Source: Leeuwenhoekiella aestuarii (GTDB lineage Bacteria > Bacteroidota > Bacteroidia > Flavobacteriales > Flavobacteriaceae). Taken from it: 64,000 nt of DNA. The position numbers were made by a program, and so were the translations under genes. Positions within the stretch are counted from its first letter, which is position 1, and every line of letters starts with the position of its first letter. The stretch lies in the NCBI RefSeq assembly GCF_004104055.1, contig NZ_QOVJ01000008.1:1-64000 (forward strand), in the 5' to 3' direction. The notes under the pieces are model-generated. The model ran no database searches and was not told the origin of the DNA. It saw only the letters and a list, made by a program, of their open reading frames with translations. Positions 1 to 64,000 of this stretch are shown one piece after another.

Positions 1-279
1 TTATTTTTAGATCCTTGAAAACTACGCAAATCCCTTATCGTGCGGATAGCAAACCGCTACGCTAGGCTATCCTCCACTGCCCGCCGCTGTGGCATTTGCT
101 TGTTTTACTACAGATCTAAAAAGTAGGCCGTTTCCAAAATCAGAACTGAAAATAATATTTTTTAGCTTTCTTTTTCTTCAGTATAGCAAAAAGGTCCCGT
201 TAAGAATTTTCGAAGCCTTGGAGAAAATTTAGGGGACTTATTGCGGTTTTGCCCCTAAAGGCAAAAAATACCTAAGAAA
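1..279. repeat. Long direct repeat, copy 1
   Basis: This stretch is repeated almost base for base at 665-942, a constant offset of 664. I see one substitution near position 88 (gtggca against gcggca) and divergence only after about 253. It may continue to the left of the window. It holds no convincing reading frame. Its function is unknown; a dispersed non-coding repeat of the genome is the simplest reading. Confidence 0.85.
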
Positions 280-391
280 TGTGCCTGAGCAAATAGTCGC
301 TACAGAACCAAAATAGAGATAAGCGCATTCAATCTGACCATTTAAAAACAATAAAAACTACAGATTAAAAAGTGTCTTCTCTTTTGGTTAG

Positions 392-430
392 CCTGTCCTG
401 AGCGATAGTCGAAGGATTTCTTTGGACGGG
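392..430. repeat. Dispersed 'cctgagcgatagtcgaagg' repeat
   Basis: The core cctgagcgatagtcgaagg followed by atttctttggac is seen here and again at about 964-998. Related sequences of the type ccctgagc...gtcgaagg occur at about 2251, 21441, 30996 and 58706 in this window. This kind of short G/C-rich repeat between genes is familiar from flavobacterial genomes. No function is evident. Confidence 0.6.
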
Positions 431-440
431 CAAACCGACA

Positions 441-597
441 AAGGAGGTTCACGAGCTCCCGTAAAAATAAAAATCCCGCGAGCTAAACCGAGGACACGAG
501 GTTCACGAGTTCCCGTAAAATAATAATCACGCGAGCTAAACCGAGGACACGAGGTTCACGAGCTCCCGTAAAATAATAATCACGCGAGTAAAGAATA
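441..597. repeat. Three tandem ~53 bp repeats
   Basis: Three units begin at 444, 498 and 551 with gaggttcacgag, followed by ctcccgtaaaa (ttcccgtaaaa in the second) and a short A/T-rich stretch ending cgcgag. The period is 53-54 bp. A fourth unit lies apart at 1058-1098. Units 2 to 4 are preceded by aaaccgaggacac. The units are nearly the same along their whole length, so they are not a CRISPR repeat-spacer array. Confidence 0.75.
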
Positions 598-664
598 GTA
601 ATTATAATTTCTATTTCTGTTCATTTTTTCCATCGATGAAAAAACGAACCAAAAAAATCTAGGC

Positions 665-942
665 TTATTTTTAGATCCTTGAAAACTACGCAAATCCCTT
701 ATCGTGCGGATAGCAAACCGCTACGCTAGGCTATCCTCCACTGCCCGCCGCTGCGGCATTTGCTTGTTTTACTACAGATCTAAAAAGTAGGCCGTTTCCA
801 AAATCAGAACTGAAAATAATATTTTTTAGCTTTCTTTTTCTTCAGTATAGCAAAAAGGTCCCGTTAAGAATTTTCGAAGCCTTGGAGAAAATTTAGGGGA
901 CTTATTGCGGTTTTGCCTGATAAGGCAAAAATACCTAAGAAA
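665..942. repeat. Long direct repeat, copy 2
   Basis: Second copy of the segment at 1-279. It is followed, as copy 1 is after a gap, by the cctgagcgatagtcgaagg repeat and a ~53 bp unit, so the whole composite block appears duplicated, with the second copy shortened. A 65-codon frame on the minus strand (826-1023) runs through it, but I see no reason to think it is translated. Confidence 0.85.
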
Positions 943-1040
943 AAGGGTCTTTTCTTTTGTTGAGCCTGTCCTGAGCGATAGTCGAAGGATTTCTTTGGAC
1001 AAGCAAAGAAAATGAACAAACATTATTGGTAGTTAAAATG

Positions 1041-1100
1041 ACTCAAACCGAGGACACGAGGTTCACGAGCTCCCGTAAAAATAAAAAACACGCGAGTAAA
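1041..1100. repeat. Separate fourth copy of the ~53 bp repeat
   Basis: Starts with caaaccgaggacac and continues gaggttcacgagctcccgt from 1058, as in the tandem units at 441-597. It ends with cacgcgagtaaag, like the last tandem unit. Confidence 0.7.
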
Positions 1101-1167
1101 GAAAATGAACAGAATCTCCTCATATACCACACCCTTCTCCTATAGATTAGGAAGTTTGATTCTAGAA

Positions 1168-1272
1168 AGCATCTCTAGTGAGATGCTGAAACACGTTCAG
1201 CAAGACGATTAAAAAACCTACGTGTAAGTGCGCGATTGTATCGCGCGCTTTAATTTCGATTATCGAGTAAAT
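1168..1272. repeat. Hairpin-rich repeat element overlapping the GH43 stop
   Basis: Contains a perfect 8-bp stem at 1168-1187 (agcatctc, loop tagt, gagatgct) and a perfect 7-bp stem at 1230-1246 (gcgcgat, loop tgt, atcgcgc). The end, ttcgattatcgagtaaa, matches the end of the dispersed two-hairpin element at 3309-3418 and 14263-14382. On the minus strand this end supplies the stop codon and the last residues of the GH43 gene. It lacks the T-run of an intrinsic terminator, but its place just 3' of a gene suggests a role in transcript ends. Confidence 0.55.
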
Positions 1273-2198
1273 GCTTTTTGAATCGCTTTCAACTCCTTTC
1301 GGGAAACACGTATCGCAGTCCCATGTCGAATTCCATCAGGAAAGGAAACCTGATCAGAAATATCGGTCCAGTTTTTTAAGTCGGTAGATTGTACCGCGCC
1401 GTATTGATGGTCGGTATATTTATCAAAATAGACCAGCCACTCCCCGTCTTTCTGAATCAGCGTAGGTCCTTCGGCCCAGTAGTTTCCGGTAATGGGTTCG
1501 CTTGCTTCCGAATACGGTCCGGTTACGTGTTGTGCGGTGGCTACTTTGAGGTTTTTATGTGCCGGTTCGCGGGTTTCGTCTTTTAAAACCATCACATACT
1601 GTTTCCCGTCCCATTGAATCGTGGCATCTATCGAATTGAAACCGGGTTCGTAAAGCACCTGGGCCTTGCTAAATTCTTTAAAATCTTTGGTAAGCGTATA
1701 ATACATACGGTGGTTATACCCCGCATCCAGTTCCGATTGCGTTTCGGGATACAAACCGGGAATGGTTGTCGCCCAGTAGATCATATACTCCTCGTTTTGG
1801 GCATCATAAGTGATCTCCGGCGCCCAGCAGTTACGCGCCGTTTCTTCGTGTTGCATCACCGGAATCAAGTGCTGTTCAGACCAGTGTATCAAATCATCGG
1901 AGGAGGCATAACCGATGCCCCGCTCGGTCCAGCCTGTGGTCCACACCATATGATACTTACCATCTCCACCTTTGATGACTGCCGGATCCCGCATCAGTTT
2001 TTGCTCCCCCACTTCGGGGGTAAGAATAGACTGATCGTTGTTTAAAGACTTCCAATGCAGCGCGTCGGTGCTGTAAGCCAGATGTAACCCATCCTCGCCA
2101 TTGCCTTTAAAATAGGTGAAAATATAGGCCGGATCCTGGGCGTTGCAGGAGGTGCATGCAAAGGTTAGTATTAAAAGTAGAGATAGATTTCGGAGCAT
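1260..2198 (-). CDS. GH43-like glycoside hydrolase, lipoprotein
   Basis: A 312-residue protein with a lipoprotein signal (lipobox ending at Cys18, followed by NAQD), so it is probably anchored to a membrane. It has the five-bladed-propeller pattern of glycoside hydrolase family 43. The expected acidic residues are visible: Asp71 in MRDPAV (general base), Asp181 in NSIDAT (pKa modulator) and Glu243 in WAEGP (acid), with CWAPE at 124-128. Enzymes of this family usually remove arabinose or xylose side chains. It is the last gene of the catabolic set 1260-7356, next to esterase, GH105 and GH106, which suggests action on pectic side chains. Substrate and subfamily are inference. Confidence 0.82.
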   Translation of the reverse strand: MLRNLSLLLILTFACTSCNAQDPAYIFTYFKGNGEDGLHLAYSTDALHWKSLNNDQSILTPEVGEQKLMRDPAVIKGGDGKYHMVWTTGWTERGIGYASSDDLIHWSEQHLIPVMQHEETARNCWAPEITYDAQNEEYMIYWATTIPGLYPETQSELDAGYNHRMYYTLTKDFKEFSKAQVLYEPGFNSIDATIQWDGKQYVMVLKDETREPAHKNLKVATAQHVTGPYSEASEPITGNYWAEGPTLIQKDGEWLVYFDKYTDHQYGAVQSTDLKNWTDISDQVSFPDGIRHGTAIRVSRKELKAIQKAFTR

Positions 2199-2250
2199 AA
2201 TTAAAACGTGTATAATGGGCTTGTATCTGCAGTAGCAATCATAGCAGCCT

Positions 2251-2274
2251 GTCCCCTCGAGCGCAGTCGAGAGG
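2251..2274. repeat. Dispersed 'gcgcagtcga' repeat with short stem
   Basis: The stretch gtcccctcgagcgcagtcga followed by gagg folds as cctcga/tcgagagg. The same element, in another version, is translated inside the GDP-fucose synthase gene at 54778-54811. Confidence 0.55.
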
Positions 2275-2371
2275 TTGTAAAACTCAATTTATAATCGCAA
2301 GGTCTCGTCCCGAAAACATTCGGGAGCGCTCAACCTGACATTTAAATTCTGATATCATTAAGTAGTGATTT

Positions 2372-3292
2372 TTATTCAGACACCAACCCATGCTTCTGCA
2401 TCCATAAAGTTAAAGCTTTGGGCCAGGAGTTTGCAGTGGCAGTACGCCCCATTCCAAAACCGTGACCCCCATCTTCGTAGAGGTGCATTTCGGCAGGTAC
2501 ACCAGCATCTTTGAGTGCTAAATAATACCGAATACTGTTTTCTACAGGCACCGCACCATCATCAGTTGCGTGTACCAAAAAGGTCATGGGAGTTTCAGGC
2601 GTGACCTGATATTCTCCACTGGTGTTGTAAACCTCAGCCTGAGTGGTTTTTTTGCCCAGCAAATTATCACGCGAGCCCTGGTGTGTGATGCCCTCCTGCA
2701 TACTGATCACCGGATAGATCAACACTGCAAAATCAGGCCGGGCTGAAACCCCTTCCGTACTCGTATAAACGGCACCGGCATAATGTGTCGAGGCTGTGGA
2801 AGCCAAATGTCCCCCGGCAGAAAAACCCATGATCCCCACTTTTGAAGCATCTATACCATAATCCCCGGCGTGTTGCCGCACATAGCGAATGGCGCGCTGG
2901 GCATCCTGTAGCGGCCCTATACTTTTATCCTGCATAATGCGATCGTGGGGCAAACGGTATTTGAGTACAAAACCGGTCACGCCCTGTTCGGCAAACCAGG
3001 CTCCCAGTTTATAACCTTCCTTGTTAATGGCCAGATGACTGTAGCCGCCACCGGGACAGATCACTACGGCTGTTCCGTTTGCTGTTCCGGCTTCTGGAGT
3101 GAAAATGGTCAATGTGGGATTTGTGACCTTTCCATAACCACGGATTTCCTCACCGTCAAACTGTTGTTCTTCAGTGTAGTTCTCATCGGCAATACTTCCG
3201 GGCACTTCATCCCAAAGTTCGACTTCCTGCTGTTGCGCAATAAGGGCGTTGCTTGCAAATAAGCTCATTAAAAGTAGGTGTTTGAATTTCAT
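2372..3292 (-). CDS. Secreted alpha/beta hydrolase, probable sugar acetylesterase
   Basis: A 306-residue protein with a signal peptide (about 1-20, ending LIAQ). It has an oxyanion-hole PGGGY at 80-84, the nucleophile elbow GFSAGG with Ser158, an acid in HATDD (Asp244/245) and the catalytic His277 in GGHGFG. This is the layout of the BD-FAE/axe-type esterases that are common in polysaccharide utilisation loci, where they remove acetyl groups so that glycosidases can act. It lies between the GH43 and GH105 genes on the same strand, 173 bp after the first and about 180 bp before the second. Acetylated rhamnogalacturonan or xylan are both possible; the neighbours favour the former. Confidence 0.82.
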   Translation of the reverse strand: MKFKHLLLMSLFASNALIAQQQEVELWDEVPGSIADENYTEEQQFDGEEIRGYGKVTNPTLTIFTPEAGTANGTAVVICPGGGYSHLAINKEGYKLGAWFAEQGVTGFVLKYRLPHDRIMQDKSIGPLQDAQRAIRYVRQHAGDYGIDASKVGIMGFSAGGHLASTASTHYAGAVYTSTEGVSARPDFAVLIYPVISMQEGITHQGSRDNLLGKKTTQAEVYNTSGEYQVTPETPMTFLVHATDDGAVPVENSIRYYLALKDAGVPAEMHLYEDGGHGFGMGRTATANSWPKALTLWMQKHGLVSE

Positions 3293-3308
3293 CCTGTAAT
3301 TTAAATAA

Positions 3309-3418
3309 ATTACTTCGGGCTAAGCCCAAAAAGCATTAAATTGAATAATCCATTTTTAGAACACGTGTTAGCGCGCTATTGTATCGCGTACTTATAAATC
3401 TCGATTCTCGAGTAAATC
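3309..3418. repeat. Two-hairpin dispersed intergenic element
   Basis: Begins acttcgggctaagccc, then aaagcattaaa..gaataa..atttttaga, then a stem cgcg/cgcg (3372-3388) and a second perfect stem ctcga-ttc-tcgag (3400-3412), ending gtaaa. The same order is seen at 14263-14382 and, less well kept, at 21303-21452 and 58610-58720. It separates the esterase and GH105 genes. Confidence 0.6.
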
Positions 3419-3470
3419 CGGTTAAACTAGCGTTGTTTTTATAAGCGACTTCCCAGTAATACAAAACTTG

Positions 3471-4595
3471 CTACTCTTCGAGACGGTACATTTCGGCACC
3501 TGCTAACAGAAAACAACCCAAACCATAATCCTCAAAATCGGGTTGCTTGGTATACGAAAGCGGCTGCCCGTCTTTAGGTTCTTTTCCGGTAGATTGCAAC
3601 CACCCCAGGAATCCGTTTTCGTGTAAGCTTTCCGTGGTCAGCGCATTCCAGGCTTTAGTAACTACGGGTAAATAGGTTTCACGGTCTAAGAGATCGTTAT
3701 TGATCCCGTAAGCGATTCCGTATACAAACAAGGCGGTTCCCGAAGCTTCTTTCCCTCCAAAATGCGTGGGATCGTGCAAACTCACATTCCAAAAGCCATC
3801 CTTGCGCTGAACCTTAATCAGTGCTTCAGCCATCGCCTGCAAGTCTTCAACATACTGCTTGCGGTGTGGCGCATCTTCGGGAATGATCGAAAGCGTTTTG
3901 GCCAGAGCAGCGATCACCCAACCATTACCGCGACTCCAATACGAATCTTCCCCATTCGGCTCCGTATACGGCGGATCGAAATCGGCATCCCGCCACCAGA
4001 GTCCGTCTTCCGGATTAAAAAGTCCGTTTCCACCGATCACATTTCGGCTTTCCATATACATCTGGTACATTTTTTCAAAGTAGCGCGGATCGTTCTCGAG
4101 CACTCCCATTTTCGCAAACACCGGCATCCCCATTTGTATGGCGTCGATCCAGTCCCAATCGTCCTGTTGCGGGGTATGTAAAAACTTCTGCATACAGGCG
4201 CGGGTATTTTTCAGCTTTTCCGGATCGGGTTGCAGATTGTATAAATCAATATAGGTCTGAGCCGCATCATAATCATCGGCATTGCGGGTTTCATTCCCAC
4301 TGCGGAAGCCCCACTGGTGAAAATTAGCCCAATCCAAAGCATAGTTGTAGTACTCCGCTTTGGGATAGATTTCGTGCAGGGCCAGCAATCCCTCATAATA
4401 CACCCCACGCGTCCAGATATGACTGGGACGCTCTTTATTGGTGATAATGGTTTTACCCACATCCGGCCATTTTTCCATAAAATAGGCATTGGCGAGTTGC
4501 ATGTCTTGGAGAATCGCATCTCGTTCTATCGGTTTTTGTGCAGCACAATTAAGACTGAAAAGTGCAGGGAGCAGGAGTATAAATAGCTTATTCAT
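3471..4595 (-). CDS. GH105 unsaturated uronyl (rhamnogalacturonyl) hydrolase
   Basis: A 374-residue lipoprotein (lipobox SLNC, Cys17). It reads as the YteR/RhiN family of (alpha/alpha)6-barrel enzymes, which hydrate and release the 4,5-unsaturated uronic acid left at the end of oligosaccharides by polysaccharide lyases. The catalytic Asp is expected in WIDAIQMGMPV (Asp151), and YWSRGNGW at 219-226 is the other family signature. The length fits GH105/GH88. It is 19 bp downstream of the GH106 gene, so the two are probably co-transcribed. Together with GH106 this points to rhamnogalacturonan I or a similar rhamnose-uronate glycan. No polysaccharide lyase is seen in the window. Confidence 0.88.
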   Translation of the reverse strand: MNKLFILLLPALFSLNCAAQKPIERDAILQDMQLANAYFMEKWPDVGKTIITNKERPSHIWTRGVYYEGLLALHEIYPKAEYYNYALDWANFHQWGFRSGNETRNADDYDAAQTYIDLYNLQPDPEKLKNTRACMQKFLHTPQQDDWDWIDAIQMGMPVFAKMGVLENDPRYFEKMYQMYMESRNVIGGNGLFNPEDGLWWRDADFDPPYTEPNGEDSYWSRGNGWVIAALAKTLSIIPEDAPHRKQYVEDLQAMAEALIKVQRKDGFWNVSLHDPTHFGGKEASGTALFVYGIAYGINNDLLDRETYLPVVTKAWNALTTESLHENGFLGWLQSTGKEPKDGQPLSYTKQPDFEDYGLGCFLLAGAEMYRLEE

Positions 4596-4614
4596 TAGAA
4601 TTGATTTAAAGGTA

Positions 4615-7356
4615 TTAATGGGTTTCGGTTGTAAGCGGAATCAAACGTACAGGTCCTAACAATCCCGAAGGGGTTGGTTCCCAGACGGAAGCATCAAAGG
4701 CTTTATAATCTTTATTGACCATATTGATCTCGTAAAAATTCTTCCACTCTTCCCCGCGCAGTTCTTTGGCGCGGATTCGGTTTGCGGCCAGATTGGTCAC
4801 TTTAATTTTCAGGGTATTCGTGCCGACTTTGAGTGGACCCAAATCCAATTGATAAGGCACAGACCAGGCAGTACCCACATACGCATCGTTGAGCCAGACT
4901 TCAGCACTTTCCCGCACATCACCCAGACTTAACCTCCAGAAATCAGCCGCAGTTTTGGGTTTCTCAAAGCTGGTGGTATATACCGCAGTGCCTGAAAAAT
5001 GCTCGGCATCTTCGCCCAGAGTCGTCCAGGATTTCAGGGTATTCAGCGCTGCAGCTTTGGGTAGAACGGGACCGCCTTTTTCAAAAGTGAGTTGCCAGTC
5101 TTGATCTAAAACAAGGCCTTCATCAAGAGGTTCGGCATACGTCCAAGGTTTAATACCTTCAGGAACCTGAGTTTTTAAAATCAGTGCATCTCCGGAAGCG
5201 ATCTGTACCTTGACTTCGGTTTTCCCGTTTACGGTACGGGTGATGGCCCGGCCGGTTTTACGATTAAGCGGATCTAAGAGCGCCACCTCATCGGCCGCAA
5301 CCGCAAGCGGAATAAACTGGTCTACCGCTTTTGAAGTATGATTGACGAGGTAATAAATTTTGGAGTTTCCAGCACTACGGCGGATGAATTTGAGTCCGCT
5401 CTCCACCAGCCGTTCCGGATAGACGCCCGCTGCATTCAAGCCAGAATCCAAATCGACACCGCTCAGCTTGTTTTGAGCGATCAGGTTTTGCAGGGCTTCC
5501 GTTTGCTGCTCATACTCAAAAAATCCCGGAACACGTTCCGGCAAACCGGTAAAAATCACGGAAGCTCCGGCATCTTTTAAGGCTACCAGTTTTTGCAGGG
5601 TGGCCAAAGGCATAAATTCACAGTCCGGGACAACCAGCGATTTGTAGCTGCCGCCCGGCAGTACAATTTTTCCATTGACAACTTTGGCTTTTGCCAAAAA
5701 ATCATCCGAAAGGAAATCAACGCCATAGCCTTTTTGCATCAGCTCGTTGGTGGTTTCATAAAACGGAGTGTCCAGCAACCACTCGTTAAGGGAATGGATT
5801 TTAAACTGAAAAAACAACTGCCCGCCTTTAAAGCTGTTATACTGATCGTAAATGGGCCAGTACAGTAAAGTCTCATTATCGGGTTGGCCTTCCTGCAAAA
5901 CACTTTGCACATTGGCCAAATACGAAAACAGTGCCGGTGCATCTTTCCAAATCGTATTTTTCGGACTAAAATTTACCGAAGCGTAAAACTTCCAGCCCGG
6001 CCAGCCCGCGCGCTCCGGTGAGTAGGTAGAGCCGTGTAAAAAAATATGGTTTACGCCGTTAAGCAAAAGCTCTTCGGCTTCCGGTTTGGTTTGAGAAAGT
6101 GCGGTTTTAAAATGCTCCCGCAACCAGGTAAAGGTCTCGGAAGAAATCAGGGGTTTCCCCGCAATATGCCCTGCGCTCGAAGAGAACTTCAACATCACCG
6201 GATCGGCATCCCCGGTACGAATGTTTTCGGCCTCGCGTCTAAATCCGGCAATGTCATAAGGCATCGAGCCAAAAGTCTCACACTCGGGAATATCTGCCGA
6301 TGCGTACAGATCGATCAGATTTCCCGGCGAACCATGGGCCTGCAGTTTGGTCTTAAAGCCGTGCTTGTTCGCCCAGTCGGTCCAGGGTTCATCAAAACGA
6401 TGCAACAATAAATCGGACAGGGTTTCCCGATAATCACTTTTAACCCGGTTGCCCAGATCCGTATCGGTTTTACTCAATACTAAAGGGATATAGGGCTTTA
6501 GGTCATACCCACGAAACTCCTTAAAATATTTGAAGAATTTTGGGGTAAAATCCGTCCCATATACTTCATAACTGTCATTAAAAATCGCTCGGAGGTTTCT
6601 GTTTAGTTTCGCAAAAGCAGAATCGTAAGGCTGCACATAATCTTCAAAAGCTTCGGTAGAATAGTGATCAAGCGTATAACCCGCACCTCCCGGCGCGGAA
6701 CGTTTTACCTGCTGCCCGGTTTTACCGGTAAATAGGGCGTAAAGCCTATAGTCGGAATCTTGTGGGGTCCAGTTGAGTCTTCCCTCGGTTACCTTATCGG
6801 TTAAGTCAGTAAATTTTTCAGCTGAATCATAAGCCAACAAAGCCGTGAGTGTGGCGGGTTGCTTTTCTTTTGGATCCGGAAGAATTTCCTGATTAAAAGA
6901 CTCCCCGCGTTTGAGCTGGTATTGCTGCACCACCAGTTTGGTCGCGGCGTACTCCTGTTCTACCTGTGGTCCCCCATAGGGCCAGCCCGTTCCCAAAACC
7001 AGATCTACACCCAGTCCCAGACTGTCTGCCGTACGGAGTGTATAGTCTAACATCTCCAGCCATTTGGGAGAAAGATGATCCAGAAAATGGGTCTCCTCCC
7101 CTTTTGCACCATAAATAGGAGTGATCTCTACCCCGCCCAAACCGACTTCTTGAAAGGCAACAAGATGCGCTTTCAGGTTGGGTTTATCAACCGCACTGCC
7201 CATCCACCACCAGCGCGTCCAGGGTTTTGTGGTATTATGAACCTCCGGCCAAAGCACCTCACCTGAGTCAGAAAAGTCTTTAGCTTCCTGAGACTTACAG
7301 CACAATACAAGCACAAAACTCATGATATATATAAAAGAGTTGACGTAAAAACGCAT
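4615..7356 (-). CDS. GH106-type alpha-L-rhamnosidase, lipoprotein
   Basis: A 913-residue protein from the ATG at 7356. An upstream in-frame ATG at 7395 exists, but the chosen start gives a clean lipoprotein signal (MRFYVNSF..LVLCC). The start of the mature protein (TRWWWMGSAVDKPNLKAHL, GGVEITPIYG, LGTGWPYGGPQV) is typical of family 106 alpha-L-rhamnosidases, and the C-terminal ~120 residues form a jelly-roll sugar-binding domain (EVWLNDAYVGTAW). It would remove terminal rhamnose from the glycan. First gene of the minus-strand catabolic set and divergent from the SusC gene; the 260 bp between them carry operator-like repeats. Confidence 0.85.
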   Translation of the reverse strand: MRFYVNSFIYIMSFVLVLCCKSQEAKDFSDSGEVLWPEVHNTTKPWTRWWWMGSAVDKPNLKAHLVAFQEVGLGGVEITPIYGAKGEETHFLDHLSPKWLEMLDYTLRTADSLGLGVDLVLGTGWPYGGPQVEQEYAATKLVVQQYQLKRGESFNQEILPDPKEKQPATLTALLAYDSAEKFTDLTDKVTEGRLNWTPQDSDYRLYALFTGKTGQQVKRSAPGGAGYTLDHYSTEAFEDYVQPYDSAFAKLNRNLRAIFNDSYEVYGTDFTPKFFKYFKEFRGYDLKPYIPLVLSKTDTDLGNRVKSDYRETLSDLLLHRFDEPWTDWANKHGFKTKLQAHGSPGNLIDLYASADIPECETFGSMPYDIAGFRREAENIRTGDADPVMLKFSSSAGHIAGKPLISSETFTWLREHFKTALSQTKPEAEELLLNGVNHIFLHGSTYSPERAGWPGWKFYASVNFSPKNTIWKDAPALFSYLANVQSVLQEGQPDNETLLYWPIYDQYNSFKGGQLFFQFKIHSLNEWLLDTPFYETTNELMQKGYGVDFLSDDFLAKAKVVNGKIVLPGGSYKSLVVPDCEFMPLATLQKLVALKDAGASVIFTGLPERVPGFFEYEQQTEALQNLIAQNKLSGVDLDSGLNAAGVYPERLVESGLKFIRRSAGNSKIYYLVNHTSKAVDQFIPLAVAADEVALLDPLNRKTGRAITRTVNGKTEVKVQIASGDALILKTQVPEGIKPWTYAEPLDEGLVLDQDWQLTFEKGGPVLPKAAALNTLKSWTTLGEDAEHFSGTAVYTTSFEKPKTAADFWRLSLGDVRESAEVWLNDAYVGTAWSVPYQLDLGPLKVGTNTLKIKVTNLAANRIRAKELRGEEWKNFYEINMVNKDYKAFDASVWEPTPSGLLGPVRLIPLTTETH

Positions 7357-7440
7357 AGAATTAGGATTTAAAGCTGAAAATACAATGCATTGCACAAAGT
7401 CTCAAACCAAGCTAAAAGTAAGGGTTTAAGAAGCAAGTGC

Positions 7441-7536
7441 TATCCTGTGCCGTCCTGTTGAAAAAGGCGCTATCAGTATCTAGTTTCTAGAGTTTTAACA
7501 AAAAGCAGGACAGTACAGCCCTGTAAGTACAGGATA
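7441..7536. promoter_or_regulatory. Operator-like inverted repeats between GH106 and SusC
   Basis: Nested inverted repeats: tatcctgt at 7441-7448 pairs with acaggata at 7529-7536, and gtcctg at 7452-7457 pairs with caggac at 7506-7511. A compact palindrome tacag-cc-ctgta lies at 7514-7525. The cctgt/acagg word is thus present five times within 100 bp. The position between two divergent transcription units suggests a binding site for a shared regulator, but no regulator gene is seen next to it. Confidence 0.4.
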
Positions 7537-7615
7537 CCTCAAACGATGTAATTATATAATTTTAGCCAACAAACAATGATTTTAAAGTTAAAACTCTCAA
7601 AATCTTTTCTCTATT

Positions 7616-10600
7616 ATGAAACAAATACACAAAAACTTTTTAGTGTTTCTGGGTTGCTTGCTATTGAGTGCAACGGTCTGGGCGCAAGAAAAAACGGTTA
7701 CGGGGACTGTGACCGATCCTCAGGGTATGCCCTTACCCGGAGTAAACGTACTGGTACAAGGTACCCAGCGTGGAACACAAACCGACTTTGACGGAAACTT
7801 CACTTTACAAGCTACTGAGGGGGACACACTTCTTTTTTCATTTCTCGGAATGAAATCGATTTCGCAATCTATTACAAGTACAAATTCCTATTCGATAACG
7901 ATGGAGGAAGACAGCGCCGAACTCGATGCTGTTGTAGTGGTAGGATATGGTACTCAGAAAAAATCAGATCTTACAGGAGCGGTTTCCTCGGTTAGTTCAG
8001 AAGAACTATTAACCCAACCGGTTAGTAACGTTTTTCAAGCGCTGCAAGGTAAAGCTGCCGGGGTGGACATAACCAGTAGTGAAAGACCGGGTACTATAGG
8101 TTCTGTAAGAATTCGAGGTAATCGTTCCCTAACTGCGAGTAATGCGCCTTTATATGTAGTAGATGGGGTTCCGCTATTGTCTGCCTCTTCTATTGAAACC
8201 ATTAACCCAAGAGATATTGAGTCTATCGATGTACTTAAAGATGCATCAGCTACCGCTGTGTATGGTTCTCGTGGTGCTAATGGTGTTATTATTGTAACAA
8301 CCAAAAAAGGGAAAGCTGGTCGTTTTACACTAAATTATTCAGGAACGGTTACGGCATCAGAGATCGTAGATAGAGCTCCTGCTATGAGTGCTGCAGATTT
8401 TATACGTTTTCGACGAACTGCTGCATTCAATCTTGACCCCAATACATACGCGAGTCCTAATGCTCCTACCTTAGAAAATGACACAAATATTTTTGACAGT
8501 CCGTTAGATGGCCAAACGTCAAGAGATAATGTGCTTCAGGGATGGCAAAATGGTTCATTTGATCCGTCTAGAGTACGAAATACAGACTGGACAGACTTTG
8601 TTACACAAACAGGTATTCTAAGTGAACATACGATTAGTGCAAGTGGAGGTAGCGAAAAAGTGAATGCCTATGGTTCTCTGGGATATGTAAATGATAAAGG
8701 AACCCAAAAGGGTCAATTTTACGAGCGATATACGGCTAATTTAAGTGCAAACATAACTCCTGTAGACTGGTTTAAATTTAGCGCAAACTTTAACCTTTCC
8801 TGGAGTGAGCAAGATTATGGGTTCTCTACATTAGGTGGTCGTAGCAGCTCTGTTCCTAATGCAATATATGGCGCAGCTAAAAACATTTACAATATGGCTG
8901 TCCCTTATGATGCAGATGGAAATCTTGTTATTAACCCAGGAGGAGAAAGCACCATTTATACGATAATGGATGAGTTTAATAAGAGTACCCAACTTTCTCA
9001 AACCTTACGTGCTTTAGGGAGCTTGAGCGCTACATTTGATATTGGTGAAATCTACGAGCCACTTGAGGGGCTTGAATATTTAATTCGTTTTGGACCCGAT
9101 TTCAGACATTTTAGAGAAGGGGTTTACATTGACGGAAGCTCATCTCACAGATTAAATTCTGACGGAACTGATGGCACTAACTATGCTCGTTTAAACAACA
9201 GACGGGACTTTTCTTGGACCCTTGATAATCAGATCAATTACAATACCACATTTGCTGAAAAACACAATCTAGGGGTTACTTTATTACAAACAGCTTCTTC
9301 GTGGAATATTGAAAGTTCTGGAATGTCTGCAAACAACATCCCTAAACCTTCGATGCTCTGGAATAACTTTGGTGCGATAGATATTTCTAATTCTGAAAAT
9401 AATGTAAGTATCGGCTCTAATTTAAATGAGAGACAGCTCAGTTCATACCTCGTTCGAATGAATTATGGTTTTGATGATAAATACCTGTTAACGCTCTCCG
9501 GTCGTTGGGATGGAGCTTCTCAGTTAGGTGATGGAAATAAATGGGATTTTTTCTCTTCTGCAGCACTAGCGTGGAAACTTGACCAGGAAGATTTTCTTGC
9601 AAATGCAGATTGGATAAACAATTTAAAGCTTCGCGTAGGATACGGTACTACCGGTAACTCTGCTGTAGCTCCCTATGCAACAAAAGGAGATATCATCTCT
9701 ATATTCCTACCGTTTAACGGATTGTCAAATCAGATAGGATATACAACCAACGAACCCTATTACTCAGGATCACAACTTTCTTTGGCAAATCCAAATCTGG
9801 GTTGGGAAAAAACGACACAGTATAATGTTGGTGTTGATTTTGGGATTTTCAACAACAGAGTATCAGGTAGTCTCAACGTTTATAAATCGTATACTTCAGA
9901 CCTGTTGATGTCTGTTAACATTCCTACACTTACAGGATTCCCTTCTACAATTGCAAACATTGGTAAAACCAATAACAAAGGTTTTGAAGCTTCTCTGAAT
10001 TTTGTTCCTGTTTCTTCTCCAAAAGGCTTTGTTTGGGAATCAGATCTTAACGTAGCCTGGCAGAAAGATGAGATAGAAGAGCTTGCTTACGGAGAAAATG
10101 ATATGGTAGATAACAACTGGTTTATCGGAAAGTCTATAGGTGTCATTTTTGGTTATGATAATGAGGGTATGTGGCAAGACACTCCAGAAGACCAGGCTGA
10201 AATGGCATTATGGAACGAGAATGGATATGACTTCACTCCTGGTAACGTAAGACCTACAGATCAAAATGGTGATTACATCATGAATGGTGATGATCGTGTT
10301 GTTTTAGGGAATACCACTCCTAGATGGACACTCGGTTGGAACAACGCTATCAGTTACAAAGGTTTCGAATTGAGTACGCTTATTATATCTCGTCTGGGTT
10401 ATACAGCAAATATTGGAGGGGAGGCGATGACCGCAAGATCCAATCAACGGGAAGTGGATTACTGGACTCCTGAAAACACGGATGCTGAATTTCAAAAACC
10501 TATTTTAGGTCAGGCCACCTCAGGATCTCAGGATGAATTTTCTGGTTTGCTGGGCATTCGAGATGCAGGATTTATAAAAATCCGGAACATCTCATTAGGC

Positions 10601-10771
10601 TATAATTTTACTGCTGAGCAAAGTGAAAAATTAGGATTGAACAACTTAAGGTTTTATGTACAAGCCGTAAATCCTGGAAGTATATATCAAGGAGCTGCAT
10701 GGTATGATTTTGATACCAACTCTACGATTTTCAACAGAAGTTTTGCTGTAGGATTAGACATTGGACTATAA
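7616..10771 (+). CDS. SusC/RagA-type TonB-dependent outer-membrane transporter
   Basis: A 1051-residue outer-membrane protein: signal peptide 1-23 (ATVWAQ), a carboxypeptidase-regulatory-like domain at about 27-105 (VTGTVTDPQGMPLPGVNV), the TonB-box/plug junction LDAVVVVGYGTQKKSDLTG, a plug to about 225 (VYGSRGANGVIIVTTKKG), then a barrel to the end. It lacks the N-terminal STN domain, so it is not expected to signal to a FecR protein, unlike the SusC at 25613-28969. It imports oligosaccharides with the SusD protein encoded 25 bp downstream. The in-frame ATG at 7616 is preceded by an A/T-rich leader; the upstream ATG at 7576 is out of frame. Confidence 0.95.
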   Translation: MKQIHKNFLVFLGCLLLSATVWAQEKTVTGTVTDPQGMPLPGVNVLVQGTQRGTQTDFDGNFTLQATEGDTLLFSFLGMKSISQSITSTNSYSITMEEDSAELDAVVVVGYGTQKKSDLTGAVSSVSSEELLTQPVSNVFQALQGKAAGVDITSSERPGTIGSVRIRGNRSLTASNAPLYVVDGVPLLSASSIETINPRDIESIDVLKDASATAVYGSRGANGVIIVTTKKGKAGRFTLNYSGTVTASEIVDRAPAMSAADFIRFRRTAAFNLDPNTYASPNAPTLENDTNIFDSPLDGQTSRDNVLQGWQNGSFDPSRVRNTDWTDFVTQTGILSEHTISASGGSEKVNAYGSLGYVNDKGTQKGQFYERYTANLSANITPVDWFKFSANFNLSWSEQDYGFSTLGGRSSSVPNAIYGAAKNIYNMAVPYDADGNLVINPGGESTIYTIMDEFNKSTQLSQTLRALGSLSATFDIGEIYEPLEGLEYLIRFGPDFRHFREGVYIDGSSSHRLNSDGTDGTNYARLNNRRDFSWTLDNQINYNTTFAEKHNLGVTLLQTASSWNIESSGMSANNIPKPSMLWNNFGAIDISNSENNVSIGSNLNERQLSSYLVRMNYGFDDKYLLTLSGRWDGASQLGDGNKWDFFSSAALAWKLDQEDFLANADWINNLKLRVGYGTTGNSAVAPYATKGDIISIFLPFNGLSNQIGYTTNEPYYSGSQLSLANPNLGWEKTTQYNVGVDFGIFNNRVSGSLNVYKSYTSDLLMSVNIPTLTGFPSTIANIGKTNNKGFEASLNFVPVSSPKGFVWESDLNVAWQKDEIEELAYGENDMVDNNWFIGKSIGVIFGYDNEGMWQDTPEDQAEMALWNENGYDFTPGNVRPTDQNGDYIMNGDDRVVLGNTTPRWTLGWNNAISYKGFELSTLIISRLGYTANIGGEAMTARSNQREVDYWTPENTDAEFQKPILGQATSGSQDEFSGLLGIRDAGFIKIRNISLGYNFTAEQSEKLGLNNLRFYVQAVNPGSIYQGAAWYDFDTNSTIFNRSFAVGLDIGL

Positions 10772-10795
10772 AAAAGAATTTTAAAAAGAAAAAAA

Positions 10796-12898
10796 ATGAA
10801 ACTAAATATTTTTACTAAACGTTTTACAATTCTTTGCTGCTCAATCCTTGCGATGACGGCTATGTCTTGTAAAGATGATTTTCTTGATGAAGATCTCACA
10901 AACCAGTATTCAACAGACTATTTTTTAACGCCTCAAGGTCTTGAAGATCTTACCGTTTCTTTATACGGTAATATAAGATGGCACTTTGGTTATGAGTGGG
11001 CTTATGGTATTACGCTTTACGGAACAGACGAATTTACCAATGCCAATGACCTCACCAATGAGATGTGGAACACCTATGACAACCGCTTAGGACCGGTGGG
11101 TGCTACTACTGAAACCGGGGCAGCGAATAAAAACGCCACCTCCCCTGCTGCGTTATGGGATCAGATGTATTATGGTATCTCCTCAGCAAACATCATTATA
11201 GCCAATGCTGAAATCATAGAAGATGAAGCTGTGAGGAATCGCTGCCTGGCTCATGCGTATTTCTTAAGAGGATACAATTATTACAGACTGGTTGCACAAT
11301 ATGGAGGAGTGGTGCTTCAGCTAGAACCTGCAGAAGGTGTGGTTAGAAATTTTGAACGGGCTACTGAAGAAGAATCCTGGGAACAGGTGATCTCTGATTT
11401 CCGAAATGCGTATGAGCATTTTGAGGGAGAAATATACACCTATGGTAAAGGGGTTACCTGGACTAAAGCTACTGCGGCACACTTTCTGGCAAAAGCCTTG
11501 CTCTTTAGAGCCTCAGAGCGCAACGATGCTTGGAACTCAGGTTATATTGATTCAGATCTCAATGAAGCGATTGATGCAGCAAGTTATGCAATTGATGCTC
11601 GTGGCCCATTAACTGATAATTACAGAGACTTATATGCTACCTGGTCTGGTATAGATAGCGAGACCGAACAACTTGATGAAATTTTAATGGCAGCACCACA
11701 CAATGCTGATGAGTCTACTAAAGGTCGTTTTGGAAACAGAACCTACAACTACTTTACACCTCAATTTTCTAATTTTTCAGGGGGTTGGGTACGTCGTGGC
11801 GTTTGGATTGGGGGAATGGATTTCCAACGGTTAAGACCTACAGAATATACCTATGCCGTTTTTGATCACGTGAATGATTCGAGAATGTGGAAAACCTTTA
11901 AAACGGTATACGGGGTAAACAATGTTTTAGATGAAAATGTTGACGTAGAACTTGGAGATCCGGGAATTGTTATGATCTTAAATACTAAAGATGATGACAC
12001 TTATGACAACTTCAAGTTTGGAGCTAACATTCAACAGCCAGATTGGAGAGATGTCGACGGTCGCCTACCGGAATGGAAATTAGGAATGCGACAAACAGAA
12101 ACTTCTGGATCGTTAACCAGTTCTCCGGGACAATTTGTGCCCAACTCCTTAGTGCTGTATCAAAATGGAGAATACGTTTCCCCGAACTTTAAGAGCACGC
12201 CAATCTCTAATTTCTTTGCAGGTATTAACAAAACAGATGATGGGTCTCGTTTTGCTGAAAAAGGAGATGCACACCGCGATGTGACTATGGCACGCCTGGC
12301 AGAAACCTATCTGGTAAGAGCCGAATGCTATGCGCGTTTGCAACAATATGGTAATGCGATGAATGACATCAATACCGTACGCGCAAGAGCTGCCTGGAAA
12401 TCTGGTGAAAACAGATCATACTATGTAGATGGGTCTGTTGCATTTGAAAACAACAGTTTGAATACCGGTTCTGCAGCTCAAAACTACATAAACTCTAATT
12501 TGAATATCAATACCTATTACTTATCCAATCCGGATATTGATGTAACGACCGAGGCTTCAGATTTAAGTTTAACTTCATTCCCTGATAATTTACCAGATGA
12601 AGATGAGGCTGTTTTAAATGCTCTAGGTGTTTCAGGCACTTACGACCGCGCTTTGCATTTTATTCTTAACGAACGTACGCGTGAACTGCTCGGTGAGTGG
12701 CAACGTTGGGAAACGCTTTCTAGAACAGGAACCCTTATACAACGCGCAAGAGCTTTCAATAAAGAAGCTACAAATATTACCGAAAACAAACATGAATTGC
12801 GTCCTATACCGCAATCTTTTATTGATGGACTGCTCAATGAAGATGGATCTAACTTATCTGCTGAGATGAAAGCAGATTGGCAAAATCCCGGATATTAA
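10796..12898 (+). CDS. SusD/RagB-type glycan-binding lipoprotein
   Basis: A 700-residue lipoprotein (lipobox TAMSC, Cys25) with the alpha-helical TPR-rich fold of the SusD family: MYYGISSANIIIANAE and AHAYFLRGYNYYRLV near the N-terminal end, and the typical C-terminal RTRELLGEWQRWETLSRTGT. It would cap the SusC barrel and bind the glycan at the cell surface. It is longer than many SusD proteins (usually 500-650), with extra sequence in the middle. It follows SusC after 24 bp and ends 28 bp before an intrinsic terminator, so the pair forms the whole transcription unit. Confidence 0.93.
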   Translation: MKLNIFTKRFTILCCSILAMTAMSCKDDFLDEDLTNQYSTDYFLTPQGLEDLTVSLYGNIRWHFGYEWAYGITLYGTDEFTNANDLTNEMWNTYDNRLGPVGATTETGAANKNATSPAALWDQMYYGISSANIIIANAEIIEDEAVRNRCLAHAYFLRGYNYYRLVAQYGGVVLQLEPAEGVVRNFERATEEESWEQVISDFRNAYEHFEGEIYTYGKGVTWTKATAAHFLAKALLFRASERNDAWNSGYIDSDLNEAIDAASYAIDARGPLTDNYRDLYATWSGIDSETEQLDEILMAAPHNADESTKGRFGNRTYNYFTPQFSNFSGGWVRRGVWIGGMDFQRLRPTEYTYAVFDHVNDSRMWKTFKTVYGVNNVLDENVDVELGDPGIVMILNTKDDDTYDNFKFGANIQQPDWRDVDGRLPEWKLGMRQTETSGSLTSSPGQFVPNSLVLYQNGEYVSPNFKSTPISNFFAGINKTDDGSRFAEKGDAHRDVTMARLAETYLVRAECYARLQQYGNAMNDINTVRARAAWKSGENRSYYVDGSVAFENNSLNTGSAAQNYINSNLNINTYYLSNPDIDVTTEASDLSLTSFPDNLPDEDEAVLNALGVSGTYDRALHFILNERTRELLGEWQRWETLSRTGTLIQRARAFNKEATNITENKHELRPIPQSFIDGLLNEDGSNLSAEMKADWQNPGY

Positions 12899-12925
12899 TA
12901 CGGTACACTAATGCAAGTCTTATTA

Positions 12926-12963
12926 AACAGCCAACCTCTTAAAAAGGTTGGCTGTTTTTTTTA
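12926..12963 (+). terminator. Rho-independent terminator after SusD
   Basis: Perfect stem aacagccaacct / aggttggctgtt (12927-12938 with 12945-12956), loop of six bases, followed by a run of T to about 12962. It ends the SusC-SusD transcript. It is the clearest intrinsic terminator in the window. Confidence 0.92.
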
Positions 12964-13055
12964 TATGCACCCGTTATCCCTGGCCTCAGATACCCCGATG
13001 TTGTTAAGGAAGTATTAACCCATTCAAAACATACGTTCTAGCCTAAAAAAAATGA

Positions 13056-13063
13056 TACTTTTG
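13056..13063 (+). promoter_or_regulatory. Bacteroidota -7 box (tacttttg) of the histidine kinase
   Basis: Exact match to TAnnTTTG, the -7 element read by the Bacteroidota housekeeping sigma factor. A clear -33 TTG is not seen. The expected start of transcription lies about 5-7 bp further, only about 15 nt before the TTG start codon at 13084. Confidence 0.55.
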
Positions 13064-13083
13064 CCCTCCCTAAATCGTTAAAT

Positions 13084-14259
13084 TTGAATACACAAGATTT
13101 TAAGCGTGCTAAAGTATTAGCGGATCTTGATCTGGATTATCAAGAACTCAAAAGTGATTTTCAGGATTTAAGTATATTAGCTGCTAAAGTAGCCGGTACT
13201 GAGCTTTCTGAAGTAAATTTCATCGATAATTATACCCAATGGACGGTTGCCGGGTCGGCAGGCGAATTCAGTCAAAAACCCCGGGAGGCCTCTATTTGTA
13301 ATATTACTATAACCGAAGATCATCAATTTGAATCACGGGTAGATCTGGATCTCAGATTTAAAGACTCCAGCTATGTTCAAAAAGAAGGCTATAAATACTA
13401 TTATGGTATTCCCCTTAAACTTAATGATGAAATAGCCATAGGAACACTCTGTATTGGGGGAAAAACCATTGAAGACTTAAGTGAAAATCAGGTTGAGCAA
13501 TTGCATTTAATCGCCAAACAAATCGAGAAACAAATCCTTTTAAAACAAAAGCTACGCCTTGCACAAAAACAAGCTTTAGAAGAGCGGAAATTAAAAAGAC
13601 GTTTAGCGCACGATGTTAGGAGTCCGTTAAGTGGTATTGCTCAACTCATTGAACTTACCGATCACTCAAAAGAACATTATGAAGAACTTATAGACATCCT
13701 AAATCTCATTGCCTCCAGTACTACCAGCGTGTTACAGCTCGTTGAGGATATATTAAGTGTTGAAACAAATAAGTCTCCTTCAAATTTCGAAAGTGACTCT
13801 TTTTTCACGTTAGAAAGTCTTACCCAAAAGCTGATGGATCTTTACAGACCGCAGGCGCAGGCTAAAGACATTGAATTGAATTATGAATTTCAGCCCAATG
13901 CCTTAAAATTTTCGAGAAACAACTTACTTCCGATGATCGGTAATTTGATTTCTAATTCCATTAAGTTCACAGAAACCGGAGGTCAAATACACTTAAAATT
14001 AGAAATTGAACATACGCAAAACACTAACAATTTAAGTGTATTAGTCTCTGATACGGGTATTGGTATGTCTGCACAACAAGTAGATGATATAATCAATAAA
14101 AAAGCGACACACCGAACCGGTACATCTGGAGAAAAAGGCTACGGTATGGGCCTCGTATTTGTTATGCGACTTTGTGAAGAATTAGCGGGTAATTTCACTG
14201 TTGAGTCTAAACCTGAGGAAGGGACCCGTGTCAAATTAATTATTCCTTTAAAACAGTAA
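13084..14259 (+). CDS. Soluble GAF-domain sensor histidine kinase
   Basis: A 391-residue protein with an N-terminal GAF domain (about 20-155), a short coiled coil (about 155-175), the H-box RRLAHDVRSPLSG with its phospho-accepting His, the N-box MIGNLISNSIKF, and the ATP-lid motifs SDTGIGM and GYGMGLVF. No membrane segment is present, so the signal should be cytoplasmic. The start is a TTG: there is no ATG in frame before residue 250 or upstream before the stop at 13039. A -7 box 21 bp upstream supports this start. No response regulator is nearby, so it is an orphan kinase. It is separated from the SusC/D unit by a terminator. Confidence 0.85.
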   Translation: MNTQDFKRAKVLADLDLDYQELKSDFQDLSILAAKVAGTELSEVNFIDNYTQWTVAGSAGEFSQKPREASICNITITEDHQFESRVDLDLRFKDSSYVQKEGYKYYYGIPLKLNDEIAIGTLCIGGKTIEDLSENQVEQLHLIAKQIEKQILLKQKLRLAQKQALEERKLKRRLAHDVRSPLSGIAQLIELTDHSKEHYEELIDILNLIASSTTSVLQLVEDILSVETNKSPSNFESDSFFTLESLTQKLMDLYRPQAQAKDIELNYEFQPNALKFSRNNLLPMIGNLISNSIKFTETGGQIHLKLEIEHTQNTNNLSVLVSDTGIGMSAQQVDDIINKKATHRTGTSGEKGYGMGLVFVMRLCEELAGNFTVESKPEEGTRVKLIIPLKQ

Positions 14260-14262
14260 GTC

Positions 14263-14382
14263 ACTTCGGGGTATGCCTGTCTGCCGACAAAGGCAGGCCC
14301 GCTAAGCATTCAACTGAATCATAGAGTATTAGAACGAGACACATCTCGATGTATTTAAATCTCGATTATCGAGTAAAGTCAT
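14263..14382. repeat. Two-hairpin dispersed intergenic element
   Basis: Same order of blocks as 3309-3418: cacttcgggg, gcctg..caggc imperfect stem (14275-14298), aagcattcaactgaatc, a perfect stem cgaga-caca-tctcg (14335-14348) and a perfect stem ctcga-tta-tcgag (14361-14373), ending gtaaag. The first stem differs in sequence from the copy at 3372 but still pairs, which suggests the structure is what is kept. Confidence 0.6.
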
Positions 14383-14509
14383 TCATGAACAAAATGACTA
14401 GATGTATAAACACAACTCAAAAGTGATGGTAACCCGAAAATTTTAAGGCAATATGTATATAGGGAGTGTTGTATCTTACCTATAAAATCCGCTAAATACA
14501 AACAACACA

Positions 14510-15688
14510 ATGCCCAAAATTATAGGCTTATTATTAATTTTCTTTTTCTACAATCAAACCTGGGCTCAAGACCAAGGTTCAGATTTTTTGCAGGGTGCCT
14601 GGAAATTACATCAGCTAAAAGATGATAAAGTACATCAAGAATTCATCTTAAACTTTAAATACTCTGACACCTTTCACCGATACTTTGGTAATAGTTCAGT
14701 TTATGGAAGCATCACCACTTTAGACCATATCAATTTTGACGAGAAAGCAAAAACCCTCTCATTTTCAAGTCATATTAGAAAGGGTGAAGTTTTCAATTTA
14801 AAAATTGTAAACGAGAAATTTCAGGGGACATTCATTCGCGACAACCAAGAATTTAAATTAACCGGTTCTAAAATTGCTAAAACGAATTCTAATCCGGTTT
14901 TAGCGTATGGAAAATATCAAACAACTACCATCCCTGAAAATATTGATGAATTATATGTAGAGACTGGTAATACAAATTCTGAAATAGTAGTACTCTACGT
15001 GCAAGGTGGTCCGTTTGACAAGCTTCAATATACACAGGAATTTAATGCCTGGAAAAATGAGTTGCATATCGTATATGTGAAACAGGCTCAAATGATAAAC
15101 CCGTCTATCCTTCCTCCTGAAAATAAATTAACTTATGAAGATGCATTGAAAGAAAATTTAGTTTCAGTTGAAATATTAAAAAGACTCATAACTCATTTTA
15201 AAAAACAAAACAAAAAGGTATTGGTGTACGGAGAATCCTATGGGGCTTGGATAATCCAAAAATACATTGCTGAATTTGGCAACGAAGCAGATGCGGTAAG
15301 TATTTCTGCTGGCAGGCTTAATAAGGATCTAAAAATTTTGCAAGCCACAAAATTGAATCAAAAAGTGTATGACATAACTTATAAAAATGGCAAACGAATT
15401 TATACCGAAATGGACTTCACTTATTCAAAACCTAACGCGTATATGCTTTCTTCCATTAACAGTGAGATCTTTACCGAAACTTTAAAAGATAGAGACTTGT
15501 CGAAATTGGTTGTATACCAATACGGAAAAAAGGACGGAACAGTTGGACACCTGGACGATAATGAAATTGCATTTTTACAATCAAAAAATGTAGAGATAGA
15601 AGTTTGTAAAAAGTGCTATCACAGGCAAATGCTATCAGCTAAGATTGCCAACAAAGCTATTGAGAAAATGATAAAATTGGTCAAATAA
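14510..15688 (+). CDS. Secreted alpha/beta-hydrolase-like protein, function unknown
   Basis: A 392-residue protein with a signal peptide (about 1-20, NQTWAQ). Residues 25-130 look like a small beta-rich (lipocalin-like) domain beginning LQGAWKLHQL. From about 160 the pattern is that of an alpha/beta hydrolase: VVLYVQGGP (oxyanion region), a nucleophile elbow GESYG, an acidic residue in the YGKKDGT loop and a late His in CYHRQM. The order nucleophile-acid-histidine fits a serine hydrolase. Substrate is unknown. A weak -7-like box tatcttac lies at 14472-14479. The gene stands alone, before a region of decayed genes. Confidence 0.6.
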   Translation: MPKIIGLLLIFFFYNQTWAQDQGSDFLQGAWKLHQLKDDKVHQEFILNFKYSDTFHRYFGNSSVYGSITTLDHINFDEKAKTLSFSSHIRKGEVFNLKIVNEKFQGTFIRDNQEFKLTGSKIAKTNSNPVLAYGKYQTTTIPENIDELYVETGNTNSEIVVLYVQGGPFDKLQYTQEFNAWKNELHIVYVKQAQMINPSILPPENKLTYEDALKENLVSVEILKRLITHFKKQNKKVLVYGESYGAWIIQKYIAEFGNEADAVSISAGRLNKDLKILQATKLNQKVYDITYKNGKRIYTEMDFTYSKPNAYMLSSINSEIFTETLKDRDLSKLVVYQYGKKDGTVGHLDDNEIAFLQSKNVEIEVCKKCYHRQMLSAKIANKAIEKMIKLVK

Positions 15689-15740
15689 AATAATAGATAG
15701 GGTAACAATCCTATAAGTAATTGCTTATTCGCGCCTACTT

Positions 15741-15764
15741 CTGAAAATCCTCGCGGATTTTCAG
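15741..15764. repeat. Perfect 10-bp inverted repeat
   Basis: ctgaaaatcc-tcgc-ggattttcag. There is no T-run after it, so it is not a standard terminator, although its place 50 bp after a stop codon would fit one. It is followed by a stretch with attC-like words (gtttaac at about 15782 and gttgtgc at about 15824). Confidence 0.5.
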
Positions 15765-15846
15765 TTCGGTGTATATTTACAAAGTTTAACGCTAAGCTAC
15801 GCAACTACTCATAGCCGAGACAGTTGTGCATCATTTAAGAAACGGG

Positions 15847-15963
15847 ATGAAAACAAACTTTGAAATTAAAGAAAAGTATGCAGTCCTACTAAATGGAATT
15901 CATATTGACTTGCATAACAATTTTGAATCTAAAGAACTAACTGAATTTAAAAATTACGAATGA
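15847..15963 (+). CDS. Short open frame, 38 codons, probable gene remnant
   Basis: ATG at 15847, TGA at 15961-15963; the product is rich in Glu, Asn and Lys with no membrane segment. It begins at a normal-looking A-rich start but stops early, and what follows to 16150 contains no continuing frame. I do not recognise it. It could be a truncated cassette-type gene or a chance frame. Confidence 0.25.
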   Translation: MKTNFEIKEKYAVLLNGIHIDLHNNFESKELTEFKNYE

Positions 15964-16286
15964 ATGAAAATGAAACAACCTATACCAAATAACTAACTGG
16001 AATTAAGGTAGGTTCTGCTCCACTTCGATTCCGCTCAGTATAGCCTGAATACGATCAGAGTCACTAAAGGCTCTGCTTAACCGGGTATTAAGCGTGTACT
16101 CCGTAATTGACGGTTATAGAATAGCGTTGTTATTTGTGCGAAAAATAAAAACGATATAGAAAATAGTGATTGCCCGCTTTAGAGAAGACAATCCTAAGGC
16201 TATTAGGCGTGTATTGCGCCAGACTGCGGAACTGTCACCTAATTTCAATCTTATGAGGTGCCACATTTAGTGCTGGTGATTCTACC

Positions 16287-16559
16287 AAACTCAGGGCGCC
16301 GAACAGCAAAAAGAAACTACAATGCCATCTGGAGTATATCGATTAAAAGCTCGAAGAGCATAACCGCGAACTGGCCATCGCTAATGGAGATCGTGAAGAA
16401 CTGCTCCTTCAAAGCCAAAGGCTTAAAATACAAGCAGATTCAAAACAAACTCGAGTAGAATATCATTTTCTCCAAATCAGCAGTTATCTACATCAGATGG
16501 TACGCAGAACCGTTACTGAGGGGTGCTACCCGGTCTTGAATTTAGGTTACACGGATTAA
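16287..16559 (+). pseudogene. IS1182-like transposase remnant
   Basis: A frame from 16287 reads KLRAPNSKKKLQCHLEYID, then a TAA at 16344-16346, then KLEEHNRELAIANGDREELL and, near its end, QISSYLHQM..TVTEGCYPV before a TAA at 16557. This resembles the coiled-coil region and the QIST-DP-SR-M / ITEVCYNV region of IS1182-type transposases of Bacteroidota. The neighbouring frame also holds a matching piece (KYKQIQNKLE), so small indels are present. Both ends are missing. No terminal inverted repeats were found. A preceding piece (16167-16257) may or may not belong to it. Confidence 0.45.
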
Positions 16560-16640
16560 AAATTTGTAACCTTTCAAAAAGTCATCTTGTCCAATAGATG
16601 TGAATTCACCTAAACACATTCAACAATCAAATAAAACAAG

Positions 16641-17753
16641 ATGAAAATTTTAAATACTATACTAAAAAATATAACTGTTGCAATAGTTGCGCTAACAGCA
16701 ATTACTTCCTGTGCACAAACCAAAAGCATACAAACCTTAGAGGGCAGCATCCTACACGTCGAGGAATTGAACTCAGCTATTGAAAGTGCAATGAAAGAAC
16801 ATGAACTTCCTGGTCTTTCTGCAGCAATAATCAATAACAATGAACTCGTATATCACCAAGCTTTTGGCGTTGCTAATTCAAAGACAAGAGAACCTATTGA
16901 TAAACAGAGCATCTTTGAAGGTGCATCATTGTCAAAGCCTATTTTCGCCTATTTTGTGATGAAATTGGTTGAAAACGGCACTATTGATTTAGACAAACCA
17001 CTTCACCAATATTTACCGCATCCTGGGATTGCACCAGAATCAAAGGAAGAGTATAAATTGATTACAGCCCGAATGGTTTTGGCCCATCAAACAGGATTTC
17101 CTAACCACGCAAATAATGAACCTATAAAATTAGCATTTACACCTGGAACCGACTTTATGTATTCGGGAGAAGCCTATCAATATTTGGCAGCCGTAATTGG
17201 CACAAAACTGGGAATTGGATGGAAAAAAGAGTTGAACCAATTGTTTCAAGAAAAAGTTACAAACCCATTAAATATGCTACATACCACATTTGTATGGGAT
17301 GATTATTTAGAATCACACAAAGTATTCGGTCATGATAAAGAGGGTTTGCCAACCTATAACAAACCAGGCAAAGGCAGATGGAGTGGAAAGACCTTCAATG
17401 CCTTCTCAAGTGTGCATAGTGAAGCATCAGAATACGCCAAGTTCATCATTGCAATGTTAAAAAAAGAAGGTTTGAGTGATTCATCTTTTTCAGAAATGTT
17501 GAAAGAGCAAACCAAATTTAAAGACAGTAATCCACTAAAAATAGAAACAGGACAAACCGGTTGGGGATTAGGTTTTACGCAAAAGCGTACCGAAAAGGGT
17601 ATTATGCATATGCACACGGGTAATAACCACGACTTTCAAGCATATACGATGTTTGTTCCTGAACAAAAATATGGTATCGTCTTATTCACTAATTCTGGCA
17701 ATTTATTACCTTTTATTGAAGCAATTTCAAATACATTGGGAAAACAATTTTAA
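16641..17753 (+). CDS. Serine hydrolase of the beta-lactamase/penicillin-binding fold
   Basis: A 370-residue lipoprotein-like protein (ITSC, Cys about 25). It has the class C beta-lactamase-type motifs: SLSK near residue 94 (nucleophile Ser and Lys), YSG near 176 in place of YxN, and HTG near 326. Such proteins act as esterases, D-Ala peptidases or beta-lactamases; which one cannot be read from sequence. It begins a probable four-gene operon with a small membrane protein (24 bp downstream), an ECF sigma factor and a small membrane protein that may be an anti-sigma, the last three being overlapped by 4 bp each. Confidence 0.82.
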   Translation: MKILNTILKNITVAIVALTAITSCAQTKSIQTLEGSILHVEELNSAIESAMKEHELPGLSAAIINNNELVYHQAFGVANSKTREPIDKQSIFEGASLSKPIFAYFVMKLVENGTIDLDKPLHQYLPHPGIAPESKEEYKLITARMVLAHQTGFPNHANNEPIKLAFTPGTDFMYSGEAYQYLAAVIGTKLGIGWKKELNQLFQEKVTNPLNMLHTTFVWDDYLESHKVFGHDKEGLPTYNKPGKGRWSGKTFNAFSSVHSEASEYAKFIIAMLKKEGLSDSSFSEMLKEQTKFKDSNPLKIETGQTGWGLGFTQKRTEKGIMHMHTGNNHDFQAYTMFVPEQKYGIVLFTNSGNLLPFIEAISNTLGKQF

Positions 17754-17777
17754 TAGACAAAACAACAATCAACTATT

Positions 17778-18104
17778 ATGGAAAATATACAAGAAGCATT
17801 GGGAGCTCTATTTTTAATGGCGGGTGTAGTCGCTATAGTTTACATCATAGCGCGCTATACCTACCTTATTAAAAAAGCGATGATTGAAAAAGGTTTGGCT
17901 AATCCAGAATCATCAAAAAAAATGCAATATCTCGACATAGGTTGCATAGTATTATCGTTAGGCTTAGGAATTATGGTTTCCACTTTTTTTACCACAATGG
18001 AACTTACTGAAGATGCGGCCGATTTATTAATATGGGGCACCATCCTCGTTTTTGGAGCCATTGGGCTTTTGGCAGCTCATTGGTTACGTAAAAGAACAAA
18101 GTGA
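17778..18104 (+). CDS. Small membrane protein, DUF6249-like
   Basis: A 108-residue protein with three hydrophobic segments (about 7-27, 50-70, 83-103). The stretch LIKKAMIEKGLANPESSKK after the first segment is like the IEKG motif of DUF6249 membrane proteins, which are often found beside ECF sigma factor genes in Bacteroidota. Its stop overlaps the GTG start of the sigma gene (gtga). A role in sensing or in holding the sigma/anti-sigma pair at the membrane is plausible but not shown. Confidence 0.65.
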   Translation: MENIQEALGALFLMAGVVAIVYIIARYTYLIKKAMIEKGLANPESSKKMQYLDIGCIVLSLGLGIMVSTFFTTMELTEDAADLLIWGTILVFGAIGLLAAHWLRKRTK

Positions 18105-18676
18105 ATCAAAGGGAGTTTACAGATATTGAACTTGTAATCAAAAGCAAGACTGGAGATACAGCTGCATTTAGGGATTTAGTCAATACCTATAAGGATGTGT
18201 CTCTTACCTTAGCGTGTTCTATATTAAAAGATACAAGCCTTGCAGAGGATGCTGTACAAACTGCATTTATAAAAGTGTTCGAAAAACTAAAAACGTTCAG
18301 ACAGGATTCAAAGTTTTCAACTTGGCTATATAGAATTGTTATCAATACAGCCTATAACCTTCAGAAGCAACAGAAAATCCATATGCAAATTGATGTGCTT
18401 TCAGATTCCATTTTTGAAGCCAATGAAAAATCAGAAACAAGGGTATTAACAGAAGAAGATCAAAAAAAATACATCAATTTAGCATTGGAAAGAATAAAAT
18501 CTGACGAAGCACTAATACTGCGCTTGTTCTATTTATACGACCATAGTATTTTAGAGATAAAGAAAATTACGGGCTTTAGTAAGTCAAAAATAAAGGTGGA
18601 TTTACACCGAGGTCGAAAAAATATGGAACGTCAACTTCAAAAACTATTAGGTAACGAAATAACACAGCTATTATGA
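18101..18676 (+). CDS. ECF-type RNA polymerase sigma factor
   Basis: A 191-residue protein with region 2 (AFRDLVNTYKDVSLTLACSI, then AEDAVQTAFIKVF and FSTWLYRIVINTAYN) and region 4 (ALILRLFYLYDHSILEIKKIT, then SKSKIKVDLHRGRKNM). It is a member of the extracytoplasmic-function group and would direct transcription of a small regulon, perhaps its own operon. The start is GTG at 18101 and overlaps the previous stop by 4 bp; its own stop overlaps the next start in the same manner (atga). This coupling indicates a single translational unit. Confidence 0.9.
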   Translation: MNQREFTDIELVIKSKTGDTAAFRDLVNTYKDVSLTLACSILKDTSLAEDAVQTAFIKVFEKLKTFRQDSKFSTWLYRIVINTAYNLQKQQKIHMQIDVLSDSIFEANEKSETRVLTEEDQKKYINLALERIKSDEALILRLFYLYDHSILEIKKITGFSKSKIKVDLHRGRKNMERQLQKLLGNEITQLL

Positions 18677-19017
18677 ACGAAGATCAGGCCAAAAAGCTTT
18701 TAAAGAAAAGTGAGTTACAAGCAACAGACCATTTCACGGATAGTTTAATGAAGCAGATTGAGGCTGATGTTGAGGCACGCGTGCAAGCTACAGTTCCATC
18801 TATAAAGAAAGTTTCTTTAACCATAGTTGCGGTAGTGCTGCCTTTGTTTTTGCTACTCTTTTTTAAAACATTCACATTTCTTCCAAGATTAGAGTTTTTG
18901 GGTTACGCCCATCGCACAAAATTGTTTGTAGTAGCAGTATTCTCAGTTTTATTAGCAGTGAATCACTTATTTAAGTTGCATTATAGCGCAAAACAGCTCG
19001 TTAAAAATGAACGATAG
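18673..19017 (+). CDS. Small membrane protein, probable anti-sigma factor
   Basis: A 114-residue protein with a charged cytoplasmic N-terminal part (about 1-45) and two hydrophobic segments (about 47-66 and 80-98). It is encoded directly after, and overlapping, the ECF sigma gene, where anti-sigma factors usually stand. I do not see a zinc-binding HxxxCxxC motif, so it would be an atypical one. Function by position only. Confidence 0.55.
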   Translation: MNEDQAKKLLKKSELQATDHFTDSLMKQIEADVEARVQATVPSIKKVSLTIVAVVLPLFLLLFFKTFTFLPRLEFLGYAHRTKLFVVAVFSVLLAVNHLFKLHYSAKQLVKNER

Positions 19018-19064
19018 AGAATTAAAGTTTTTAAGCATTATGCTTTTAGTGAACATAGTTATTA

Positions 19065-19373
19065 CTAAAAAAATATTTTAAAAGTCCTGATTTAATCAGC
19101 GGAGGGCTTCCTACAGTTCAATTTATTTCAGAAAAACTGAATATTTCTCCAAATTAGTTAAGCAGTTTACTAAAGTCGTTAACGGGTCAAAACACACCAC
19201 AGCATATTCACGATAAATTGATCAGCGAAGCCAAACAAAAATTATCGACTTCCAATAGGTCTGTCAGCGAAATTGCCTACGAACTAGGCTTTGAGCATTC
19301 GCAATCTTTTAGCAAATTGTTTAAACGCAAAACTCACGTTACTCCTTCTGAATTCCGGGAGTCATTCAACTGA
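19065..19373 (+). pseudogene. AraC-family regulator remnant (C-terminal DNA-binding domain)
   Basis: A frame reads SPDLISGGLPTVQFISEKL, NISPN, then a TAG at 19155-19157, then LSSLLKSLTGQNTPQHIHD and VSEIAYELGFEHSQSFSKLF to a TGA at 19371. This is the double helix-turn-helix of the AraC family. In the family the position of the TAG normally holds Tyr (SPNYLS), so one base change made the stop. No N-terminal domain is found upstream. The gene is broken, unless an internal start after the stop makes a short DNA-binding piece. Confidence 0.8.
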
Positions 19374-19860
19374 AAAATTGATGTTTAAAATCCACCCTGT
19401 GTTATACAATATCGAAGCGGTCTCCAAACTCAGAATATTTCAATACGATCCCTCAATTTCATCATCAAACTGCTCAAGGCAGATTCCTCTATGATCCTAC
19501 CCGCTTGCTAGAAAATCTTTACCTGGGGCTATTAAAAAAATACACTCTTCCTGTATGCTTGAACAAGAATGCCGGTACACTACAGACGCATCTATCTTAG
19601 ATTAACCTCATATACCCTTCTAATGATGCGGTATCACGCATTTTAGAGCACGCTGGGATTCTTCAAGACATAGATAAATCAGTATGGACTTGAGATCGTT
19701 ACCCTTGATGATCAAATTTTATTGGATATTGCAACCACTTCACCTACTTTTAAACAATAAACCAGTGGTTTTGAGACAGATTGCTCTTAAAGTCAAAAAC
19801 ATAGGTACACGTTTATTTTAAAAGTAGAGCCAAACAGTTCAACCCTACCAATACCTTCCA
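19374..19860. other. Gene-poor stretch with broken frames
   Basis: Several pieces of reading frame (for example one containing RFLYDPTRLLENLYLGL near 19480-19530 and one with SRILEHAGILQDIDKSVW near 19636-19690) are interrupted by stops. They look like the remains of one or more genes that I cannot identify. No promoter or terminator is evident. Confidence 0.4.
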
Positions 19861-21303
19861 ATGAGATTACGTTCAAAATTCGTTCTAGCGCCCTCCTTCT
19901 TACTGTTGAGCATCATAACTATACACGCTCAAGAGTGTACCTGTGCAGAAACTTTTGAGGAGGTTGTGCAGGTTTATGAACATGATTATGCGTTGTTCCC
20001 TATTAAAGTTACCCAAACCAATAAAGAACTTTATGCGGCCAACAAAGAGGTTTTTAGACAAAAAGCCGCTCGTGTTACAGCAATAGAAGCTTGTCTTCCC
20101 ATACTGCAACAATGGCTGCAATTCTTTAGGGATGGTCATACTAGCATCAGTTTTACAGACAACAAGGCTGTTAAAGAAACGCGTAAAAGCATCGTGATGG
20201 ATAAGAGCGCTTTCCTCAAAGAAGTAAATAACATTAAAAAAAAGAAAACCTTCCAGAATACAGACCTGTTGGGTATATGGAAATATGGTGCTTACGAAGT
20301 GGGCATTCTGCCCCAAAAAAATGCTCCTAACCAATTTACAGGGGTGATCTTAAGCAGTACAAATAAGCTTTGGAAGCCGGGAGACGTTAAATTTGAACTC
20401 AGCCAGGTTTACGGCAATGCGTATGAGGCGGTTTATTATATGGACGATAATAGCGGAAGGAAGTTGAAAGTTAACCTTCAAAACCCAGAGCATTTGGAGT
20501 TTATCAACTACAACAAGTGGGTAAAGGTAGGACCGGCAAACCCAAATACGATAACCGATACTGCGCAAACAGAGCGCTACAGTGATTTCCATATACGGAT
20601 GATAGATGGAAAGATCCCCTACATTCGTTTCCCTAATTTCTATGAGAAAGAACCTGCTTTTGTAGATAGCCTGATCCGAGCCCACCATCAGGAATTGGTT
20701 GAGGCAGCTTTTTTTATCGTTGATGTACGGGATAACAACGGAGGTAACGATGCGGTTTACAAGCCTCTTTTTCCGTATATTTTATCGGGACCTATTCAAA
20801 CACCTAATTATGGTATCTGGATCTCTGAAGGAAATATTAACATGTTCCTAAACGGGAGAAAGCCAGAAGAACTGGAAGCGGAAAGCAAAGCAGAATACGA
20901 TTACCTCTCTTCCTTAAAAGGTACCGTATTCTGGCCAGATGGTGCAGCATATGCCAGTACTTCCGTCCCGGATACACTGTTTGCTCCCCATCAAAAAGTA
21001 GCTGTTCTTATAAATGAAAAAACCATTAGCTCAGGAGAAACGTTTGTCTACAGGACACGGCAAAGCGAAAAAGTAATTCTATATGGTCAAAACACGGCGG
21101 GTATAATTGACGGCTTCAATGTGCTAACAAAAACAATAAACTGTTTTAAACTGCACTACCCTTCCTCCATACGGGCACGGGATGTCGCAGAAAACCCTAT
21201 AGATCCTTACGGGATGCCACCAGATGTTTATGTCGATAAAAACCTGGATGTTTTAAAATTCGCTATCGAACATATGTCGCTGTTAAACCATAAAAAACAG
21301 TAA
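19861..21303 (+). CDS. Secreted S41-family (C-terminal-processing type) peptidase
   Basis: A 480-residue protein with a signal peptide (about 1-23). The C-terminal half has the S41 tail-specific protease pattern: IPYIRFPNFYE, then FFIVDVRDNNGGND, then the catalytic Ser region TISSGETFVYRTRQS with Ser near 395, and YGQNTAGIIDG. The N-terminal part lacks an obvious PDZ domain, as in many exported S41 proteins of Bacteroidota. Its substrate is not known. It is monocistronic, with decayed DNA upstream and an intergenic repeat downstream. Confidence 0.8.
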   Translation: MRLRSKFVLAPSFLLLSIITIHAQECTCAETFEEVVQVYEHDYALFPIKVTQTNKELYAANKEVFRQKAARVTAIEACLPILQQWLQFFRDGHTSISFTDNKAVKETRKSIVMDKSAFLKEVNNIKKKKTFQNTDLLGIWKYGAYEVGILPQKNAPNQFTGVILSSTNKLWKPGDVKFELSQVYGNAYEAVYYMDDNSGRKLKVNLQNPEHLEFINYNKWVKVGPANPNTITDTAQTERYSDFHIRMIDGKIPYIRFPNFYEKEPAFVDSLIRAHHQELVEAAFFIVDVRDNNGGNDAVYKPLFPYILSGPIQTPNYGIWISEGNINMFLNGRKPEELEAESKAEYDYLSSLKGTVFWPDGAAYASTSVPDTLFAPHQKVAVLINEKTISSGETFVYRTRQSEKVILYGQNTAGIIDGFNVLTKTINCFKLHYPSSIRARDVAENPIDPYGMPPDVYVDKNLDVLKFAIEHMSLLNHKKQ

Positions 21304-21475
21304 CCTACTTCGGTGCAAGCCGCTCTGCCAACAAAGGCAGGCCCGCAAAGCATTAAACGGAACAATACATTTTTAGCACAAGACCCGTCTCTCAGCATGT
21401 AAGTCTCGAGTATGCCGTAAACTGAATGTCATTTCCAGAGGTCACCCTGAGCTTCACGTAGGGCCAAGTCGATAA
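21303..21475. repeat. Dispersed intergenic element, third copy plus 'gtcatttccagaggtcaccc' block
   Basis: Begins ctacttcggtgcaagcc, ctgccaacaaaggcaggccc, then aaagcattaaac and atttttagcacaagacccgtct (stem agac-cc-gtct, 21381-21390) and tctcgag. It continues gaatgtcatttccagaggtcaccctgagc, a block also seen at 58691-58720 and in part at 30980-31005. Placed between convergent genes. Confidence 0.55.
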
Positions 21476-21533
21476 ATCTTTGCCTTATGCAATGCTGAAT
21501 ATTTCTAACCTAATTCCATCTTTCGCAAGTTAC

Positions 21534-22670
21534 CTACTCGGGTAACTTAGGTGCTCGCGTCCTCAGATCTCCAGAAGTCAATGTGTGTAAAAAAGCTTCT
21601 AAGGCATGCATCTCTTCCCGAGTGAGATTTAGTTTTTGAAGGATAGGAGAAACTTTAGGTATTAACGAGTCACGAGGCGTTCCCAGATACTGCTTTTGAA
21701 CCACTTGAGGATTTCCCAGATTATAGAACTCTACCACATCCCGTAAACTGGGAAAATGCCCGTGATGCATCCAAGGGCCGGTGCGACCTACTTCTCTTAA
21801 AGAAGGAGTTCTGAATTTACCAATATCTGCAAGATCACCGGTAACGGCAAACCTTCCGAAGTCTTCATCTTTAGTGCCAAACAACACCTGCCCGTCATTA
21901 TGGTATTGATTGTCGCTAAAATAACCGCTGTTATGACAATTGATACAGCGCGCTTTGGTACGAAACAAATGCAGCCCCAGCACTTCTTCATCGGTGAATT
22001 GGTCTGGTCTGCCATCGATGAAGCGATCAAACTTACTGGTACGGCTAATTAGCGTACGTTCAAAGGTCGCTATAGCTTTTTGAATAAATTCTAAAGAGAT
22101 GGTATCCTTACCAAAAGCTTCCTTAAACAAAGGTTTGTAGCCAGCTACTTCAGCAATCTTATCTACAGCCAGATTAAACTGTTCGTTCATTTCTACAGGA
22201 TCTGCTATAGGAAAACGCGCCTGTTCTTCCAGACTGCTGGCACGCCCATCCCAGAACAACTCGTGCGCGAAAGCAGCATTCATAATGGTCATTGCATTGC
22301 GCTTTCCGTTTTGTCGATCATGCCCAAAAGAACGGGTAATATTATCGGTCCACCCCAATTCTGAATTATGGCAGGAAGCACATGCTATTTGTCCGCTCAC
22401 CGACAACCTGGGATCAAAGAACAATTTTTTCCCCAAGTCTGCTTTTTCTTTAGAATATGGGTTGTCCTCAGGAAAAGGAACCTCCTCCAAATGCCCTATT
22501 TCTTTAAAGTTGGTGATGCTGCTGTCTAAATGGGGTGCAGGCCAGGTTTCCGGATCTCCAGTAGCATACACCTTACGGAGTTGGGCGATAGCGGTATATT
22601 CTCCTTTCTCAGTTTCCTTACAGGAATTCAAAAGAAGCAGCGCGAGACACAATATAGATAGCTTTTGCAT
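21534..22670 (-). CDS. Di-haem cytochrome c peroxidase, lipoprotein
   Basis: A 378-residue protein from the ATG at 22670 (the TTG six bases upstream is less likely). Lipobox LLNSC (Cys17). Two c-type haem sites, CASCHN near residue 97 and CINCHN near 241, and the CcpA/MauG signatures RNAMTIMNAAF, FWDGRASSLEEQ and TPSLREVGRTGPWMHHG. Enzymes of this family reduce hydrogen peroxide using electrons from small cytochromes, or oxidise protein or small-molecule substrates. It is the last gene of the sigma-FecR-SusC-SusD operon, 18 bp after the SusE-like gene, so its expression should follow import of the unknown ligand. Confidence 0.88.
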   Translation of the reverse strand: MQKLSILCLALLLLNSCKETEKGEYTAIAQLRKVYATGDPETWPAPHLDSSITNFKEIGHLEEVPFPEDNPYSKEKADLGKKLFFDPRLSVSGQIACASCHNSELGWTDNITRSFGHDRQNGKRNAMTIMNAAFAHELFWDGRASSLEEQARFPIADPVEMNEQFNLAVDKIAEVAGYKPLFKEAFGKDTISLEFIQKAIATFERTLISRTSKFDRFIDGRPDQFTDEEVLGLHLFRTKARCINCHNSGYFSDNQYHNDGQVLFGTKDEDFGRFAVTGDLADIGKFRTPSLREVGRTGPWMHHGHFPSLRDVVEFYNLGNPQVVQKQYLGTPRDSLIPKVSPILQKLNLTREEMHALEAFLHTLTSGDLRTRAPKLPE

Positions 22671-22688
22671 AATCAATGATTTAAAGAA

Positions 22689-24155
22689 TTAAAGGGTGAT
22701 CTCTTCTACGCAAGAGTTGCCAGGTAAGTCTGTAGGATCTTCATAACCCCTGTCGTTATAGATGTAATATTCTGAGGTGACGGTTCCGCCATACAACGCA
22801 TCATTGGTTACTCGCAATTCAAACTTCATCTCCCAGAGGGTTTCTGAAACCTGACGGTAGCTTCCACTTCCTGAGATCGCCAATTCAAATAGTTCGCCAT
22901 CTCTGTTAGAGATCGTTAAAAACTGCGGAATCACAGCAACACTTCCTTGGGTAGTATTGGTTCCTCCTTCCGGATAAAATTCAATAGCCGCCTCAATATT
23001 AAAGCCCGGTGATGCGGAAGCATCGGTTGCTTCATTAGCAAACCAACGTTGCAAGTTGAACGGATTGGTCGTTCTGCCTGCCAATGATGAACTGAAACCG
23101 ATACGGTAGGCATCGTAATACACATCATCAGCAGGATCTGGTGTAGCGTTGTCAGAACCCAAAATCGCATTTGGATGGTCTGCAGCTACCTCAACCGGTA
23201 CCGCAAAGGCAGTCCAGGACCTCCAGCTGCACGCGCCATCATTATCATGATCTATCCAGTTTTCGCCACGTACCAGATAGAAGGGATTGCTCGTATCGTA
23301 AAAATGAGACGCCGGATTGGTTGCCAGATCACGATCGGTTTGTATGGGTTTGATCACCAAAAGATTGGCATTACCCGAAATGTTATATGCTGGTTGCTGT
23401 TGTAAGGTAATAATCGTCTGAAAATTGACATCTGCAGCGCTCAAATCTTCGTTTAGGGTCAACCTATAGCTGATGTAATCGCTACCCTGCCCGGTACGTT
23501 CCAACGTATAATCAAAGCCATTCAAAAAGCTGAAGATCCCTGCTTCATCCACTTCCTCCTCTATATAACCATTGGGGAATTCTACACGGAAGGCTACCGT
23601 TTCTCCCACAGCTCCTGAAAGATCAATTCTGCTCGTATTCAGTTGGTAGGTAGTGTTTACCTCCCCTAAGGTCACTTCAAAGCGATCGCCTACAGTAGCC
23701 TCGTTGAGCGCCCCCAACTGAATACTGGGATCAGAAACTTCGGTGAGGCTAAAAGCTATAGTCTCCCCGGCGGTCCAGCGCTGATTAAAGCGTACCTCGA
23801 TCGTATCGGTAGGCTGTGCTGCCGTAAAATGGAGTTCCTGAGGTTGTATCTCATAAGAATCTTCCGGCAAACCGCTATTCACATTGTAGCCCGCAGTGAC
23901 CGTCTCCTTCAGGCTGCGTGCACTCAACACCACAGGAATCTTTAAGGTACGCAAAGAGGTATTCTCATAGGTCGCTACCGATAACTCATTACCGCTAAGT
24001 TCAGGATACTCAATAGGTTCATTATTGCTGTTGACCAAAAAATTAAAGCGCAAGGAAGCCGGGAGGTCCTGATTTTGCTGATTGCTCAAATCATCATCGG
24101 TACATCCTAAGATAAGGCCTAATGCCAGTAAATATAGTAGTTTAGTAGCCTTCAT
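22689..24155 (-). CDS. SusE-position surface lipoprotein of unknown ligand
   Basis: A 488-residue lipoprotein (lipobox LILGC, Cys18, followed by TDDD, a possible surface-export tail). The sequence is beta-rich, with an N-terminal part like Calx-beta/DUF4843-type domains (LKIPVVLSAR, SYEIQPQELHFTAAQPTDTI). I do not recognise a precise family. It follows SusD with a 14-bp overlap, which is the place of SusE/SusF-like auxiliary binding proteins. A role in binding the ligand at the cell surface is inferred from position and signal only. Confidence 0.6.
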   Translation of the reverse strand: MKATKLLYLLALGLILGCTDDDLSNQQNQDLPASLRFNFLVNSNNEPIEYPELSGNELSVATYENTSLRTLKIPVVLSARSLKETVTAGYNVNSGLPEDSYEIQPQELHFTAAQPTDTIEVRFNQRWTAGETIAFSLTEVSDPSIQLGALNEATVGDRFEVTLGEVNTTYQLNTSRIDLSGAVGETVAFRVEFPNGYIEEEVDEAGIFSFLNGFDYTLERTGQGSDYISYRLTLNEDLSAADVNFQTIITLQQQPAYNISGNANLLVIKPIQTDRDLATNPASHFYDTSNPFYLVRGENWIDHDNDGACSWRSWTAFAVPVEVAADHPNAILGSDNATPDPADDVYYDAYRIGFSSSLAGRTTNPFNLQRWFANEATDASASPGFNIEAAIEFYPEGGTNTTQGSVAVIPQFLTISNRDGELFELAISGSGSYRQVSETLWEMKFELRVTNDALYGGTVTSEYYIYNDRGYEDPTDLPGNSCVEEITL

Positions 24156-25605
24156 TTTGTATCAAGTTTGCATTGAGGTTAATATTGCTTTGCGGGATAG
24201 GGAGCACAAAAAAGTTAGCGGGATAGTCCAGACTACAGGTAATCGACAGACACCCGTCATTGCGATTCACATCCCTTCCCGTACGTTTAAGGTCAAAAAA
24301 GAGTTGGTTCTCAAATGCGAGTTCCCGTCTGCGTTCCAGAAACAATTCTTCTTCCAGGTTTTCCGTTTGTACTAGGGCTTTCAGGCCTGCGCGCTCGCGT
24401 ATTGCATTCAGGTTGCTCAGGGCAGCATCAGTATTATTGAGTTGGTAAGCGGCTTCTGCTGCGATCAGGTATTGCTCGCTTAAGCGTAAGATGGGATTCC
24501 CGGGATTCCCCTGAAACTTCCCGGTGAAATAATAGGGGCGGTCTACCAATTGCTCGTTTTCTAAAGTCGCTAACTCCTTAACCACAAAAAGAGCTCCACG
24601 TATGTCTTCAGGAGCATACAGGTCAAGCAGATCTTGAGAAGCCACATAATCGGCATAGGTATTCGCACTGCTATACCCATACTGTGCAGCCCTACTTCCA
24701 CCAATAGCTCCATCGGCATCTACAGAAACTGAAAGCTCTAACAAGATCTCAGAAACCGGCTGCAAAGGTTCTTCCCAAGACTCCAGATAGCTTTCTTTAG
24801 GCGTAAGTATTACACCCGAAGTAGCGATCACCTGCGTGGCGTGGGTATATGCATTTTCCCAGGCGCCTTGTGCCAGATAGACACGGGCCAGCAAAGCTTC
24901 GGCACTCATAGCTCTAAAATACGAGTACGCGGGGCCTTCTAAAACAGGGGCATCAGGAAATAGGCTTATCGCCTGTTCCAGATCGGCGGTAATAGCAGTA
25001 TAGGTCTCCTGCAATCCCAAACGCGGTGCGTAAGCTAATGCTTCTTGTAAGGTCTCGGTATTATAAACGATGCCCGGCATATTGGCTTCGGGATAGTTGC
25101 TATCCTGTGCATACACCTGCAACAGGGCAAAATGCATCAGCGCCCGTACACTCAAGGCTTCGGCTGCAATAGCATCCCGTTCTATAGCGCTCAAATAAGT
25201 TACCGTGTCGATGTATTCTAACAGCAAGTTGGCCGCAGAGATCGCCGCATAGCTGTTGTCGTAAAACGATTCCATCTCGCTCTGTAAAGCGGTGTCGTTA
25301 AAGTTATACAGCTGCTGTACCAATTCAGGTATACTTAGTTCCCCTTGATTGCTTCCCGAAGCATCCGGTGAGAATTTCAAATTTCCTCCTTGCAGATCGG
25401 CATACACGGTATACTGCTCCAAACGCAGGGTGCTTTCCATCCTCGAGTACATCCCGGCGACAGCTTCCAGCATCCCCTCGCGGGTTGCTAACTGTTCGCC
25501 AATAGAGATCTGACTTCCCGGTTGTTGTTCTAGAAAGTCACTGCAGCCTACCTGTGCAAACAGGAGAACTAGGAGACTTGTAGTATATAGTAGTTTTTTC
25601 ATCAT
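24142..25605 (-). CDS. SusD/RagB-type lipoprotein
   Basis: A 487-residue lipoprotein (lipobox AQVGC, Cys21, SDFLEQQPGSQIS) with the SusD fold: SYAAISAANLLLEYID, SVRALMHFALLQVYA and the C-terminal LFLERRRELAFENQLFFDLK. It pairs with the STN-SusC encoded 7 bp upstream and would hold the ligand for import. The pair is of the regulated type, since a FecR and an ECF sigma factor precede it. Confidence 0.92.
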   Translation of the reverse strand: MMKKLLYTTSLLVLLFAQVGCSDFLEQQPGSQISIGEQLATREGMLEAVAGMYSRMESTLRLEQYTVYADLQGGNLKFSPDASGSNQGELSIPELVQQLYNFNDTALQSEMESFYDNSYAAISAANLLLEYIDTVTYLSAIERDAIAAEALSVRALMHFALLQVYAQDSNYPEANMPGIVYNTETLQEALAYAPRLGLQETYTAITADLEQAISLFPDAPVLEGPAYSYFRAMSAEALLARVYLAQGAWENAYTHATQVIATSGVILTPKESYLESWEEPLQPVSEILLELSVSVDADGAIGGSRAAQYGYSSANTYADYVASQDLLDLYAPEDIRGALFVVKELATLENEQLVDRPYYFTGKFQGNPGNPILRLSEQYLIAAEAAYQLNNTDAALSNLNAIRERAGLKALVQTENLEEELFLERRRELAFENQLFFDLKRTGRDVNRNDGCLSITCSLDYPANFFVLPIPQSNINLNANLIQNEGY

Positions 25606-25612
25606 TATTTGT

Positions 25613-28600
25613 TTAAAAGCTGGTTTTAACCCCTACTGAAATCGTGCGTGCCTGCGGATAGGTAAAACGGAATTCGCGAATCCCATTGCGTCCCGCTGGC
25701 GATTTGTCTTTATACCAATAGGCTACATTAGATACATCTAGAAATACGGAAAGTTGGTCTAATGGAACCTTCAGGGTACTTACGGGAATAGTGTAAGTCA
25801 GGTTGATGTTGCTCAGTTTGACAAACGTAGCGTCATACAGGTATTTACTCATGTTTGCGGCTATAGGATTGCTGCTGCTCACTAAAGGCTGTAAGGCCGA
25901 AGTGTCTCCCGGGCCTCTCCAATAATCAAACGCATTCACCGAAAGGTTTCTACTCGTGGTAAAGTTGTACTGCGAGATCAGCTGGTAATCGGCCAAGTAC
26001 TCCCCGCCTATTTGGTACGAACCGCGTACACTCAGGCTCAAACTGTTCCCAAACTGAAAACTGGTGCTGAAACCTCCATAGGCATCCGGCTGACTGTCGC
26101 CAATGGGTTGCCAGTTGGCTTCGGTGTATAAGGAGCGGTAGGTTGCAAGGTCATAAACCTGATCATTATACCGAATCATATCTCTTCCCGTTGCCGGATC
26201 GATACCTGCCCAATCCAGACCCCAGATCGCAGAGGTACTATACCCGATGCGTTGCGCCAGGGCACGAGCCGCGGTAGAATAATCACTTCCTAAACCAACC
26301 AGGTCGGTTACCTCATTCTTAAGGGTTGCAATATTAAAGCTGGTATTCCATTTAAACTTCTTGCTGTCTACCCATTGTATACGCGCGCTCAACTCCAGCC
26401 CGGTGTTGTACATCTGCGCAGCATTGAGTTGCAGGCTGCTGTATCCGTTTTCTGAAGGAATTTCACGCGAGGTGATCAGGTCTCTCAAATCGTCGTAATA
26501 GTATTCTGCAGTAAGCTGTAAACGCCCAAACAGGTTGATATCAAGTCCTGCATTGTACTTATTGTTACGCTCCCAACTCAAATTAGGGTTGGGTGCTGCA
26601 CTAGGCGTTGCTTCCGTTAGGCCGTTATAGCCCGAGTTGATGCGGCGGTTGTACAAACCTAAGGCACGGTACGAACCTATACGCGAATTCCCGGTGCTTC
26701 CGTAACTGGTGCGCAGTCGTAAAAAGTCTAACCAGGGCGCGTCGTTCAAAAAGTTCTCTTTAGACACTACCCAGCTTAAACCGGCACCTCCGTTATAGGC
26801 GACATTACTGGCGCTTCCAAAGACCGAACTCTCGTCTCTTCGGAAGTTGGCTAAGAAGTAATACTTGCCCTTATAATCGTAATTCAACTGCCCGTAAAAC
26901 GAAACGCGCGAGTTGTTATTAATGTCGGTACGGTAGGTTTGATTGCTGAAACGCTCATCAGCAACCGTATCGGGATCATCATCCTGCAGCGCATCGGCTA
27001 CGGCATTGAGCACCTCCGGATTTGTAAATCCGGTTCCTGAAGCAAAGTCCAGATCGGTTTGCTCCTCACTCAGTTCGAGTCCGCCCAGAACATCAAAACC
27101 GTGATCGCCCCATTGTTTTTCATAAAACACCTGTGTTTGCCAGTTCCAGCGGGTGCTGTTACGCCCGTTGATGATGCGACGTCCCCAACGCGGATAGGTT
27201 GTTCCATCCAGCACAAAGCTTCCATTCCCTCTTCCGCTTTCATTAGCGCCTGAGAAATACCGGTCTTGCTCTTTTTCTTTATAATCCAAACCGAATAAAG
27301 ACGAAATCTTCAAACCTTCAGTCACCTGATAGTTCACGTTAAAGCTTCCTAAGAGTCCGTAACTGCTATTGTCGTTTCGGTTTTGTGCGATGGCGGCTAG
27401 CGGATTGGCCACAGTGTTTACTCCGAGTAAGGCAAACGAACCGTCTTCGTTATACGGACTCAAGCGCGGTACAAAGGCATAGCCGTAATAGATGTTAGGT
27501 TGGGTACGTTTATCATAACTGGGAGAAAGGGATAAGCGAAAATCCAACTTCCCAAGGTCATACCTCAGGTTGATGTTGGCATTTACCTGTTTATTTTCAT
27601 TCCCCATTTGCGGCTCATCGATATCCAGATAGGTCACACTCGCCCGGTAGTTAAAACGTTCTGAAGCGCCCGAAGCACTCAGGTTGTATTTGGTATATAC
27701 GCCGGTCGTGTTTAAGAGGTCAAACCAGTTGGTATTTACCCCATTCTCCGGAAGTAACGTCCCCCGGGTATTGCGTAAAAATTCATTGCGCAGTTGGGTG
27801 TATTGCGGTCCGCTCAAATACTGAATCTGATTGATCGCTTCAGAAACCCCAAGCTGGGTAGAGAAATTGTAACGGGTCTTGCCGCGTTTTCCTTTTTTGG
27901 TGGTGATGATGATCACCCCATTGGCTCCATCGGCACCGTAGATTCCCACCGCAGCAGCATCTTTTAGTACATTGATGCTTTCAATATCTCCGGGAGCGAT
28001 CTTAGACAGCGGATTGTTAAACGACTCTCCGGCAACCCCTCCCCCATCAAAAAAGCTATTATCTATCCCGGTTTCTTCTGTCATGATCACGCCGTCAATA
28101 ATGATGAGCGGCTGGGTAGAAGTCCCCAGTAAGGAGTTATTTAATGGGGTTAACGAGCCTTGCCCTCTAATGTCAATTCGCACCGGTTCACCCACGCCCG
28201 AAGTATTCTCTATCAGTACCCCGGCTACCTGCCCTTCCAGCATTTTATCGATGCTTTCTGAAGCCTGCTCTACGGGTATTTCTTTATCAGTCACGGTAAC
28301 TATACTTCCTACCACTTCCTCCTTTAGCTTTTGAGTGCCATATGACGAGGTAATCACTACCTGATCCAGTTCATTTTGCGCTTCTTCCATCTGAATGTCT
28401 AATCGGCTGCGTGATCCTAAAGTCACGAGTTGGGTTTTCATTCCCAGATAGTTTACCTCCAGCTGTAAGGCATTCAGAGCTACGGCCTGTACCAAGTACT
28501 TAAAGTTTCCGGCTGCGTCGGTCATCACTCCCTTTCGGGTATTTACCACAGTAAGCGTAGCGCCAGGCAAGGGATTGCCATAGGTATCGTGTACAGTCCC

Positions 28601-28969
28601 GGTAATCATTCGGCTTTGCTCTTGATTTTGTAAAGCCGGTTTTTGTCCTAAAATGATAATCTGCTTACCTTTTATCGTATACCGGTAGGGTAATTCGGAA
28701 AAAACAGCATCTAATAATTGAACAAGTTCTGTATCTGTAGGTGTTTTTTGTAAACTGGTGTTTAAAGTAATCTTACTGGTATTATATACAAAACGGTAAT
28801 CTGTTTGTGCCTCTACCAAAGCTATCAGTTGGTCCAGACTTTGAGGAACCTGATCTATTTTAACCTTTATTTGTTGTGCTTGAAGCGTTGTAGAAAGACT
28901 CATTAAAAGCATTCCAAAAAAGAACAAGTGGTAAGGTAGGGTCCATACCCGTAGTTTAGTTTTTATCAT
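25613..28969 (-). CDS. SusC-type TonB-dependent transducer with STN domain
   Basis: A 1118-residue outer-membrane protein: signal peptide about 1-31 (TTLQAQ), STN signalling domain about 33-112 (VKIDQVPQSLDQLIALVEAQ), carboxypeptidase-regulatory-like domain about 121-200 (ITGTVHDTYGNPLPGATL), plug about 205-330 (VVITSSYGTQKLKEEVVGS, YGADGANGVIIITTKKG) and barrel. The STN domain passes the ligand-bound state to FecR in the periplasm and so to the ECF sigma factor. Encoded 10 bp after the FecR gene. What it imports is not evident; no glycosidase lies in the operon. Confidence 0.94.
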   Translation of the reverse strand: MIKTKLRVWTLPYHLFFFGMLLMSLSTTLQAQQIKVKIDQVPQSLDQLIALVEAQTDYRFVYNTSKITLNTSLQKTPTDTELVQLLDAVFSELPYRYTIKGKQIIILGQKPALQNQEQSRMITGTVHDTYGNPLPGATLTVVNTRKGVMTDAAGNFKYLVQAVALNALQLEVNYLGMKTQLVTLGSRSRLDIQMEEAQNELDQVVITSSYGTQKLKEEVVGSIVTVTDKEIPVEQASESIDKMLEGQVAGVLIENTSGVGEPVRIDIRGQGSLTPLNNSLLGTSTQPLIIIDGVIMTEETGIDNSFFDGGGVAGESFNNPLSKIAPGDIESINVLKDAAAVGIYGADGANGVIIITTKKGKRGKTRYNFSTQLGVSEAINQIQYLSGPQYTQLRNEFLRNTRGTLLPENGVNTNWFDLLNTTGVYTKYNLSASGASERFNYRASVTYLDIDEPQMGNENKQVNANINLRYDLGKLDFRLSLSPSYDKRTQPNIYYGYAFVPRLSPYNEDGSFALLGVNTVANPLAAIAQNRNDNSSYGLLGSFNVNYQVTEGLKISSLFGLDYKEKEQDRYFSGANESGRGNGSFVLDGTTYPRWGRRIINGRNSTRWNWQTQVFYEKQWGDHGFDVLGGLELSEEQTDLDFASGTGFTNPEVLNAVADALQDDDPDTVADERFSNQTYRTDINNNSRVSFYGQLNYDYKGKYYFLANFRRDESSVFGSASNVAYNGGAGLSWVVSKENFLNDAPWLDFLRLRTSYGSTGNSRIGSYRALGLYNRRINSGYNGLTEATPSAAPNPNLSWERNNKYNAGLDINLFGRLQLTAEYYYDDLRDLITSREIPSENGYSSLQLNAAQMYNTGLELSARIQWVDSKKFKWNTSFNIATLKNEVTDLVGLGSDYSTAARALAQRIGYSTSAIWGLDWAGIDPATGRDMIRYNDQVYDLATYRSLYTEANWQPIGDSQPDAYGGFSTSFQFGNSLSLSVRGSYQIGGEYLADYQLISQYNFTTSRNLSVNAFDYWRGPGDTSALQPLVSSSNPIAANMSKYLYDATFVKLSNINLTYTIPVSTLKVPLDQLSVFLDVSNVAYWYKDKSPAGRNGIREFRFTYPQARTISVGVKTSF

Positions 28970-28979
28970 TAGCTATAAA

Positions 28980-30095
28980 TTAATGGTTGGTGTTAGGTTT
29001 GGTTAGGGTAATATGCTGACCATGGATCTCATACACAAAATCTGTATCCAACTGAAGTACTTGAAGGAGCTGCTCTATGCCTAAATCAAGTTTTACAGCA
29101 CCGCTAAAGCTTTGCTGTGCCAACTGCGGATAATGGTTATGAATCTTTACATTATAATGCCGCTCTAGCTTTTTTAAGATTTCCGTACATGGCGTATTAT
29201 CCAATAACAGCTCACCGTAAATCCAGGCGATTTCTTGCTCTATATTGCCGGCCTTTTTGGTAAACTCCTGAGTGTTTCGGTTATAAGAAGCCAACTCTCC
29301 CGGGATCAATACCATACCAGACTTGTGTATTTTATTTTGATGAAGCCCTACAGAGCCTTCTTCCAATGCGGTCTCAATAAAACCAGATTCTGCATAAGCC
29401 TTGACATTAAAGCGGGTGCCCAATACGGCTACAGTTAGGGGACCGGTATGCACCTGAAAAGGTTTTTGAGGATTTTTAGCTACATCAAAAAAGCCTTCCC
29501 CTGTTAAACGTACTTCTCGTGTTGCTCCAGTAAAGACATTAGGAAACTCCAAAGTACTTCCTGCATTAAGGTATACCTGAGAGCCATCGGCTAACAAAAC
29601 TTTGTAGGTTTTACCATAAGGTACCGTGATGCGTTGGGGCAAAATCTGTGTACTGTCGGCACCTTTTTCGTATGTTATCTGTTGCGCAGTTGCTTCTGCT
29701 ACCTGCATACCGTTAGCAGCAGTAATCAAGACCGGTTGCTCTTTTTTTAGGGTATAAGAGTCATCTTGTGATACCTCAAGTACAATGGCATTTTCTGTTT
29801 TGGGTTCAAATGCAGATCGCGAAGCATACCAGGTGAGTGCTCCTCCAAGCAACACTAAAAAGACCGCTGCGTATCTCCAAATTTTAGTCCGACTTTGTTT
29901 CGGTTTCAATTGAGGACGTTGATTCTTTAAAAGGCTGGCATCCATCTGAGCTTCTGAAGTAAGCGCCCAGGCTGTTTTCAGTTGTATAAATTCCTGTCTA
30001 TTTCGAGGAGCTGCTTCAATCCACGCAAACAACACATCGACTTCTGCTTCTGTTGCTTCATTGTTGAAATATTTATAGAGAATAGCTTTATCCAT
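28980..30095 (-). CDS. FecR-type anti-sigma factor
   Basis: A 371-residue inner-membrane protein. Residues 1-70 are cytoplasmic and sigma-binding (FAWIEAAPRNRQEF), 73-91 form the single membrane segment, and the periplasmic part carries the FecR domain (ITVPYGKTYKVLLADGSQVY, LNAGSTLEFPNVF, GEGFFDVAKNPQKPF) and a C-terminal DUF4974 domain (TPCTEILKKLERHYNVKI). It would hold the sigma factor encoded upstream until the STN domain of the SusC protein signals. Confidence 0.94.
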   Translation of the reverse strand: MDKAILYKYFNNEATEAEVDVLFAWIEAAPRNRQEFIQLKTAWALTSEAQMDASLLKNQRPQLKPKQSRTKIWRYAAVFLVLLGGALTWYASRSAFEPKTENAIVLEVSQDDSYTLKKEQPVLITAANGMQVAEATAQQITYEKGADSTQILPQRITVPYGKTYKVLLADGSQVYLNAGSTLEFPNVFTGATREVRLTGEGFFDVAKNPQKPFQVHTGPLTVAVLGTRFNVKAYAESGFIETALEEGSVGLHQNKIHKSGMVLIPGELASYNRNTQEFTKKAGNIEQEIAWIYGELLLDNTPCTEILKKLERHYNVKIHNHYPQLAQQSFSGAVKLDLGIEQLLQVLQLDTDFVYEIHGQHITLTKPNTNH

Positions 30096-30171
30096 TGTTT
30101 TAAATAGCAGGTTTGGTCTAAGTACAACTCAGAATCAGCAAACCCTATGTTAAATTGTGATTTTTTTAAGA

Positions 30172-30777
30172 TTAGTCTAGAAAGAGTGCGATCAAAAAGG
30201 CAGGAAGGTAGTCTGAAAGTGCCTCCCGAAGGTGATTTAGAGCCCGTGTCATATGGGCTTCTACCGTTTTGATAGATATATTCAATTCGGTTGCAATCTC
30301 TGCGTTTTTTTTATACGCTACCCGCTTCATAGTATAGATAATTTGGGTCTGCTCGGGGAGTTGTTCTAAAAAACGCGAAACATTTTCTTGCAGTTCGGTA
30401 AGACTCAAACTGTCGTAATCCAATGCATTCAAGACTTCAAGATTCAGATTCTGTTCTTTTTCAGCCAATGCCACATTCCGGTAGTTCCGCACCACCTTCT
30501 CATGTTTGAGTACATTGAGACATTTAGACTTGGCTGCAGTATATAAAAAAGAGGGTATCCCTTCAGGCTTTTGAAGCTTTTCCCGATTCAGCCAAAGATT
30601 TATAAAAGCCTCTTGAGCCATGCTTCGGGCTTGCTCCTCGTCGTATACAAACTGTTTACAAAAGCCGGTGACAGCAGGATAATAGCGTTCAAAAAAGTGT
30701 GTAAAGGCCCGTTCACTTCCTCCCTTCAATTGAGAGAGAAGCAAAGCTTCAGAAGTATGATCAGGTTTAGGGGACAT
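30172..30777 (-). CDS. ECF sigma factor of the FecR-regulated operon
   Basis: A 201-residue sigma factor with region 2 (RAFTHFFERYYPAVTGFCKQ, MAQEAFINLWLNR) and region 4 (LPEQTQIIYTMKRV, AEIATELNISIKTVEAHMTR), of the FecI-like group typical of Bacteroidota SusC/D systems. I chose the ATG at 30777. An upstream TTG at 30798 lies inside a perfect TAnnTTTG promoter box and therefore cannot be the start if that promoter is used. The FecR gene follows after 76 bp. Confidence 0.93.
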   Translation of the reverse strand: MSPKPDHTSEALLLSQLKGGSERAFTHFFERYYPAVTGFCKQFVYDEEQARSMAQEAFINLWLNREKLQKPEGIPSFLYTAAKSKCLNVLKHEKVVRNYRNVALAEKEQNLNLEVLNALDYDSLSLTELQENVSRFLEQLPEQTQIIYTMKRVAYKKNAEIATELNISIKTVEAHMTRALNHLREALSDYLPAFLIALFLD

Positions 30778-30795
30778 GACAGGTAAACTTAACTG

Positions 30796-30803
30796 CAAAT
30801 ATA
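30796..30803 (-). promoter_or_regulatory. -7 box (TATATTTG) of the sigma-FecR-SusCD operon
   Basis: On the minus strand the sequence reads tatatttg, an exact TAnnTTTG. Transcription should start near 30790, giving a leader of about 13 nt to the ATG at 30777. Confidence 0.6.
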
Positions 30804-30821
30804 CTCATTATTTAGAATGAG
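30804..30821. promoter_or_regulatory. Inverted repeat next to the -7 box
   Basis: Perfect 6-bp arms ctcatt-atttag-aatgag, ending exactly where the -7 box begins. A repressor bound here would cover the -10 to -30 part of the promoter. No regulator can be named. Confidence 0.4.
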
Positions 30822-30979
30822 AATAAATAATAAAGACTTTTGTACACCAGACTTTCAACGTACAATCAATATTAGTGATTTTTTTTTCAACTCCTTGTTA
30901 GGGAAATTGGGCATTGCTATTGCCGCTTGAGACTCTTTAATATAGCAAAATAGCCATACAAAAGACAAAGAGCTAACGT

Positions 30980-31128
30980 ATTGTCATTTCAAGAGGTCAC
31001 CCTGAGTTTGATGAAGGATATTTTTGAGAACACCTGTATTCAAGAATCTGCAATCAAGCCTCATCCTGCCGCATCTTATATTCCAACTTCAGGTTCAGCT
31101 CTTCCAGAAACTTAGTGCTGCTCCCCTG
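30980..31128 (-). pseudogene. Duplicated 3' end of an RteC-type gene with flanking repeat (copy at 31 kb)
   Basis: 31054-31128 encodes, on the minus strand, the last ~25 codons of the RteC gene at 58768-59598, including the TGA and the end KLEYKMRQDEA. The flank 30980-31053 (gtcatttcaagaggtcaccc, then gaaggatatttttgagaaca) matches 58693-58767. So about 150 bp are shared. The rest of the gene is absent here. Confidence 0.75.
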
Positions 31129-31142
31129 TCTTAACATCAGCT

Positions 31143-31451
31143 TTGTATTTAACCATTTGGGGTTTAAATCCGTTGAAGAATACGGCAATTCGAAATACTA
31201 CCGTTTTTGATGATCTGGGCTTAGAACCGTCCGGTCGCTATTACGGGAAAGATCTCAACGTGATGGGTGAAGTATTGCTCTCCCGTTACCACCCCTATCT
31301 AACTGCCAAACGTAATCTAAAAACCCACGCCACTATCAATTTAAACGCCGGTGAACTTGAAGCTCTTTACAGCAATCGTTTACGCAACAGAATGCGGGAA
31401 TTGTTTAATTTGGTGGCGTTTGATCGGGAGAGTAAGGATAAGCGGAAATAA
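31143..31451 (+). CDS. Unrecognised short open frame, perhaps a gene fragment
   Basis: A 102-codon frame that opens with TTG; the first ATG is at about residue 40. The product is basic and rich in Arg/Asn near its end (LYSNRLRNRMREL) with no signal peptide or membrane segment. I do not recognise it. It starts 14 bp after the truncated RteC copy, so it may be the 3' part of a gene that lost its start in the same rearrangement. Confidence 0.3.
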   Translation: MYLTIWGLNPLKNTAIRNTTVFDDLGLEPSGRYYGKDLNVMGEVLLSRYHPYLTAKRNLKTHATINLNAGELEALYSNRLRNRMRELFNLVAFDRESKDKRK

Positions 31452-31637
31452 TATATTGTCCATTTAAATATAAGTAAATACTTATCTCCTTGTTTAAAAA
31501 TTTACTTCGATCCATTTATGAATCAAGACTCGTAATTTATAAATTAAGACTTATTACCTTTTCATTAATAAGCTTTTAAGATTTCATTTGTAATACTTGG
31601 AAAGGGAATAGATTAATTAGACCATAAATTAAGAGAA

Positions 31638-32225
31638 ATGAATAATAAAAACCTTTTTGTAATTATAGTATTACTTTTTGCCGTAAAAGCAAATAGCCAG
31701 AATGATTCTGGACCTAAATGGATATCACAGGTCTATGTTGACTTAAACGCTAGTAATAAAAGTTCTTATGAATATTATGATCTTGATAATAAGGCACGTG
31801 AAACTTCAATAAACGGTAAAGGTTCATTGGAATTGGTTTATAATATAGATTATAAAATTTTTAAAAAATTTGCTGCCGTAGGTATAGCCGGTATAGCAAA
31901 TTATAACAATCCATCTTTTGCTTCATTTAAAACAGGATTAGGTTTCAAATTATTATATGTTGATAATAAATATCATTATTTGACTCTACAGTATGGTTAT
32001 CTCACACCGTTTAATAAAAGTGATTTTAGAGAAGGTCATCAGATAAAAATTGGTCAAGTATTTGACGTAGCAAATCTGTTTAATCAAAGATTATTAGTCG
32101 GTCTTTATTATACTAATGATTTTTTCTACATGGAGAATTCAGAACCGCTAATTTCGAATGCAAGCAGATCTTTTTCATTGAATGCAAGTTCATTCGGGAT
32201 TAGTTTGGGTATGAAATTTCAATAA
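31638..32225 (+). CDS. Putative outer-membrane beta-barrel protein
   Basis: A 195-residue protein with a signal peptide (about 1-20, VKANSQ). The rest alternates polar and hydrophobic residues in short strands (LELVYNIDYKIF, YHYLTLQYGYLTPF, LVGLYYTNDFFYM) and ends with Phe-Gln (SLGMKFQ), as outer-membrane barrels do. About eight strands fit the length. No family recognised. Base composition is clearly more A/T-rich than the PUL genes, and it lies between two RteC fragments, so transfer or late arrival is possible. Confidence 0.6.
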   Translation: MNNKNLFVIIVLLFAVKANSQNDSGPKWISQVYVDLNASNKSSYEYYDLDNKARETSINGKGSLELVYNIDYKIFKKFAAVGIAGIANYNNPSFASFKTGLGFKLLYVDNKYHYLTLQYGYLTPFNKSDFREGHQIKIGQVFDVANLFNQRLLVGLYYTNDFFYMENSEPLISNASRSFSLNASSFGISLGMKFQ

Positions 32226-33051
32226 TATAGTGTAAGGGCCTGCAAAAAGCTTACTGACATCGCCTTCGCGCTTAGTAACATACTGTAAATCTTCAAAAAA
32301 CACACAAGCACAGAGTTTTCATAACAGCCTTGATCAAAAAAACTACGACAAACCTCTAAAGAACAATTCACAATCCTCCCCTATCCCCTTTGCTTTTATA
32401 TTACCAAAGTAATTGAACAGGTTCTAAGAGGAACTATAAGACTTAATCAAGCCTCATCCTGCCGCATCTTATATTCTAACTTCAGGATCAGCTCTTCCAG
32501 AAACTTAGTTCTGCTCCCCTTTCGGGCTTTGATTTCCCCATACGTTTTATAAACCCCATCCAGCTTAACATTAAAAAAATCCTCAGAGGCCAATACAGCA
32601 AAATAGCCTGTTACTTAACGTATTATTAGGAAAGTCGCATACTATGCTAATTGGTACAGCAGTAGTTATCTGATTTTAGAAGACAGTACGTATTGGATTC
32701 CATCCTGTTTGCCTTCGCTTGATCCAGCAAATATTGTGAAGTACAGTTCAAAAGTGTGTATTTCTTTTCAGACTATAAATCGGTGTCATGCCAAATTAAT
32801 CGCTTGAAGCACCAAGATCAATCCAAACGTATACAGTTAATTTTTAAATACTTAAACCAAAACCTCAATTTTTAAGATGTATTTCTAAAGAATCTTGATG
32901 AGGCCCAGTTTTTTTAAGAAAGCTTAAAAAATACGATACAAAACATTTTATCTGATTTATATGTATTTCGTCGATTATTTATTGTTATTTTAGCAAAAAA
33001 TTAAGAACAACTGCATTCTTAACCCTAGTCAACCCCAAATAAAGAATACTT
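32226..33051. other. Intergenic stretch around the RteC fragment
   Basis: Besides the RteC fragment I see no gene. A short match (agcaaaatagcc) to 30947 follows the fragment at 32607, so the repeat block may extend a little. The last 150 bp before 33052 are A/T-rich and should hold the promoter of the following operon; a box one base off TAnnTTTG (tattttag) lies near 32987-32994. Confidence 0.4.
32447..32592 (-). pseudogene. Duplicated 3' end of an RteC-type gene (copy at 32 kb)
   Basis: Minus-strand sequence from the TGA at 32447 matches the RteC gene at 58768 for about 146 bp, that is about 48 C-terminal codons (through the region read as GVYKTYGEIKARKG). It stops matching after the codons for DFF. 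The copy is longer than the one at 31 kb and in the same orientation as the full gene. Confidence 0.78.
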
Positions 33052-33564
33052 ATGAAAGTACTGACACCCCTTAAACTCATCTTTCTAATCTTTATATTCA
33101 ATTTTCAAAATAATTATTCCCAAACTTCAAAAGGTTTGGATACACAATTTGTCAATATGGGTGCTTCAGGCGGCAATCTGAAAAGCGATAAGGGTTCTGT
33201 TTCTTTCTCAGTAGGCCAAGTGTTTTTTCATTACTTAAATAATTCTCAAACTACTATATTAGCCGGTGTACAACAACCGGTGGCTTCAGAAGTTTTTTTA
33301 GGAACTGAAAAACCAGAACATAATGTGAGTATATTAGCATATCCAAACCCCATAACCGATTTTTTAATACTAGAAATTAAAGATTTTAATAATCCTAATA
33401 TCACGTATACCATTTTTGACCAAAACGGTTCACGCGTACAACACGAAGTAATTAAAACCGGAAAAACTAAAATAGCATGTCAAAGACTTCAAGCTGCTGC
33501 CTATTTTGTGATCATAATGAATAATAACAAACTCATAAAAACATTTAAATTACTTAAAACTTAA
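33052..33564 (+). CDS. Secreted protein with T9SS type A sorting domain
   Basis: A 170-residue protein: signal peptide about 1-23 (NNYSQ), a short N-terminal stretch (about 25-90, FVNMGASGGNLKSDKGSVSF, then SVGQVF and AGVQQP) that often precedes such tails, and from about 98 a Por-secretion/type A sorting domain (LAYPNPITDFLILEI, TYTIFDQNGSRV, LQAAAYFVIIMNNNKLIKTF). It would be moved across the outer membrane by the type IX system and then processed or anchored. First gene of an operon with 33571 (6 bp gap) and 34497. Confidence 0.82.
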   Translation: MKVLTPLKLIFLIFIFNFQNNYSQTSKGLDTQFVNMGASGGNLKSDKGSVSFSVGQVFFHYLNNSQTTILAGVQQPVASEVFLGTEKPEHNVSILAYPNPITDFLILEIKDFNNPNITYTIFDQNGSRVQHEVIKTGKTKIACQRLQAAAYFVIIMNNNKLIKTFKLLKT

Positions 33565-33570
33565 AAAAAA

Positions 33571-34500
33571 ATGAAATGGATTTTGATAGGTATCTTGTCG
33601 CTTTTCATCCCGGTGGAAAGCTATTCCCAAACTCCAGAAAAATTAAGTTATCAGGCCATTGTTCGCGATAGCGAAAACAATCTAATCATAGCGTCGGAAG
33701 TTGCTATTAAAATCGATATTCTTAGTGGTTCTCCTGAAGGCAATAGTCTCTATCAAGAAACTCACTATACAACAACAAACGAGAATGGTTTAGTCACTTT
33801 AGAGATTGGTACTGGTACAATTAGTTGGGGTGGTTTTGATACAATTGATTGGGGGGCAGATTCACATTTTATTAAAACACAAATAGATCCTACAGGCACA
33901 GGAAATTATACGTTAACAGGGGTCACCGAGCTTTTGAGTGTACCCTACGCTTTATATGCAAAACAGGCAGAGACCATAACAGGTACAATCTCTGCGTCTC
34001 AGGTAGCTGGTTTAAATACCATCACGTTCTCTGAAGATACAGCTTCCGTATTTGATGCTTGGGATCAGGATGTTTCTGATGATTTTGACGGTACGTATGC
34101 TAAATTGACTGGAACTCCCGAAATTTACACCAAAACTCAGGTAGACAGCATGAAGATCGCCTGGTTAAAAGAAATTGATGAAACATACCTAACCAGATCA
34201 AAAATACTGGATTTCAGAGCTTCTAGAACCATTACACCCGAAGACATAGGTAACACCATATCGTGCACAGCTAGTGCTACACTTACGATTAGTAAAGGTT
34301 TTGACACTATGAAAATTGGAGACTTTATAAATTTAGAAGCACATAACGGTTCGGTATTAACCATCGCTACAGACTCAGGTGTAAAACTCAATTATACATC
34401 AGAAAGACCGGGGGTATTGAACAGTTATTCTGGCAATGTCAATTTCGGGTTATTGAGAAAGCAGGGGCCAGACTCCTATATAATTTCGGGACAGCAATGA
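33571..34500 (+). CDS. Secreted structural protein of unknown function
   Basis: A 309-residue protein with a signal peptide (about 1-20). Residues 22-135 (PEKLSYQAIVRDSENNLI, SLYQETHYTTTNENGLVTLE, LLSVPYALYAKQAETI) are a module found at the start of many exported Bacteroidota proteins; it is followed by a loop-rich stretch and a C-terminal beta domain (DIGNTISCTASATLTISKGF) that recalls tail-fibre or adhesin ends. No enzyme motif. Encoded between the T9SS protein and the propeller protein, overlapping the latter by 4 bp. A surface or matrix role is an inference. Confidence 0.6.
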   Translation: MKWILIGILSLFIPVESYSQTPEKLSYQAIVRDSENNLIIASEVAIKIDILSGSPEGNSLYQETHYTTTNENGLVTLEIGTGTISWGGFDTIDWGADSHFIKTQIDPTGTGNYTLTGVTELLSVPYALYAKQAETITGTISASQVAGLNTITFSEDTASVFDAWDQDVSDDFDGTYAKLTGTPEIYTKTQVDSMKIAWLKEIDETYLTRSKILDFRASRTITPEDIGNTISCTASATLTISKGFDTMKIGDFINLEAHNGSVLTIATDSGVKLNYTSERPGVLNSYSGNVNFGLLRKQGPDSYIISGQQ

Positions 34501-36818
34501 AAAGAATTCTAGGTATTTTACTAGGTATTTCGTACGCAGCAGTTGCCCAAAATTATTATCCACTCCATAATATACCCAAACCGGCAAACACCTATACCTT
34601 AAAGGAGTCTTTAAGAACCAGCGCGGGGGTTTATACAGAAGATGGAACATTGCTTCGAACCCTCTGGAGTAATCTTGAAAAAAAAAGTGGAACTCATCGT
34701 GTGGTTTGGGATAGATTGGATGATGAAGGAAAACCGGTAAATGACACTACGACTACTATTAAAATTCTTGCTAATAAGGTTAATTACGAATGGAAAGGCA
34801 TTATAGGCAATACTTCAAATACACATGGAGGGGACTCCATTTTCAATAATGCGCAAGTCATACAGGGCATGATTCAGGTGGGTGAACAACTCTACTATAA
34901 CTGTGGTTATAATGAACATGATCCTGCTTTTGGAAAGTTTAAAATTAATAATATAAATAAAAAGATCCCGGTACTTTCAAGAATTCATTATGGTTTGGAA
35001 GTTCCGTATATCTGTGCAGACGAAAAAAGGATTTTTATAGGAGGTTTAGATATCTGGAATGATCAAAAACCGACAATGGTTTTTGCAATCAACATAGCCG
35101 ATAATGCTCAGTACGACTTTTCCCATGGTTCTCAATATACCTTAGCTTCCAACCATAAGTATAGATCAGTAATCGGTAGGGTTCAAGGCGAAGAATCTCG
35201 AATTACAGGAATGGCAGTTCAGAACAATGGTAATTATTTATTCATAGCAAGAGGTAAGCTCAATAGCATTTCGGTATACGACAAAAATACAGGGCGCTTA
35301 GTCAATACCTTTACCGACTTTATAAATCCCAGAGAATTGAAAATTATAGGAAATCAACTTTGGTGTATAAACAATAAGATGATTGAGCAGTACACCATTT
35401 TAAACAATGGTTTTCTTGATAATCGTAATATTTTCAACAACACCATTAAAGAACCTTTGGCAATGGCTCTAAATAAAACGGGCAAAAATATTGCTATTGC
35501 CGACGGCGAAACCAATCAAATAAAAATTTTTAACTCTGCCGGTTCTCTGATCAAAACTTTAGGTATTTCGGGAGGGTATCGTACAAACCCCAATGTATTA
35601 GATCATAAATTTATGCTTATCAACCCGGCACAACCTGAGATGAAAACGTTTCTATGCTATCAGGATGATGGGAAGCTGTGGGTGGGGGATACAGGCAATT
35701 ATAGATCGCTGCGTTTCAATACCGACTATACTTTAGACGATTTTATAATGTACCAGTGCTGGATAAGGTCTATGGGAGTAGACAGAAGTAATCCCACAAG
35801 AGTGTTTGCAAATTATCTAGAGTTCTCGGTGGATATCGAAAAAGGGAACTGGAAATTAGTCAAAAATTGGGCCGGTAATTTTAAAATAGAACAAGATGGG
35901 GAATACGACCGTCTAAAGTGGGTGAGTACGCTCAGCAATGGGAAAACATATGCTTTTCAACTTGCTACAAATGCCACTCAATGGGAAGTTGTCGAATTAG
36001 CAGACACAGGCTTGCGATATACGGGTATTAAAATTAAAAGAAGAACCCCTACAGCGACCCTGCTCCCAAATGGCAACATTCGCTATTTTGACGGTGAATT
36101 GGTCGTAAAGCCCAATCAGCCTCCACTCTACTGGAAAGAACGAAGTTTAACCGGTTTTGATCAAAATGACAATCCGGTATGGGGAGATTTAGAAGAAGTC
36201 GCCAATACAGGGATCCTGCAACCCAGTGACCCCATTTACAGGGAAACCATTAGCTGGAACTACCCCCCGAGAAATGATACTGAAAGTAACTTAATAATAT
36301 CTTTTGAAGGAGGTTCAGCAGCACCTGATTATTCTTCTAACAAGTATCATCTGGGTGCAACGAAAAAAGGAGAAACGGGTTTTAAATGGAAAACAGCTGT
36401 AGGAACGGCCAGAAATTATTACGGTCCGTATCCCGAAGACGGGCGATACGATATGGGCAATGGGGTGCAATATCCCGGAGGAGTGATTCTGGTAGAAGGT
36501 AAAAATATATTTTGGAATTACCACGGTGAGTTTTGGAAACAAATGCAAACTAATATATTCACACACGTTTACGACAACGGCTTAATGGTTGGGAAATTTG
36601 GAGTTACCGGTGCAGACATCTTTAAAGGTAAACGCGTATGGGATCAAACCGGTGTACCTGGTATGGCCGGTAACAACCTTAAGGGAGATATTATTTCTTT
36701 AAATGGTGATTTATACGTATTGCATGGAGATGAAGGTTGGCACGGTGGTATCCACATTTGGAAAATAAGTAACCTAAACAGTATCAGGGAGTTTAACATA
36801 CCCGTTGCGAAAAACTAA
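34497..36818 (+). CDS. Secreted NHL/beta-propeller-type protein
   Basis: A 773-residue protein with a signal peptide (about 1-17). Residues 30-95 look like a FlgD-type Ig domain (SAGVYTEDGTLLRTLWS, VVWDRLDDEGKPV), and about 100-430 contain propeller-like strands (ICADEKRIFIGGLDIW, AMALNKTGKNIAIADG, DDGKLWVGDTGNYRSLRFN). The remainder is beta-rich with many Trp and Gly. No catalytic motif recognised. It ends the operon, 55 bp from the convergent end of the exopolysaccharide cluster, so a role in binding surface glycan is possible but unproven. Confidence 0.6.
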   Translation: MKRILGILLGISYAAVAQNYYPLHNIPKPANTYTLKESLRTSAGVYTEDGTLLRTLWSNLEKKSGTHRVVWDRLDDEGKPVNDTTTTIKILANKVNYEWKGIIGNTSNTHGGDSIFNNAQVIQGMIQVGEQLYYNCGYNEHDPAFGKFKINNINKKIPVLSRIHYGLEVPYICADEKRIFIGGLDIWNDQKPTMVFAINIADNAQYDFSHGSQYTLASNHKYRSVIGRVQGEESRITGMAVQNNGNYLFIARGKLNSISVYDKNTGRLVNTFTDFINPRELKIIGNQLWCINNKMIEQYTILNNGFLDNRNIFNNTIKEPLAMALNKTGKNIAIADGETNQIKIFNSAGSLIKTLGISGGYRTNPNVLDHKFMLINPAQPEMKTFLCYQDDGKLWVGDTGNYRSLRFNTDYTLDDFIMYQCWIRSMGVDRSNPTRVFANYLEFSVDIEKGNWKLVKNWAGNFKIEQDGEYDRLKWVSTLSNGKTYAFQLATNATQWEVVELADTGLRYTGIKIKRRTPTATLLPNGNIRYFDGELVVKPNQPPLYWKERSLTGFDQNDNPVWGDLEEVANTGILQPSDPIYRETISWNYPPRNDTESNLIISFEGGSAAPDYSSNKYHLGATKKGETGFKWKTAVGTARNYYGPYPEDGRYDMGNGVQYPGGVILVEGKNIFWNYHGEFWKQMQTNIFTHVYDNGLMVGKFGVTGADIFKGKRVWDQTGVPGMAGNNLKGDIISLNGDLYVLHGDEGWHGGIHIWKISNLNSIREFNIPVAKN

Positions 36819-36873
36819 ACTGAGTCAGTTCCTGACAATTGCTACAGGTGCCTTTTCATAACCCCTTACGCCT

Positions 36874-38136
36874 CTATAGCTGATCCAATTGAGTTCTTTC
36901 AAATCGTTTCATAATCGTATTGATGGCAAGAAAGTTTTGAGCATAATGTAGCGCATTCCCTTTTAATTGTTGATTTTTCTTCTGAATGGCATTGAGAAGA
37001 CCATCCCGGAAAGCAATGGGATTCTCAGGCTCAACTACAATACCCATCTGATGATTGGTTACCACATTGTATAAACCTGTTCCGATATTTGCGGTTATCA
37101 AAGCCAGGCCACCTACCGATAAAATATTAGTGAGTTTGGAAGGCATTACCAAATCTCCAGCTTTGGCCTTTTGGATGACCAAATGCACATCTGCTATATT
37201 TAGAAATGCATTAAAGTTTTCAAGAGGTTGTAAGGGAAAAAAGTAAACATTGGTGATGTTCTCTCGTATGGTCATCTCTTGCAAGCGTAAACGATAAGGT
37301 CCTGTACCGCAAATTATAAATTTAATATCAGGATTTGACTGAACTGTTTTTGCTGTACTGAGAATCATTTCAAGCCCCTGCTTTTCACCAATAGCTCCTG
37401 AATACAGAATGATTTTATCGTGAGTTTCAAAACCATAGTTGTTCTTAATCTTTTGTATTTCACTTTCCGAAAAGGGATAAAAGAATGCTGTGTTGGTCCA
37501 GTTTGGAAAAAAATAAACTTCTTTTTCAGCTTTTTGTTTAATTTTAGATACCATTCCCTCTGAAATACTGCTAATTACATCCGTTTTATTAAAAATATAC
37601 TTTTCTACCTTTAACAAACTTTTTATAATATTGGGAGATCGAATCATCCCGAGATCCTGTGCTGCTTCTATTTGCAGATCCTGAATGTGATATACCAATT
37701 TACCACCTCTCAATTTTTTATAATAAACCCCTAATAATCCCAATTGAAAACATGGAGCCACTGTAATAATAAGTTGAAATTTTTTACGGAATAGTAAGAG
37801 ACTCAATTGTAAAAAAGCAGTTATAAAAAAAGAAACATCTACCAGTATGCGTTTGATTCCCGAAGGGTTTTCAGGTACATACATAGGGCATCTATATGTG
37901 GTTACACTTCCCCCAGAAGGATGATCTGTTCGTTCTTTAGTAAATTTAAATCTTCGCTTTACGTATGGCTCTTGTACCTCCCAATAAGGATAATAGGGGT
38001 ATGCAGTGATTACGCTGCAATCATAACCTTCCTGCACGAACCAGTCTATCATTTCCCCACTATATTTACCTATTCCAGTAGGCTCAGGACTAAAATTATA
38101 GCCTATTAGTAAAATGCGTTTTGCTCGTGTAACCAT
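36874..38136 (-). CDS. wcaI: WcaI-like GT4 glycosyltransferase
   Basis: A 420-residue GT-B enzyme. The N-terminal part (GYNFSPEPTGIGKYSGEM, VITAYPYYPYWEV, YRCPMYVPENPSGIKRIL, VYHIQDLQIEAAQ) closely follows the colanic-acid WcaI pattern, and the C-terminal GT4 domain has YSGAIGEKQGLEMIL and VMPSKLTNILSVGG. It would add a hexose, in WcaI the second sugar (fucose) to the lipid-linked glucose, though the exact donor here is not certain. Last gene of the cluster; its ATG lies 31 bp inside the epimerase gene. Confidence 0.82.
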   Translation of the reverse strand: MVTRAKRILLIGYNFSPEPTGIGKYSGEMIDWFVQEGYDCSVITAYPYYPYWEVQEPYVKRRFKFTKERTDHPSGGSVTTYRCPMYVPENPSGIKRILVDVSFFITAFLQLSLLLFRKKFQLIITVAPCFQLGLLGVYYKKLRGGKLVYHIQDLQIEAAQDLGMIRSPNIIKSLLKVEKYIFNKTDVISSISEGMVSKIKQKAEKEVYFFPNWTNTAFFYPFSESEIQKIKNNYGFETHDKIILYSGAIGEKQGLEMILSTAKTVQSNPDIKFIICGTGPYRLRLQEMTIRENITNVYFFPLQPLENFNAFLNIADVHLVIQKAKAGDLVMPSKLTNILSVGGLALITANIGTGLYNVVTNHQMGIVVEPENPIAFRDGLLNAIQKKNQQLKGNALHYAQNFLAINTIMKRFERTQLDQL

Positions 38137-39071
38137 TTAATTGTTTTTTTTACGCCTGCTATACGGGTATATGGAGCGTCTCCAGTTATTTTATATAAAT
38201 TACCTAGTGGCAAAATATTATTTGTAGTCATGTTATTTAATCTAAAACTGCTAATAGGGAATTTAATCCCGGTCTTTATCAACAGATCTCCGGTGAGGGC
38301 CGCCAATTTTAATATGAAATAAGGAACTTTCCGTATAGGTCCTTTTCCCATAGCTATCGAGATTTCATTTCCCCATTCGGATATCGGTATTGGTGGATCA
38401 TCCCCTAAATAATAGGTTTGGAATGCACTGGATTCAGAAATTAGTAACTGATGTATTTGATAGGTTGTGTTATCGATAAATCCATAGGTTTTAGTGCAAG
38501 CTTTACCAAAATCAAAATACTTCTTCTGAGAAACCACTTTAAAAAAATCTATATAGGGTATACCAAACCATGGCCCCCATATAGAGGTTGGTCGTATTAA
38601 GGTCCAGACATAATGAGGGTTCTGTATATTTTTCACGAGCTTTTCTCCTGCAACTTTGCTTTCTCCATAAAGCGTATGAGGTTTATACTCGTCGTAACTT
38701 TGGGGAATGTAACCGGGTTCACACACATACATCGACGAAGTGAAAAGGATTTTTTTCAATTTTGGAAGAAGCGCTGCCGCCGCTATAATATTTTGAGTTC
38801 CTTCCGTATTAGCTCGATAATATTCTGGCTGGGTTCCTTCAAGATCAGTAACCGCTGCAAGATGTATTATAGCATCGGGTTGAAACGCCATCAAGCTTGC
38901 TTTCAGCGATTCGAAATCTAAAATATCCACCCCTTTCCAATAGGAACGATGGGTATCTTTAAGTGGCGGTTTTTTATCAAGATTCTGTACTTCGTAGCCC
39001 TTAGAAATCAGACAATCAATTAAGTTTGTTCCAATAAATCCAGATCCGCCTGTAATGCTTATTTTTTTCAT
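38106..39071 (-). CDS. NAD-dependent epimerase/dehydratase (extended SDR)
   Basis: A 321-residue Rossmann protein with GGSGFIGTNL (7-16) for the dinucleotide, FTSSMYVCEPG containing the catalytic Ser/Thr region and YGESKVAGEKL with the Tyr-x3-Lys pair. It would make or modify a nucleotide-activated sugar for the exopolysaccharide, for example a 4-epimer or 6-deoxy sugar; the product cannot be told. It overlaps the acetyltransferase gene by 4 bp and the WcaI gene by 31 bp. Confidence 0.8.
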   Translation of the reverse strand: MKKISITGGSGFIGTNLIDCLISKGYEVQNLDKKPPLKDTHRSYWKGVDILDFESLKASLMAFQPDAIIHLAAVTDLEGTQPEYYRANTEGTQNIIAAAALLPKLKKILFTSSMYVCEPGYIPQSYDEYKPHTLYGESKVAGEKLVKNIQNPHYVWTLIRPTSIWGPWFGIPYIDFFKVVSQKKYFDFGKACTKTYGFIDNTTYQIHQLLISESSAFQTYYLGDDPPIPISEWGNEISIAMGKGPIRKVPYFILKLAALTGDLLIKTGIKFPISSFRLNNMTTNNILPLGNLYKITGDAPYTRIAGVKKTIKWLHEQNAFY

Positions 39072-39619
39072 AGTATAATTCTGTCTTTAATAGGGAGTGC
39101 AGGAGTACCAACACATATTTTTGCCCCGGGTAAGCTTTTTAAAACACTACTCCGCGCCCCTACGATTGTTCCTTTTCCGATGTGTACTCCGGGTGCCAGA
39201 TAAACGTCATTGGTAAGCCAACATTCATCTTCAATTGTGATCGGCTTAGAAAAAATATCAAATGTCACTTTATCATATTCATGGCCACCCGTGTTAAAAT
39301 ATACTTTATGAGCAATGGCTACGTGCTTTCCTATGGTGATTTCACCTAGATTATAAAGGACACATTCATCGCCTATCCAGGTATGATCACCTACTTTCAA
39401 TTTCCAGGGATAGGTTATTTTAACGGTAGATCTTATAAGAACATCTTTTCCAATTTCAGCTCCAAAAAGTCGTAATAAAAATCTCCTCCAAGCAAATAAG
39501 AACTGAGGCGACCATTTAAATAAGGTTGCATTTACGATCCACCACAGTTGTACGATGTATTTAGAACGCCCTCTAAAAGATGCGGGCAATTGAAATAATT
39601 TCAAATTCTGGTAGTTCAT
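39068..39619 (-). CDS. wcaF: WcaF-like left-handed beta-helix acetyltransferase
   Basis: A 183-residue protein of the hexapeptide-repeat family. The N-terminal amphipathic part (SKYIVQLWWIVNATLFKWSP) and the repeat part (IGKDVLIRSTVKI, WIGDECVLYN, NTGGHEYDKVTF, APGVHIGKGTIVGARSSV) are typical of the WcaF colanic-acid acetyltransferase group, with His in the GGHEYD loop as catalytic base. It would transfer an O-acetyl group to a sugar of the repeat unit. Encoded 4 bp after a GT4 gene. Confidence 0.82.
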   Translation of the reverse strand: MNYQNLKLFQLPASFRGRSKYIVQLWWIVNATLFKWSPQFLFAWRRFLLRLFGAEIGKDVLIRSTVKITYPWKLKVGDHTWIGDECVLYNLGEITIGKHVAIAHKVYFNTGGHEYDKVTFDIFSKPITIEDECWLTNDVYLAPGVHIGKGTIVGARSSVLKSLPGAKICVGTPALPIKDRIIL

Positions 39620-39623
39620 AATA

Positions 39624-40808
39624 TTAGGCAGTAGTAGGAATAATAAGATTTAAAAACCTATGCGTTGTAACAGAAACTCTAAAAAAATCTTCGTAGGTTC
39701 TTAGTGCATTTGTTTGCATTTGAGACTTGGTTTCTATTGAGCTGGTAATCCACTTCTTTAACAAAAGATAGGTTCCTTCTGGGTCATCATGTTCAGCAAA
39801 ACCGCCAGCTCCCCTAACGATTTCCTTCCAAATATTTATTTGCTCAGAAATTAAAACGGCTTTTCCACACGCAAGAGCTTCAACTACCGCAATACCAAAA
39901 TTTTCTTGATGACTTGGTAAAATAAACGCTTCACACCCATAAAATGCTCCCCATTTTGACAAACCAGTGAGCATTCCGGGAAACAGTACATGTTCCTCAA
40001 GATGTTTTTCCCGAACAAGTCTTATGAGTTGAGTTCCGTAATCTGAATCCTTTCCAGGACCGGCAATAATTAATAAAGGTAAGCTTTGATTTGTTTCATT
40101 AAATAATCTAGCATAGGCTTTGATCAACAAGTCTACACCCTTTTTCTCATGAATACGACTTAAAAAAAGAAAGTAAGGTTTGTCTTTGGGTACAGGACAT
40201 AGTGCAGCAAAGGCACCTCGCATAGATGAAGTGAACGCCGGGGGTTGCTCAACTCCCAACCCTACGACAAGTTCTTGCTTGGGAGAATAACCCTTAAAAG
40301 AATGATGTGCCAGCTCTAGTTCTTCTTCACAGGTAAATAGTATTCCATCTAAAGTATTTACTACTTTTTTTTCAATTAACGACCAATACAAAATATTTCT
40401 CAAGGCTTTGAGTTTTCGTTCGGGTGCTTGTTGAAAATAAGGGTCGAGCATTCCATGCGGCATCAGATAAAAACGAATTTTAGAGTGCTGGTCCATACTA
40501 AGCTTTTGACGGTAACACACATATTGGGGGTATTGCCACAAACCGTGCACAATAACTACATCAAAACGTCTAATATTTGAAGCCAGCCAAGATTTAATTT
40601 TTTTAGAGTAACTCCAAGGATTAACAGTTTCTCCCATTTTATGGAGAGGAAAGCTATCCCTAAAATCAATAGCTGCATCAGGAATATCTGTACTCACTAC
40701 TTCATTGTGTATATGCTGCTCTTCAAATCCTTTGATAAGGGTTCGTATAGCCTGACAAACACCTCCTCTTGTGGGATCCATTTTATCTACAACGTGTAAA
40801 ATTTTCAT
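39624..40808 (-). CDS. GT4 glycosyltransferase
   Basis: A 394-residue GT-B enzyme. N-terminal acceptor domain begins KILHVVDKMDPTRGGVCQAI; the donor domain has FLSRIHEKKGVDLLIKAY, LFPGMLTGLSKW and the ExxxxxE-type motif SHQENFGIAVVEALACGKAV. It would add one hexose of the repeat unit with retention. Donor and linkage cannot be predicted. It overlaps the upstream GT4 gene by 4 bp. Confidence 0.85.
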   Translation of the reverse strand: MKILHVVDKMDPTRGGVCQAIRTLIKGFEEQHIHNEVVSTDIPDAAIDFRDSFPLHKMGETVNPWSYSKKIKSWLASNIRRFDVVIVHGLWQYPQYVCYRQKLSMDQHSKIRFYLMPHGMLDPYFQQAPERKLKALRNILYWSLIEKKVVNTLDGILFTCEEELELAHHSFKGYSPKQELVVGLGVEQPPAFTSSMRGAFAALCPVPKDKPYFLFLSRIHEKKGVDLLIKAYARLFNETNQSLPLLIIAGPGKDSDYGTQLIRLVREKHLEEHVLFPGMLTGLSKWGAFYGCEAFILPSHQENFGIAVVEALACGKAVLISEQINIWKEIVRGAGGFAEHDDPEGTYLLLKKWITSSIETKSQMQTNALRTYEDFFRVSVTTHRFLNLIIPTTA

Positions 40809-41977
40809 GCTTTATAATTGGTGACAAGCGTTTGGTATATATTTTCAATTTGGTCTAAGGCTTCTCGAGTATCAAAGCGTTTAGCGTTACGTATTCCCTG
40901 TTCAATGAGTTGCTTACGGGAAGAAGCATCTAAATCTAAAATTTCAGTGATTGCCTTTGAAGATTCTTCAGCCCATTTTAGAATACGATCTTGTTGATCA
41001 GGCCTTCGGGGTATATAGCGCGCAGCCAAACCTCCCACTTCCGTCATCGGGGCCTCGCCAGTAGTTATCACGGGGCAACCTGAGGCCATTGCCTCTGCAA
41101 TAGGCCATCCAAATCCTTCTGCTAATGAAGGATATATAAGTAGTTGAGCACAAGCATAGGACCACTTTACGGCTTCATCTGAGGCTGTAGTCCAGAAATA
41201 AATTGACGAAGCATAAGGTGAATGTTTTGCTGCATTTTTTAATAACTCATCGGGTTCGTGTCCGATTAAAAGTAAAGGGAATGATTTAGAATCCAGATCA
41301 CGCCAGGCATTGTAAATTTCAATAACGCCTATCCGATTTTTGTACCATTGGTTTCCGCCTACGTGAAGTAAAAAACCTTCAGAAAGATCAAGAGATATCA
41401 ATTTGTGTAGCTTGCTTAATAAACGCGTTTTATCTCCAGGTGCAAATGCTTGATTCAAGCCGTTATAAACCACAGAGGAAGAAGCCGGTATTTTAGCTAA
41501 AAAACGGTGAAGATCATTTTGAGTTTTCTGAGATACAGATATAAAATTCGAACCTCTCGTATAACCCTTGTGTATAAGGTATTGATAAAAGCTCCCTAAA
41601 ATACCCGTTTTTTGATTGGGTATTTCGCTTTTAGCAGATTGTTGTGCTAAAAAATCATGACAGTGAATCACATTTATCCTATTTTCAACCAGAGGAACCC
41701 AAGGCCCCAAAGCTTGATCACTAAATACAAAGAGCACCTCGTCATCCAGAGCTTTCAACCGCTTTCGGACGGACTTGGGAAAGAAATAGAACTGATCTAT
41801 ATAACCAAAGTATTTTTTTAGACCAGATGTGGGTGCAAGTTTAAAGGCTTTGGGTCTAGGAGACCAGACCGAAACCTCGTGCCCCCGCTCTTTCATACCC
41901 TCAGCAAGCATTCTGGTAAATCGCGGCATACTCTGATGGTTTAAAAAATCAGGATGTGAAAAAAAAATGAGTTTCAT
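40805..41977 (-). CDS. GT4 glycosyltransferase
   Basis: A 390-residue GT-B enzyme with NFISVSQKTQNDLHRFL, LHVGGNQWYKNRIGVIEIY and the donor-binding YPSLAEGFGWPIAEAMASG. The pattern is that of mannosyltransferase-type GT4 members (WbaZ/MtfB-like), but the donor is not certain. It follows the polymerase-like gene by 21 bp and overlaps the next GT4 gene by 4 bp. Confidence 0.85.
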   Translation of the reverse strand: MKLIFFSHPDFLNHQSMPRFTRMLAEGMKERGHEVSVWSPRPKAFKLAPTSGLKKYFGYIDQFYFFPKSVRKRLKALDDEVLFVFSDQALGPWVPLVENRINVIHCHDFLAQQSAKSEIPNQKTGILGSFYQYLIHKGYTRGSNFISVSQKTQNDLHRFLAKIPASSSVVYNGLNQAFAPGDKTRLLSKLHKLISLDLSEGFLLHVGGNQWYKNRIGVIEIYNAWRDLDSKSFPLLLIGHEPDELLKNAAKHSPYASSIYFWTTASDEAVKWSYACAQLLIYPSLAEGFGWPIAEAMASGCPVITTGEAPMTEVGGLAARYIPRRPDQQDRILKWAEESSKAITEILDLDASSRKQLIEQGIRNAKRFDTREALDQIENIYQTLVTNYKA

Positions 41978-41998
41978 AAATAAAAAATCAACAGATTA

Positions 41999-43306
41999 TT
42001 AAGTATCCTCAGAATTAAAAGAAGCCATCAAAAGACCTCCGCTAAATACAGCAAAACCTAAAGCTGTAGGTTGAGCCCATTGCCCTTGAGGTACGTTCAA
42101 AAGAACAAAGCTGAGCATAAACCAAGGTAGACTAGAACCTGCTCTTAAAAATTGATAGGACTTCAGTGTCAGACTTAAACAAAACCCCAATCTAATGAGA
42201 ATAACCAGAGATCCTAATAAGATACCCAGTTCTCCTATTAGTCTTCCCCATTCTCCTTCCGCGATTAAAAAACTTCGTGCTCCTGTAAGTAAGGTACTCC
42301 CTACGTTAGTTCCCATCCCCATTCCATAACCCCAAAAGGGCAAGTTAGGATCACTCGTAAATGAGGTGATGAGATCACCAAGATAACGGTCTATAAGAGT
42401 TCCTTCTAGACCGCCCTCAATATCACTTGCAGTATCAAAACGCGAAGTAAAGGCCTCTAAAGGTGCCTTCAGAAGTTCAAACTGACTGATCAAAAAGATA
42501 AAGCTGCTAAGAACAACTCCAATAATAAGTATTGTATAGGAAGGTTTAGATTTATCGATAAGCACAGCCACGAGTGCAAAAACTATGGAAATAATAACCG
42601 AAAAGAAAAGACCCCGGCTTATAGAAAAAGGGATAGATGCTGTTAAGGCCAAAGTAGCAAAAATCAACAGGATTCTATTAGCCCCCTGATTAAACCAAAA
42701 GTAAAGAACAAATACACTTAAAAAACTAAAAAACAAGGTATTACCATTTGTAAAAGAGAACGTACCTGGAGGTCTAAAGTATCCCAATGCTCCGCTAAAT
42801 CCCGCTCCATCAGGATCTCCACCTACACCCCTATTTATCCACGCAGATTGTGGACTAAAGAACTGTAAGGTAATTATAATAATCATTGGGATTGAAATCC
42901 ACAACATAACACGCCCAATCCGCATTACATCCTCTGAATTTAACACCCTACCCATTATAAAAATTAAAGGAAAATGAAGAAGTAGAATACGCGCTCCAAA
43001 AAGGATTACTGCAACATTTCCGTGTCCAAAAATTAAACCGGTTCCTATTCCTATTAAGGTGACTACTAGCATTGCCTTTAGATAGACAGATGGTACAATC
43101 TGGTTGTTCTTCCAAGCCACTGCAATAAGCCAAACAGCAACGGGATCACGTATGATTAGTAAGGGCGCTGAAAAACCGGGTAAAAACCACTTCCTTAAAG
43201 CTCCTTCAAAAATTAACAAAATAAAATAAATCCAGATACCTGTTTTTAGCAACTGATGACGATTTTCTAGGGTTGCAGGTATGGGTAAGTTGCTAAAACG
43301 TTCCAC
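41999..43306 (-). CDS. Wzy-like O-antigen/EPS polymerase or ligase family membrane protein
   Basis: A 435-residue protein with about ten to twelve hydrophobic segments and the periplasmic loop typical of the O-antigen ligase/polymerase superfamily (between FFSPQSAWINRGVGGDPDG and the segment FTNGNTLFFSFLSVFVLYFW, and a second loop with SRFDTASDIEGGLEGTLIDR). In this cluster it is the only candidate for the polymerase that joins repeat units in the periplasm. The start is GTG at 43306; no ATG in frame fits better. Confidence 0.75.
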   Translation of the reverse strand: MERFSNLPIPATLENRHQLLKTGIWIYFILLIFEGALRKWFLPGFSAPLLIIRDPVAVWLIAVAWKNNQIVPSVYLKAMLVVTLIGIGTGLIFGHGNVAVILFGARILLLHFPLIFIMGRVLNSEDVMRIGRVMLWISIPMIIIITLQFFSPQSAWINRGVGGDPDGAGFSGALGYFRPPGTFSFTNGNTLFFSFLSVFVLYFWFNQGANRILLIFATLALTASIPFSISRGLFFSVIISIVFALVAVLIDKSKPSYTILIIGVVLSSFIFLISQFELLKAPLEAFTSRFDTASDIEGGLEGTLIDRYLGDLITSFTSDPNLPFWGYGMGMGTNVGSTLLTGARSFLIAEGEWGRLIGELGILLGSLVILIRLGFCLSLTLKSYQFLRAGSSLPWFMLSFVLLNVPQGQWAQPTALGFAVFSGGLLMASFNSEDT

Positions 43307-43326
43307 GAGAATATAAAAAATATAAA

Positions 43327-44574
43327 CTAAATTGAAGGGTTCTGATCAGATGACAGTAAAGTTTGTGAAAGTGCCTCACCATACACACTCCAAGGACGTT
43401 TTCTAGCTGTTTCCAGAGCAGCTGCTCCTACACGTTCTACTTCATCTCGATTTTCAACAAGGTGCATAATACAGGTTTTTATAGCCTGTGCGGAAGCCGC
43501 TTCAATAAGCCAACCATTTACACCATCCTCTATTAAATCAGGGCCTGCCGTACGATCTGTAGTTATTACAGGGGTTCCTTGTGACATCGCTTCAGTAATG
43601 ACCAATCCAAACCCTTCAAATAATGAAGGAAAAACAAGAACATCTTGTTCGCGCATAAGCTTCAATATGGAGTCATGAGGTAAAGAAGGAATCCAGTTAT
43701 GGTTTAAAAGTGCAGCATTTAAAGCTTTGCAATTGTCAGTAACTTTAGCACCTACTAAAGTAAGTTCTACCAGCCCCCCTAAATTGGAAACCGCTTCAAA
43801 CAAATAACTCAGCCCCTTTCGTTGGGATAATCCGCCGACAAATAATAATTTCAAAGGTGAATGTTTTGATTTAATTGGACGGTGTTCAGCGATCGGAGGG
43901 AAACCATAAGGTATAGTATGAATGGTACACAATTTACCAGGGTACATCCGTAATGTTTTTGCGGTAAAAGTACTGGCTACAAATATTTTAGTAGCTAGAT
44001 CCAATTCATGATCCTTTCTTTGGAGTTTGGCTTCAGAATCGTTGAAATTGAGCAGCGTACTTCCCCATTCTGGATTTTTAATTTGTTCCTCTTTTAAGAT
44101 TTTATGAGCCGCTCTCCAATAACCGATGGGCAAATCGTAAAAGCAAGATATTCCTTTTTTCTTAGCCTCTGTAAACGAAAGCAGTGCGCCATCTTCATAA
44201 CAGTATACTCCATATAATTGAGCGTTATCTTTTTCAATAATGCGCGATACTTTTTGATCTAAATCACGATAAACCGCATCCACACTAAACATACCCTTTT
44301 CATGAACCGTTAAGTTTTTAAGCTTGCCTTTCAGGGCTAGTTGTCGGCCCGCTTCTAAAAAGGGGTACATCCGGGTTAGCGATTCTAATGCCGGATGAAA
44401 ACTTCGACGTTTAAGTTCTCGAAAAACTTTAATTTCCGAAACTTTATCGAGAATGGTGTTTGGAAATACAGCGATTGTTGTATAAAACCTATAAACCAGA
44501 TTTTTCTTCAAAAAACCTGCGATCGCCTCTCTAACATTGGCATTCGCAGTGGGATGTGATATTATGATTTTCAT
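43327..44574 (-). CDS. GT4 glycosyltransferase
   Basis: A 415-residue GT-B enzyme. KIIISHPTANANVREAIAGF starts the protein; the donor half has LLFVGGLSQRKGLSYLFEAV, LPHDSILKLMREQDVLVFPS and LFEGFGLVITEAMSQGTPVI. It belongs to the exopolysaccharide assembly line, adding one sugar of the repeat unit. Encoded 11 bp after the acyltransferase gene. Confidence 0.85.
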   Translation of the reverse strand: MKIIISHPTANANVREAIAGFLKKNLVYRFYTTIAVFPNTILDKVSEIKVFRELKRRSFHPALESLTRMYPFLEAGRQLALKGKLKNLTVHEKGMFSVDAVYRDLDQKVSRIIEKDNAQLYGVYCYEDGALLSFTEAKKKGISCFYDLPIGYWRAAHKILKEEQIKNPEWGSTLLNFNDSEAKLQRKDHELDLATKIFVASTFTAKTLRMYPGKLCTIHTIPYGFPPIAEHRPIKSKHSPLKLLFVGGLSQRKGLSYLFEAVSNLGGLVELTLVGAKVTDNCKALNAALLNHNWIPSLPHDSILKLMREQDVLVFPSLFEGFGLVITEAMSQGTPVITTDRTAGPDLIEDGVNGWLIEAASAQAIKTCIMHLVENRDEVERVGAAALETARKRPWSVYGEALSQTLLSSDQNPSI

Positions 44575-44585
44575 GGCTCTATTAT

Positions 44586-45695
44586 TTAAAAATGTATCGC
44601 CTTCAGTTTTGGGTAAATCCTGGTTTTTAATACAGGTAAATTCAGTAACCTTTTAAAAAAAGCATTCCAGAAGTAACGCTGTCGTTCCAGAAGAATGCCT
44701 AGAAAACAACTGATAAATAGAACACCCCAAAAAGCAACCCACATATCTATACGATTATCTAGCTGAAACCCAAAAACAGCTTTCCATAAAATCAGTAAGG
44801 GATGGTGCAAAACATATAGAGGGAATGTCAAATCCCCCATTTTACGTAAATGCACTGCCCACTTCTCAACCTGAGTAGGACTAGGAGTTAAAGGCATAAA
44901 AAGCAAGGCTAATCCTATCAAAAATCCTAAGATATAATCGGTTACAAACTGATTTGAATAATACAAGGGTGGTACCCCAAGTTTAAATGGGATGGCTGGT
45001 AAAAAGGCGTATACAAATCCGGCCAAGAATAAACATAGACAAACGAGACTCCAGGACTTGTAGGGTAGCGCAACGCGATGATTCAGCTTATAGGCAAAGC
45101 AACCACAAAGCCATATAGGCATCATCAATATTATTTTAGGGCCCGCTATAACACAAGCCAGCCCTATAAACAAATAGGATCTGTACTTCGTATTTTTAAA
45201 AAACAATAATCCAAAAATAACATAATACCAAAACTCATAACTCAAAGACCATAACGGTCTGTTTATAGGTGGAGCTGCAGACCAAGTAGCTGATTCACTC
45301 AAATAAAAAAATGATAAAATATACCTGGGCCAAGATGCTCCACGAATATATTCAAAAGAAAGTACGGGATCTAGATATACTACCAATGCCTGAATACAAG
45401 CGGTAATTAGTAATGCCGGTATCACCATCGAATACAGCCGGCTCAATCTGGCAATGCCATAAGCCAAAGGTCCTTTGTTTTTAGAATGTGTGGAATACGA
45501 GATTACAAAACCAGAAAGCACAAAAAATACCACAACGCCTAAATGTCCAATATTTGCTCCTCCGTGCGGGGGGGTGTAAGTATCTGAAAGCCACTGGTCG
45601 GAAGCATGTACATATACAACGGCTAAAGCGGCCAATATTCGCAAAAGATCCAGAAAAAGACTGTTATAGGCAGAAAGTTTAGGTTTACTATGCAT
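44586..45695 (-). CDS. Acyltransferase-3 family membrane protein (OafA-like)
   Basis: A 369-residue integral membrane protein with about ten membrane segments. The family marks are FLDLLRILAALAVVYVHAS with the catalytic His near residue 26, GVVVFFVLSGFVISYS and YGIARLSRLYSMVIPALL. It would add an acyl group (acetyl, succinyl or similar) to a lipid-linked or growing glycan. It is placed between two GT4 genes with 8-10 bp gaps, so it belongs to the cluster. Confidence 0.87.
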   Translation of the reverse strand: MHSKPKLSAYNSLFLDLLRILAALAVVYVHASDQWLSDTYTPPHGGANIGHLGVVVFFVLSGFVISYSTHSKNKGPLAYGIARLSRLYSMVIPALLITACIQALVVYLDPVLSFEYIRGASWPRYILSFFYLSESATWSAAPPINRPLWSLSYEFWYYVIFGLLFFKNTKYRSYLFIGLACVIAGPKIILMMPIWLCGCFAYKLNHRVALPYKSWSLVCLCLFLAGFVYAFLPAIPFKLGVPPLYYSNQFVTDYILGFLIGLALLFMPLTPSPTQVEKWAVHLRKMGDLTFPLYVLHHPLLILWKAVFGFQLDNRIDMWVAFWGVLFISCFLGILLERQRYFWNAFFKRLLNLPVLKTRIYPKLKAIHF

Positions 45696-45704
45696 AACTA
45701 CTAG

Positions 45705-46754
45705 TTAGTTTAAAAATTCGATCCTGTAAAAATCAAGAGGTTTTAAAAAATCTTGTAGCGATGATTTGGCCAAATCTGCACGCAGTTTATAATCCTCGTC
45801 ATTCATTGCTGCTGCTTCACTCATACAGCGCAGCAAGCTGTTTACGTCTCCCGGTTCTGCGACTAAAGCTGCTGCTCCACCTGCCTCCGGGAGACCTCCA
45901 TCTCGGGTTACTATGGCCGGAACACCAATATTTCGGGCTTCAATTGGTGTAAGACCCAAATCTTCTTTCGTTTTTGCCGGCGCCAGCAGCCATTTTGAGG
46001 ATGCCAGTAATTTTTCTTTGGTTGCTGCACTTACAAAACCAGGCATACGCACGTTTTCTTCTAATCCCAATTCATAAATTAATTCATTAACCTGAGTTCG
46101 CAGTGGGCCATCCCCTAATAGGGTCAATGGATGACGGTGCTTATCAAAAGTGGCTAGCGCATAGGCCTTCAGAATTTCCTCGATTCCCTTATTTTCAATC
46201 CAGCGACCTAGAAAAATAAAACCGCTTCTATCGGAGGGGGCACAAAAGCCATCGGGAAGTTTAGAAACAGTGGGAAAAGCATCGCTTGTTCGCAACTTTA
46301 CATCAGGCTCCCAGGTATTCCATACAAAATGGGAATTATACCATCTTTTATCGGCAAGCTTTGCAGCATATCCCCACATAATGGTATGGATATTATTGTC
46401 TGTTCGTCTCCAATTGTGAATTGTAAGAATGATTTTTTTTGATAATAATTTTGCTGTAAAGATCACATCAGGAGGTGTATTCTGTACATGTAATATATCA
46501 GCCCAAGAGATGATCTTAATAAGTCTTAAAGAACCTCTGTCTACAAAGTCAACGTGTTTACATCCTTTGGATGCTGCCTCGATTAAATGCGATTCAGCAT
46601 GGGCGTTTTTTACCAGTTTAAAACACAATCTTACTTCATATTCAGACCAATTTGAGGCAGCCTCAGCAATAGTAATCATAAATGCCTCCATCCCTCCATA
46701 AACGCCGTGGGTGGGACCAATTATCAATAATTTATTTCGCTTCTTTTTTTCCAT
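45705..46754 (-). CDS. GT4 glycosyltransferase
   Basis: A 349-residue GT-B enzyme, with GPTHGVYGGMEAFMITIAEA near the start, then FLGRWIENKGIEEILKAYAL, LLGDGPLRTQVNEL and the donor motif TKEDLGLTPIEARNIGVPAI. Slightly shorter than the other GT4 enzymes of the cluster. Donor unknown. Encoded 21 bp after the flippase gene. Confidence 0.84.
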   Translation of the reverse strand: MEKKKRNKLLIIGPTHGVYGGMEAFMITIAEAASNWSEYEVRLCFKLVKNAHAESHLIEAASKGCKHVDFVDRGSLRLIKIISWADILHVQNTPPDVIFTAKLLSKKIILTIHNWRRTDNNIHTIMWGYAAKLADKRWYNSHFVWNTWEPDVKLRTSDAFPTVSKLPDGFCAPSDRSGFIFLGRWIENKGIEEILKAYALATFDKHRHPLTLLGDGPLRTQVNELIYELGLEENVRMPGFVSAATKEKLLASSKWLLAPAKTKEDLGLTPIEARNIGVPAIVTRDGGLPEAGGAAALVAEPGDVNSLLRCMSEAAAMNDEDYKLRADLAKSSLQDFLKPLDFYRIEFLN

Positions 46755-46775
46755 AATGATTGTGTGTAAAAAGCT

Positions 46776-48077
46776 TTAAGATTCTGCCTTTAGCGCATAT
46801 AATTTATACAGACCATAATAGTAATGAGTGAGTACCTGTACTCCGGCTATTGCAATATTGAGCAGCAAAACCCCGTATAGCGTAGTTATATCTAACACCA
46901 GCATTGCAATTATTGTAGAAGAAATACTTATTGCTATATACAGAAACGGATTGATGATCCATCCCCTACTGGAATACAGCGCATAGATAATGCCCGATAG
47001 CAGATTTAGACTGCTTCCTATTACTGCCAATACCACTTCATCCTCTAAATCACCATACTTAGCGCCTAGGATCCACAAAATTTGAGATGGAAACCAATAT
47101 ACAATTCCTATAATCCCTAAAAAGAGAACGACTACGAGCAATAGCGCCTGAAGATACCTCCTCTTCAACAAACTAAAATCGGCTTCTAACCGGGCAAAAC
47201 GAGGTGCTATTAACATGCCAAACAAAACAGAAATAATATTCATAACCATGGCTAACCGACCAAGTGCACCTATTTGAGCGACAGAATCAGTAGAACCAAA
47301 AAGCGATAATAACCATACGGTAAGCTGCCCAGACAAACAATAGAAAATGGCTTCAGGCAAAATACGTCTGGTTTTAGCTACCAAGCGAAGTTTTATTTCT
47401 GAATCGGACTGCTGTTCCCAGTCTACAGAAGAATTCGTTATTTTCTTAAGTCTGATATTTCCCCAAACCTGAGGAAGAGTTGAAGCTATAATGGCTATAT
47501 AGGCAAAAGGGAATAAAAATATCAGAAGAATTAATAACACGAGTCGACCTGTATTTATTGCAAGCTGATTTTTTTGAAGTGGTACTACATGCTGTGTGAG
47601 CTTTGGCGCTATCTCTAAAATGCTATTTGAAATTTGAGAAAAAAATGCAGGTATCAATCCAATCATGATTAATATACTCATCGTCCACGATGCGCCATTG
47701 AGTCTTAATAAATAAATAAGTATGGGAATCCCGATGAGTAAACTTACAAGTCCAAAAATCTTTCGTAATTCAAAAGCTGTGACAAAAACCATTCCCATCT
47801 TTTTCTTGTCTTTCCAAACCTTCCCTCCCTCAGACATAACACCTATAGGAATTCCTGCATTAGCAAGAGCGATGATAGTACCCAACATCGTATTGGCTAG
47901 AGTATATAAAGCATATTCTTCGGTAGATAGCAAACGAATTACCAAAATCCCCGAAGCGAGACTTATGAGCATGATAAAGACCTGTGCAGTACCGGATATA
48001 CTAATGAGGCCAGTCCAATGCTGGGAGCGCGCATAAAGAGGATGGCTTTTGATTTGATTAAAAAAAGAGGAATTCAA
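46776..48077 (-). CDS. wzx: Wzx-type flippase (polysaccharide transporter, MOP superfamily)
   Basis: A 433-residue protein with about twelve membrane segments and the usual N-terminal stretch IRLLSTEEYALYTLANTMLG of polysaccharide-transport MOP proteins. It would turn the lipid-linked repeat unit to the outer face of the inner membrane. The start appears to be TTG at 48077: no ATG lies upstream in frame, and the first internal ATG (residue 36) would cut into the first membrane segment. Confidence 0.82.
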   Translation of the reverse strand: MNSSFFNQIKSHPLYARSQHWTGLISISGTAQVFIMLISLASGILVIRLLSTEEYALYTLANTMLGTIIALANAGIPIGVMSEGGKVWKDKKKMGMVFVTAFELRKIFGLVSLLIGIPILIYLLRLNGASWTMSILIMIGLIPAFFSQISNSILEIAPKLTQHVVPLQKNQLAINTGRLVLLILLIFLFPFAYIAIIASTLPQVWGNIRLKKITNSSVDWEQQSDSEIKLRLVAKTRRILPEAIFYCLSGQLTVWLLSLFGSTDSVAQIGALGRLAMVMNIISVLFGMLIAPRFARLEADFSLLKRRYLQALLLVVVLFLGIIGIVYWFPSQILWILGAKYGDLEDEVVLAVIGSSLNLLSGIIYALYSSRGWIINPFLYIAISISSTIIAMLVLDITTLYGVLLLNIAIAGVQVLTHYYYGLYKLYALKAES

Positions 48078-48098
48078 ATAACTAGATTTGTAAAATTA

Positions 48099-48956
48099 TC
48101 ACAGCCTGATCCACCCCTTTGGATATAGATCATCTAGAGATATACTCGGATCCTTAAACCATTTTTTAGGAGCTATTACGGTTTTATCTGCATGCGCATT
48201 CAGCCAAGCCCCCCACCAACTAAATGTACTATTGGCTATTATATTTGCCTTACACAAACTCATCAATCTTAAATCATCATATGCATTCTCTCCGGTATTA
48301 AAATCTATATAATGATGAGGATGGTTTGGGCTAAGGTTTTCTTTTACCCAGGTTATCGTATCTGAAAAAAAGAAAAATGTGGGATGCTCCATTTTTTCAC
48401 TCAGAAGCCTTATAGCATTTTGATAATACGCTAAAGAGCAAATCTCATAGTGCTCCTGATGTTGCTTTTTCAAATAATCTCCGCGCCTGATATGTACCGC
48501 AACAGAATTAGTCGTACTAATAAGCTTGGCCATCTCAAGATTTTTACCTTCCAGTTTAGGACGTATTTGAAATTCATCGCGCAGCATAGGTCCTATACCC
48601 TCAAAATACTTATAACTTTGCCAAAATCCCCTCAGGCACACATCGTTACCCAAACTCTTAAAATGAGGGTCGTATTCAAAAGAGGGTTCAAAATAGGTTT
48701 TTTTGGGATAGATTTTTCTCAATATACGGTATATGATAGAGTCCTTAGTCCATGTATACCTTTTCAGCTCCTTAGGAGTTACAAATGTCTCGTTTATATT
48801 AAAGTGCTTCAGTTCATATGCATCCTTCACAGAATCTTTTTGATAGTATGCACTACTCAATTTATGTTCTGTGCCATTCTGTACCGCAAGTGCTTTACCA
48901 GCTGCATATTGAAAAAGCTGATTTCCGAGTCTGTCAGATAAAACGGTTACTATCAT
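48099..48956 (-). CDS. GT11 alpha-1,2-fucosyltransferase
   Basis: A 285-residue enzyme of the GT11/FUT1-like family: VTVLSDRLGNQLFQYAAGKA at the start, the GDP-fucose-binding VAVHIRRGDYL near residue 155 and NSTFSWWGAWLNAHADKTVI near 240. It would transfer fucose from GDP-fucose, which the gmd and fcl products of the same cluster make. This ties the pathway to a fucosylated repeat unit. Its start overlaps the GT2 gene by 4 bp. Confidence 0.9.
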   Translation of the reverse strand: MIVTVLSDRLGNQLFQYAAGKALAVQNGTEHKLSSAYYQKDSVKDAYELKHFNINETFVTPKELKRYTWTKDSIIYRILRKIYPKKTYFEPSFEYDPHFKSLGNDVCLRGFWQSYKYFEGIGPMLRDEFQIRPKLEGKNLEMAKLISTTNSVAVHIRRGDYLKKQHQEHYEICSLAYYQNAIRLLSEKMEHPTFFFFSDTITWVKENLSPNHPHHYIDFNTGENAYDDLRLMSLCKANIIANSTFSWWGAWLNAHADKTVIAPKKWFKDPSISLDDLYPKGWIRL

Positions 48957-49891
48957 AGTTTACTTTTAACTAAACACATATACCCAAGTCTTTTTAAACC
49001 TGGAATTGTTAATATTTTAGAACGGTACCATTCGCTACAAAATATAGTGAAAGCATCCTTTCGTCTTCCGGTATTTACAGCTTGAGTAATTGCTATAGGA
49101 GCGCGTTCACGTAAGCGTTGGTGCCGTATAGCTTCACCAAAACGCGTATCAGCTATAAAATTTCGCAAAATTCTGAAGGACTGGTATCCTGAGTCGTCTG
49201 TTAAAGAACTAGACATCGAATTGCGAGCCACTCGATATTTAACCAGGTATTGATTTAAAAAATACATTTTATAACCTGCAATACCTATTCTAAGACCAAA
49301 ATCATACTCACAACCATTTCCCAATTCAGCATCAAAACCATAAGCCCTAAATTGGATCGCTTCCACTATTTCACGTTTCATCAGGTATCCGTTGTTGGGA
49401 AACTGTTGTCCCATTCCAGCCTCTAAAGAGGTGAGTACAGTTCCCTCATACGCTGCACTTCTAAAATAAGAGGTGTTAAAATATTCCGATCTGCTGGGGG
49501 ATACTTCACCTGTTTCAGTCATTATATACTGTTTTCCAAAAGCGATATCTAGATCAGGATCAGCTGCAAAGAGCTTAACCAATGAATCGAGAGCAATAGG
49601 TAATAAAGCATCGTCATCATGCAAGAGTAGAATAAGGTCTCCCTGAGCCGTTTCAAAGAGTCTGTTGGTATTACCTATTTGGCCCAAACCCGGTTTATTG
49701 TGTAAATAAATGATGGAAATATGGGTTCCGCGTTTGAGTTCTTCAACTGCCTGCGCAGTACGATCATCAGGGGAGTCATCACTAATGATGATTTCAAAAG
49801 GTAAGTAGGTTTGGTCCAGACAAGATGCAATAGCTTCAAGTACCAATACAGGTCTTTTAAAAGTGGGGATTAATATTGAAATTTTAAACAT
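48953..49891 (-). CDS. GT2 glycosyltransferase
   Basis: A 312-residue GT-A enzyme. ISILIPTFKRPVLVLEAIAS at the start, CLDQTYLPFEIIISDDSPDD for the nucleotide, and LILLLHDDDALLPIALDSLV with the metal-binding DxD. An inverting transferase of the repeat unit; donor unknown. It follows the Wzc gene by 36 bp and overlaps the GT11 gene. Confidence 0.86.
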   Translation of the reverse strand: MFKISILIPTFKRPVLVLEAIASCLDQTYLPFEIIISDDSPDDRTAQAVEELKRGTHISIIYLHNKPGLGQIGNTNRLFETAQGDLILLLHDDDALLPIALDSLVKLFAADPDLDIAFGKQYIMTETGEVSPSRSEYFNTSYFRSAAYEGTVLTSLEAGMGQQFPNNGYLMKREIVEAIQFRAYGFDAELGNGCEYDFGLRIGIAGYKMYFLNQYLVKYRVARNSMSSSLTDDSGYQSFRILRNFIADTRFGEAIRHQRLRERAPIAITQAVNTGRRKDAFTIFCSEWYRSKILTIPGLKRLGYMCLVKSKL

Positions 49892-49927
49892 ACCAGTTAT
49901 TTAAAAGAATCCGAATTTATTTTTAGT

Positions 49928-52228
49928 TTAACTTATTTTATTGGTTTTACCATAACCATAGGTTTCTCCGTGTACCATTTTTACATCGTTCAAAACAATA
50001 AATGGTGATTTGATTTTTTTGTTGCTATGAATATCTTCTATCGTTTGTAATTCTTTTTTACTGGTAAATTGCTGTCTAACGACAAAAATACAGACATCAC
50101 TATAAGGTGCTAAACCATAAGCATCAGCAACTTTACCTATAGGTGCCGTATCGATTAAAACATAGTCGTAACTCGATTTCAATTCTTCGATAAGAACCTG
50201 TATCCGATCACTAATCATGAGTTCTCCGGGGTTAGATGCGAGTGTTCCCGCACCAATCACGTCAAAGTTTTCGACATCCGGTACCGGGATAATTACATCA
50301 TTTAGAGTCAATACCTCCTGACTCAAATAGTCTGTGATCCCCTTCTTGTTAAGGAGCTTAAGATCCTTCATCAACTGCGGTTCTCGCAGATCAAATCCTA
50401 ACGCGATCACTTTATTTCCCGCCAAAGCCAAGCTTGTTGCCAAATTGATCGTAAAAAAAGTTTTCCCTTCCCCTTTTTTCCCGGAAGTAACTAAAATCAC
50501 TTTACTTAGGCGTCCTAGTGTGGCAAACTTCAAATTAAATCTAATGAGCCTAAAAAATTCGGCTATTGGAGTATTCCGTTCGGCGGTGGCCACCACAGTG
50601 ACTCGTTCCTTATTATGAGCTACTTTACCCAATACAGGGGTAGCTGTACAATGAACTATATCTTCTACAGATTGTATGGTATCATTAAGTTTTTGACGGA
50701 CGTATATGCCCGAAAAAGGTATAAAGATCCCTAATATAAAAGCGCCTAAATACATCGAAGTCTTGTTAGGTCTTACGGGGTTACGAGTTGCTTTAGGTCG
50801 TTCGATTATACGAGAATTGGTTACCGGTGCATTGAGAGAAAGAGCGGCCTCTTCCCGCTTTTCCAAAAGAAAGGTATAGATATCGTTCTTGGTACTTTGC
50901 TGGCGGTTGATTTGAGTGAGTTCACGCTCCGCCAAAGGAACCTTTCTAATCTGGGACTGAAAACGTTGTGAATTAGATCGAATATTCTTTTGTGTGATCA
51001 AAAGTCCGTTTTTCACATTGTTCAAAGCTTCAAGAATATTACCTTTAAGAGCATTGATTTCTCCAGTCATACGCACCACTAAAGGATTGGTACTGGGTGT
51101 ACTTTGCAACATTTGTTGACGCTCAAGTTGAAGATTATTGAATTTTAAAATTAGATTTTGAAGACTGGGGTCCTCGACAACTAAGGTGCTGGGAATCATC
51201 TTCAACTCACTTCCAGACTGAATGATATAAGCAGAAATAGAATTCAAAACGTCCAGCTGGTTCTCATAGTTCGCCAGTTGCTTGTTAGAATCTGTAGCAC
51301 TTTCTAAATACATCTGAGCGTCAGAATTAACATCGGTCAGATCATTGCGCTGTTTATATCCTTCAACACTTTTCTCGGCATCTGTGAGTTCTTCTGTAAG
51401 CTGCATCAACCTAGAATCTATGATCTGTATTGTATTTAAAGCCAATTGATTATTAAAAATCACCGCTTCTTCCATATAAATGGAAATCAAGGTAGTGAGA
51501 AGCTCTTCTGCGCGCTCTGGCAGCGGATCTTGTAATGAGATTTTCAATAAACTTCCTCCTTTTTCACTGGTAGGCATTACGGCCAATTTAGAACTGTAAT
51601 ATTCTGAAGCGGCTTGTATATCTGTAAATGAGAAATTCAGCGATGCATTTTTAAATGCATCTACTGGAATGTTTGGGTTGCGATTCACGACAACGCTTCC
51701 TTCACCAAGTGCTATGGGTACACCAAATGTATAAGGCACAAATGTTCCATTTTCTGTACTTAGCTCATAAGTTGTTTCTCCGGTAAATTTCAAAACATAA
51801 TGACCTCCGGGCTTTGGAGGGTTAAGACTATCTACGTCAAGATGAATGGGTAAATTCTTTTCATAGACCGCTACATCTTTTAAGTTACCTTCTAGAGAAT
51901 AGCTTGCATAAATGCCAATCCTTTTTAAAGCTTGCTCCATAAGCGCAGAAGACTTTAATATTCCCATTTCATTTACTAAATCACGCGAAGATTTAAACAA
52001 ACCCAAATCACTGGCTGATTCAATTTCCGAAACCCTGTTAGTCGCGTTACTATCTTTAATCAGAAGCACACTATCTGCCTGGTAAATGGGTATGGCGTGA
52101 TACCTGAGGTATAAAAAAACACTAGCTGTGGCTATTAAAAGTCCTAAAACAAATAAATACCAGTATTTTAAATAAGAATACAGAATGTGTTTTATATCCT
52201 TGGGTTCTTTTTTTAAAGAGACATGCAT
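49928..52228 (-). CDS. wzc: Wzc-type polysaccharide co-polymerase / tyrosine autokinase
   Basis: A 766-residue inner-membrane protein. Membrane segment about 24-46, periplasmic Wzz domain with coiled coil, second segment near 490-510 (YLGAFILGIFIPFSG), then the BY-kinase: Walker A TSGKKGEGKTFF, Walker A' GFDLREPQ and Walker B YDYVLIDTAPIG. The C-terminal Tyr cluster is short (GETYGYGKTNKIS with two Tyr). It controls chain length and works with Wza. Encoded 18 bp after wza. Confidence 0.92.
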   Translation of the reverse strand: MHVSLKKEPKDIKHILYSYLKYWYLFVLGLLIATASVFLYLRYHAIPIYQADSVLLIKDSNATNRVSEIESASDLGLFKSSRDLVNEMGILKSSALMEQALKRIGIYASYSLEGNLKDVAVYEKNLPIHLDVDSLNPPKPGGHYVLKFTGETTYELSTENGTFVPYTFGVPIALGEGSVVVNRNPNIPVDAFKNASLNFSFTDIQAASEYYSSKLAVMPTSEKGGSLLKISLQDPLPERAEELLTTLISIYMEEAVIFNNQLALNTIQIIDSRLMQLTEELTDAEKSVEGYKQRNDLTDVNSDAQMYLESATDSNKQLANYENQLDVLNSISAYIIQSGSELKMIPSTLVVEDPSLQNLILKFNNLQLERQQMLQSTPSTNPLVVRMTGEINALKGNILEALNNVKNGLLITQKNIRSNSQRFQSQIRKVPLAERELTQINRQQSTKNDIYTFLLEKREEAALSLNAPVTNSRIIERPKATRNPVRPNKTSMYLGAFILGIFIPFSGIYVRQKLNDTIQSVEDIVHCTATPVLGKVAHNKERVTVVATAERNTPIAEFFRLIRFNLKFATLGRLSKVILVTSGKKGEGKTFFTINLATSLALAGNKVIALGFDLREPQLMKDLKLLNKKGITDYLSQEVLTLNDVIIPVPDVENFDVIGAGTLASNPGELMISDRIQVLIEELKSSYDYVLIDTAPIGKVADAYGLAPYSDVCIFVVRQQFTSKKELQTIEDIHSNKKIKSPFIVLNDVKMVHGETYGYGKTNKIS

Positions 52229-52246
52229 AGGTGGGTCTTGAGTGAA

Positions 52247-52993
52247 TTACTTATATAAAATAAAAAGTGTAGCGATAGAAATTGCAGAAAGTATTAATGA
52301 AATAGTACTGCGCGTTGTACTGGCCTGCTCTTTTCTAGCTTTAATGGGTTCTACGTAAACTACATCATTAGAATCCAGATAAAAATATGGAGAATCTAAA
52401 ATTTCCGAATTATTAAGGTTCAAACGTATCAATTTACGTTCCCCCTCAGATTGCTTGATGAGCAAAACATTTTCACGTTTCCCGTAAACGGTCATATCCC
52501 CTGCCAGCCCTAAAGCTTCGAGAATGCTTATGCTTTCGGTGGGGACAGTGAATGTGGATGGATTGGCTACTTCTCCCAAAACAGTTATCCGAAAATTCAA
52601 ATACCGAATGCGAACCTTAGGCTCACTGAGATAGTTTTTAAGCATTTGGGTTAGCTGCTGCTGCGCAGCTGATTTTGATTGCCCCCCTAATGAAACTGTA
52701 CCCAATACAGGAAAGGTAATTTCCCCGTTCTGATCAATCAAATACCCGTTGTCTGATAAATCTTGCTGTGAATTTGAACCTTCGTAAATTCGGTTAAAAG
52801 GCTTGTCTGCTTCTGCGTTTAAGCTAGTTACCTGAATACTCAACAGATCCCCGGGTTGCAAGACGGGTTCTGCAGGATAACTGCTTCGCTTTGTTTTCGA
52901 CAGATCTTGAGAAGAGGCATCACTAAAATAAATTAAATTCCGAGAACAGGAAGAAAAGAATAAGACCAGAAGTATTGAAAAATACATTCGCAT
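52247..52993 (-). CDS. wza: Wza-type outer-membrane polysaccharide export lipoprotein
   Basis: A 248-residue lipoprotein (lipobox FFSSC, Cys16). The Poly_export domain is visible (VLQPGDLLSIQVTSLNAEAD, NGYLIDQNGEITFPVLGTVS), then one SLBB domain (RITVLGEVANPSTFTVPTES), and a C-terminal hydrophobic helix (ISLILSAISIATLFILYK), as in the shorter Wza proteins of Bacteroidota. It should form the outer-membrane channel of the export machine. Confidence 0.92.
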   Translation of the reverse strand: MRMYFSILLVLFFSSCSRNLIYFSDASSQDLSKTKRSSYPAEPVLQPGDLLSIQVTSLNAEADKPFNRIYEGSNSQQDLSDNGYLIDQNGEITFPVLGTVSLGGQSKSAAQQQLTQMLKNYLSEPKVRIRYLNFRITVLGEVANPSTFTVPTESISILEALGLAGDMTVYGKRENVLLIKQSEGERKLIRLNLNNSEILDSPYFYLDSNDVVYVEPIKARKEQASTTRSTISLILSAISIATLFILYK

Positions 52994-53033
52994 AAATAAT
53001 GAATATTTGATTTAATTAAGTAAGGTTGGGATG

Positions 53034-54383
53034 TCAATAAGCGTTCACTTCACCACGAAGAGAGTTTATAACGGTCAGGTATATAATCCTAATGTCAAAG
53101 TAGATAGACCATTTCTCTACATAAAAAATGTCTAAGCGTACCCGATTAACAATATCGGCTTTAGTTATAATCTCTCCACGGTAACCTTTAATTTGTGCCA
53201 AACCCGTTATTCCGGGTTTCACCCAATGCCTGACCAGATATTTATCTACAGAGTTTTCATATTGCAACGTGTGATACTGCATATGTGGACGGGGTCCCAC
53301 AACACTCATGTGACCGAGTAATACATCTATAAACTGTGGTAATTCATCAATACTCGTCTTTCTGAGCAGTTTACCAATTCTAGTAACTCGTACATCATTT
53401 TTTACAGCCATAAGGGTATTGGCAGTGCTGCTTTGCGTCATCGTTCTAAATTTATGACACCAAAAAATAGACTTATTAACTCCGTTACGTTGCTGTTTAA
53501 AAAACATAGGGCCTGGAGAATCTAATTTTATAAGAAGGCAGAGCAACGGTGTCAGCCAAGAAAGTATAAATACAATAACAATAAGCGAAAACAAAATATC
53601 AAAAATGCGCTTGATCAGTTTAGAGTAAGAGCGTTCCAGGGGAAGCATTCGCATATTGAGTACCGGGACGGTATCATAAAGTTCAATAGACATGGCACGT
53701 GTAAATACCTCTTTATTATCAGGTATAATTTTGAGCTTTTTAAAATTGTTATCCGCAAAATGAATTAACTGTTTAAGTTCGATTTCCGATAACTTTGATA
53801 CCGTACAGTAAATTTGACTAACATGGTTCCCAAGCATATATAGATAAGCATCTTCAAGTGTACCCAGATAGGTAGGGCTTGTAGAAGGCGAAGCATCAAA
53901 ATATCCCAAATAATTATACCCCATTAGCTTATCATCAAAAACAGCTCTGATTTTCTTAAGATTTTTATCCCTTCCAATTACAATAACATCAACAACATAC
54001 CCTCCTTGCTTCCGGTACGCATCCATATAACCATAAAACAAAATTCGGTAGATGGTTAGCAAGGTATAAATGCAGCATAAAACATTTATAAGGTCTTTCA
54101 TAGGTATCTGAAGACGCCCAGAATTGATACCAAAAAAAGCGAAATACGATAATGCGTATATTACATACAGGTAAAAAAGTTTCAAGAGATTTGTATGGAA
54201 ACGCTCTTTACGTGCGGTAGGATAAAAATTTAAGCTATAGGTAATAATCAGCCAGCTGATATTAAAATACAACAGATCTGTAAGAGTTAAACAGTTAAAT
54301 GCCGTAAAAAACAACAAAGAACTATCTATCACTATCAAGTGTATAAATACCGATAGGATAATGAATAGCGTGCTTTTTTTCAT
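53034..54383 (-). CDS. wcaJ: WcaJ-type undecaprenyl-phosphate sugar phosphotransferase
   Basis: A 449-residue polyisoprenyl-phosphate hexose-1-phosphate transferase. Four N-terminal membrane segments (about 5-110), a CoA-binding-like soluble part (about 130-240), and the catalytic domain from about 255: KRIFDILFSLIVIVFILSWL, LDSPGPMFFKQQRNGVNKS, FWCHKFRTMT, DELPQFIDVLLGHMSVVGPR. It starts the repeat unit by moving glucose-1-phosphate or galactose-1-phosphate from its UDP form to undecaprenyl phosphate. The 116 bp before it hold no gene. Confidence 0.9.
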   Translation of the reverse strand: MKKSTLFIILSVFIHLIVIDSSLLFFTAFNCLTLTDLLYFNISWLIITYSLNFYPTARKERFHTNLLKLFYLYVIYALSYFAFFGINSGRLQIPMKDLINVLCCIYTLLTIYRILFYGYMDAYRKQGGYVVDVIVIGRDKNLKKIRAVFDDKLMGYNYLGYFDASPSTSPTYLGTLEDAYLYMLGNHVSQIYCTVSKLSEIELKQLIHFADNNFKKLKIIPDNKEVFTRAMSIELYDTVPVLNMRMLPLERSYSKLIKRIFDILFSLIVIVFILSWLTPLLCLLIKLDSPGPMFFKQQRNGVNKSIFWCHKFRTMTQSSTANTLMAVKNDVRVTRIGKLLRKTSIDELPQFIDVLLGHMSVVGPRPHMQYHTLQYENSVDKYLVRHWVKPGITGLAQIKGYRGEIITKADIVNRVRLDIFYVEKWSIYFDIRIIYLTVINSLRGEVNAY

Positions 54384-54499
54384 ACCAATTCTAAACAGGA
54401 AACAAACTTCTCACAACAGTGAGCCACAAACACAAACCAGCTATTGGAAGCATAAAATCTGTATAAAATAATTACAGAAGTGCTGCAAATAACTCACAG

Positions 54500-55654
54500 T
54501 CAGACAGAAAAAGGAGTTTCAGAATCACACGTTGTCTGTTTAAGATACCACGAATACATTCGGTTAATACCTTCCTCAAGACTTACCTGAGCGCGCCATC
54601 CCAAAGCATGTATTTTTTTGGGGTTTGTTAATTTCCGCATCGTGCCATCCGGATTATTTGAATTGAATACCAAAACTCCTTGAAAATTGATTTGAGATTG
54701 TATGAGTCTTGCCAGATCTTTGATCGAGATATCTTCTCCGGTACCGATATTGATATGGGTGTTGCGAATTTCAGCAGGTTGCCCCTCGACTGCGCTCGGG
54801 GTGACATCGGTAAAGTCGCGATTTTCCATAATAAAGACACAGGCATCAGCCATATCTTCACTCCATAAAAATTCACGTCTGGGCTTTCCACTCCCCCAGA
54901 CCTCTACGTGAACAGGTCCCCCTTCCTGACCTCCCTCAAAGGGTGAGGAACCACTAATACCATATTTTTTTAAAATATTAAGGATGACCGCTTCAGAATC
55001 GGTACCATCCACCCCTTCAATCGGCAGCTTATTCAGATCAGCCCTCAGGCTGTCCCAGTCATTTTGCTCCAGCGCTTTTCCCAGATGCATTTTACGCATC
55101 AGGGCCGGAAGCACGTGAGACTTCTCCAGATCAAAGTTATCATTAGGGCCATACAAGTTGGTAGGCATCACCGAAATAAAGTTGGTTCCGTATTGCAGAT
55201 TATAGCTCTCACACATCTTGATCCCGGCGATTTTAGCAATAGCATAGGGTTCATTAGTATATTCTAACGTATCGGTCAGCAAATACTCCTCTTTCATGGG
55301 TTGCGGGCAGTTCTTGGGATAAATACATGTACTGCCTAAAAACAAGAGCTTTTGTACCCCAGCTTTATAAGCCTGATGAATTACATTGTTTTGGATCATC
55401 AAATTCTCATAAATAAAATCCGCTCGATAGGTGTTGTTAGCGATAATCCCCCCCACCTTGGCTGCTGCTAAAAATACGCACTCGGGTTGCTCCGTCTCAA
55501 AAAAGGAAGCAACAGCCGCAGTATCGCGTAAGTCTAATTCACTGCGCTTCCGGTATACGAGATTGGTATAACCTTTAGCCTCCAGATTTTTTACAATTGC
55601 AGAGCCCACCAAACCACGATGGCCCGCGACAAATATTTTTGAATCTTTATGCAT
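54500..55654 (-). CDS. fcl: GDP-L-fucose synthase with two repeat-derived insertions
   Basis: A 384-residue enzyme that makes GDP-L-fucose from GDP-4-keto-6-deoxymannose (epimerisation and NADPH reduction). Family marks: IFVAGHRGLVGSAI at the start, FLGSTCIYPKNCPQP with the catalytic Ser/Cys region, and YAIAKIAGIKMCESY with Tyr-x3-Lys. The usual length is about 310-325. Two extra stretches are encoded by dispersed repeats: residues about 235-247 (SSPFEGGQEGGPV; bases 54915-54952) and about 282-293 (TDVTPSAVEGQP; bases 54778-54811). Both keep the frame and sit in loops before conserved blocks (VEVWGSGKPRREFLW and INIGTGEDISI). Follows gmd after 85 bp. Confidence 0.93.
   Translation of the reverse strand: MHKDSKIFVAGHRGLVGSAIVKNLEAKGYTNLVYRKRSELDLRDTAAVASFFETEQPECVFLAAAKVGGIIANNTYRADFIYENLMIQNNVIHQAYKAGVQKLLFLGSTCIYPKNCPQPMKEEYLLTDTLEYTNEPYAIAKIAGIKMCESYNLQYGTNFISVMPTNLYGPNDNFDLEKSHVLPALMRKMHLGKALEQNDWDSLRADLNKLPIEGVDGTDSEAVILNILKKYGISGSSPFEGGQEGGPVHVEVWGSGKPRREFLWSEDMADACVFIMENRDFTDVTPSAVEGQPAEIRNTHINIGTGEDISIKDLARLIQSQINFQGVLVFNSNNPDGTMRKLTNPKKIHALGWRAQVSLEEGINRMYSWYLKQTTCDSETPFSV
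54778..54811. repeat. Dispersed repeat translated inside fcl (copy 2)
   Basis: Contains cccctcgactgcgctcgggg, the common gtcaccccgagcgcagtcga-type repeat of flavobacterial intergenic regions. A related copy lies outside genes at 2251-2274. Here it gives the peptide TDVTPSAVEGQP. Confidence 0.75.
54915..54952. repeat. Dispersed palindromic repeat translated inside fcl (copy 1)
   Basis: Reads ggtcccccttcctgacctcc then ctcaaagggtgaggaacc. It contains the imperfect hairpin cctcaccctttgagggagg on the coding strand and gives the peptide SSPFEGGQEGGPV. No second copy of this type was seen in the window, but it has the build of a palindromic repeat. Confidence 0.6.
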
Positions 55655-55739
55655 CTAGATCAATTTATAAACTTTAGAAAAATACCACGACCAAATCCCA
55701 TTTCCAGTCTAATTTAAGATTTAAATTAGCGCATGCGTC

Positions 55740-56852
55740 TTATTCAAAATAATTATAAATAGCATACCCTCCGTTTTGAAGGTGCTTATCTTTCTTCATT
55801 AAATTCAAATCACTTGTCACCATCTCTTTAACCAAATCTTTCAGTTCGTATTCGGGCTTCCAGCCCAACTTATTGAAAGCCTTAGAAGCATCTCCAATTA
55901 ACAAATCTACCTCGGTTGGTCTAAAATACATAGGATCAACCGCTAATACTTCTTTGCCTAATTCCAATTGATAATCGGGATGGGAGCAGTATTTAATATA
56001 GCCTTTCTCATTAACACCTTCACCTTCAAAAGCGAGTTCAATACCTAGCTCTGCAAAAGACATGCGCACAAAATCCCGCACAGGAGTTGTAGTTCCGGTG
56101 GCGATCACCCAATCTTCAGGTACTTCGGCTTGTAAGATCATCCACATCATCCGTACATAATCTTTAGCATGTCCCCAATCGCGTTTCGCATCCAGATTCC
56201 CTAAATAAAGCTTTTCTTGCAGTCCTAATGCTATTCTTGCGGCTGCACGGGTAATTTTACGGGTTACGAAGGTTTCCCCTCGTAAGGGCGATTCATGATT
56301 GAATAAGATTCCATTGCACGCGTACATCCCATAAGCCTCTCTATAGTTTACGGTAATCCAATACGCATACATCTTAGCAACCGCATAGGGAGATCTCGGA
56401 TAAAAAGGAGTGGTTTCAGACTGTGGCACCTCCTGTACTTTGCCATAAAGTTCTGATGTTGAAGCCTGATAGATTTTTGTTTTATGCTCCATCTTCAATA
56501 ACCGCACAGCATCTAATATCCGCAGGGTACCCAACCCATCGGCATTACCTGTATATTCCGGCGTTTCAAAAGATACCTGCACATGACTCATTGCTGCCAG
56601 GTTATAAATTTCATCAGGCTGGATTTCCTGGATCAAACGAATCAGATTGGTACTATCCGTCATATCCCCGTAATGCAAAATAAAATTTCGGTCTTTAATA
56701 TGAGGATCCTGATACAAATGATCTATACGATCGGTATTGAATAAAGAAGACCTGCGCTTCATACCATGTACTTCATACCCTTTGTTCAATAGAAATTCAC
56801 TTAAATAAGCGCCATCCTGTCCGGTTACACCGGTTATAAATGCTTTTTTCAT
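55740..56852 (-). CDS. gmd: GDP-mannose 4,6-dehydratase
   Basis: A 370-residue enzyme that converts GDP-mannose to GDP-4-keto-6-deoxymannose, the first step to GDP-fucose. The sequence is well kept: [60 protein letters not shown], the catalytic region [16 protein letters not shown] with [15 protein letters not shown] (Tyr-x3-Lys), and [18 protein letters not shown]. First gene of the 17-gene cluster; about 900 bp without genes precede it and should hold the main promoter. Confidence 0.96.
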
Positions 56853-57781
56853 GAGTTAACAGTTTATTGGTTCCATAGCTTCGCATCTTGAGTCCCAGTT
56901 CGGAATCCATCTCCAGCTAATATTTTAACAATTCGGTTTAAATAAGTGTATTGAATTCAACTAATTATTAAGCCAACTAAATGTATAAGGGGGCTATAGG
57001 CATTCCAACAATTAACTGTTAATTTATTGAAGGTTTCATCGTCAAAACCAAACCTTTCATAAGACTACATCGAATTCGTTAAATTTTATTCAAGAATTTT
57101 AACACTTAACTGAGTATTTTCTGTTAATGAATAATAAATAAATAAGAATATTTAATTTCATTAAGATTCCATGATTGAGAATAAAAAACACCCATGCATT
57201 TATAGACTTATCATCACGCAAAAAAAGGCCAATTTTCAGCAGAAAAATAGAGTACTTCAACACTGTTTTTAGTGTTTCTCTATTTAAAGAGTTTAGATGC
57301 AAGAGAATGACCTATACATCGTGCAGGTTCCTGCTTTACGAAACTATAGGTAAGTAAGGAGTATTAAACAGTATAGCGGTTCCAGTAGTCAAAACACGCA
57401 GCTACCACAGGGCTTTCCCAAATGATAGTATCACAACAGGTTTAATTCAAAATACTCTATAATTTAAAACGGATAAGAATAGGTGCTTATCTGTTTAAAA
57501 AAATCCATTTAACACCACAGCCGCTATGCCCCGATTTTTTAGAATGATTTCAATAATCTATTTCTTAAAAGCAAATCGCTATTTTGCTTAGTATATGCAC
57601 ACCTACAGTATTACGAAAGCAGCAGCACGATGCTACTTTTTAATGAGTAAAAAATATAAGTAAATATCCCTCTCGCACTAAAATATTGTATTTCATCGAT
57701 TATTATTGCACAACACCCCATAAATCAATTTATTTCCTTAAATTAGATTCACAAGTCTTTAGTGAAATTAATTCTAAGCAT
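56853..57781. other. Long A/T-rich intergenic region upstream of the exopolysaccharide cluster
   Basis: No gene is supported. A perfect inverted repeat aattaa-ctg-ttaatt lies at 57010-57024, and aactgttaa recurs near 56856. The region separates the divergent gmd and 57782 genes and is the likely control region for the exopolysaccharide operon. I could not find a full TAnnTTTG box close to gmd. Short frames at 57099-57357 overlap on both strands and look like chance. Confidence 0.4.
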
Positions 57782-58588
57782 ATGCACGTTATACCCGAAA
57801 AAAAAGTCTCAGAACTTGAAGATGTTAAGCAGTTTGCGTTATTAGAGGAATTTGAAACGGCAGACCGGTATATCAAAGCAGGTTTTAGCGAACTTCAGAA
57901 CAAGACTTTTGATACTGATCTGTATAGATTTCCTTTTGAACTGGTTGCACAGGGATTAGAGCGATTTATGAAAGCATACCTGTGTATAGCTCATTATCAT
58001 ACTTACCAAAAACTGCCCGACCCTGATTATTTTCAGCTCTTAGGTCAAGACTTAGAAACTTTATTCGAAGAAATCTTAGATACCTATTATTTCAGTTTTG
58101 ATAAAAAACAGTACCAATTGGATATCGAATTTTTAAAAAACAGTTTAGAGCTTAAAGGCCTGATCAAGATCCTATCAAGTTATGGCCAATTGTCACGTGA
58201 TGAAAACTTTAAAGTAGTCTTAGGCAATACAACAACTAAACTAAAACCCTCAGAATTATGGTTTGATTACCGTAACAGATTCCTTAAGCAACACAAAACC
58301 GAACAATCTGAATTTAGGGAATTGAGTTACGAAGCCCATAAAAAATTGACCCAACACTGTATCATTCTGATCGAAAAATTGTGTGCTGCCCTTTCTCGGC
58401 AATTTATATTTAAACGACTTGGTGAAAAAGGATTACAATTAGCTTCAACAATGGTATTTGAATACGGTATGCTGTATCCTCAAGATTATGGCAAAAAAAA
58501 TTACGGGTGTTCTGCAGAAGAACCTCTTTTAAAACCGCAGGATAAACTGCCTTCTAAATTGATGCGCTTCTTCAAATCTAATGAATAA
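57782..58588 (+). CDS. Unrecognised alpha-helical protein, possibly HEPN-like
   Basis: A 268-residue protein from the ATG at 57782; the frame is open back to a TTG at 57686, but nothing supports that start. No signal peptide or membrane segment. It seems largely helical, with FPFELVAQGLERFMKAYLCI near the N-terminal end that recalls the first helices of HEPN-like or DUF4062-type helical bundles, but I do not see the Rx4-6H motif clearly. Charged, cytoplasmic. It stands alone between the exopolysaccharide control region and a repeat element. Function unknown. Confidence 0.6.
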   Translation: MHVIPEKKVSELEDVKQFALLEEFETADRYIKAGFSELQNKTFDTDLYRFPFELVAQGLERFMKAYLCIAHYHTYQKLPDPDYFQLLGQDLETLFEEILDTYYFSFDKKQYQLDIEFLKNSLELKGLIKILSSYGQLSRDENFKVVLGNTTTKLKPSELWFDYRNRFLKQHKTEQSEFRELSYEAHKKLTQHCIILIEKLCAALSRQFIFKRLGEKGLQLASTMVFEYGMLYPQDYGKKNYGCSAEEPLLKPQDKLPSKLMRFFKSNE

Positions 58589-58609
58589 AATTTATGTGAA
58601 TTGAGTACA

Positions 58610-58767
58610 CTACATCGGGGCAGGCCAGCGGAACAATACATTTCAGAACGAGAAATATCCAATAGGATTTAAGTCTTGATTATCCCAAAAGCTGAATGTC
58701 ATTTCCAGAGGTCACCCTAAGTTTATTGAAGGATATTTTTGAGAACACTGTATTCAAGAACCTGCAA
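58610..58767. repeat. Composite dispersed element at the 3' side of the RteC gene
   Basis: Blocks in order: ctacatcggggcaggcc, ggaacaatacatttcagaa, a weak form of the tctcgattatc block, then gaatgtcatttccagaggtcaccctaagttt (shared with 21424-21450 and 30982-31003) and gaaggatatttttgagaaca running up to the RteC stop codon (shared with the copy at 31 kb). Confidence 0.6.
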
Positions 58768-59598
58768 TCAAGCCTCATCCTGCCGCATCTTATATTCCAA
58801 CTTCAGGATCAGCTCTTCCAGAAACTTAGTTCTGCTTCCCTTTCGGGCTTTGATTTCCCCATACGTTTTATAAACCCCATCCAGCTTAACATTAAAAAAA
58901 TCTTCAAAAGAGGCCACTATCGTACTCAGGTCAGACAACCCATGATTTAAATATTGGGAGGCGTATAACGCATAAATAAGCTCGACTAAGGCAGTTTTAG
59001 ACCCCGACCAGAGCATCACATGATGCTTCTGAGGTAAATAAACAGCTTCACTACTCGGGTTTAAGGTCTTAAGCGCATCTCGTAGGTAATGAATAAGCCG
59101 GTACATCGCCTGCACTTGGGCCCAGAGCATATCGTGCGAACTGCTGAACTCAGCATAGTCATAATGGTACAGCATCGGGGTTATGGGAAAATTCTGCTGC
59201 GCATGGCGCGTAAAGAACTGATGATCCAGATAGGTATGTTCTTCTTCCATATACCGTACAAAATGCATATTGCGGTTAAAGAACTTATTGATCTTACGCA
59301 ACTCCTTTTTATAAAACCGGGTCTGAAAAGAAACTCCGGCCTTGGGTTTCCGCAGCTCACACGTGCGCATTTCAGTAAAATAGATGAGATAACTCATCGG
59401 GCAGGGTTTGAGATGCTTAAAAAAATGGATCTCCTGAGGCACATCTTCAAAATCTTCCTGCTCCACGAGCTCCTTGAGATTGACCAGAGTTTTAGATGCG
59501 ACTTCAATCCCCAATGCTGCTTTTTTAAGGGGTTCAGGTACTACGAATACCCGGGTGTTCAATTCTTGGTGAAAGTTGTGTAGCGCTGTAGCAAACAT
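58768..59598 (-). CDS. RteC-domain protein
   Basis: A 276-residue protein from the ATG at 59598; an in-frame TTG at 59649 is the only longer start. The family signature of RteC is clear: EIHFFKHLKPCPMSYLIYFT, RKINKFFNRNMHFVRYMEEE, TYLDHQFFTRH, EFSSSHDMLWAQVQAMYRLI, LMWSGSKTALVELIYALYAS and GEIKARKGSRTKFLEELILK. RteC was described as a helical regulator of excision of tetracycline-resistance conjugative transposons; chromosomal members are common in Bacteroidota and mostly uncharacterised. No transfer genes are seen here. It follows the AOS-GNAT gene after 92 bp on the same strand. Its 3' end is duplicated at 31 and 32 kb. Confidence 0.86.
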   Translation of the reverse strand: MFATALHNFHQELNTRVFVVPEPLKKAALGIEVASKTLVNLKELVEQEDFEDVPQEIHFFKHLKPCPMSYLIYFTEMRTCELRKPKAGVSFQTRFYKKELRKINKFFNRNMHFVRYMEEEHTYLDHQFFTRHAQQNFPITPMLYHYDYAEFSSSHDMLWAQVQAMYRLIHYLRDALKTLNPSSEAVYLPQKHHVMLWSGSKTALVELIYALYASQYLNHGLSDLSTIVASFEDFFNVKLDGVYKTYGEIKARKGSRTKFLEELILKLEYKMRQDEA

Positions 59599-59690
59599 GG
59601 TAACATCAGTTAGACAGGTGAGTACATAAGGAGGCAGATGTATGTTCAAAACACAGGATATATAGGGATAACCGGTTGGTTACTTAAACG

Positions 59691-62102
59691 TTAAACGGAG
59701 TGAGCCGTACGCATCATTTCTAAGTGCTCCAGAAGAAAATTATCGTCAGTTTGCACAAAGGCCTGTTTGGGAATAACAGTTGCCCCCAGTTTCCGCTTTT
59801 CAAAATTAGCACTCATCCCAAAGTCAACCTGCTTCATATCCAATTTCCGGGCTCTTAAAATGGTTTGATACAAGAGCTGCCTGTAGGTTTGAAATTCCTC
59901 AAGATACCGGTAATCCAAACCGATTAAACTGGGAACATAGGTGCCGGCATAATTTTTATAACAAAACATAACGCCCAGCAAGCGGTCATCGGCAACAGCC
60001 TTAAGCAGTATACATTCCCAATTGGGATGGGTACGCATCGCTTCAAATGCCTCAAGGGGATACGTAAAGGTGTTCAGGCCGTAATTCTTTGATTTAACCT
60101 GTAGATACAGCTGGTAGTAAGCTTTTATATTTTTACGGCTAACCCGTTGAACCACGTTAGAGTTGACCAGACTTAAATAGGGTTCAATAGCTTTCTTAAA
60201 ATGCTTTTGGGAACGTTTAGAAAGGTATTGCGTATAATCTGCGGCCTCTTTATCATGCAAATCCTGCAATACACAGCTATCGGGCATATCGATAGGGATG
60301 TATCCCTGATCCTGAATTGCTTTTGACCAGTTGTAATTCAGATCAAAATCCCGCAGTACGGTCATAGAAACCTTCCATGTATGTGCCAGGTTTTCAATAT
60401 ATTCCAGCAATTGGGTTAAGGCCAGTTCGACCTGTGGATGTGCTTCATTCAGGTACAGGTGGTTTCCTTCGGTAAACAAGCAGCCCAGAGACAGCACCCG
60501 GGAGGTCTGTACATAAGGATCGGCTTCGCGTTGCTTTTCCAGTTCTTGAGAAACCGAAGCCGGAGCCAGCATATCGTTTTTCCAGAGGCTTTCGGTTAAA
60601 AAAGTCACCAGTACGGGGCAGTTGGCGTCATCTACAATTTGTACATACCTAAAGCGCCAGTTGTGCTCCGGTTGTTGAGCCTGCGTAAAGCTTTGTTCCA
60701 GATAAGCCAGCCCATCCTGATTCAGCATATGGGTTGTTCCCAGCGTATAATCCCAGTGGGAGTAATCAGTCTCAGTAATGGTTTTAAATTCCTGAAGTTG
60801 TAAATCCTGATTATTGGTGGCAAAAGGTTTTAAAGCGGTAAGATCCATACCGAAGGCCTTCCCTACCCGGGAACGGGAATTGTGCGTAACCCACAAAGTG
60901 GTATCATAGTAGCGGACTAATTGCTCAACCAGATGATCAATATCATCCAATGCATTGTGATTGGAGAGGGTAATACGAAGTCCGGTATTTTTAGCAGGTA
61001 CCGCGGGAAATAAGCCCAGGTTTACATAAATACCTTCCTCCATCAGGCGTTTTACAAGATAATAGCCCGTAGCCGGCAGGCCCGTGCCTATATAGAATAC
61101 AGGAGAACTGTTACGCGCAATAAGCGGTAAATGTGCTTCAGCCAGCTGCTGATTGAAATAATCAATGCGGTTTTTAAGCGCTTCCTGCAACTGATAGATC
61201 TCGTCAGATAAATGAATATTTGCCGAGGCTATGGCTGCTCCTACCGCACTGGGTTCTAACTGGGCCGAGAAGGTTAATGGTCCCCCGAAGTTTTTGATCT
61301 GATTGTAAAACTTCTTATGTGAACAGACCAGAACGGAGCCCGACGCCCCAAAGCTTTTACTCAGGGTGCCGAATACCAAAACATGTTCCGGCAGGGTTTC
61401 CAGCTGACTCATCACATACCCCCTCCCATTTTTACCTTTCCAGCTCATGCCGTGTACATCATCAAAATACAGGTATAGCTGCGGGTATTTCTTAGAGAGT
61501 TCGATCAATTCCTTAACGGGGGCATAGTCCCCGAACATCGAGTACACCCCATCAGCCATATACCAGATTTTAGAAACTTTAGAAGAAAGTTTTTGGATCA
61601 GGCTTTCCAGCATTTCCAGATTGTTATGCCGTACGAGTTGTACCGGTATTCCCCGTACTTTAAGCAGCTGAGCAGCATTTTGCACGCTCCAGTGCACCTG
61701 ATGATCCAGGAGCACGGCATCTTCATCCCGCACCACCGTAGGGATTACCGCCAGATGGCCCAGGGTGCTGTTCTTGGTGATGATTACCGGGTTTTCAAAG
61801 AGCAACTCCAGCTTTTCTTCCAGTTCTTCATAGAGCGGGTGAGAGATATAGGTTTTCGATAGGGGGAATTGGGTACCGTAGCGCGAGATGGCCCGCACGG
61901 CCCCCATTTTGAGCCGGTTGTCCTGTTCCAGTCCCAGATATCCCGTATTCCCAAAATGATAACAGGCTTTTCCCTTTACGGTAAGCAATCGGCCGCTAAG
62001 CCGCGCATCTTCGGCACGCAAATGTACAATACCTTCAGCCTTGGCTTCGGTGATCACTTTAGCAACGGTATCCAGAAAATGGTTGTGTTTGATTTGAGCC
62101 AT
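59691..62102 (-). CDS. Bifunctional alpha-oxoamine synthase / GNAT-fold protein
   Basis: An 803-residue fusion. Residues about 30-400 are a PLP enzyme of the alpha-oxoamine synthase family (BioF, KBL, CqsA relatives): NTGYLGLEQDNRLKMGAV, LLDHQVHWSVQNA with the PLP-stacking His, LYFDDVHGMS (Asp214/215, His217) and FGTLSKSFGASGS with the PLP-binding Lys249. Residues about 430-800 hold a GNAT/FemAB-like acyltransferase region (QKHFKKAIEPYLSLVNSN, LKAVADDRLLGVMFCYKNYA, KQVDFGMSANFEKRKLGATV). It may condense an amino acid with an acyl-CoA and modify the product. Substrates unknown. Divergent from the 62335 gene across a region with operator-like repeats. Confidence 0.85.
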   Translation of the reverse strand: MAQIKHNHFLDTVAKVITEAKAEGIVHLRAEDARLSGRLLTVKGKACYHFGNTGYLGLEQDNRLKMGAVRAISRYGTQFPLSKTYISHPLYEELEEKLELLFENPVIITKNSTLGHLAVIPTVVRDEDAVLLDHQVHWSVQNAAQLLKVRGIPVQLVRHNNLEMLESLIQKLSSKVSKIWYMADGVYSMFGDYAPVKELIELSKKYPQLYLYFDDVHGMSWKGKNGRGYVMSQLETLPEHVLVFGTLSKSFGASGSVLVCSHKKFYNQIKNFGGPLTFSAQLEPSAVGAAIASANIHLSDEIYQLQEALKNRIDYFNQQLAEAHLPLIARNSSPVFYIGTGLPATGYYLVKRLMEEGIYVNLGLFPAVPAKNTGLRITLSNHNALDDIDHLVEQLVRYYDTTLWVTHNSRSRVGKAFGMDLTALKPFATNNQDLQLQEFKTITETDYSHWDYTLGTTHMLNQDGLAYLEQSFTQAQQPEHNWRFRYVQIVDDANCPVLVTFLTESLWKNDMLAPASVSQELEKQREADPYVQTSRVLSLGCLFTEGNHLYLNEAHPQVELALTQLLEYIENLAHTWKVSMTVLRDFDLNYNWSKAIQDQGYIPIDMPDSCVLQDLHDKEAADYTQYLSKRSQKHFKKAIEPYLSLVNSNVVQRVSRKNIKAYYQLYLQVKSKNYGLNTFTYPLEAFEAMRTHPNWECILLKAVADDRLLGVMFCYKNYAGTYVPSLIGLDYRYLEEFQTYRQLLYQTILRARKLDMKQVDFGMSANFEKRKLGATVIPKQAFVQTDDNFLLEHLEMMRTAHSV

Positions 62103-62186
62103 AGTAAAGAAGTTTGGTTATTTCAGATGAAAACTAACCAATTATTAATATGCTGAATGCCAGACCTTCCGGTTTACCTAAAAATA

Positions 62187-62264
62187 TTCCCTAATACTTT
62201 ACTTTTTATCCCTGAGACTTTAGTTTGAAAACAATGAGTTAAAAAAAAATCCCTCATACTTTAG
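62187..62264. promoter_or_regulatory. Three direct 16-bp operator-like repeats (divergent promoter region)
   Basis: ttccctaatactttac at 62187-62202, atccctgagactttag at 62208-62223 and atccctcatactttag at 62249-62264. All point the same way. Starts are 21 and 41 bp apart, i.e. two and about four helical turns, so the sites lie on one face of the DNA. Two more copies precede the gene at 63733. Direct, phased sites are typical of AraC-type activators, and one is encoded next door (62742-63650). Confidence 0.65.
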
Positions 62265-62334
62265 ATTAAATCCGTTACAACTAACTAATTAGAAGGGTTT
62301 TTTGATATTTTTATCCTACCAAAATATGTTCACC

Positions 62335-62715
62335 ATGCGTCCTGATTATGAAAACGCGTATGCTGAATATCGGATTAAAGCGGGAATCCTGTTTTTATAT
62401 TACAAACCCCAAGCCTGCCTAACCCTACACATAGCAGAACAGGTGGTACACGATCGTCTTGCCTTACAAACCGGCAAGGCTTATCCGGTATATTGCGATG
62501 TGCGTACTATTATTGACTCCGACAAAGAAGCCCGTGACTATCTCTCACGAATGGGTAATGATCTCATACATGCACTGGCGTTTCGGGTAAATTATCCCGT
62601 TTCAGAAGTGATGATGCAATTTTATTTAAAGAACGGCACAGGTAAAATCCCTACCCAATTGGTGGTCGACATACGATCGGCCTACTCCTTTTTAAAAAGC
62701 TACAGCAACCTCTGA
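62335..62715 (+). CDS. DUF7793-like (STAS-type fold) small cytoplasmic protein
   Basis: A protein of 126 residues from the ATG at 62335 (129 from the ATG at 62326; a TTG at 62302 lies before a -7-like box tattttta at 62306-62313 and is unlikely). The pattern YAEYRIKAGILFLYYKP, VVHDRLALQTGKAYPVYCDV, DKEARDYLSRMGNDLIHALA and KIPTQLVVDIRSAYSFLKSY fits the DUF7793 family, which resembles STAS domains. No membrane segment. It may bind or restrain the AraC regulator encoded 26 bp downstream; this is inference. Confidence 0.7.
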   Translation: MRPDYENAYAEYRIKAGILFLYYKPQACLTLHIAEQVVHDRLALQTGKAYPVYCDVRTIIDSDKEARDYLSRMGNDLIHALAFRVNYPVSEVMMQFYLKNGTGKIPTQLVVDIRSAYSFLKSYSNL

Positions 62716-62741
62716 TCCTTTAAGCTAACACCGCTTAAACT

Positions 62742-63650
62742 ATGAAACACTTAAACACACACGCCAAACAAATCAAAACGATGATCCTGGAGATGGCTAA
62801 GGGTAATTTCAATTACCGCATCCCCCGCACAGATCAAAACAGTGAGACCCAAGCCATTGCTGCCCTGCTCAATATGCTCGCGCAGGAGTTAGAAGTCTCC
62901 TATAATCCCTTTGTATTCAATGCGCCGGCCCACAGCATTTTTAACGTTGACCATTACCTCTTTTTAATCGATCCACAACACCGCATCCTGTCTACAAACT
63001 TTGACCTTGACACCGGGAGCCCCTTAGTCGATCAAAACTTTGCCCACGTATTAACGGAAGCAGCTCAACAAACCTTTAAAAAACGCTTAAAGACACTCCA
63101 AAAACAGCATCAGTCCCACATCCCCTGCAAACTCGAATTGCTGGCTGCCGATGACCTGCTGGTACCGCTGGAATGCACCCTCTTTAGATTGGACTACGAT
63201 GCGGTAGCGGGTAACTTCCTGGTGGTGGCTTCCCGCATTCAAAGCCACAACCCGTTGATCAAAGAAGACGATTTTATACAAGAAGACTATCCGGTACGCA
63301 AACTCGAGGTACTCAAGAACACGCAAGACATTCAAAACATTCAAAAAGTAAAAGCCTATCTCAGGGAGAACCCCGAGGTTCGCATAGCTTCTTTAAAACT
63401 GCTGGGGCTGCGTTTTGGGCTCAATGAATACAAGCTTAAAAAAGGCTTTAAAGAGCTTTACCAGACCAGTGTGTTTAAATACCAATTGAAGCAGCGCTTA
63501 TACAAAGCCCGGCATCTCATTCGCACGACAACAGATCAACTCTCCTGCATTGCGATTAAAACCGGATTTAAATCGTACATCCATTTTGGACAGGTCTTTA
63601 AAAAAGAATTTGGTGTTGCACCCAGTCATTACCGAAAAAAAAACAAATAA
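62742..63650 (+). CDS. AraC-family regulator with HAMP-like and PAS-like sensor part
   Basis: A 302-residue protein without membrane segments. Residues 5-50 (HAKQIKTMILEMAKGNFNYR) look like a soluble HAMP-type coiled coil; about 65-165 look like a PAS domain (HYLFLIDPQHRILSTNFDLD, PLECTLFRLDYDAVAGNFLV); about 200-302 form the AraC double helix-turn-helix (VRIASLKLLGLRFGLNEYKL, SCIAIKTGFKSYIHFGQVFK, KEFGVAPSHYR). It would sense a small cytoplasmic ligand. The 16-bp phased repeats at 62187-62264 and 63650-63686 flank it on both sides and are its likely operators. Confidence 0.85.
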   Translation: MKHLNTHAKQIKTMILEMAKGNFNYRIPRTDQNSETQAIAALLNMLAQELEVSYNPFVFNAPAHSIFNVDHYLFLIDPQHRILSTNFDLDTGSPLVDQNFAHVLTEAAQQTFKKRLKTLQKQHQSHIPCKLELLAADDLLVPLECTLFRLDYDAVAGNFLVVASRIQSHNPLIKEDDFIQEDYPVRKLEVLKNTQDIQNIQKVKAYLRENPEVRIASLKLLGLRFGLNEYKLKKGFKELYQTSVFKYQLKQRLYKARHLIRTTTDQLSCIAIKTGFKSYIHFGQVFKKEFGVAPSHYRKKNK

Positions 63651-63686
63651 TCCCTTAGGCTTTAGTTTCAATCCCGCATACTTTAC
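63650..63686. promoter_or_regulatory. Two direct 16-bp operator-like repeats before the MauE-type gene
   Basis: atcccttaggctttag at 63650-63665 and atcccgcatactttac at 63671-63686, starts exactly 21 bp apart, same orientation and same sequence type as the three sites at 62187-62264. They lie just upstream of a -7-like box taacttta at 63707-63714, so the second site would cover the -30 region, as expected for activation. Confidence 0.65.
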
Positions 63687-63732
63687 TGATTATCAGATAG
63701 ATAAAATAACTTTAACTCATAAAGTTTTTATC

Positions 63733-64000
63733 ATGTCTACAAGAAGACCTATCAAGCAAATTATAAGCCAGGGAGTAATAAGCTTCTTCATCCTGCTCTG
63801 GGTCTATGCCGCCACGGCTAAGCTGCTGGAGTTTGACCAGTTTAAAGTACAGCTAAGTCAGGTAAGCTTTCTAAAACCGATGGCCGGGATACTGGTCTAT
63901 ATCATCCCACTTGTAGAATACAGCCTTGCCGGCTTGTTGTTGGTATCCAAGACTCGTAGTATGGGGTTATTGGGTTCTGCATTAGTGATGAGCGTATTTA
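63733..64000 (+). CDS. MauE/DoxX-type membrane protein, cut by the window end
   Basis: The first 89 codons of a gene that runs past the window. The protein begins MSTRRPIKQIISQGVISFF and has hydrophobic segments at about 14-30, 51-70 and 76-89. FFILLWVYAATAKLLEFDQF followed by KVQLSQVSFLKP is the pattern of the MauE/DoxX family, inner-membrane proteins linked to redox or thiol maturation of exported proteins. The upstream operator-like repeats suggest control by the AraC protein encoded before it. Its length and the following genes cannot be seen. Confidence 0.75.
   Translation, partial: MSTRRPIKQIISQGVISFFILLWVYAATAKLLEFDQFKVQLSQVSFLKPMAGILVYIIPLVEYSLAGLLLVSKTRSMGLLGSALVMSVF

Follow-up and report, generated by a model that had tools for sequence, protein, structure and literature searches.

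Introduction

The half-sites of E. coli AraC are phased by 21 bp. A closely related case is XylS at the Pm promoter, for which the portion of the published account used here (PMC5481539) describes two 15-bp direct repeats, each with TGCA (box A) on its 5' side, GGTA (box B) on its 3' side and 6 bp between, and contacts to these boxes by recognition helices 3 and 6. Here, we describe a locus in a window of 64,000 nucleotides from Leeuwenhoekiella aestuarii (contig NZ_QOVJ01000008.1, positions 1 to 64,000), in which phased repeats flank the gene of an AraC-family protein. Like the Pm sites as described in that portion, these are direct repeats, in which each 16-bp unit has TCC on the left and CTTTA, or a sequence like GACAA, on the right, and the polarity of the half-sites relative to the helix-turn-helix (HTH) motifs is that of XylS. 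Unlike XylS, the word varies between loci, a PAS-like domain is the likely input in place of the benzoate-responsive domain, and the cassette has several pairs, a Bacteroidetes -7 promoter and a partner gene of predicted STAS fold. The mechanism is of a known kind, namely AraC/XylS direct-repeat regulation.

The proteins of the cassette also have described counterparts. The DNA-binding domain of the window regulator is predicted to have the fold of E. coli AraC and MarA (2k9s, Z 13.1; 1bl0, Z 12.8), from which it differs in its N-terminal part. The predicted fold of the DUF7793 protein is that of SpoIIAA and RsbS-type STAS proteins, but its identity to them is 10-12%, and we propose that it partners an AraC regulator instead of an anti-sigma factor. 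The enzyme encoded nearby, AOS-GNAT, is like alpha-oxoamine synthases (BioF, serine palmitoyltransferase, CqsA-like) in its Aminotran_1_2 domain and has profile matches to 8-amino-7-oxononanoate synthases and serine palmitoyltransferases; unlike them, it falls below the NCBIfam cut-offs and has a C-terminal part with a weak GNAT match. In the open-licence literature searched, we found no account of the operator code, the cassette, the PAS-AraC/STAS pairing or locus-specific words, and no mention of DUF7793 or DUF6520.

Results

Phased repeats flank the DUF7793 and AraC genes

The initial annotation had described five copies of one word at 62187, 62208, 62249, 63650 and 63671 on the plus strand, with spacings of 21, 41 and 21 bp, and all of these were borne out. 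It had missed a degenerate sixth copy at 62270, which completes a second 21-bp pair with site 3 and scores below the per-locus matrix threshold. The putative operator sites are as follows.

62187..62202, plus strand: site 1, distal pair, TTCCCTAATACTTTAC; its pair with site 2 is unique in the genome to this locus
62208..62223, plus strand: site 2, distal pair, 21 bp past site 1, ATCCCTGAGACTTTAG
62249..62264, plus strand: site 3, 41 bp past site 2, ATCCCTCATACTTTAG
62270..62285, plus strand: degenerate site 4, 21 bp past site 3, ATCCGTTACAACTAAC
63650..63665, plus strand: site 5, ahead of MauE, its first base being the last base of the AraC stop codon, ATCCCTTAGGCTTTAG
63671..63686, plus strand: site 6, ahead of MauE, 21 bp past site 5, ATCCCGCATACTTTAC

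Two related loci (L073 and L074) have two pairs ahead of DUF7793, with full copies at the position equivalent to 62270, and in L072 that position is occupied by a weaker form. Third sites recur at +40/41 or +49/50 in other loci when scored with the per-locus matrix.

The word had also been said to occur nowhere else in the window, which holds for ATCCCTNATACTTTAG at two or fewer mismatches. Allowing three gave nine matches, five at the sites themselves (0-2 mismatches) and four as isolated singles elsewhere (3 each), compared with a mean of 2.58 in shuffled windows, and none of 100 shuffles reached nine. Across the whole genome (30 contigs, 4.43 Mb), WTCCCKNANNCTTTAS was found exactly six times, at the five sites and as one single at C4:339123. 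At up to two mismatches it matched 964 times versus 641 for the reversed control, so a single word alone is not specific. The 21-bp-phased pair, allowed up to three mismatches, occurs at two places genome-wide, both here and both with 0 mismatches, and the reversed control pattern at one; the paired word is thus not common across the genome. A repeat-finding program run with its defaults missed these repeats, listing no direct repeat in either of the two regions.

The repeats lie in a recurrent cassette

To the left of the sites are the AOS-GNAT and RteC-family genes, and to the right are DUF7793, AraC, MauE and a gene for a small DUF6520 protein. Beyond DUF6520, an M16 peptidase, SusD and SusC are encoded on the opposite strand. 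The genes within the window are as follows.

58768..59649, minus strand: RteC-family gene, left end of the cassette (Pfam RteC E 1.8e-59)
59691..62102, minus strand: AOS-GNAT fusion enzyme, 803 aa (Pfam Aminotran_1_2 E 4.9e-28; Acetyltransf_6 E 0.0011, below cut-off)
62326..62715, plus strand: DUF7793 protein, 129 aa, predicted STAS fold (Pfam DUF7793 E 2.2e-36; 4xs5_D Z 13.0)
62742..63650, plus strand: AraC-family regulator, 302 aa, with N-terminal helices, a PAS-like domain and an AraC HTH (HTH_18 E 5.2e-17; model)
63733..64000, plus strand: MauE-family gene, 145 aa, extending beyond the window end (Pfam MauE E 8.9e-30, full gene in L042)

Among the genomes compared, the closest named relative is Leeuwenhoekiella palythoae (AOS-GNAT 85% identical). 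Nineteen further loci were taken from the same and related genomes by match to the AraC protein, and a collection of species genomes scanned with an AOS-GNAT alignment yielded 536 confirmed relatives, the best 80 of which were kept. By tblastn, all 19 loci encode DUF7793 and AraC; AOS-GNAT was found in 18 (not L074), MauE in 18 (not L086), SusC in 18, SusD in 17 and RteC in 13 (not L076-L079, L086 or L087). DUF6520 and M16 were each found in 7, and at some loci the M16 position is taken by a different long open frame. When 100 loci were compared, several of which stop at a contig edge, AOS-GNAT, DUF7793 and AraC occurred in this order in 89, with MauE as well in 68, and with SusD and SusC also in 64. 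Phased pairs were present in relatives with the same gene order.

The two parts of the cassette differ in how they resemble relatives, as seen when L042 is set against L072, L074 and L079. L042 and L072 are 74-86% identical in the left part (RteC, AOS, DUF7793, AraC) and 37-52% in the right, and L042 and L079 are 32-53% identical in the left part and 66-87% in the right (MauE, DUF6520, peptidase, SusD, SusC). These differing histories suggest recombination near the AraC/MauE junction. In L074 (G009:C2:165000-184999), no AOS-GNAT match was found in 20 kb, and RteC, DUF7793, AraC, MauE and the four sites ahead of DUF7793 are kept. A role as a defence system was also considered and dropped, since PADLOC gave no match for seven cassette proteins at E 0.001.

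Domains and predicted folds of the cassette proteins

The AraC protein has a double HTH of AraC type (Pfam HTH_18, 62.4 bits against a cut-off of 33.6). In its predicted model (pLDDT 85.8, pTM 0.46), the placement of the domains is uncertain because of the pTM. The model has N-terminal helices, to which a HAMP match is weak and below cut-off (E 0.0054), followed by a PAS-like domain that resembles 4hh3_B (Z 13.1, rmsd 2.7, 88 aligned) and an HTH domain that resembles 3oio (Z 15.4, rmsd 1.5, 105 aligned). As in other AraC/XylS systems, the putative operators are arranged as direct repeats with a spacing of about 21 bp, close to the promoter that they would serve, with one half-site per HTH as judged from statistical co-variation only.

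We predict that DUF7793 has a STAS fold. Its model (pLDDT 87.4) superimposes on 4xs5_D (rmsd 2.2, 110 aligned) and on RsbS 6jhk_A (Z 11.4, rmsd 2.6, 110 aligned). STAS chains fill the top 17 rows of the fold search (Z at least 9.8), and other folds, such as CtpA proteases, appear from Z 9.8 down. AOS-GNAT has an AOS-like domain of PLP fold-type I, and its C-terminal part matches Acetyltransf_6 weakly (19.6 bits against a cut-off of 22). Twelve NCBIfam families matched it, all below their cut-offs (best NF005697, 276.6 of 342 bits), so that it does not qualify as a member of a named equivalog (BioF, serine palmitoyltransferase and others).

The 21-bp phase is conserved among relatives

We compared the region from AOS-GNAT to DUF7793 in 92 of the 100 loci, which all contain DUF7793 and differ from one another between AOS and DUF7793; 84 of them have an AraC call. 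A repeat was counted as strong if at least 12 positions of a 15-base window matched at a given lag. Strong repeats at lag 21 were present in 47 of the 92 loci, compared with 11 for the next-best lag (40) and with 2.8% of 460 random pieces of the same loci at 12/15 or better. When the loci were thinned at 60% AraC identity, leaving 42 clusters, lag 21 remained strong in 22 clusters, and the next-best lag in 4. Behind AraC, a lag of 21 at 11/15 or better was found in 24 of 84 loci (next lag, 8), and all 25 adjacent spacings between per-locus matrix sites, scored with no spacing rule, were 21 bp. At the per-locus matrix threshold, 36 of the 92 loci lack a TCC-phased pair.

Elsewhere between the genes of these loci, too, lag 21 ranked first, reaching 12/15 or better in 5.2% of 478 intergenic stretches, versus 1.2% for other lags. 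Degenerate 7-bp repeats account for many of these cases and additional site pairs for a few; the excess in the control stretches is partly due to the 7-bp repeats. Degenerate 7-bp tandem repeats (such as GTGATTA and GTTATGA) raise lag-21 scores in L136, L154, L163, L170 and others.

Three loci in which no AraC HTH was found and the contig continues (L124, L165 and L168) have no pair, with best scores of 10, 8 and 8 of 16. Their lack of a pair agrees with AraC as the reader, although such loci are few. The AraC frames of the Flavivirga loci L128 and L138 lie farther downstream, and these loci have no pair by this measure (9 and 10 of 16). In L128, two tandem AraC-HTH frames occur at 14163-16027 (AraC-forward orientation), and no phased pair was found ahead of DUF7793. 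Kilobases downstream of DUF7793 in L106, L131 and L167, more phased pairs of the family word precede other genes, and the regulon may thus be larger in some relatives.

Half-sites co-vary with the recognition helices of AraC

The window AraC has Tyr230 in the first recognition helix and Gln284 in the second, which we take to be the positions of Trp42 and Arg96 of MarA. Among rows without a gap at residue 230, this residue is Tyr, Phe, His, Asn or Arg at 71 loci, of which 52 have a phased TCC pair and 19 have the TCC-type helix without one; it is Thr or Ser at 12 loci, none of which has such a pair. In the test of half-site against HTH, the non-N[ED] group gave 0 of 11 with L112, whose AraC row is truncated there, left aside. 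Where residue 284 is Arg or Lys (49 loci), position 9 of the site is G in 87 of 98 copies; this falls to 1 of 14 where the residue is Gln, Leu or Trp (7 loci). For this count the left-half-only rule chose the second, weaker pair in L042 and L072; sites 1 and 2 of L042 likewise have C at position 9. The right half that accompanies Gln284 in the window is CTTTA. L085, the second cassette of genome G006, also has Gln284 but with HFSQ, and its sites are less regular.

Fisher tests on these associations ignore relatedness among loci. Mantel tests were run on 51 loci, and on 34 for those with RteC. Given AOS distance, the partial correlation with the left half was 0.448 for HTH1 and 0.251 for HTH2, and with the right half 0.381 for HTH2 and 0.138 for HTH1. 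With the other HTH also taken into account, the left half kept its correlation with HTH1 (0.391) and the right half with HTH2 (0.359), compared with 0.083 and -0.021 for the crossed pairs. Distances of DUF7793 gave partial correlations of 0.126 with the left half and 0.218 with the right, and in the RteC subset its value for the right half was 0.272 versus 0.291 for HTH2. This is as expected of a co-inherited neighbour, and DUF7793 might also have a causal role. That the repeats are AraC operators, as first proposed, is thus favored by the sequences, with the refinement that each half-site co-varies with one HTH.

Each cassette carries its own word

For 54 loci, we scored the region behind AraC with the locus's own word and with the words of the other 53. 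The mean z of the own word was 1.04 and that of its reverse 0.06; in 5000 permutations a value as high as 1.04 never arose. The median rank of the own word was only 8 of 54 because close relatives share words. A second cassette in the same genome (L090, G000:C2:1-19999) encodes an AOS-GNAT 79% identical and an AraC 24% identical to those of the window, and its word is GACTNTNNNGTCATGC. Phased pairs of that word at up to three mismatches occur at exactly two places in the genome, both inside the L090 cassette; no SusD or SusC match was found in its 20 kb.

We also scanned 13 genomes of the genus with the window-type pair. At up to two mismatches it was found in cassettes of G000, G010, G003 and G009, whose regulators carry HF[GA]Q, and as one unlinked match in G012. 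At up to three there were 17 matches in 9 genomes, versus 7 for the reversed control. The initial annotation had not noted that words are specific to loci, that a second cassette of the genome has another word, or that phased pairs are confined to the cassette. The words change together with the DNA-reading helices of the regulator, so that every cassette seems to have a switch to itself, and because the word has diverged between cassettes, paralogous regulators within one genome should not cross-talk.

Candidate promoters and target operons

The portion of PMC6847099 used here gives TANNTTTG as the -7 consensus of Flavobacterium johnsoniae. Candidate -7 boxes in the window are as follows.

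63707..63714, plus strand: MauE operon, TAACTTTA, +19 after the proximal site
62306..62313, plus strand: DUF7793-AraC, TATTTTTA; a sequence match whose spacing is not significant after thinning
62129..62136, minus strand: AOS-GNAT, TAGTTTTC on the minus strand; a sequence match whose spacing is not significant after thinning

On the MauE side, 50 matches to a -7-like box over 43 loci included 18 at +9 and 18 at +19 past the proximal site. These two spacings, one helix turn apart, were found in 10 and 5 of 18 clusters after thinning, with a null maximum of 4. The spacings of +20 on the DUF7793 side and of +40/41 and +51 on the AOS side looked conserved in the full set. After thinning, they were found in only 3 clusters, against a shuffled null with a mean of 2.3 and maxima of 5 and 6, and are not relied on for that reason.

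AraC had been proposed to control its own operon, the enzyme gene and the MauE operon, and the three parts of this proposal fared differently. The MauE spacing survives thinning, the others do not, and L074 keeps its sites in a stretch with no AOS-GNAT match, so we rank the MauE operon first, DUF7793-AraC next and AOS-GNAT last. Control of the MauE operon is the best supported, by the fixed spacing to the candidate -7 box, and control of the regulator's own operon comes next. Control of AOS-GNAT is plausible but weaker, because of its thinned spacing and L074. An inverted repeat (AACTTTA..TAAAGTT) spans the MauE start at 63707-63735, and in several other loci an inverted repeat CATATC..GATATG at the MauE start includes the start codon.

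Discussion

The conserved phase, the co-variation of HTHs and half-sites, the failure of RteC to add to it (see below) and the separate word of the paralogue lead us to conclude that the adjacent AraC protein very probably reads these sites. We hold it highly probable that the repeats are operators of this protein, with a monomer at each 16-bp site and phased pairs that most likely activate. The first HTH of a monomer would read the left half (TCC) and the second HTH the right half, which is CTTTA here; most relatives that have TCC sites carry GACAA or GATAA instead. Spaced 21 bp apart, or two helix turns, two monomers would occupy one side of the helix next to the -7 region. Their most likely effect would be activation of two operons, MauE-DUF6520 and the DUF7793-AraC operon that encodes the regulator itself, and the distal pair may also serve the divergent AOS-GNAT promoter. 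The AraC protein is probably dimeric through its N-terminal part. Input probably comes through its PAS-like domain, and the DUF7793 protein of predicted STAS fold, encoded in the same operon, is likely to act as a modulator. The cassette would then be switched on when the PAS-like domain, perhaps together with the STAS protein, is in the right state. We think it rather improbable that, beyond this, AOS-GNAT makes an amino-ketone- or lipid-like signal sensed by a STAS-gated PAS domain of AraC, in parallel cassettes with orthogonal words and exchangeable cargo (MauE, the small secreted DUF6520 protein, the peptidase and SusD/SusC).

Other readings of the repeats can be weighed against activation by AraC. 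Repression and looping are known for E. coli AraC, and the two pairs with a 41-bp gap in the divergent promoter region would permit repression or looping here too. The proximal site, however, lies 9 or 19 bp upstream of the MauE -7-like box, a position from which an activator would stand in for the -33 element, and we consider it unlikely that the protein binds but mainly represses or loops at the AOS-GNAT/DUF7793 region. Binding by the RteC-family protein instead of AraC would fit the facts that RteC is a family of regulators, that its gene adjoins AOS-GNAT in 63 of 100 loci by a position rule and that, with AOS taken into account, the left half varies with RteC distance (correlation 0.208, p 0.002). 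Once both HTHs are also taken into account, the correlation is 0.027 for the left half and -0.201 for the right (34 loci), and phased pairs are present in L076-L079 and L087, where the fetched stretch has no tblastn match to RteC. Absence was judged by tblastn because a strict position rule overstates it, missing RteC in L082, L083 and L085, where tblastn finds it. Since RteC adds nothing beyond the HTHs and loci with no tblastn match to RteC in the fetched stretch keep their pairs, we reject it as the site reader and regard this reading as very improbable.

The repeats might also not be protein sites at all, having arisen by simple-repeat drift or as an RNA element, and some Flavobacterium intergenic stretches do contain degenerate 7-bp repeats that score at lag 21. 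Such repeats account for part of the control excess and not for the sites, which have the same word in two separate regions, co-vary with the AraC helices and are not reproduced by the reversed-word control. An RNA element was rejected because an Rfam search of 62000-63900 gave no match up to E 1. We find an origin of either kind scarcely credible, and retain the reading of the repeats as AraC operators.

Read in this way, the sites would provide an operator code, with one half-site per HTH, for a family of regulators found with this cassette in many Flavobacteriaceae. The natural replacement of Arg or Lys by Gln, Leu or Trp at the second-helix position, with matching changes in the half-site, would make AraC specificity directly testable. 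Finally, the two words in one genome would constitute a natural pair of candidate orthogonal regulators for Bacteroidetes.
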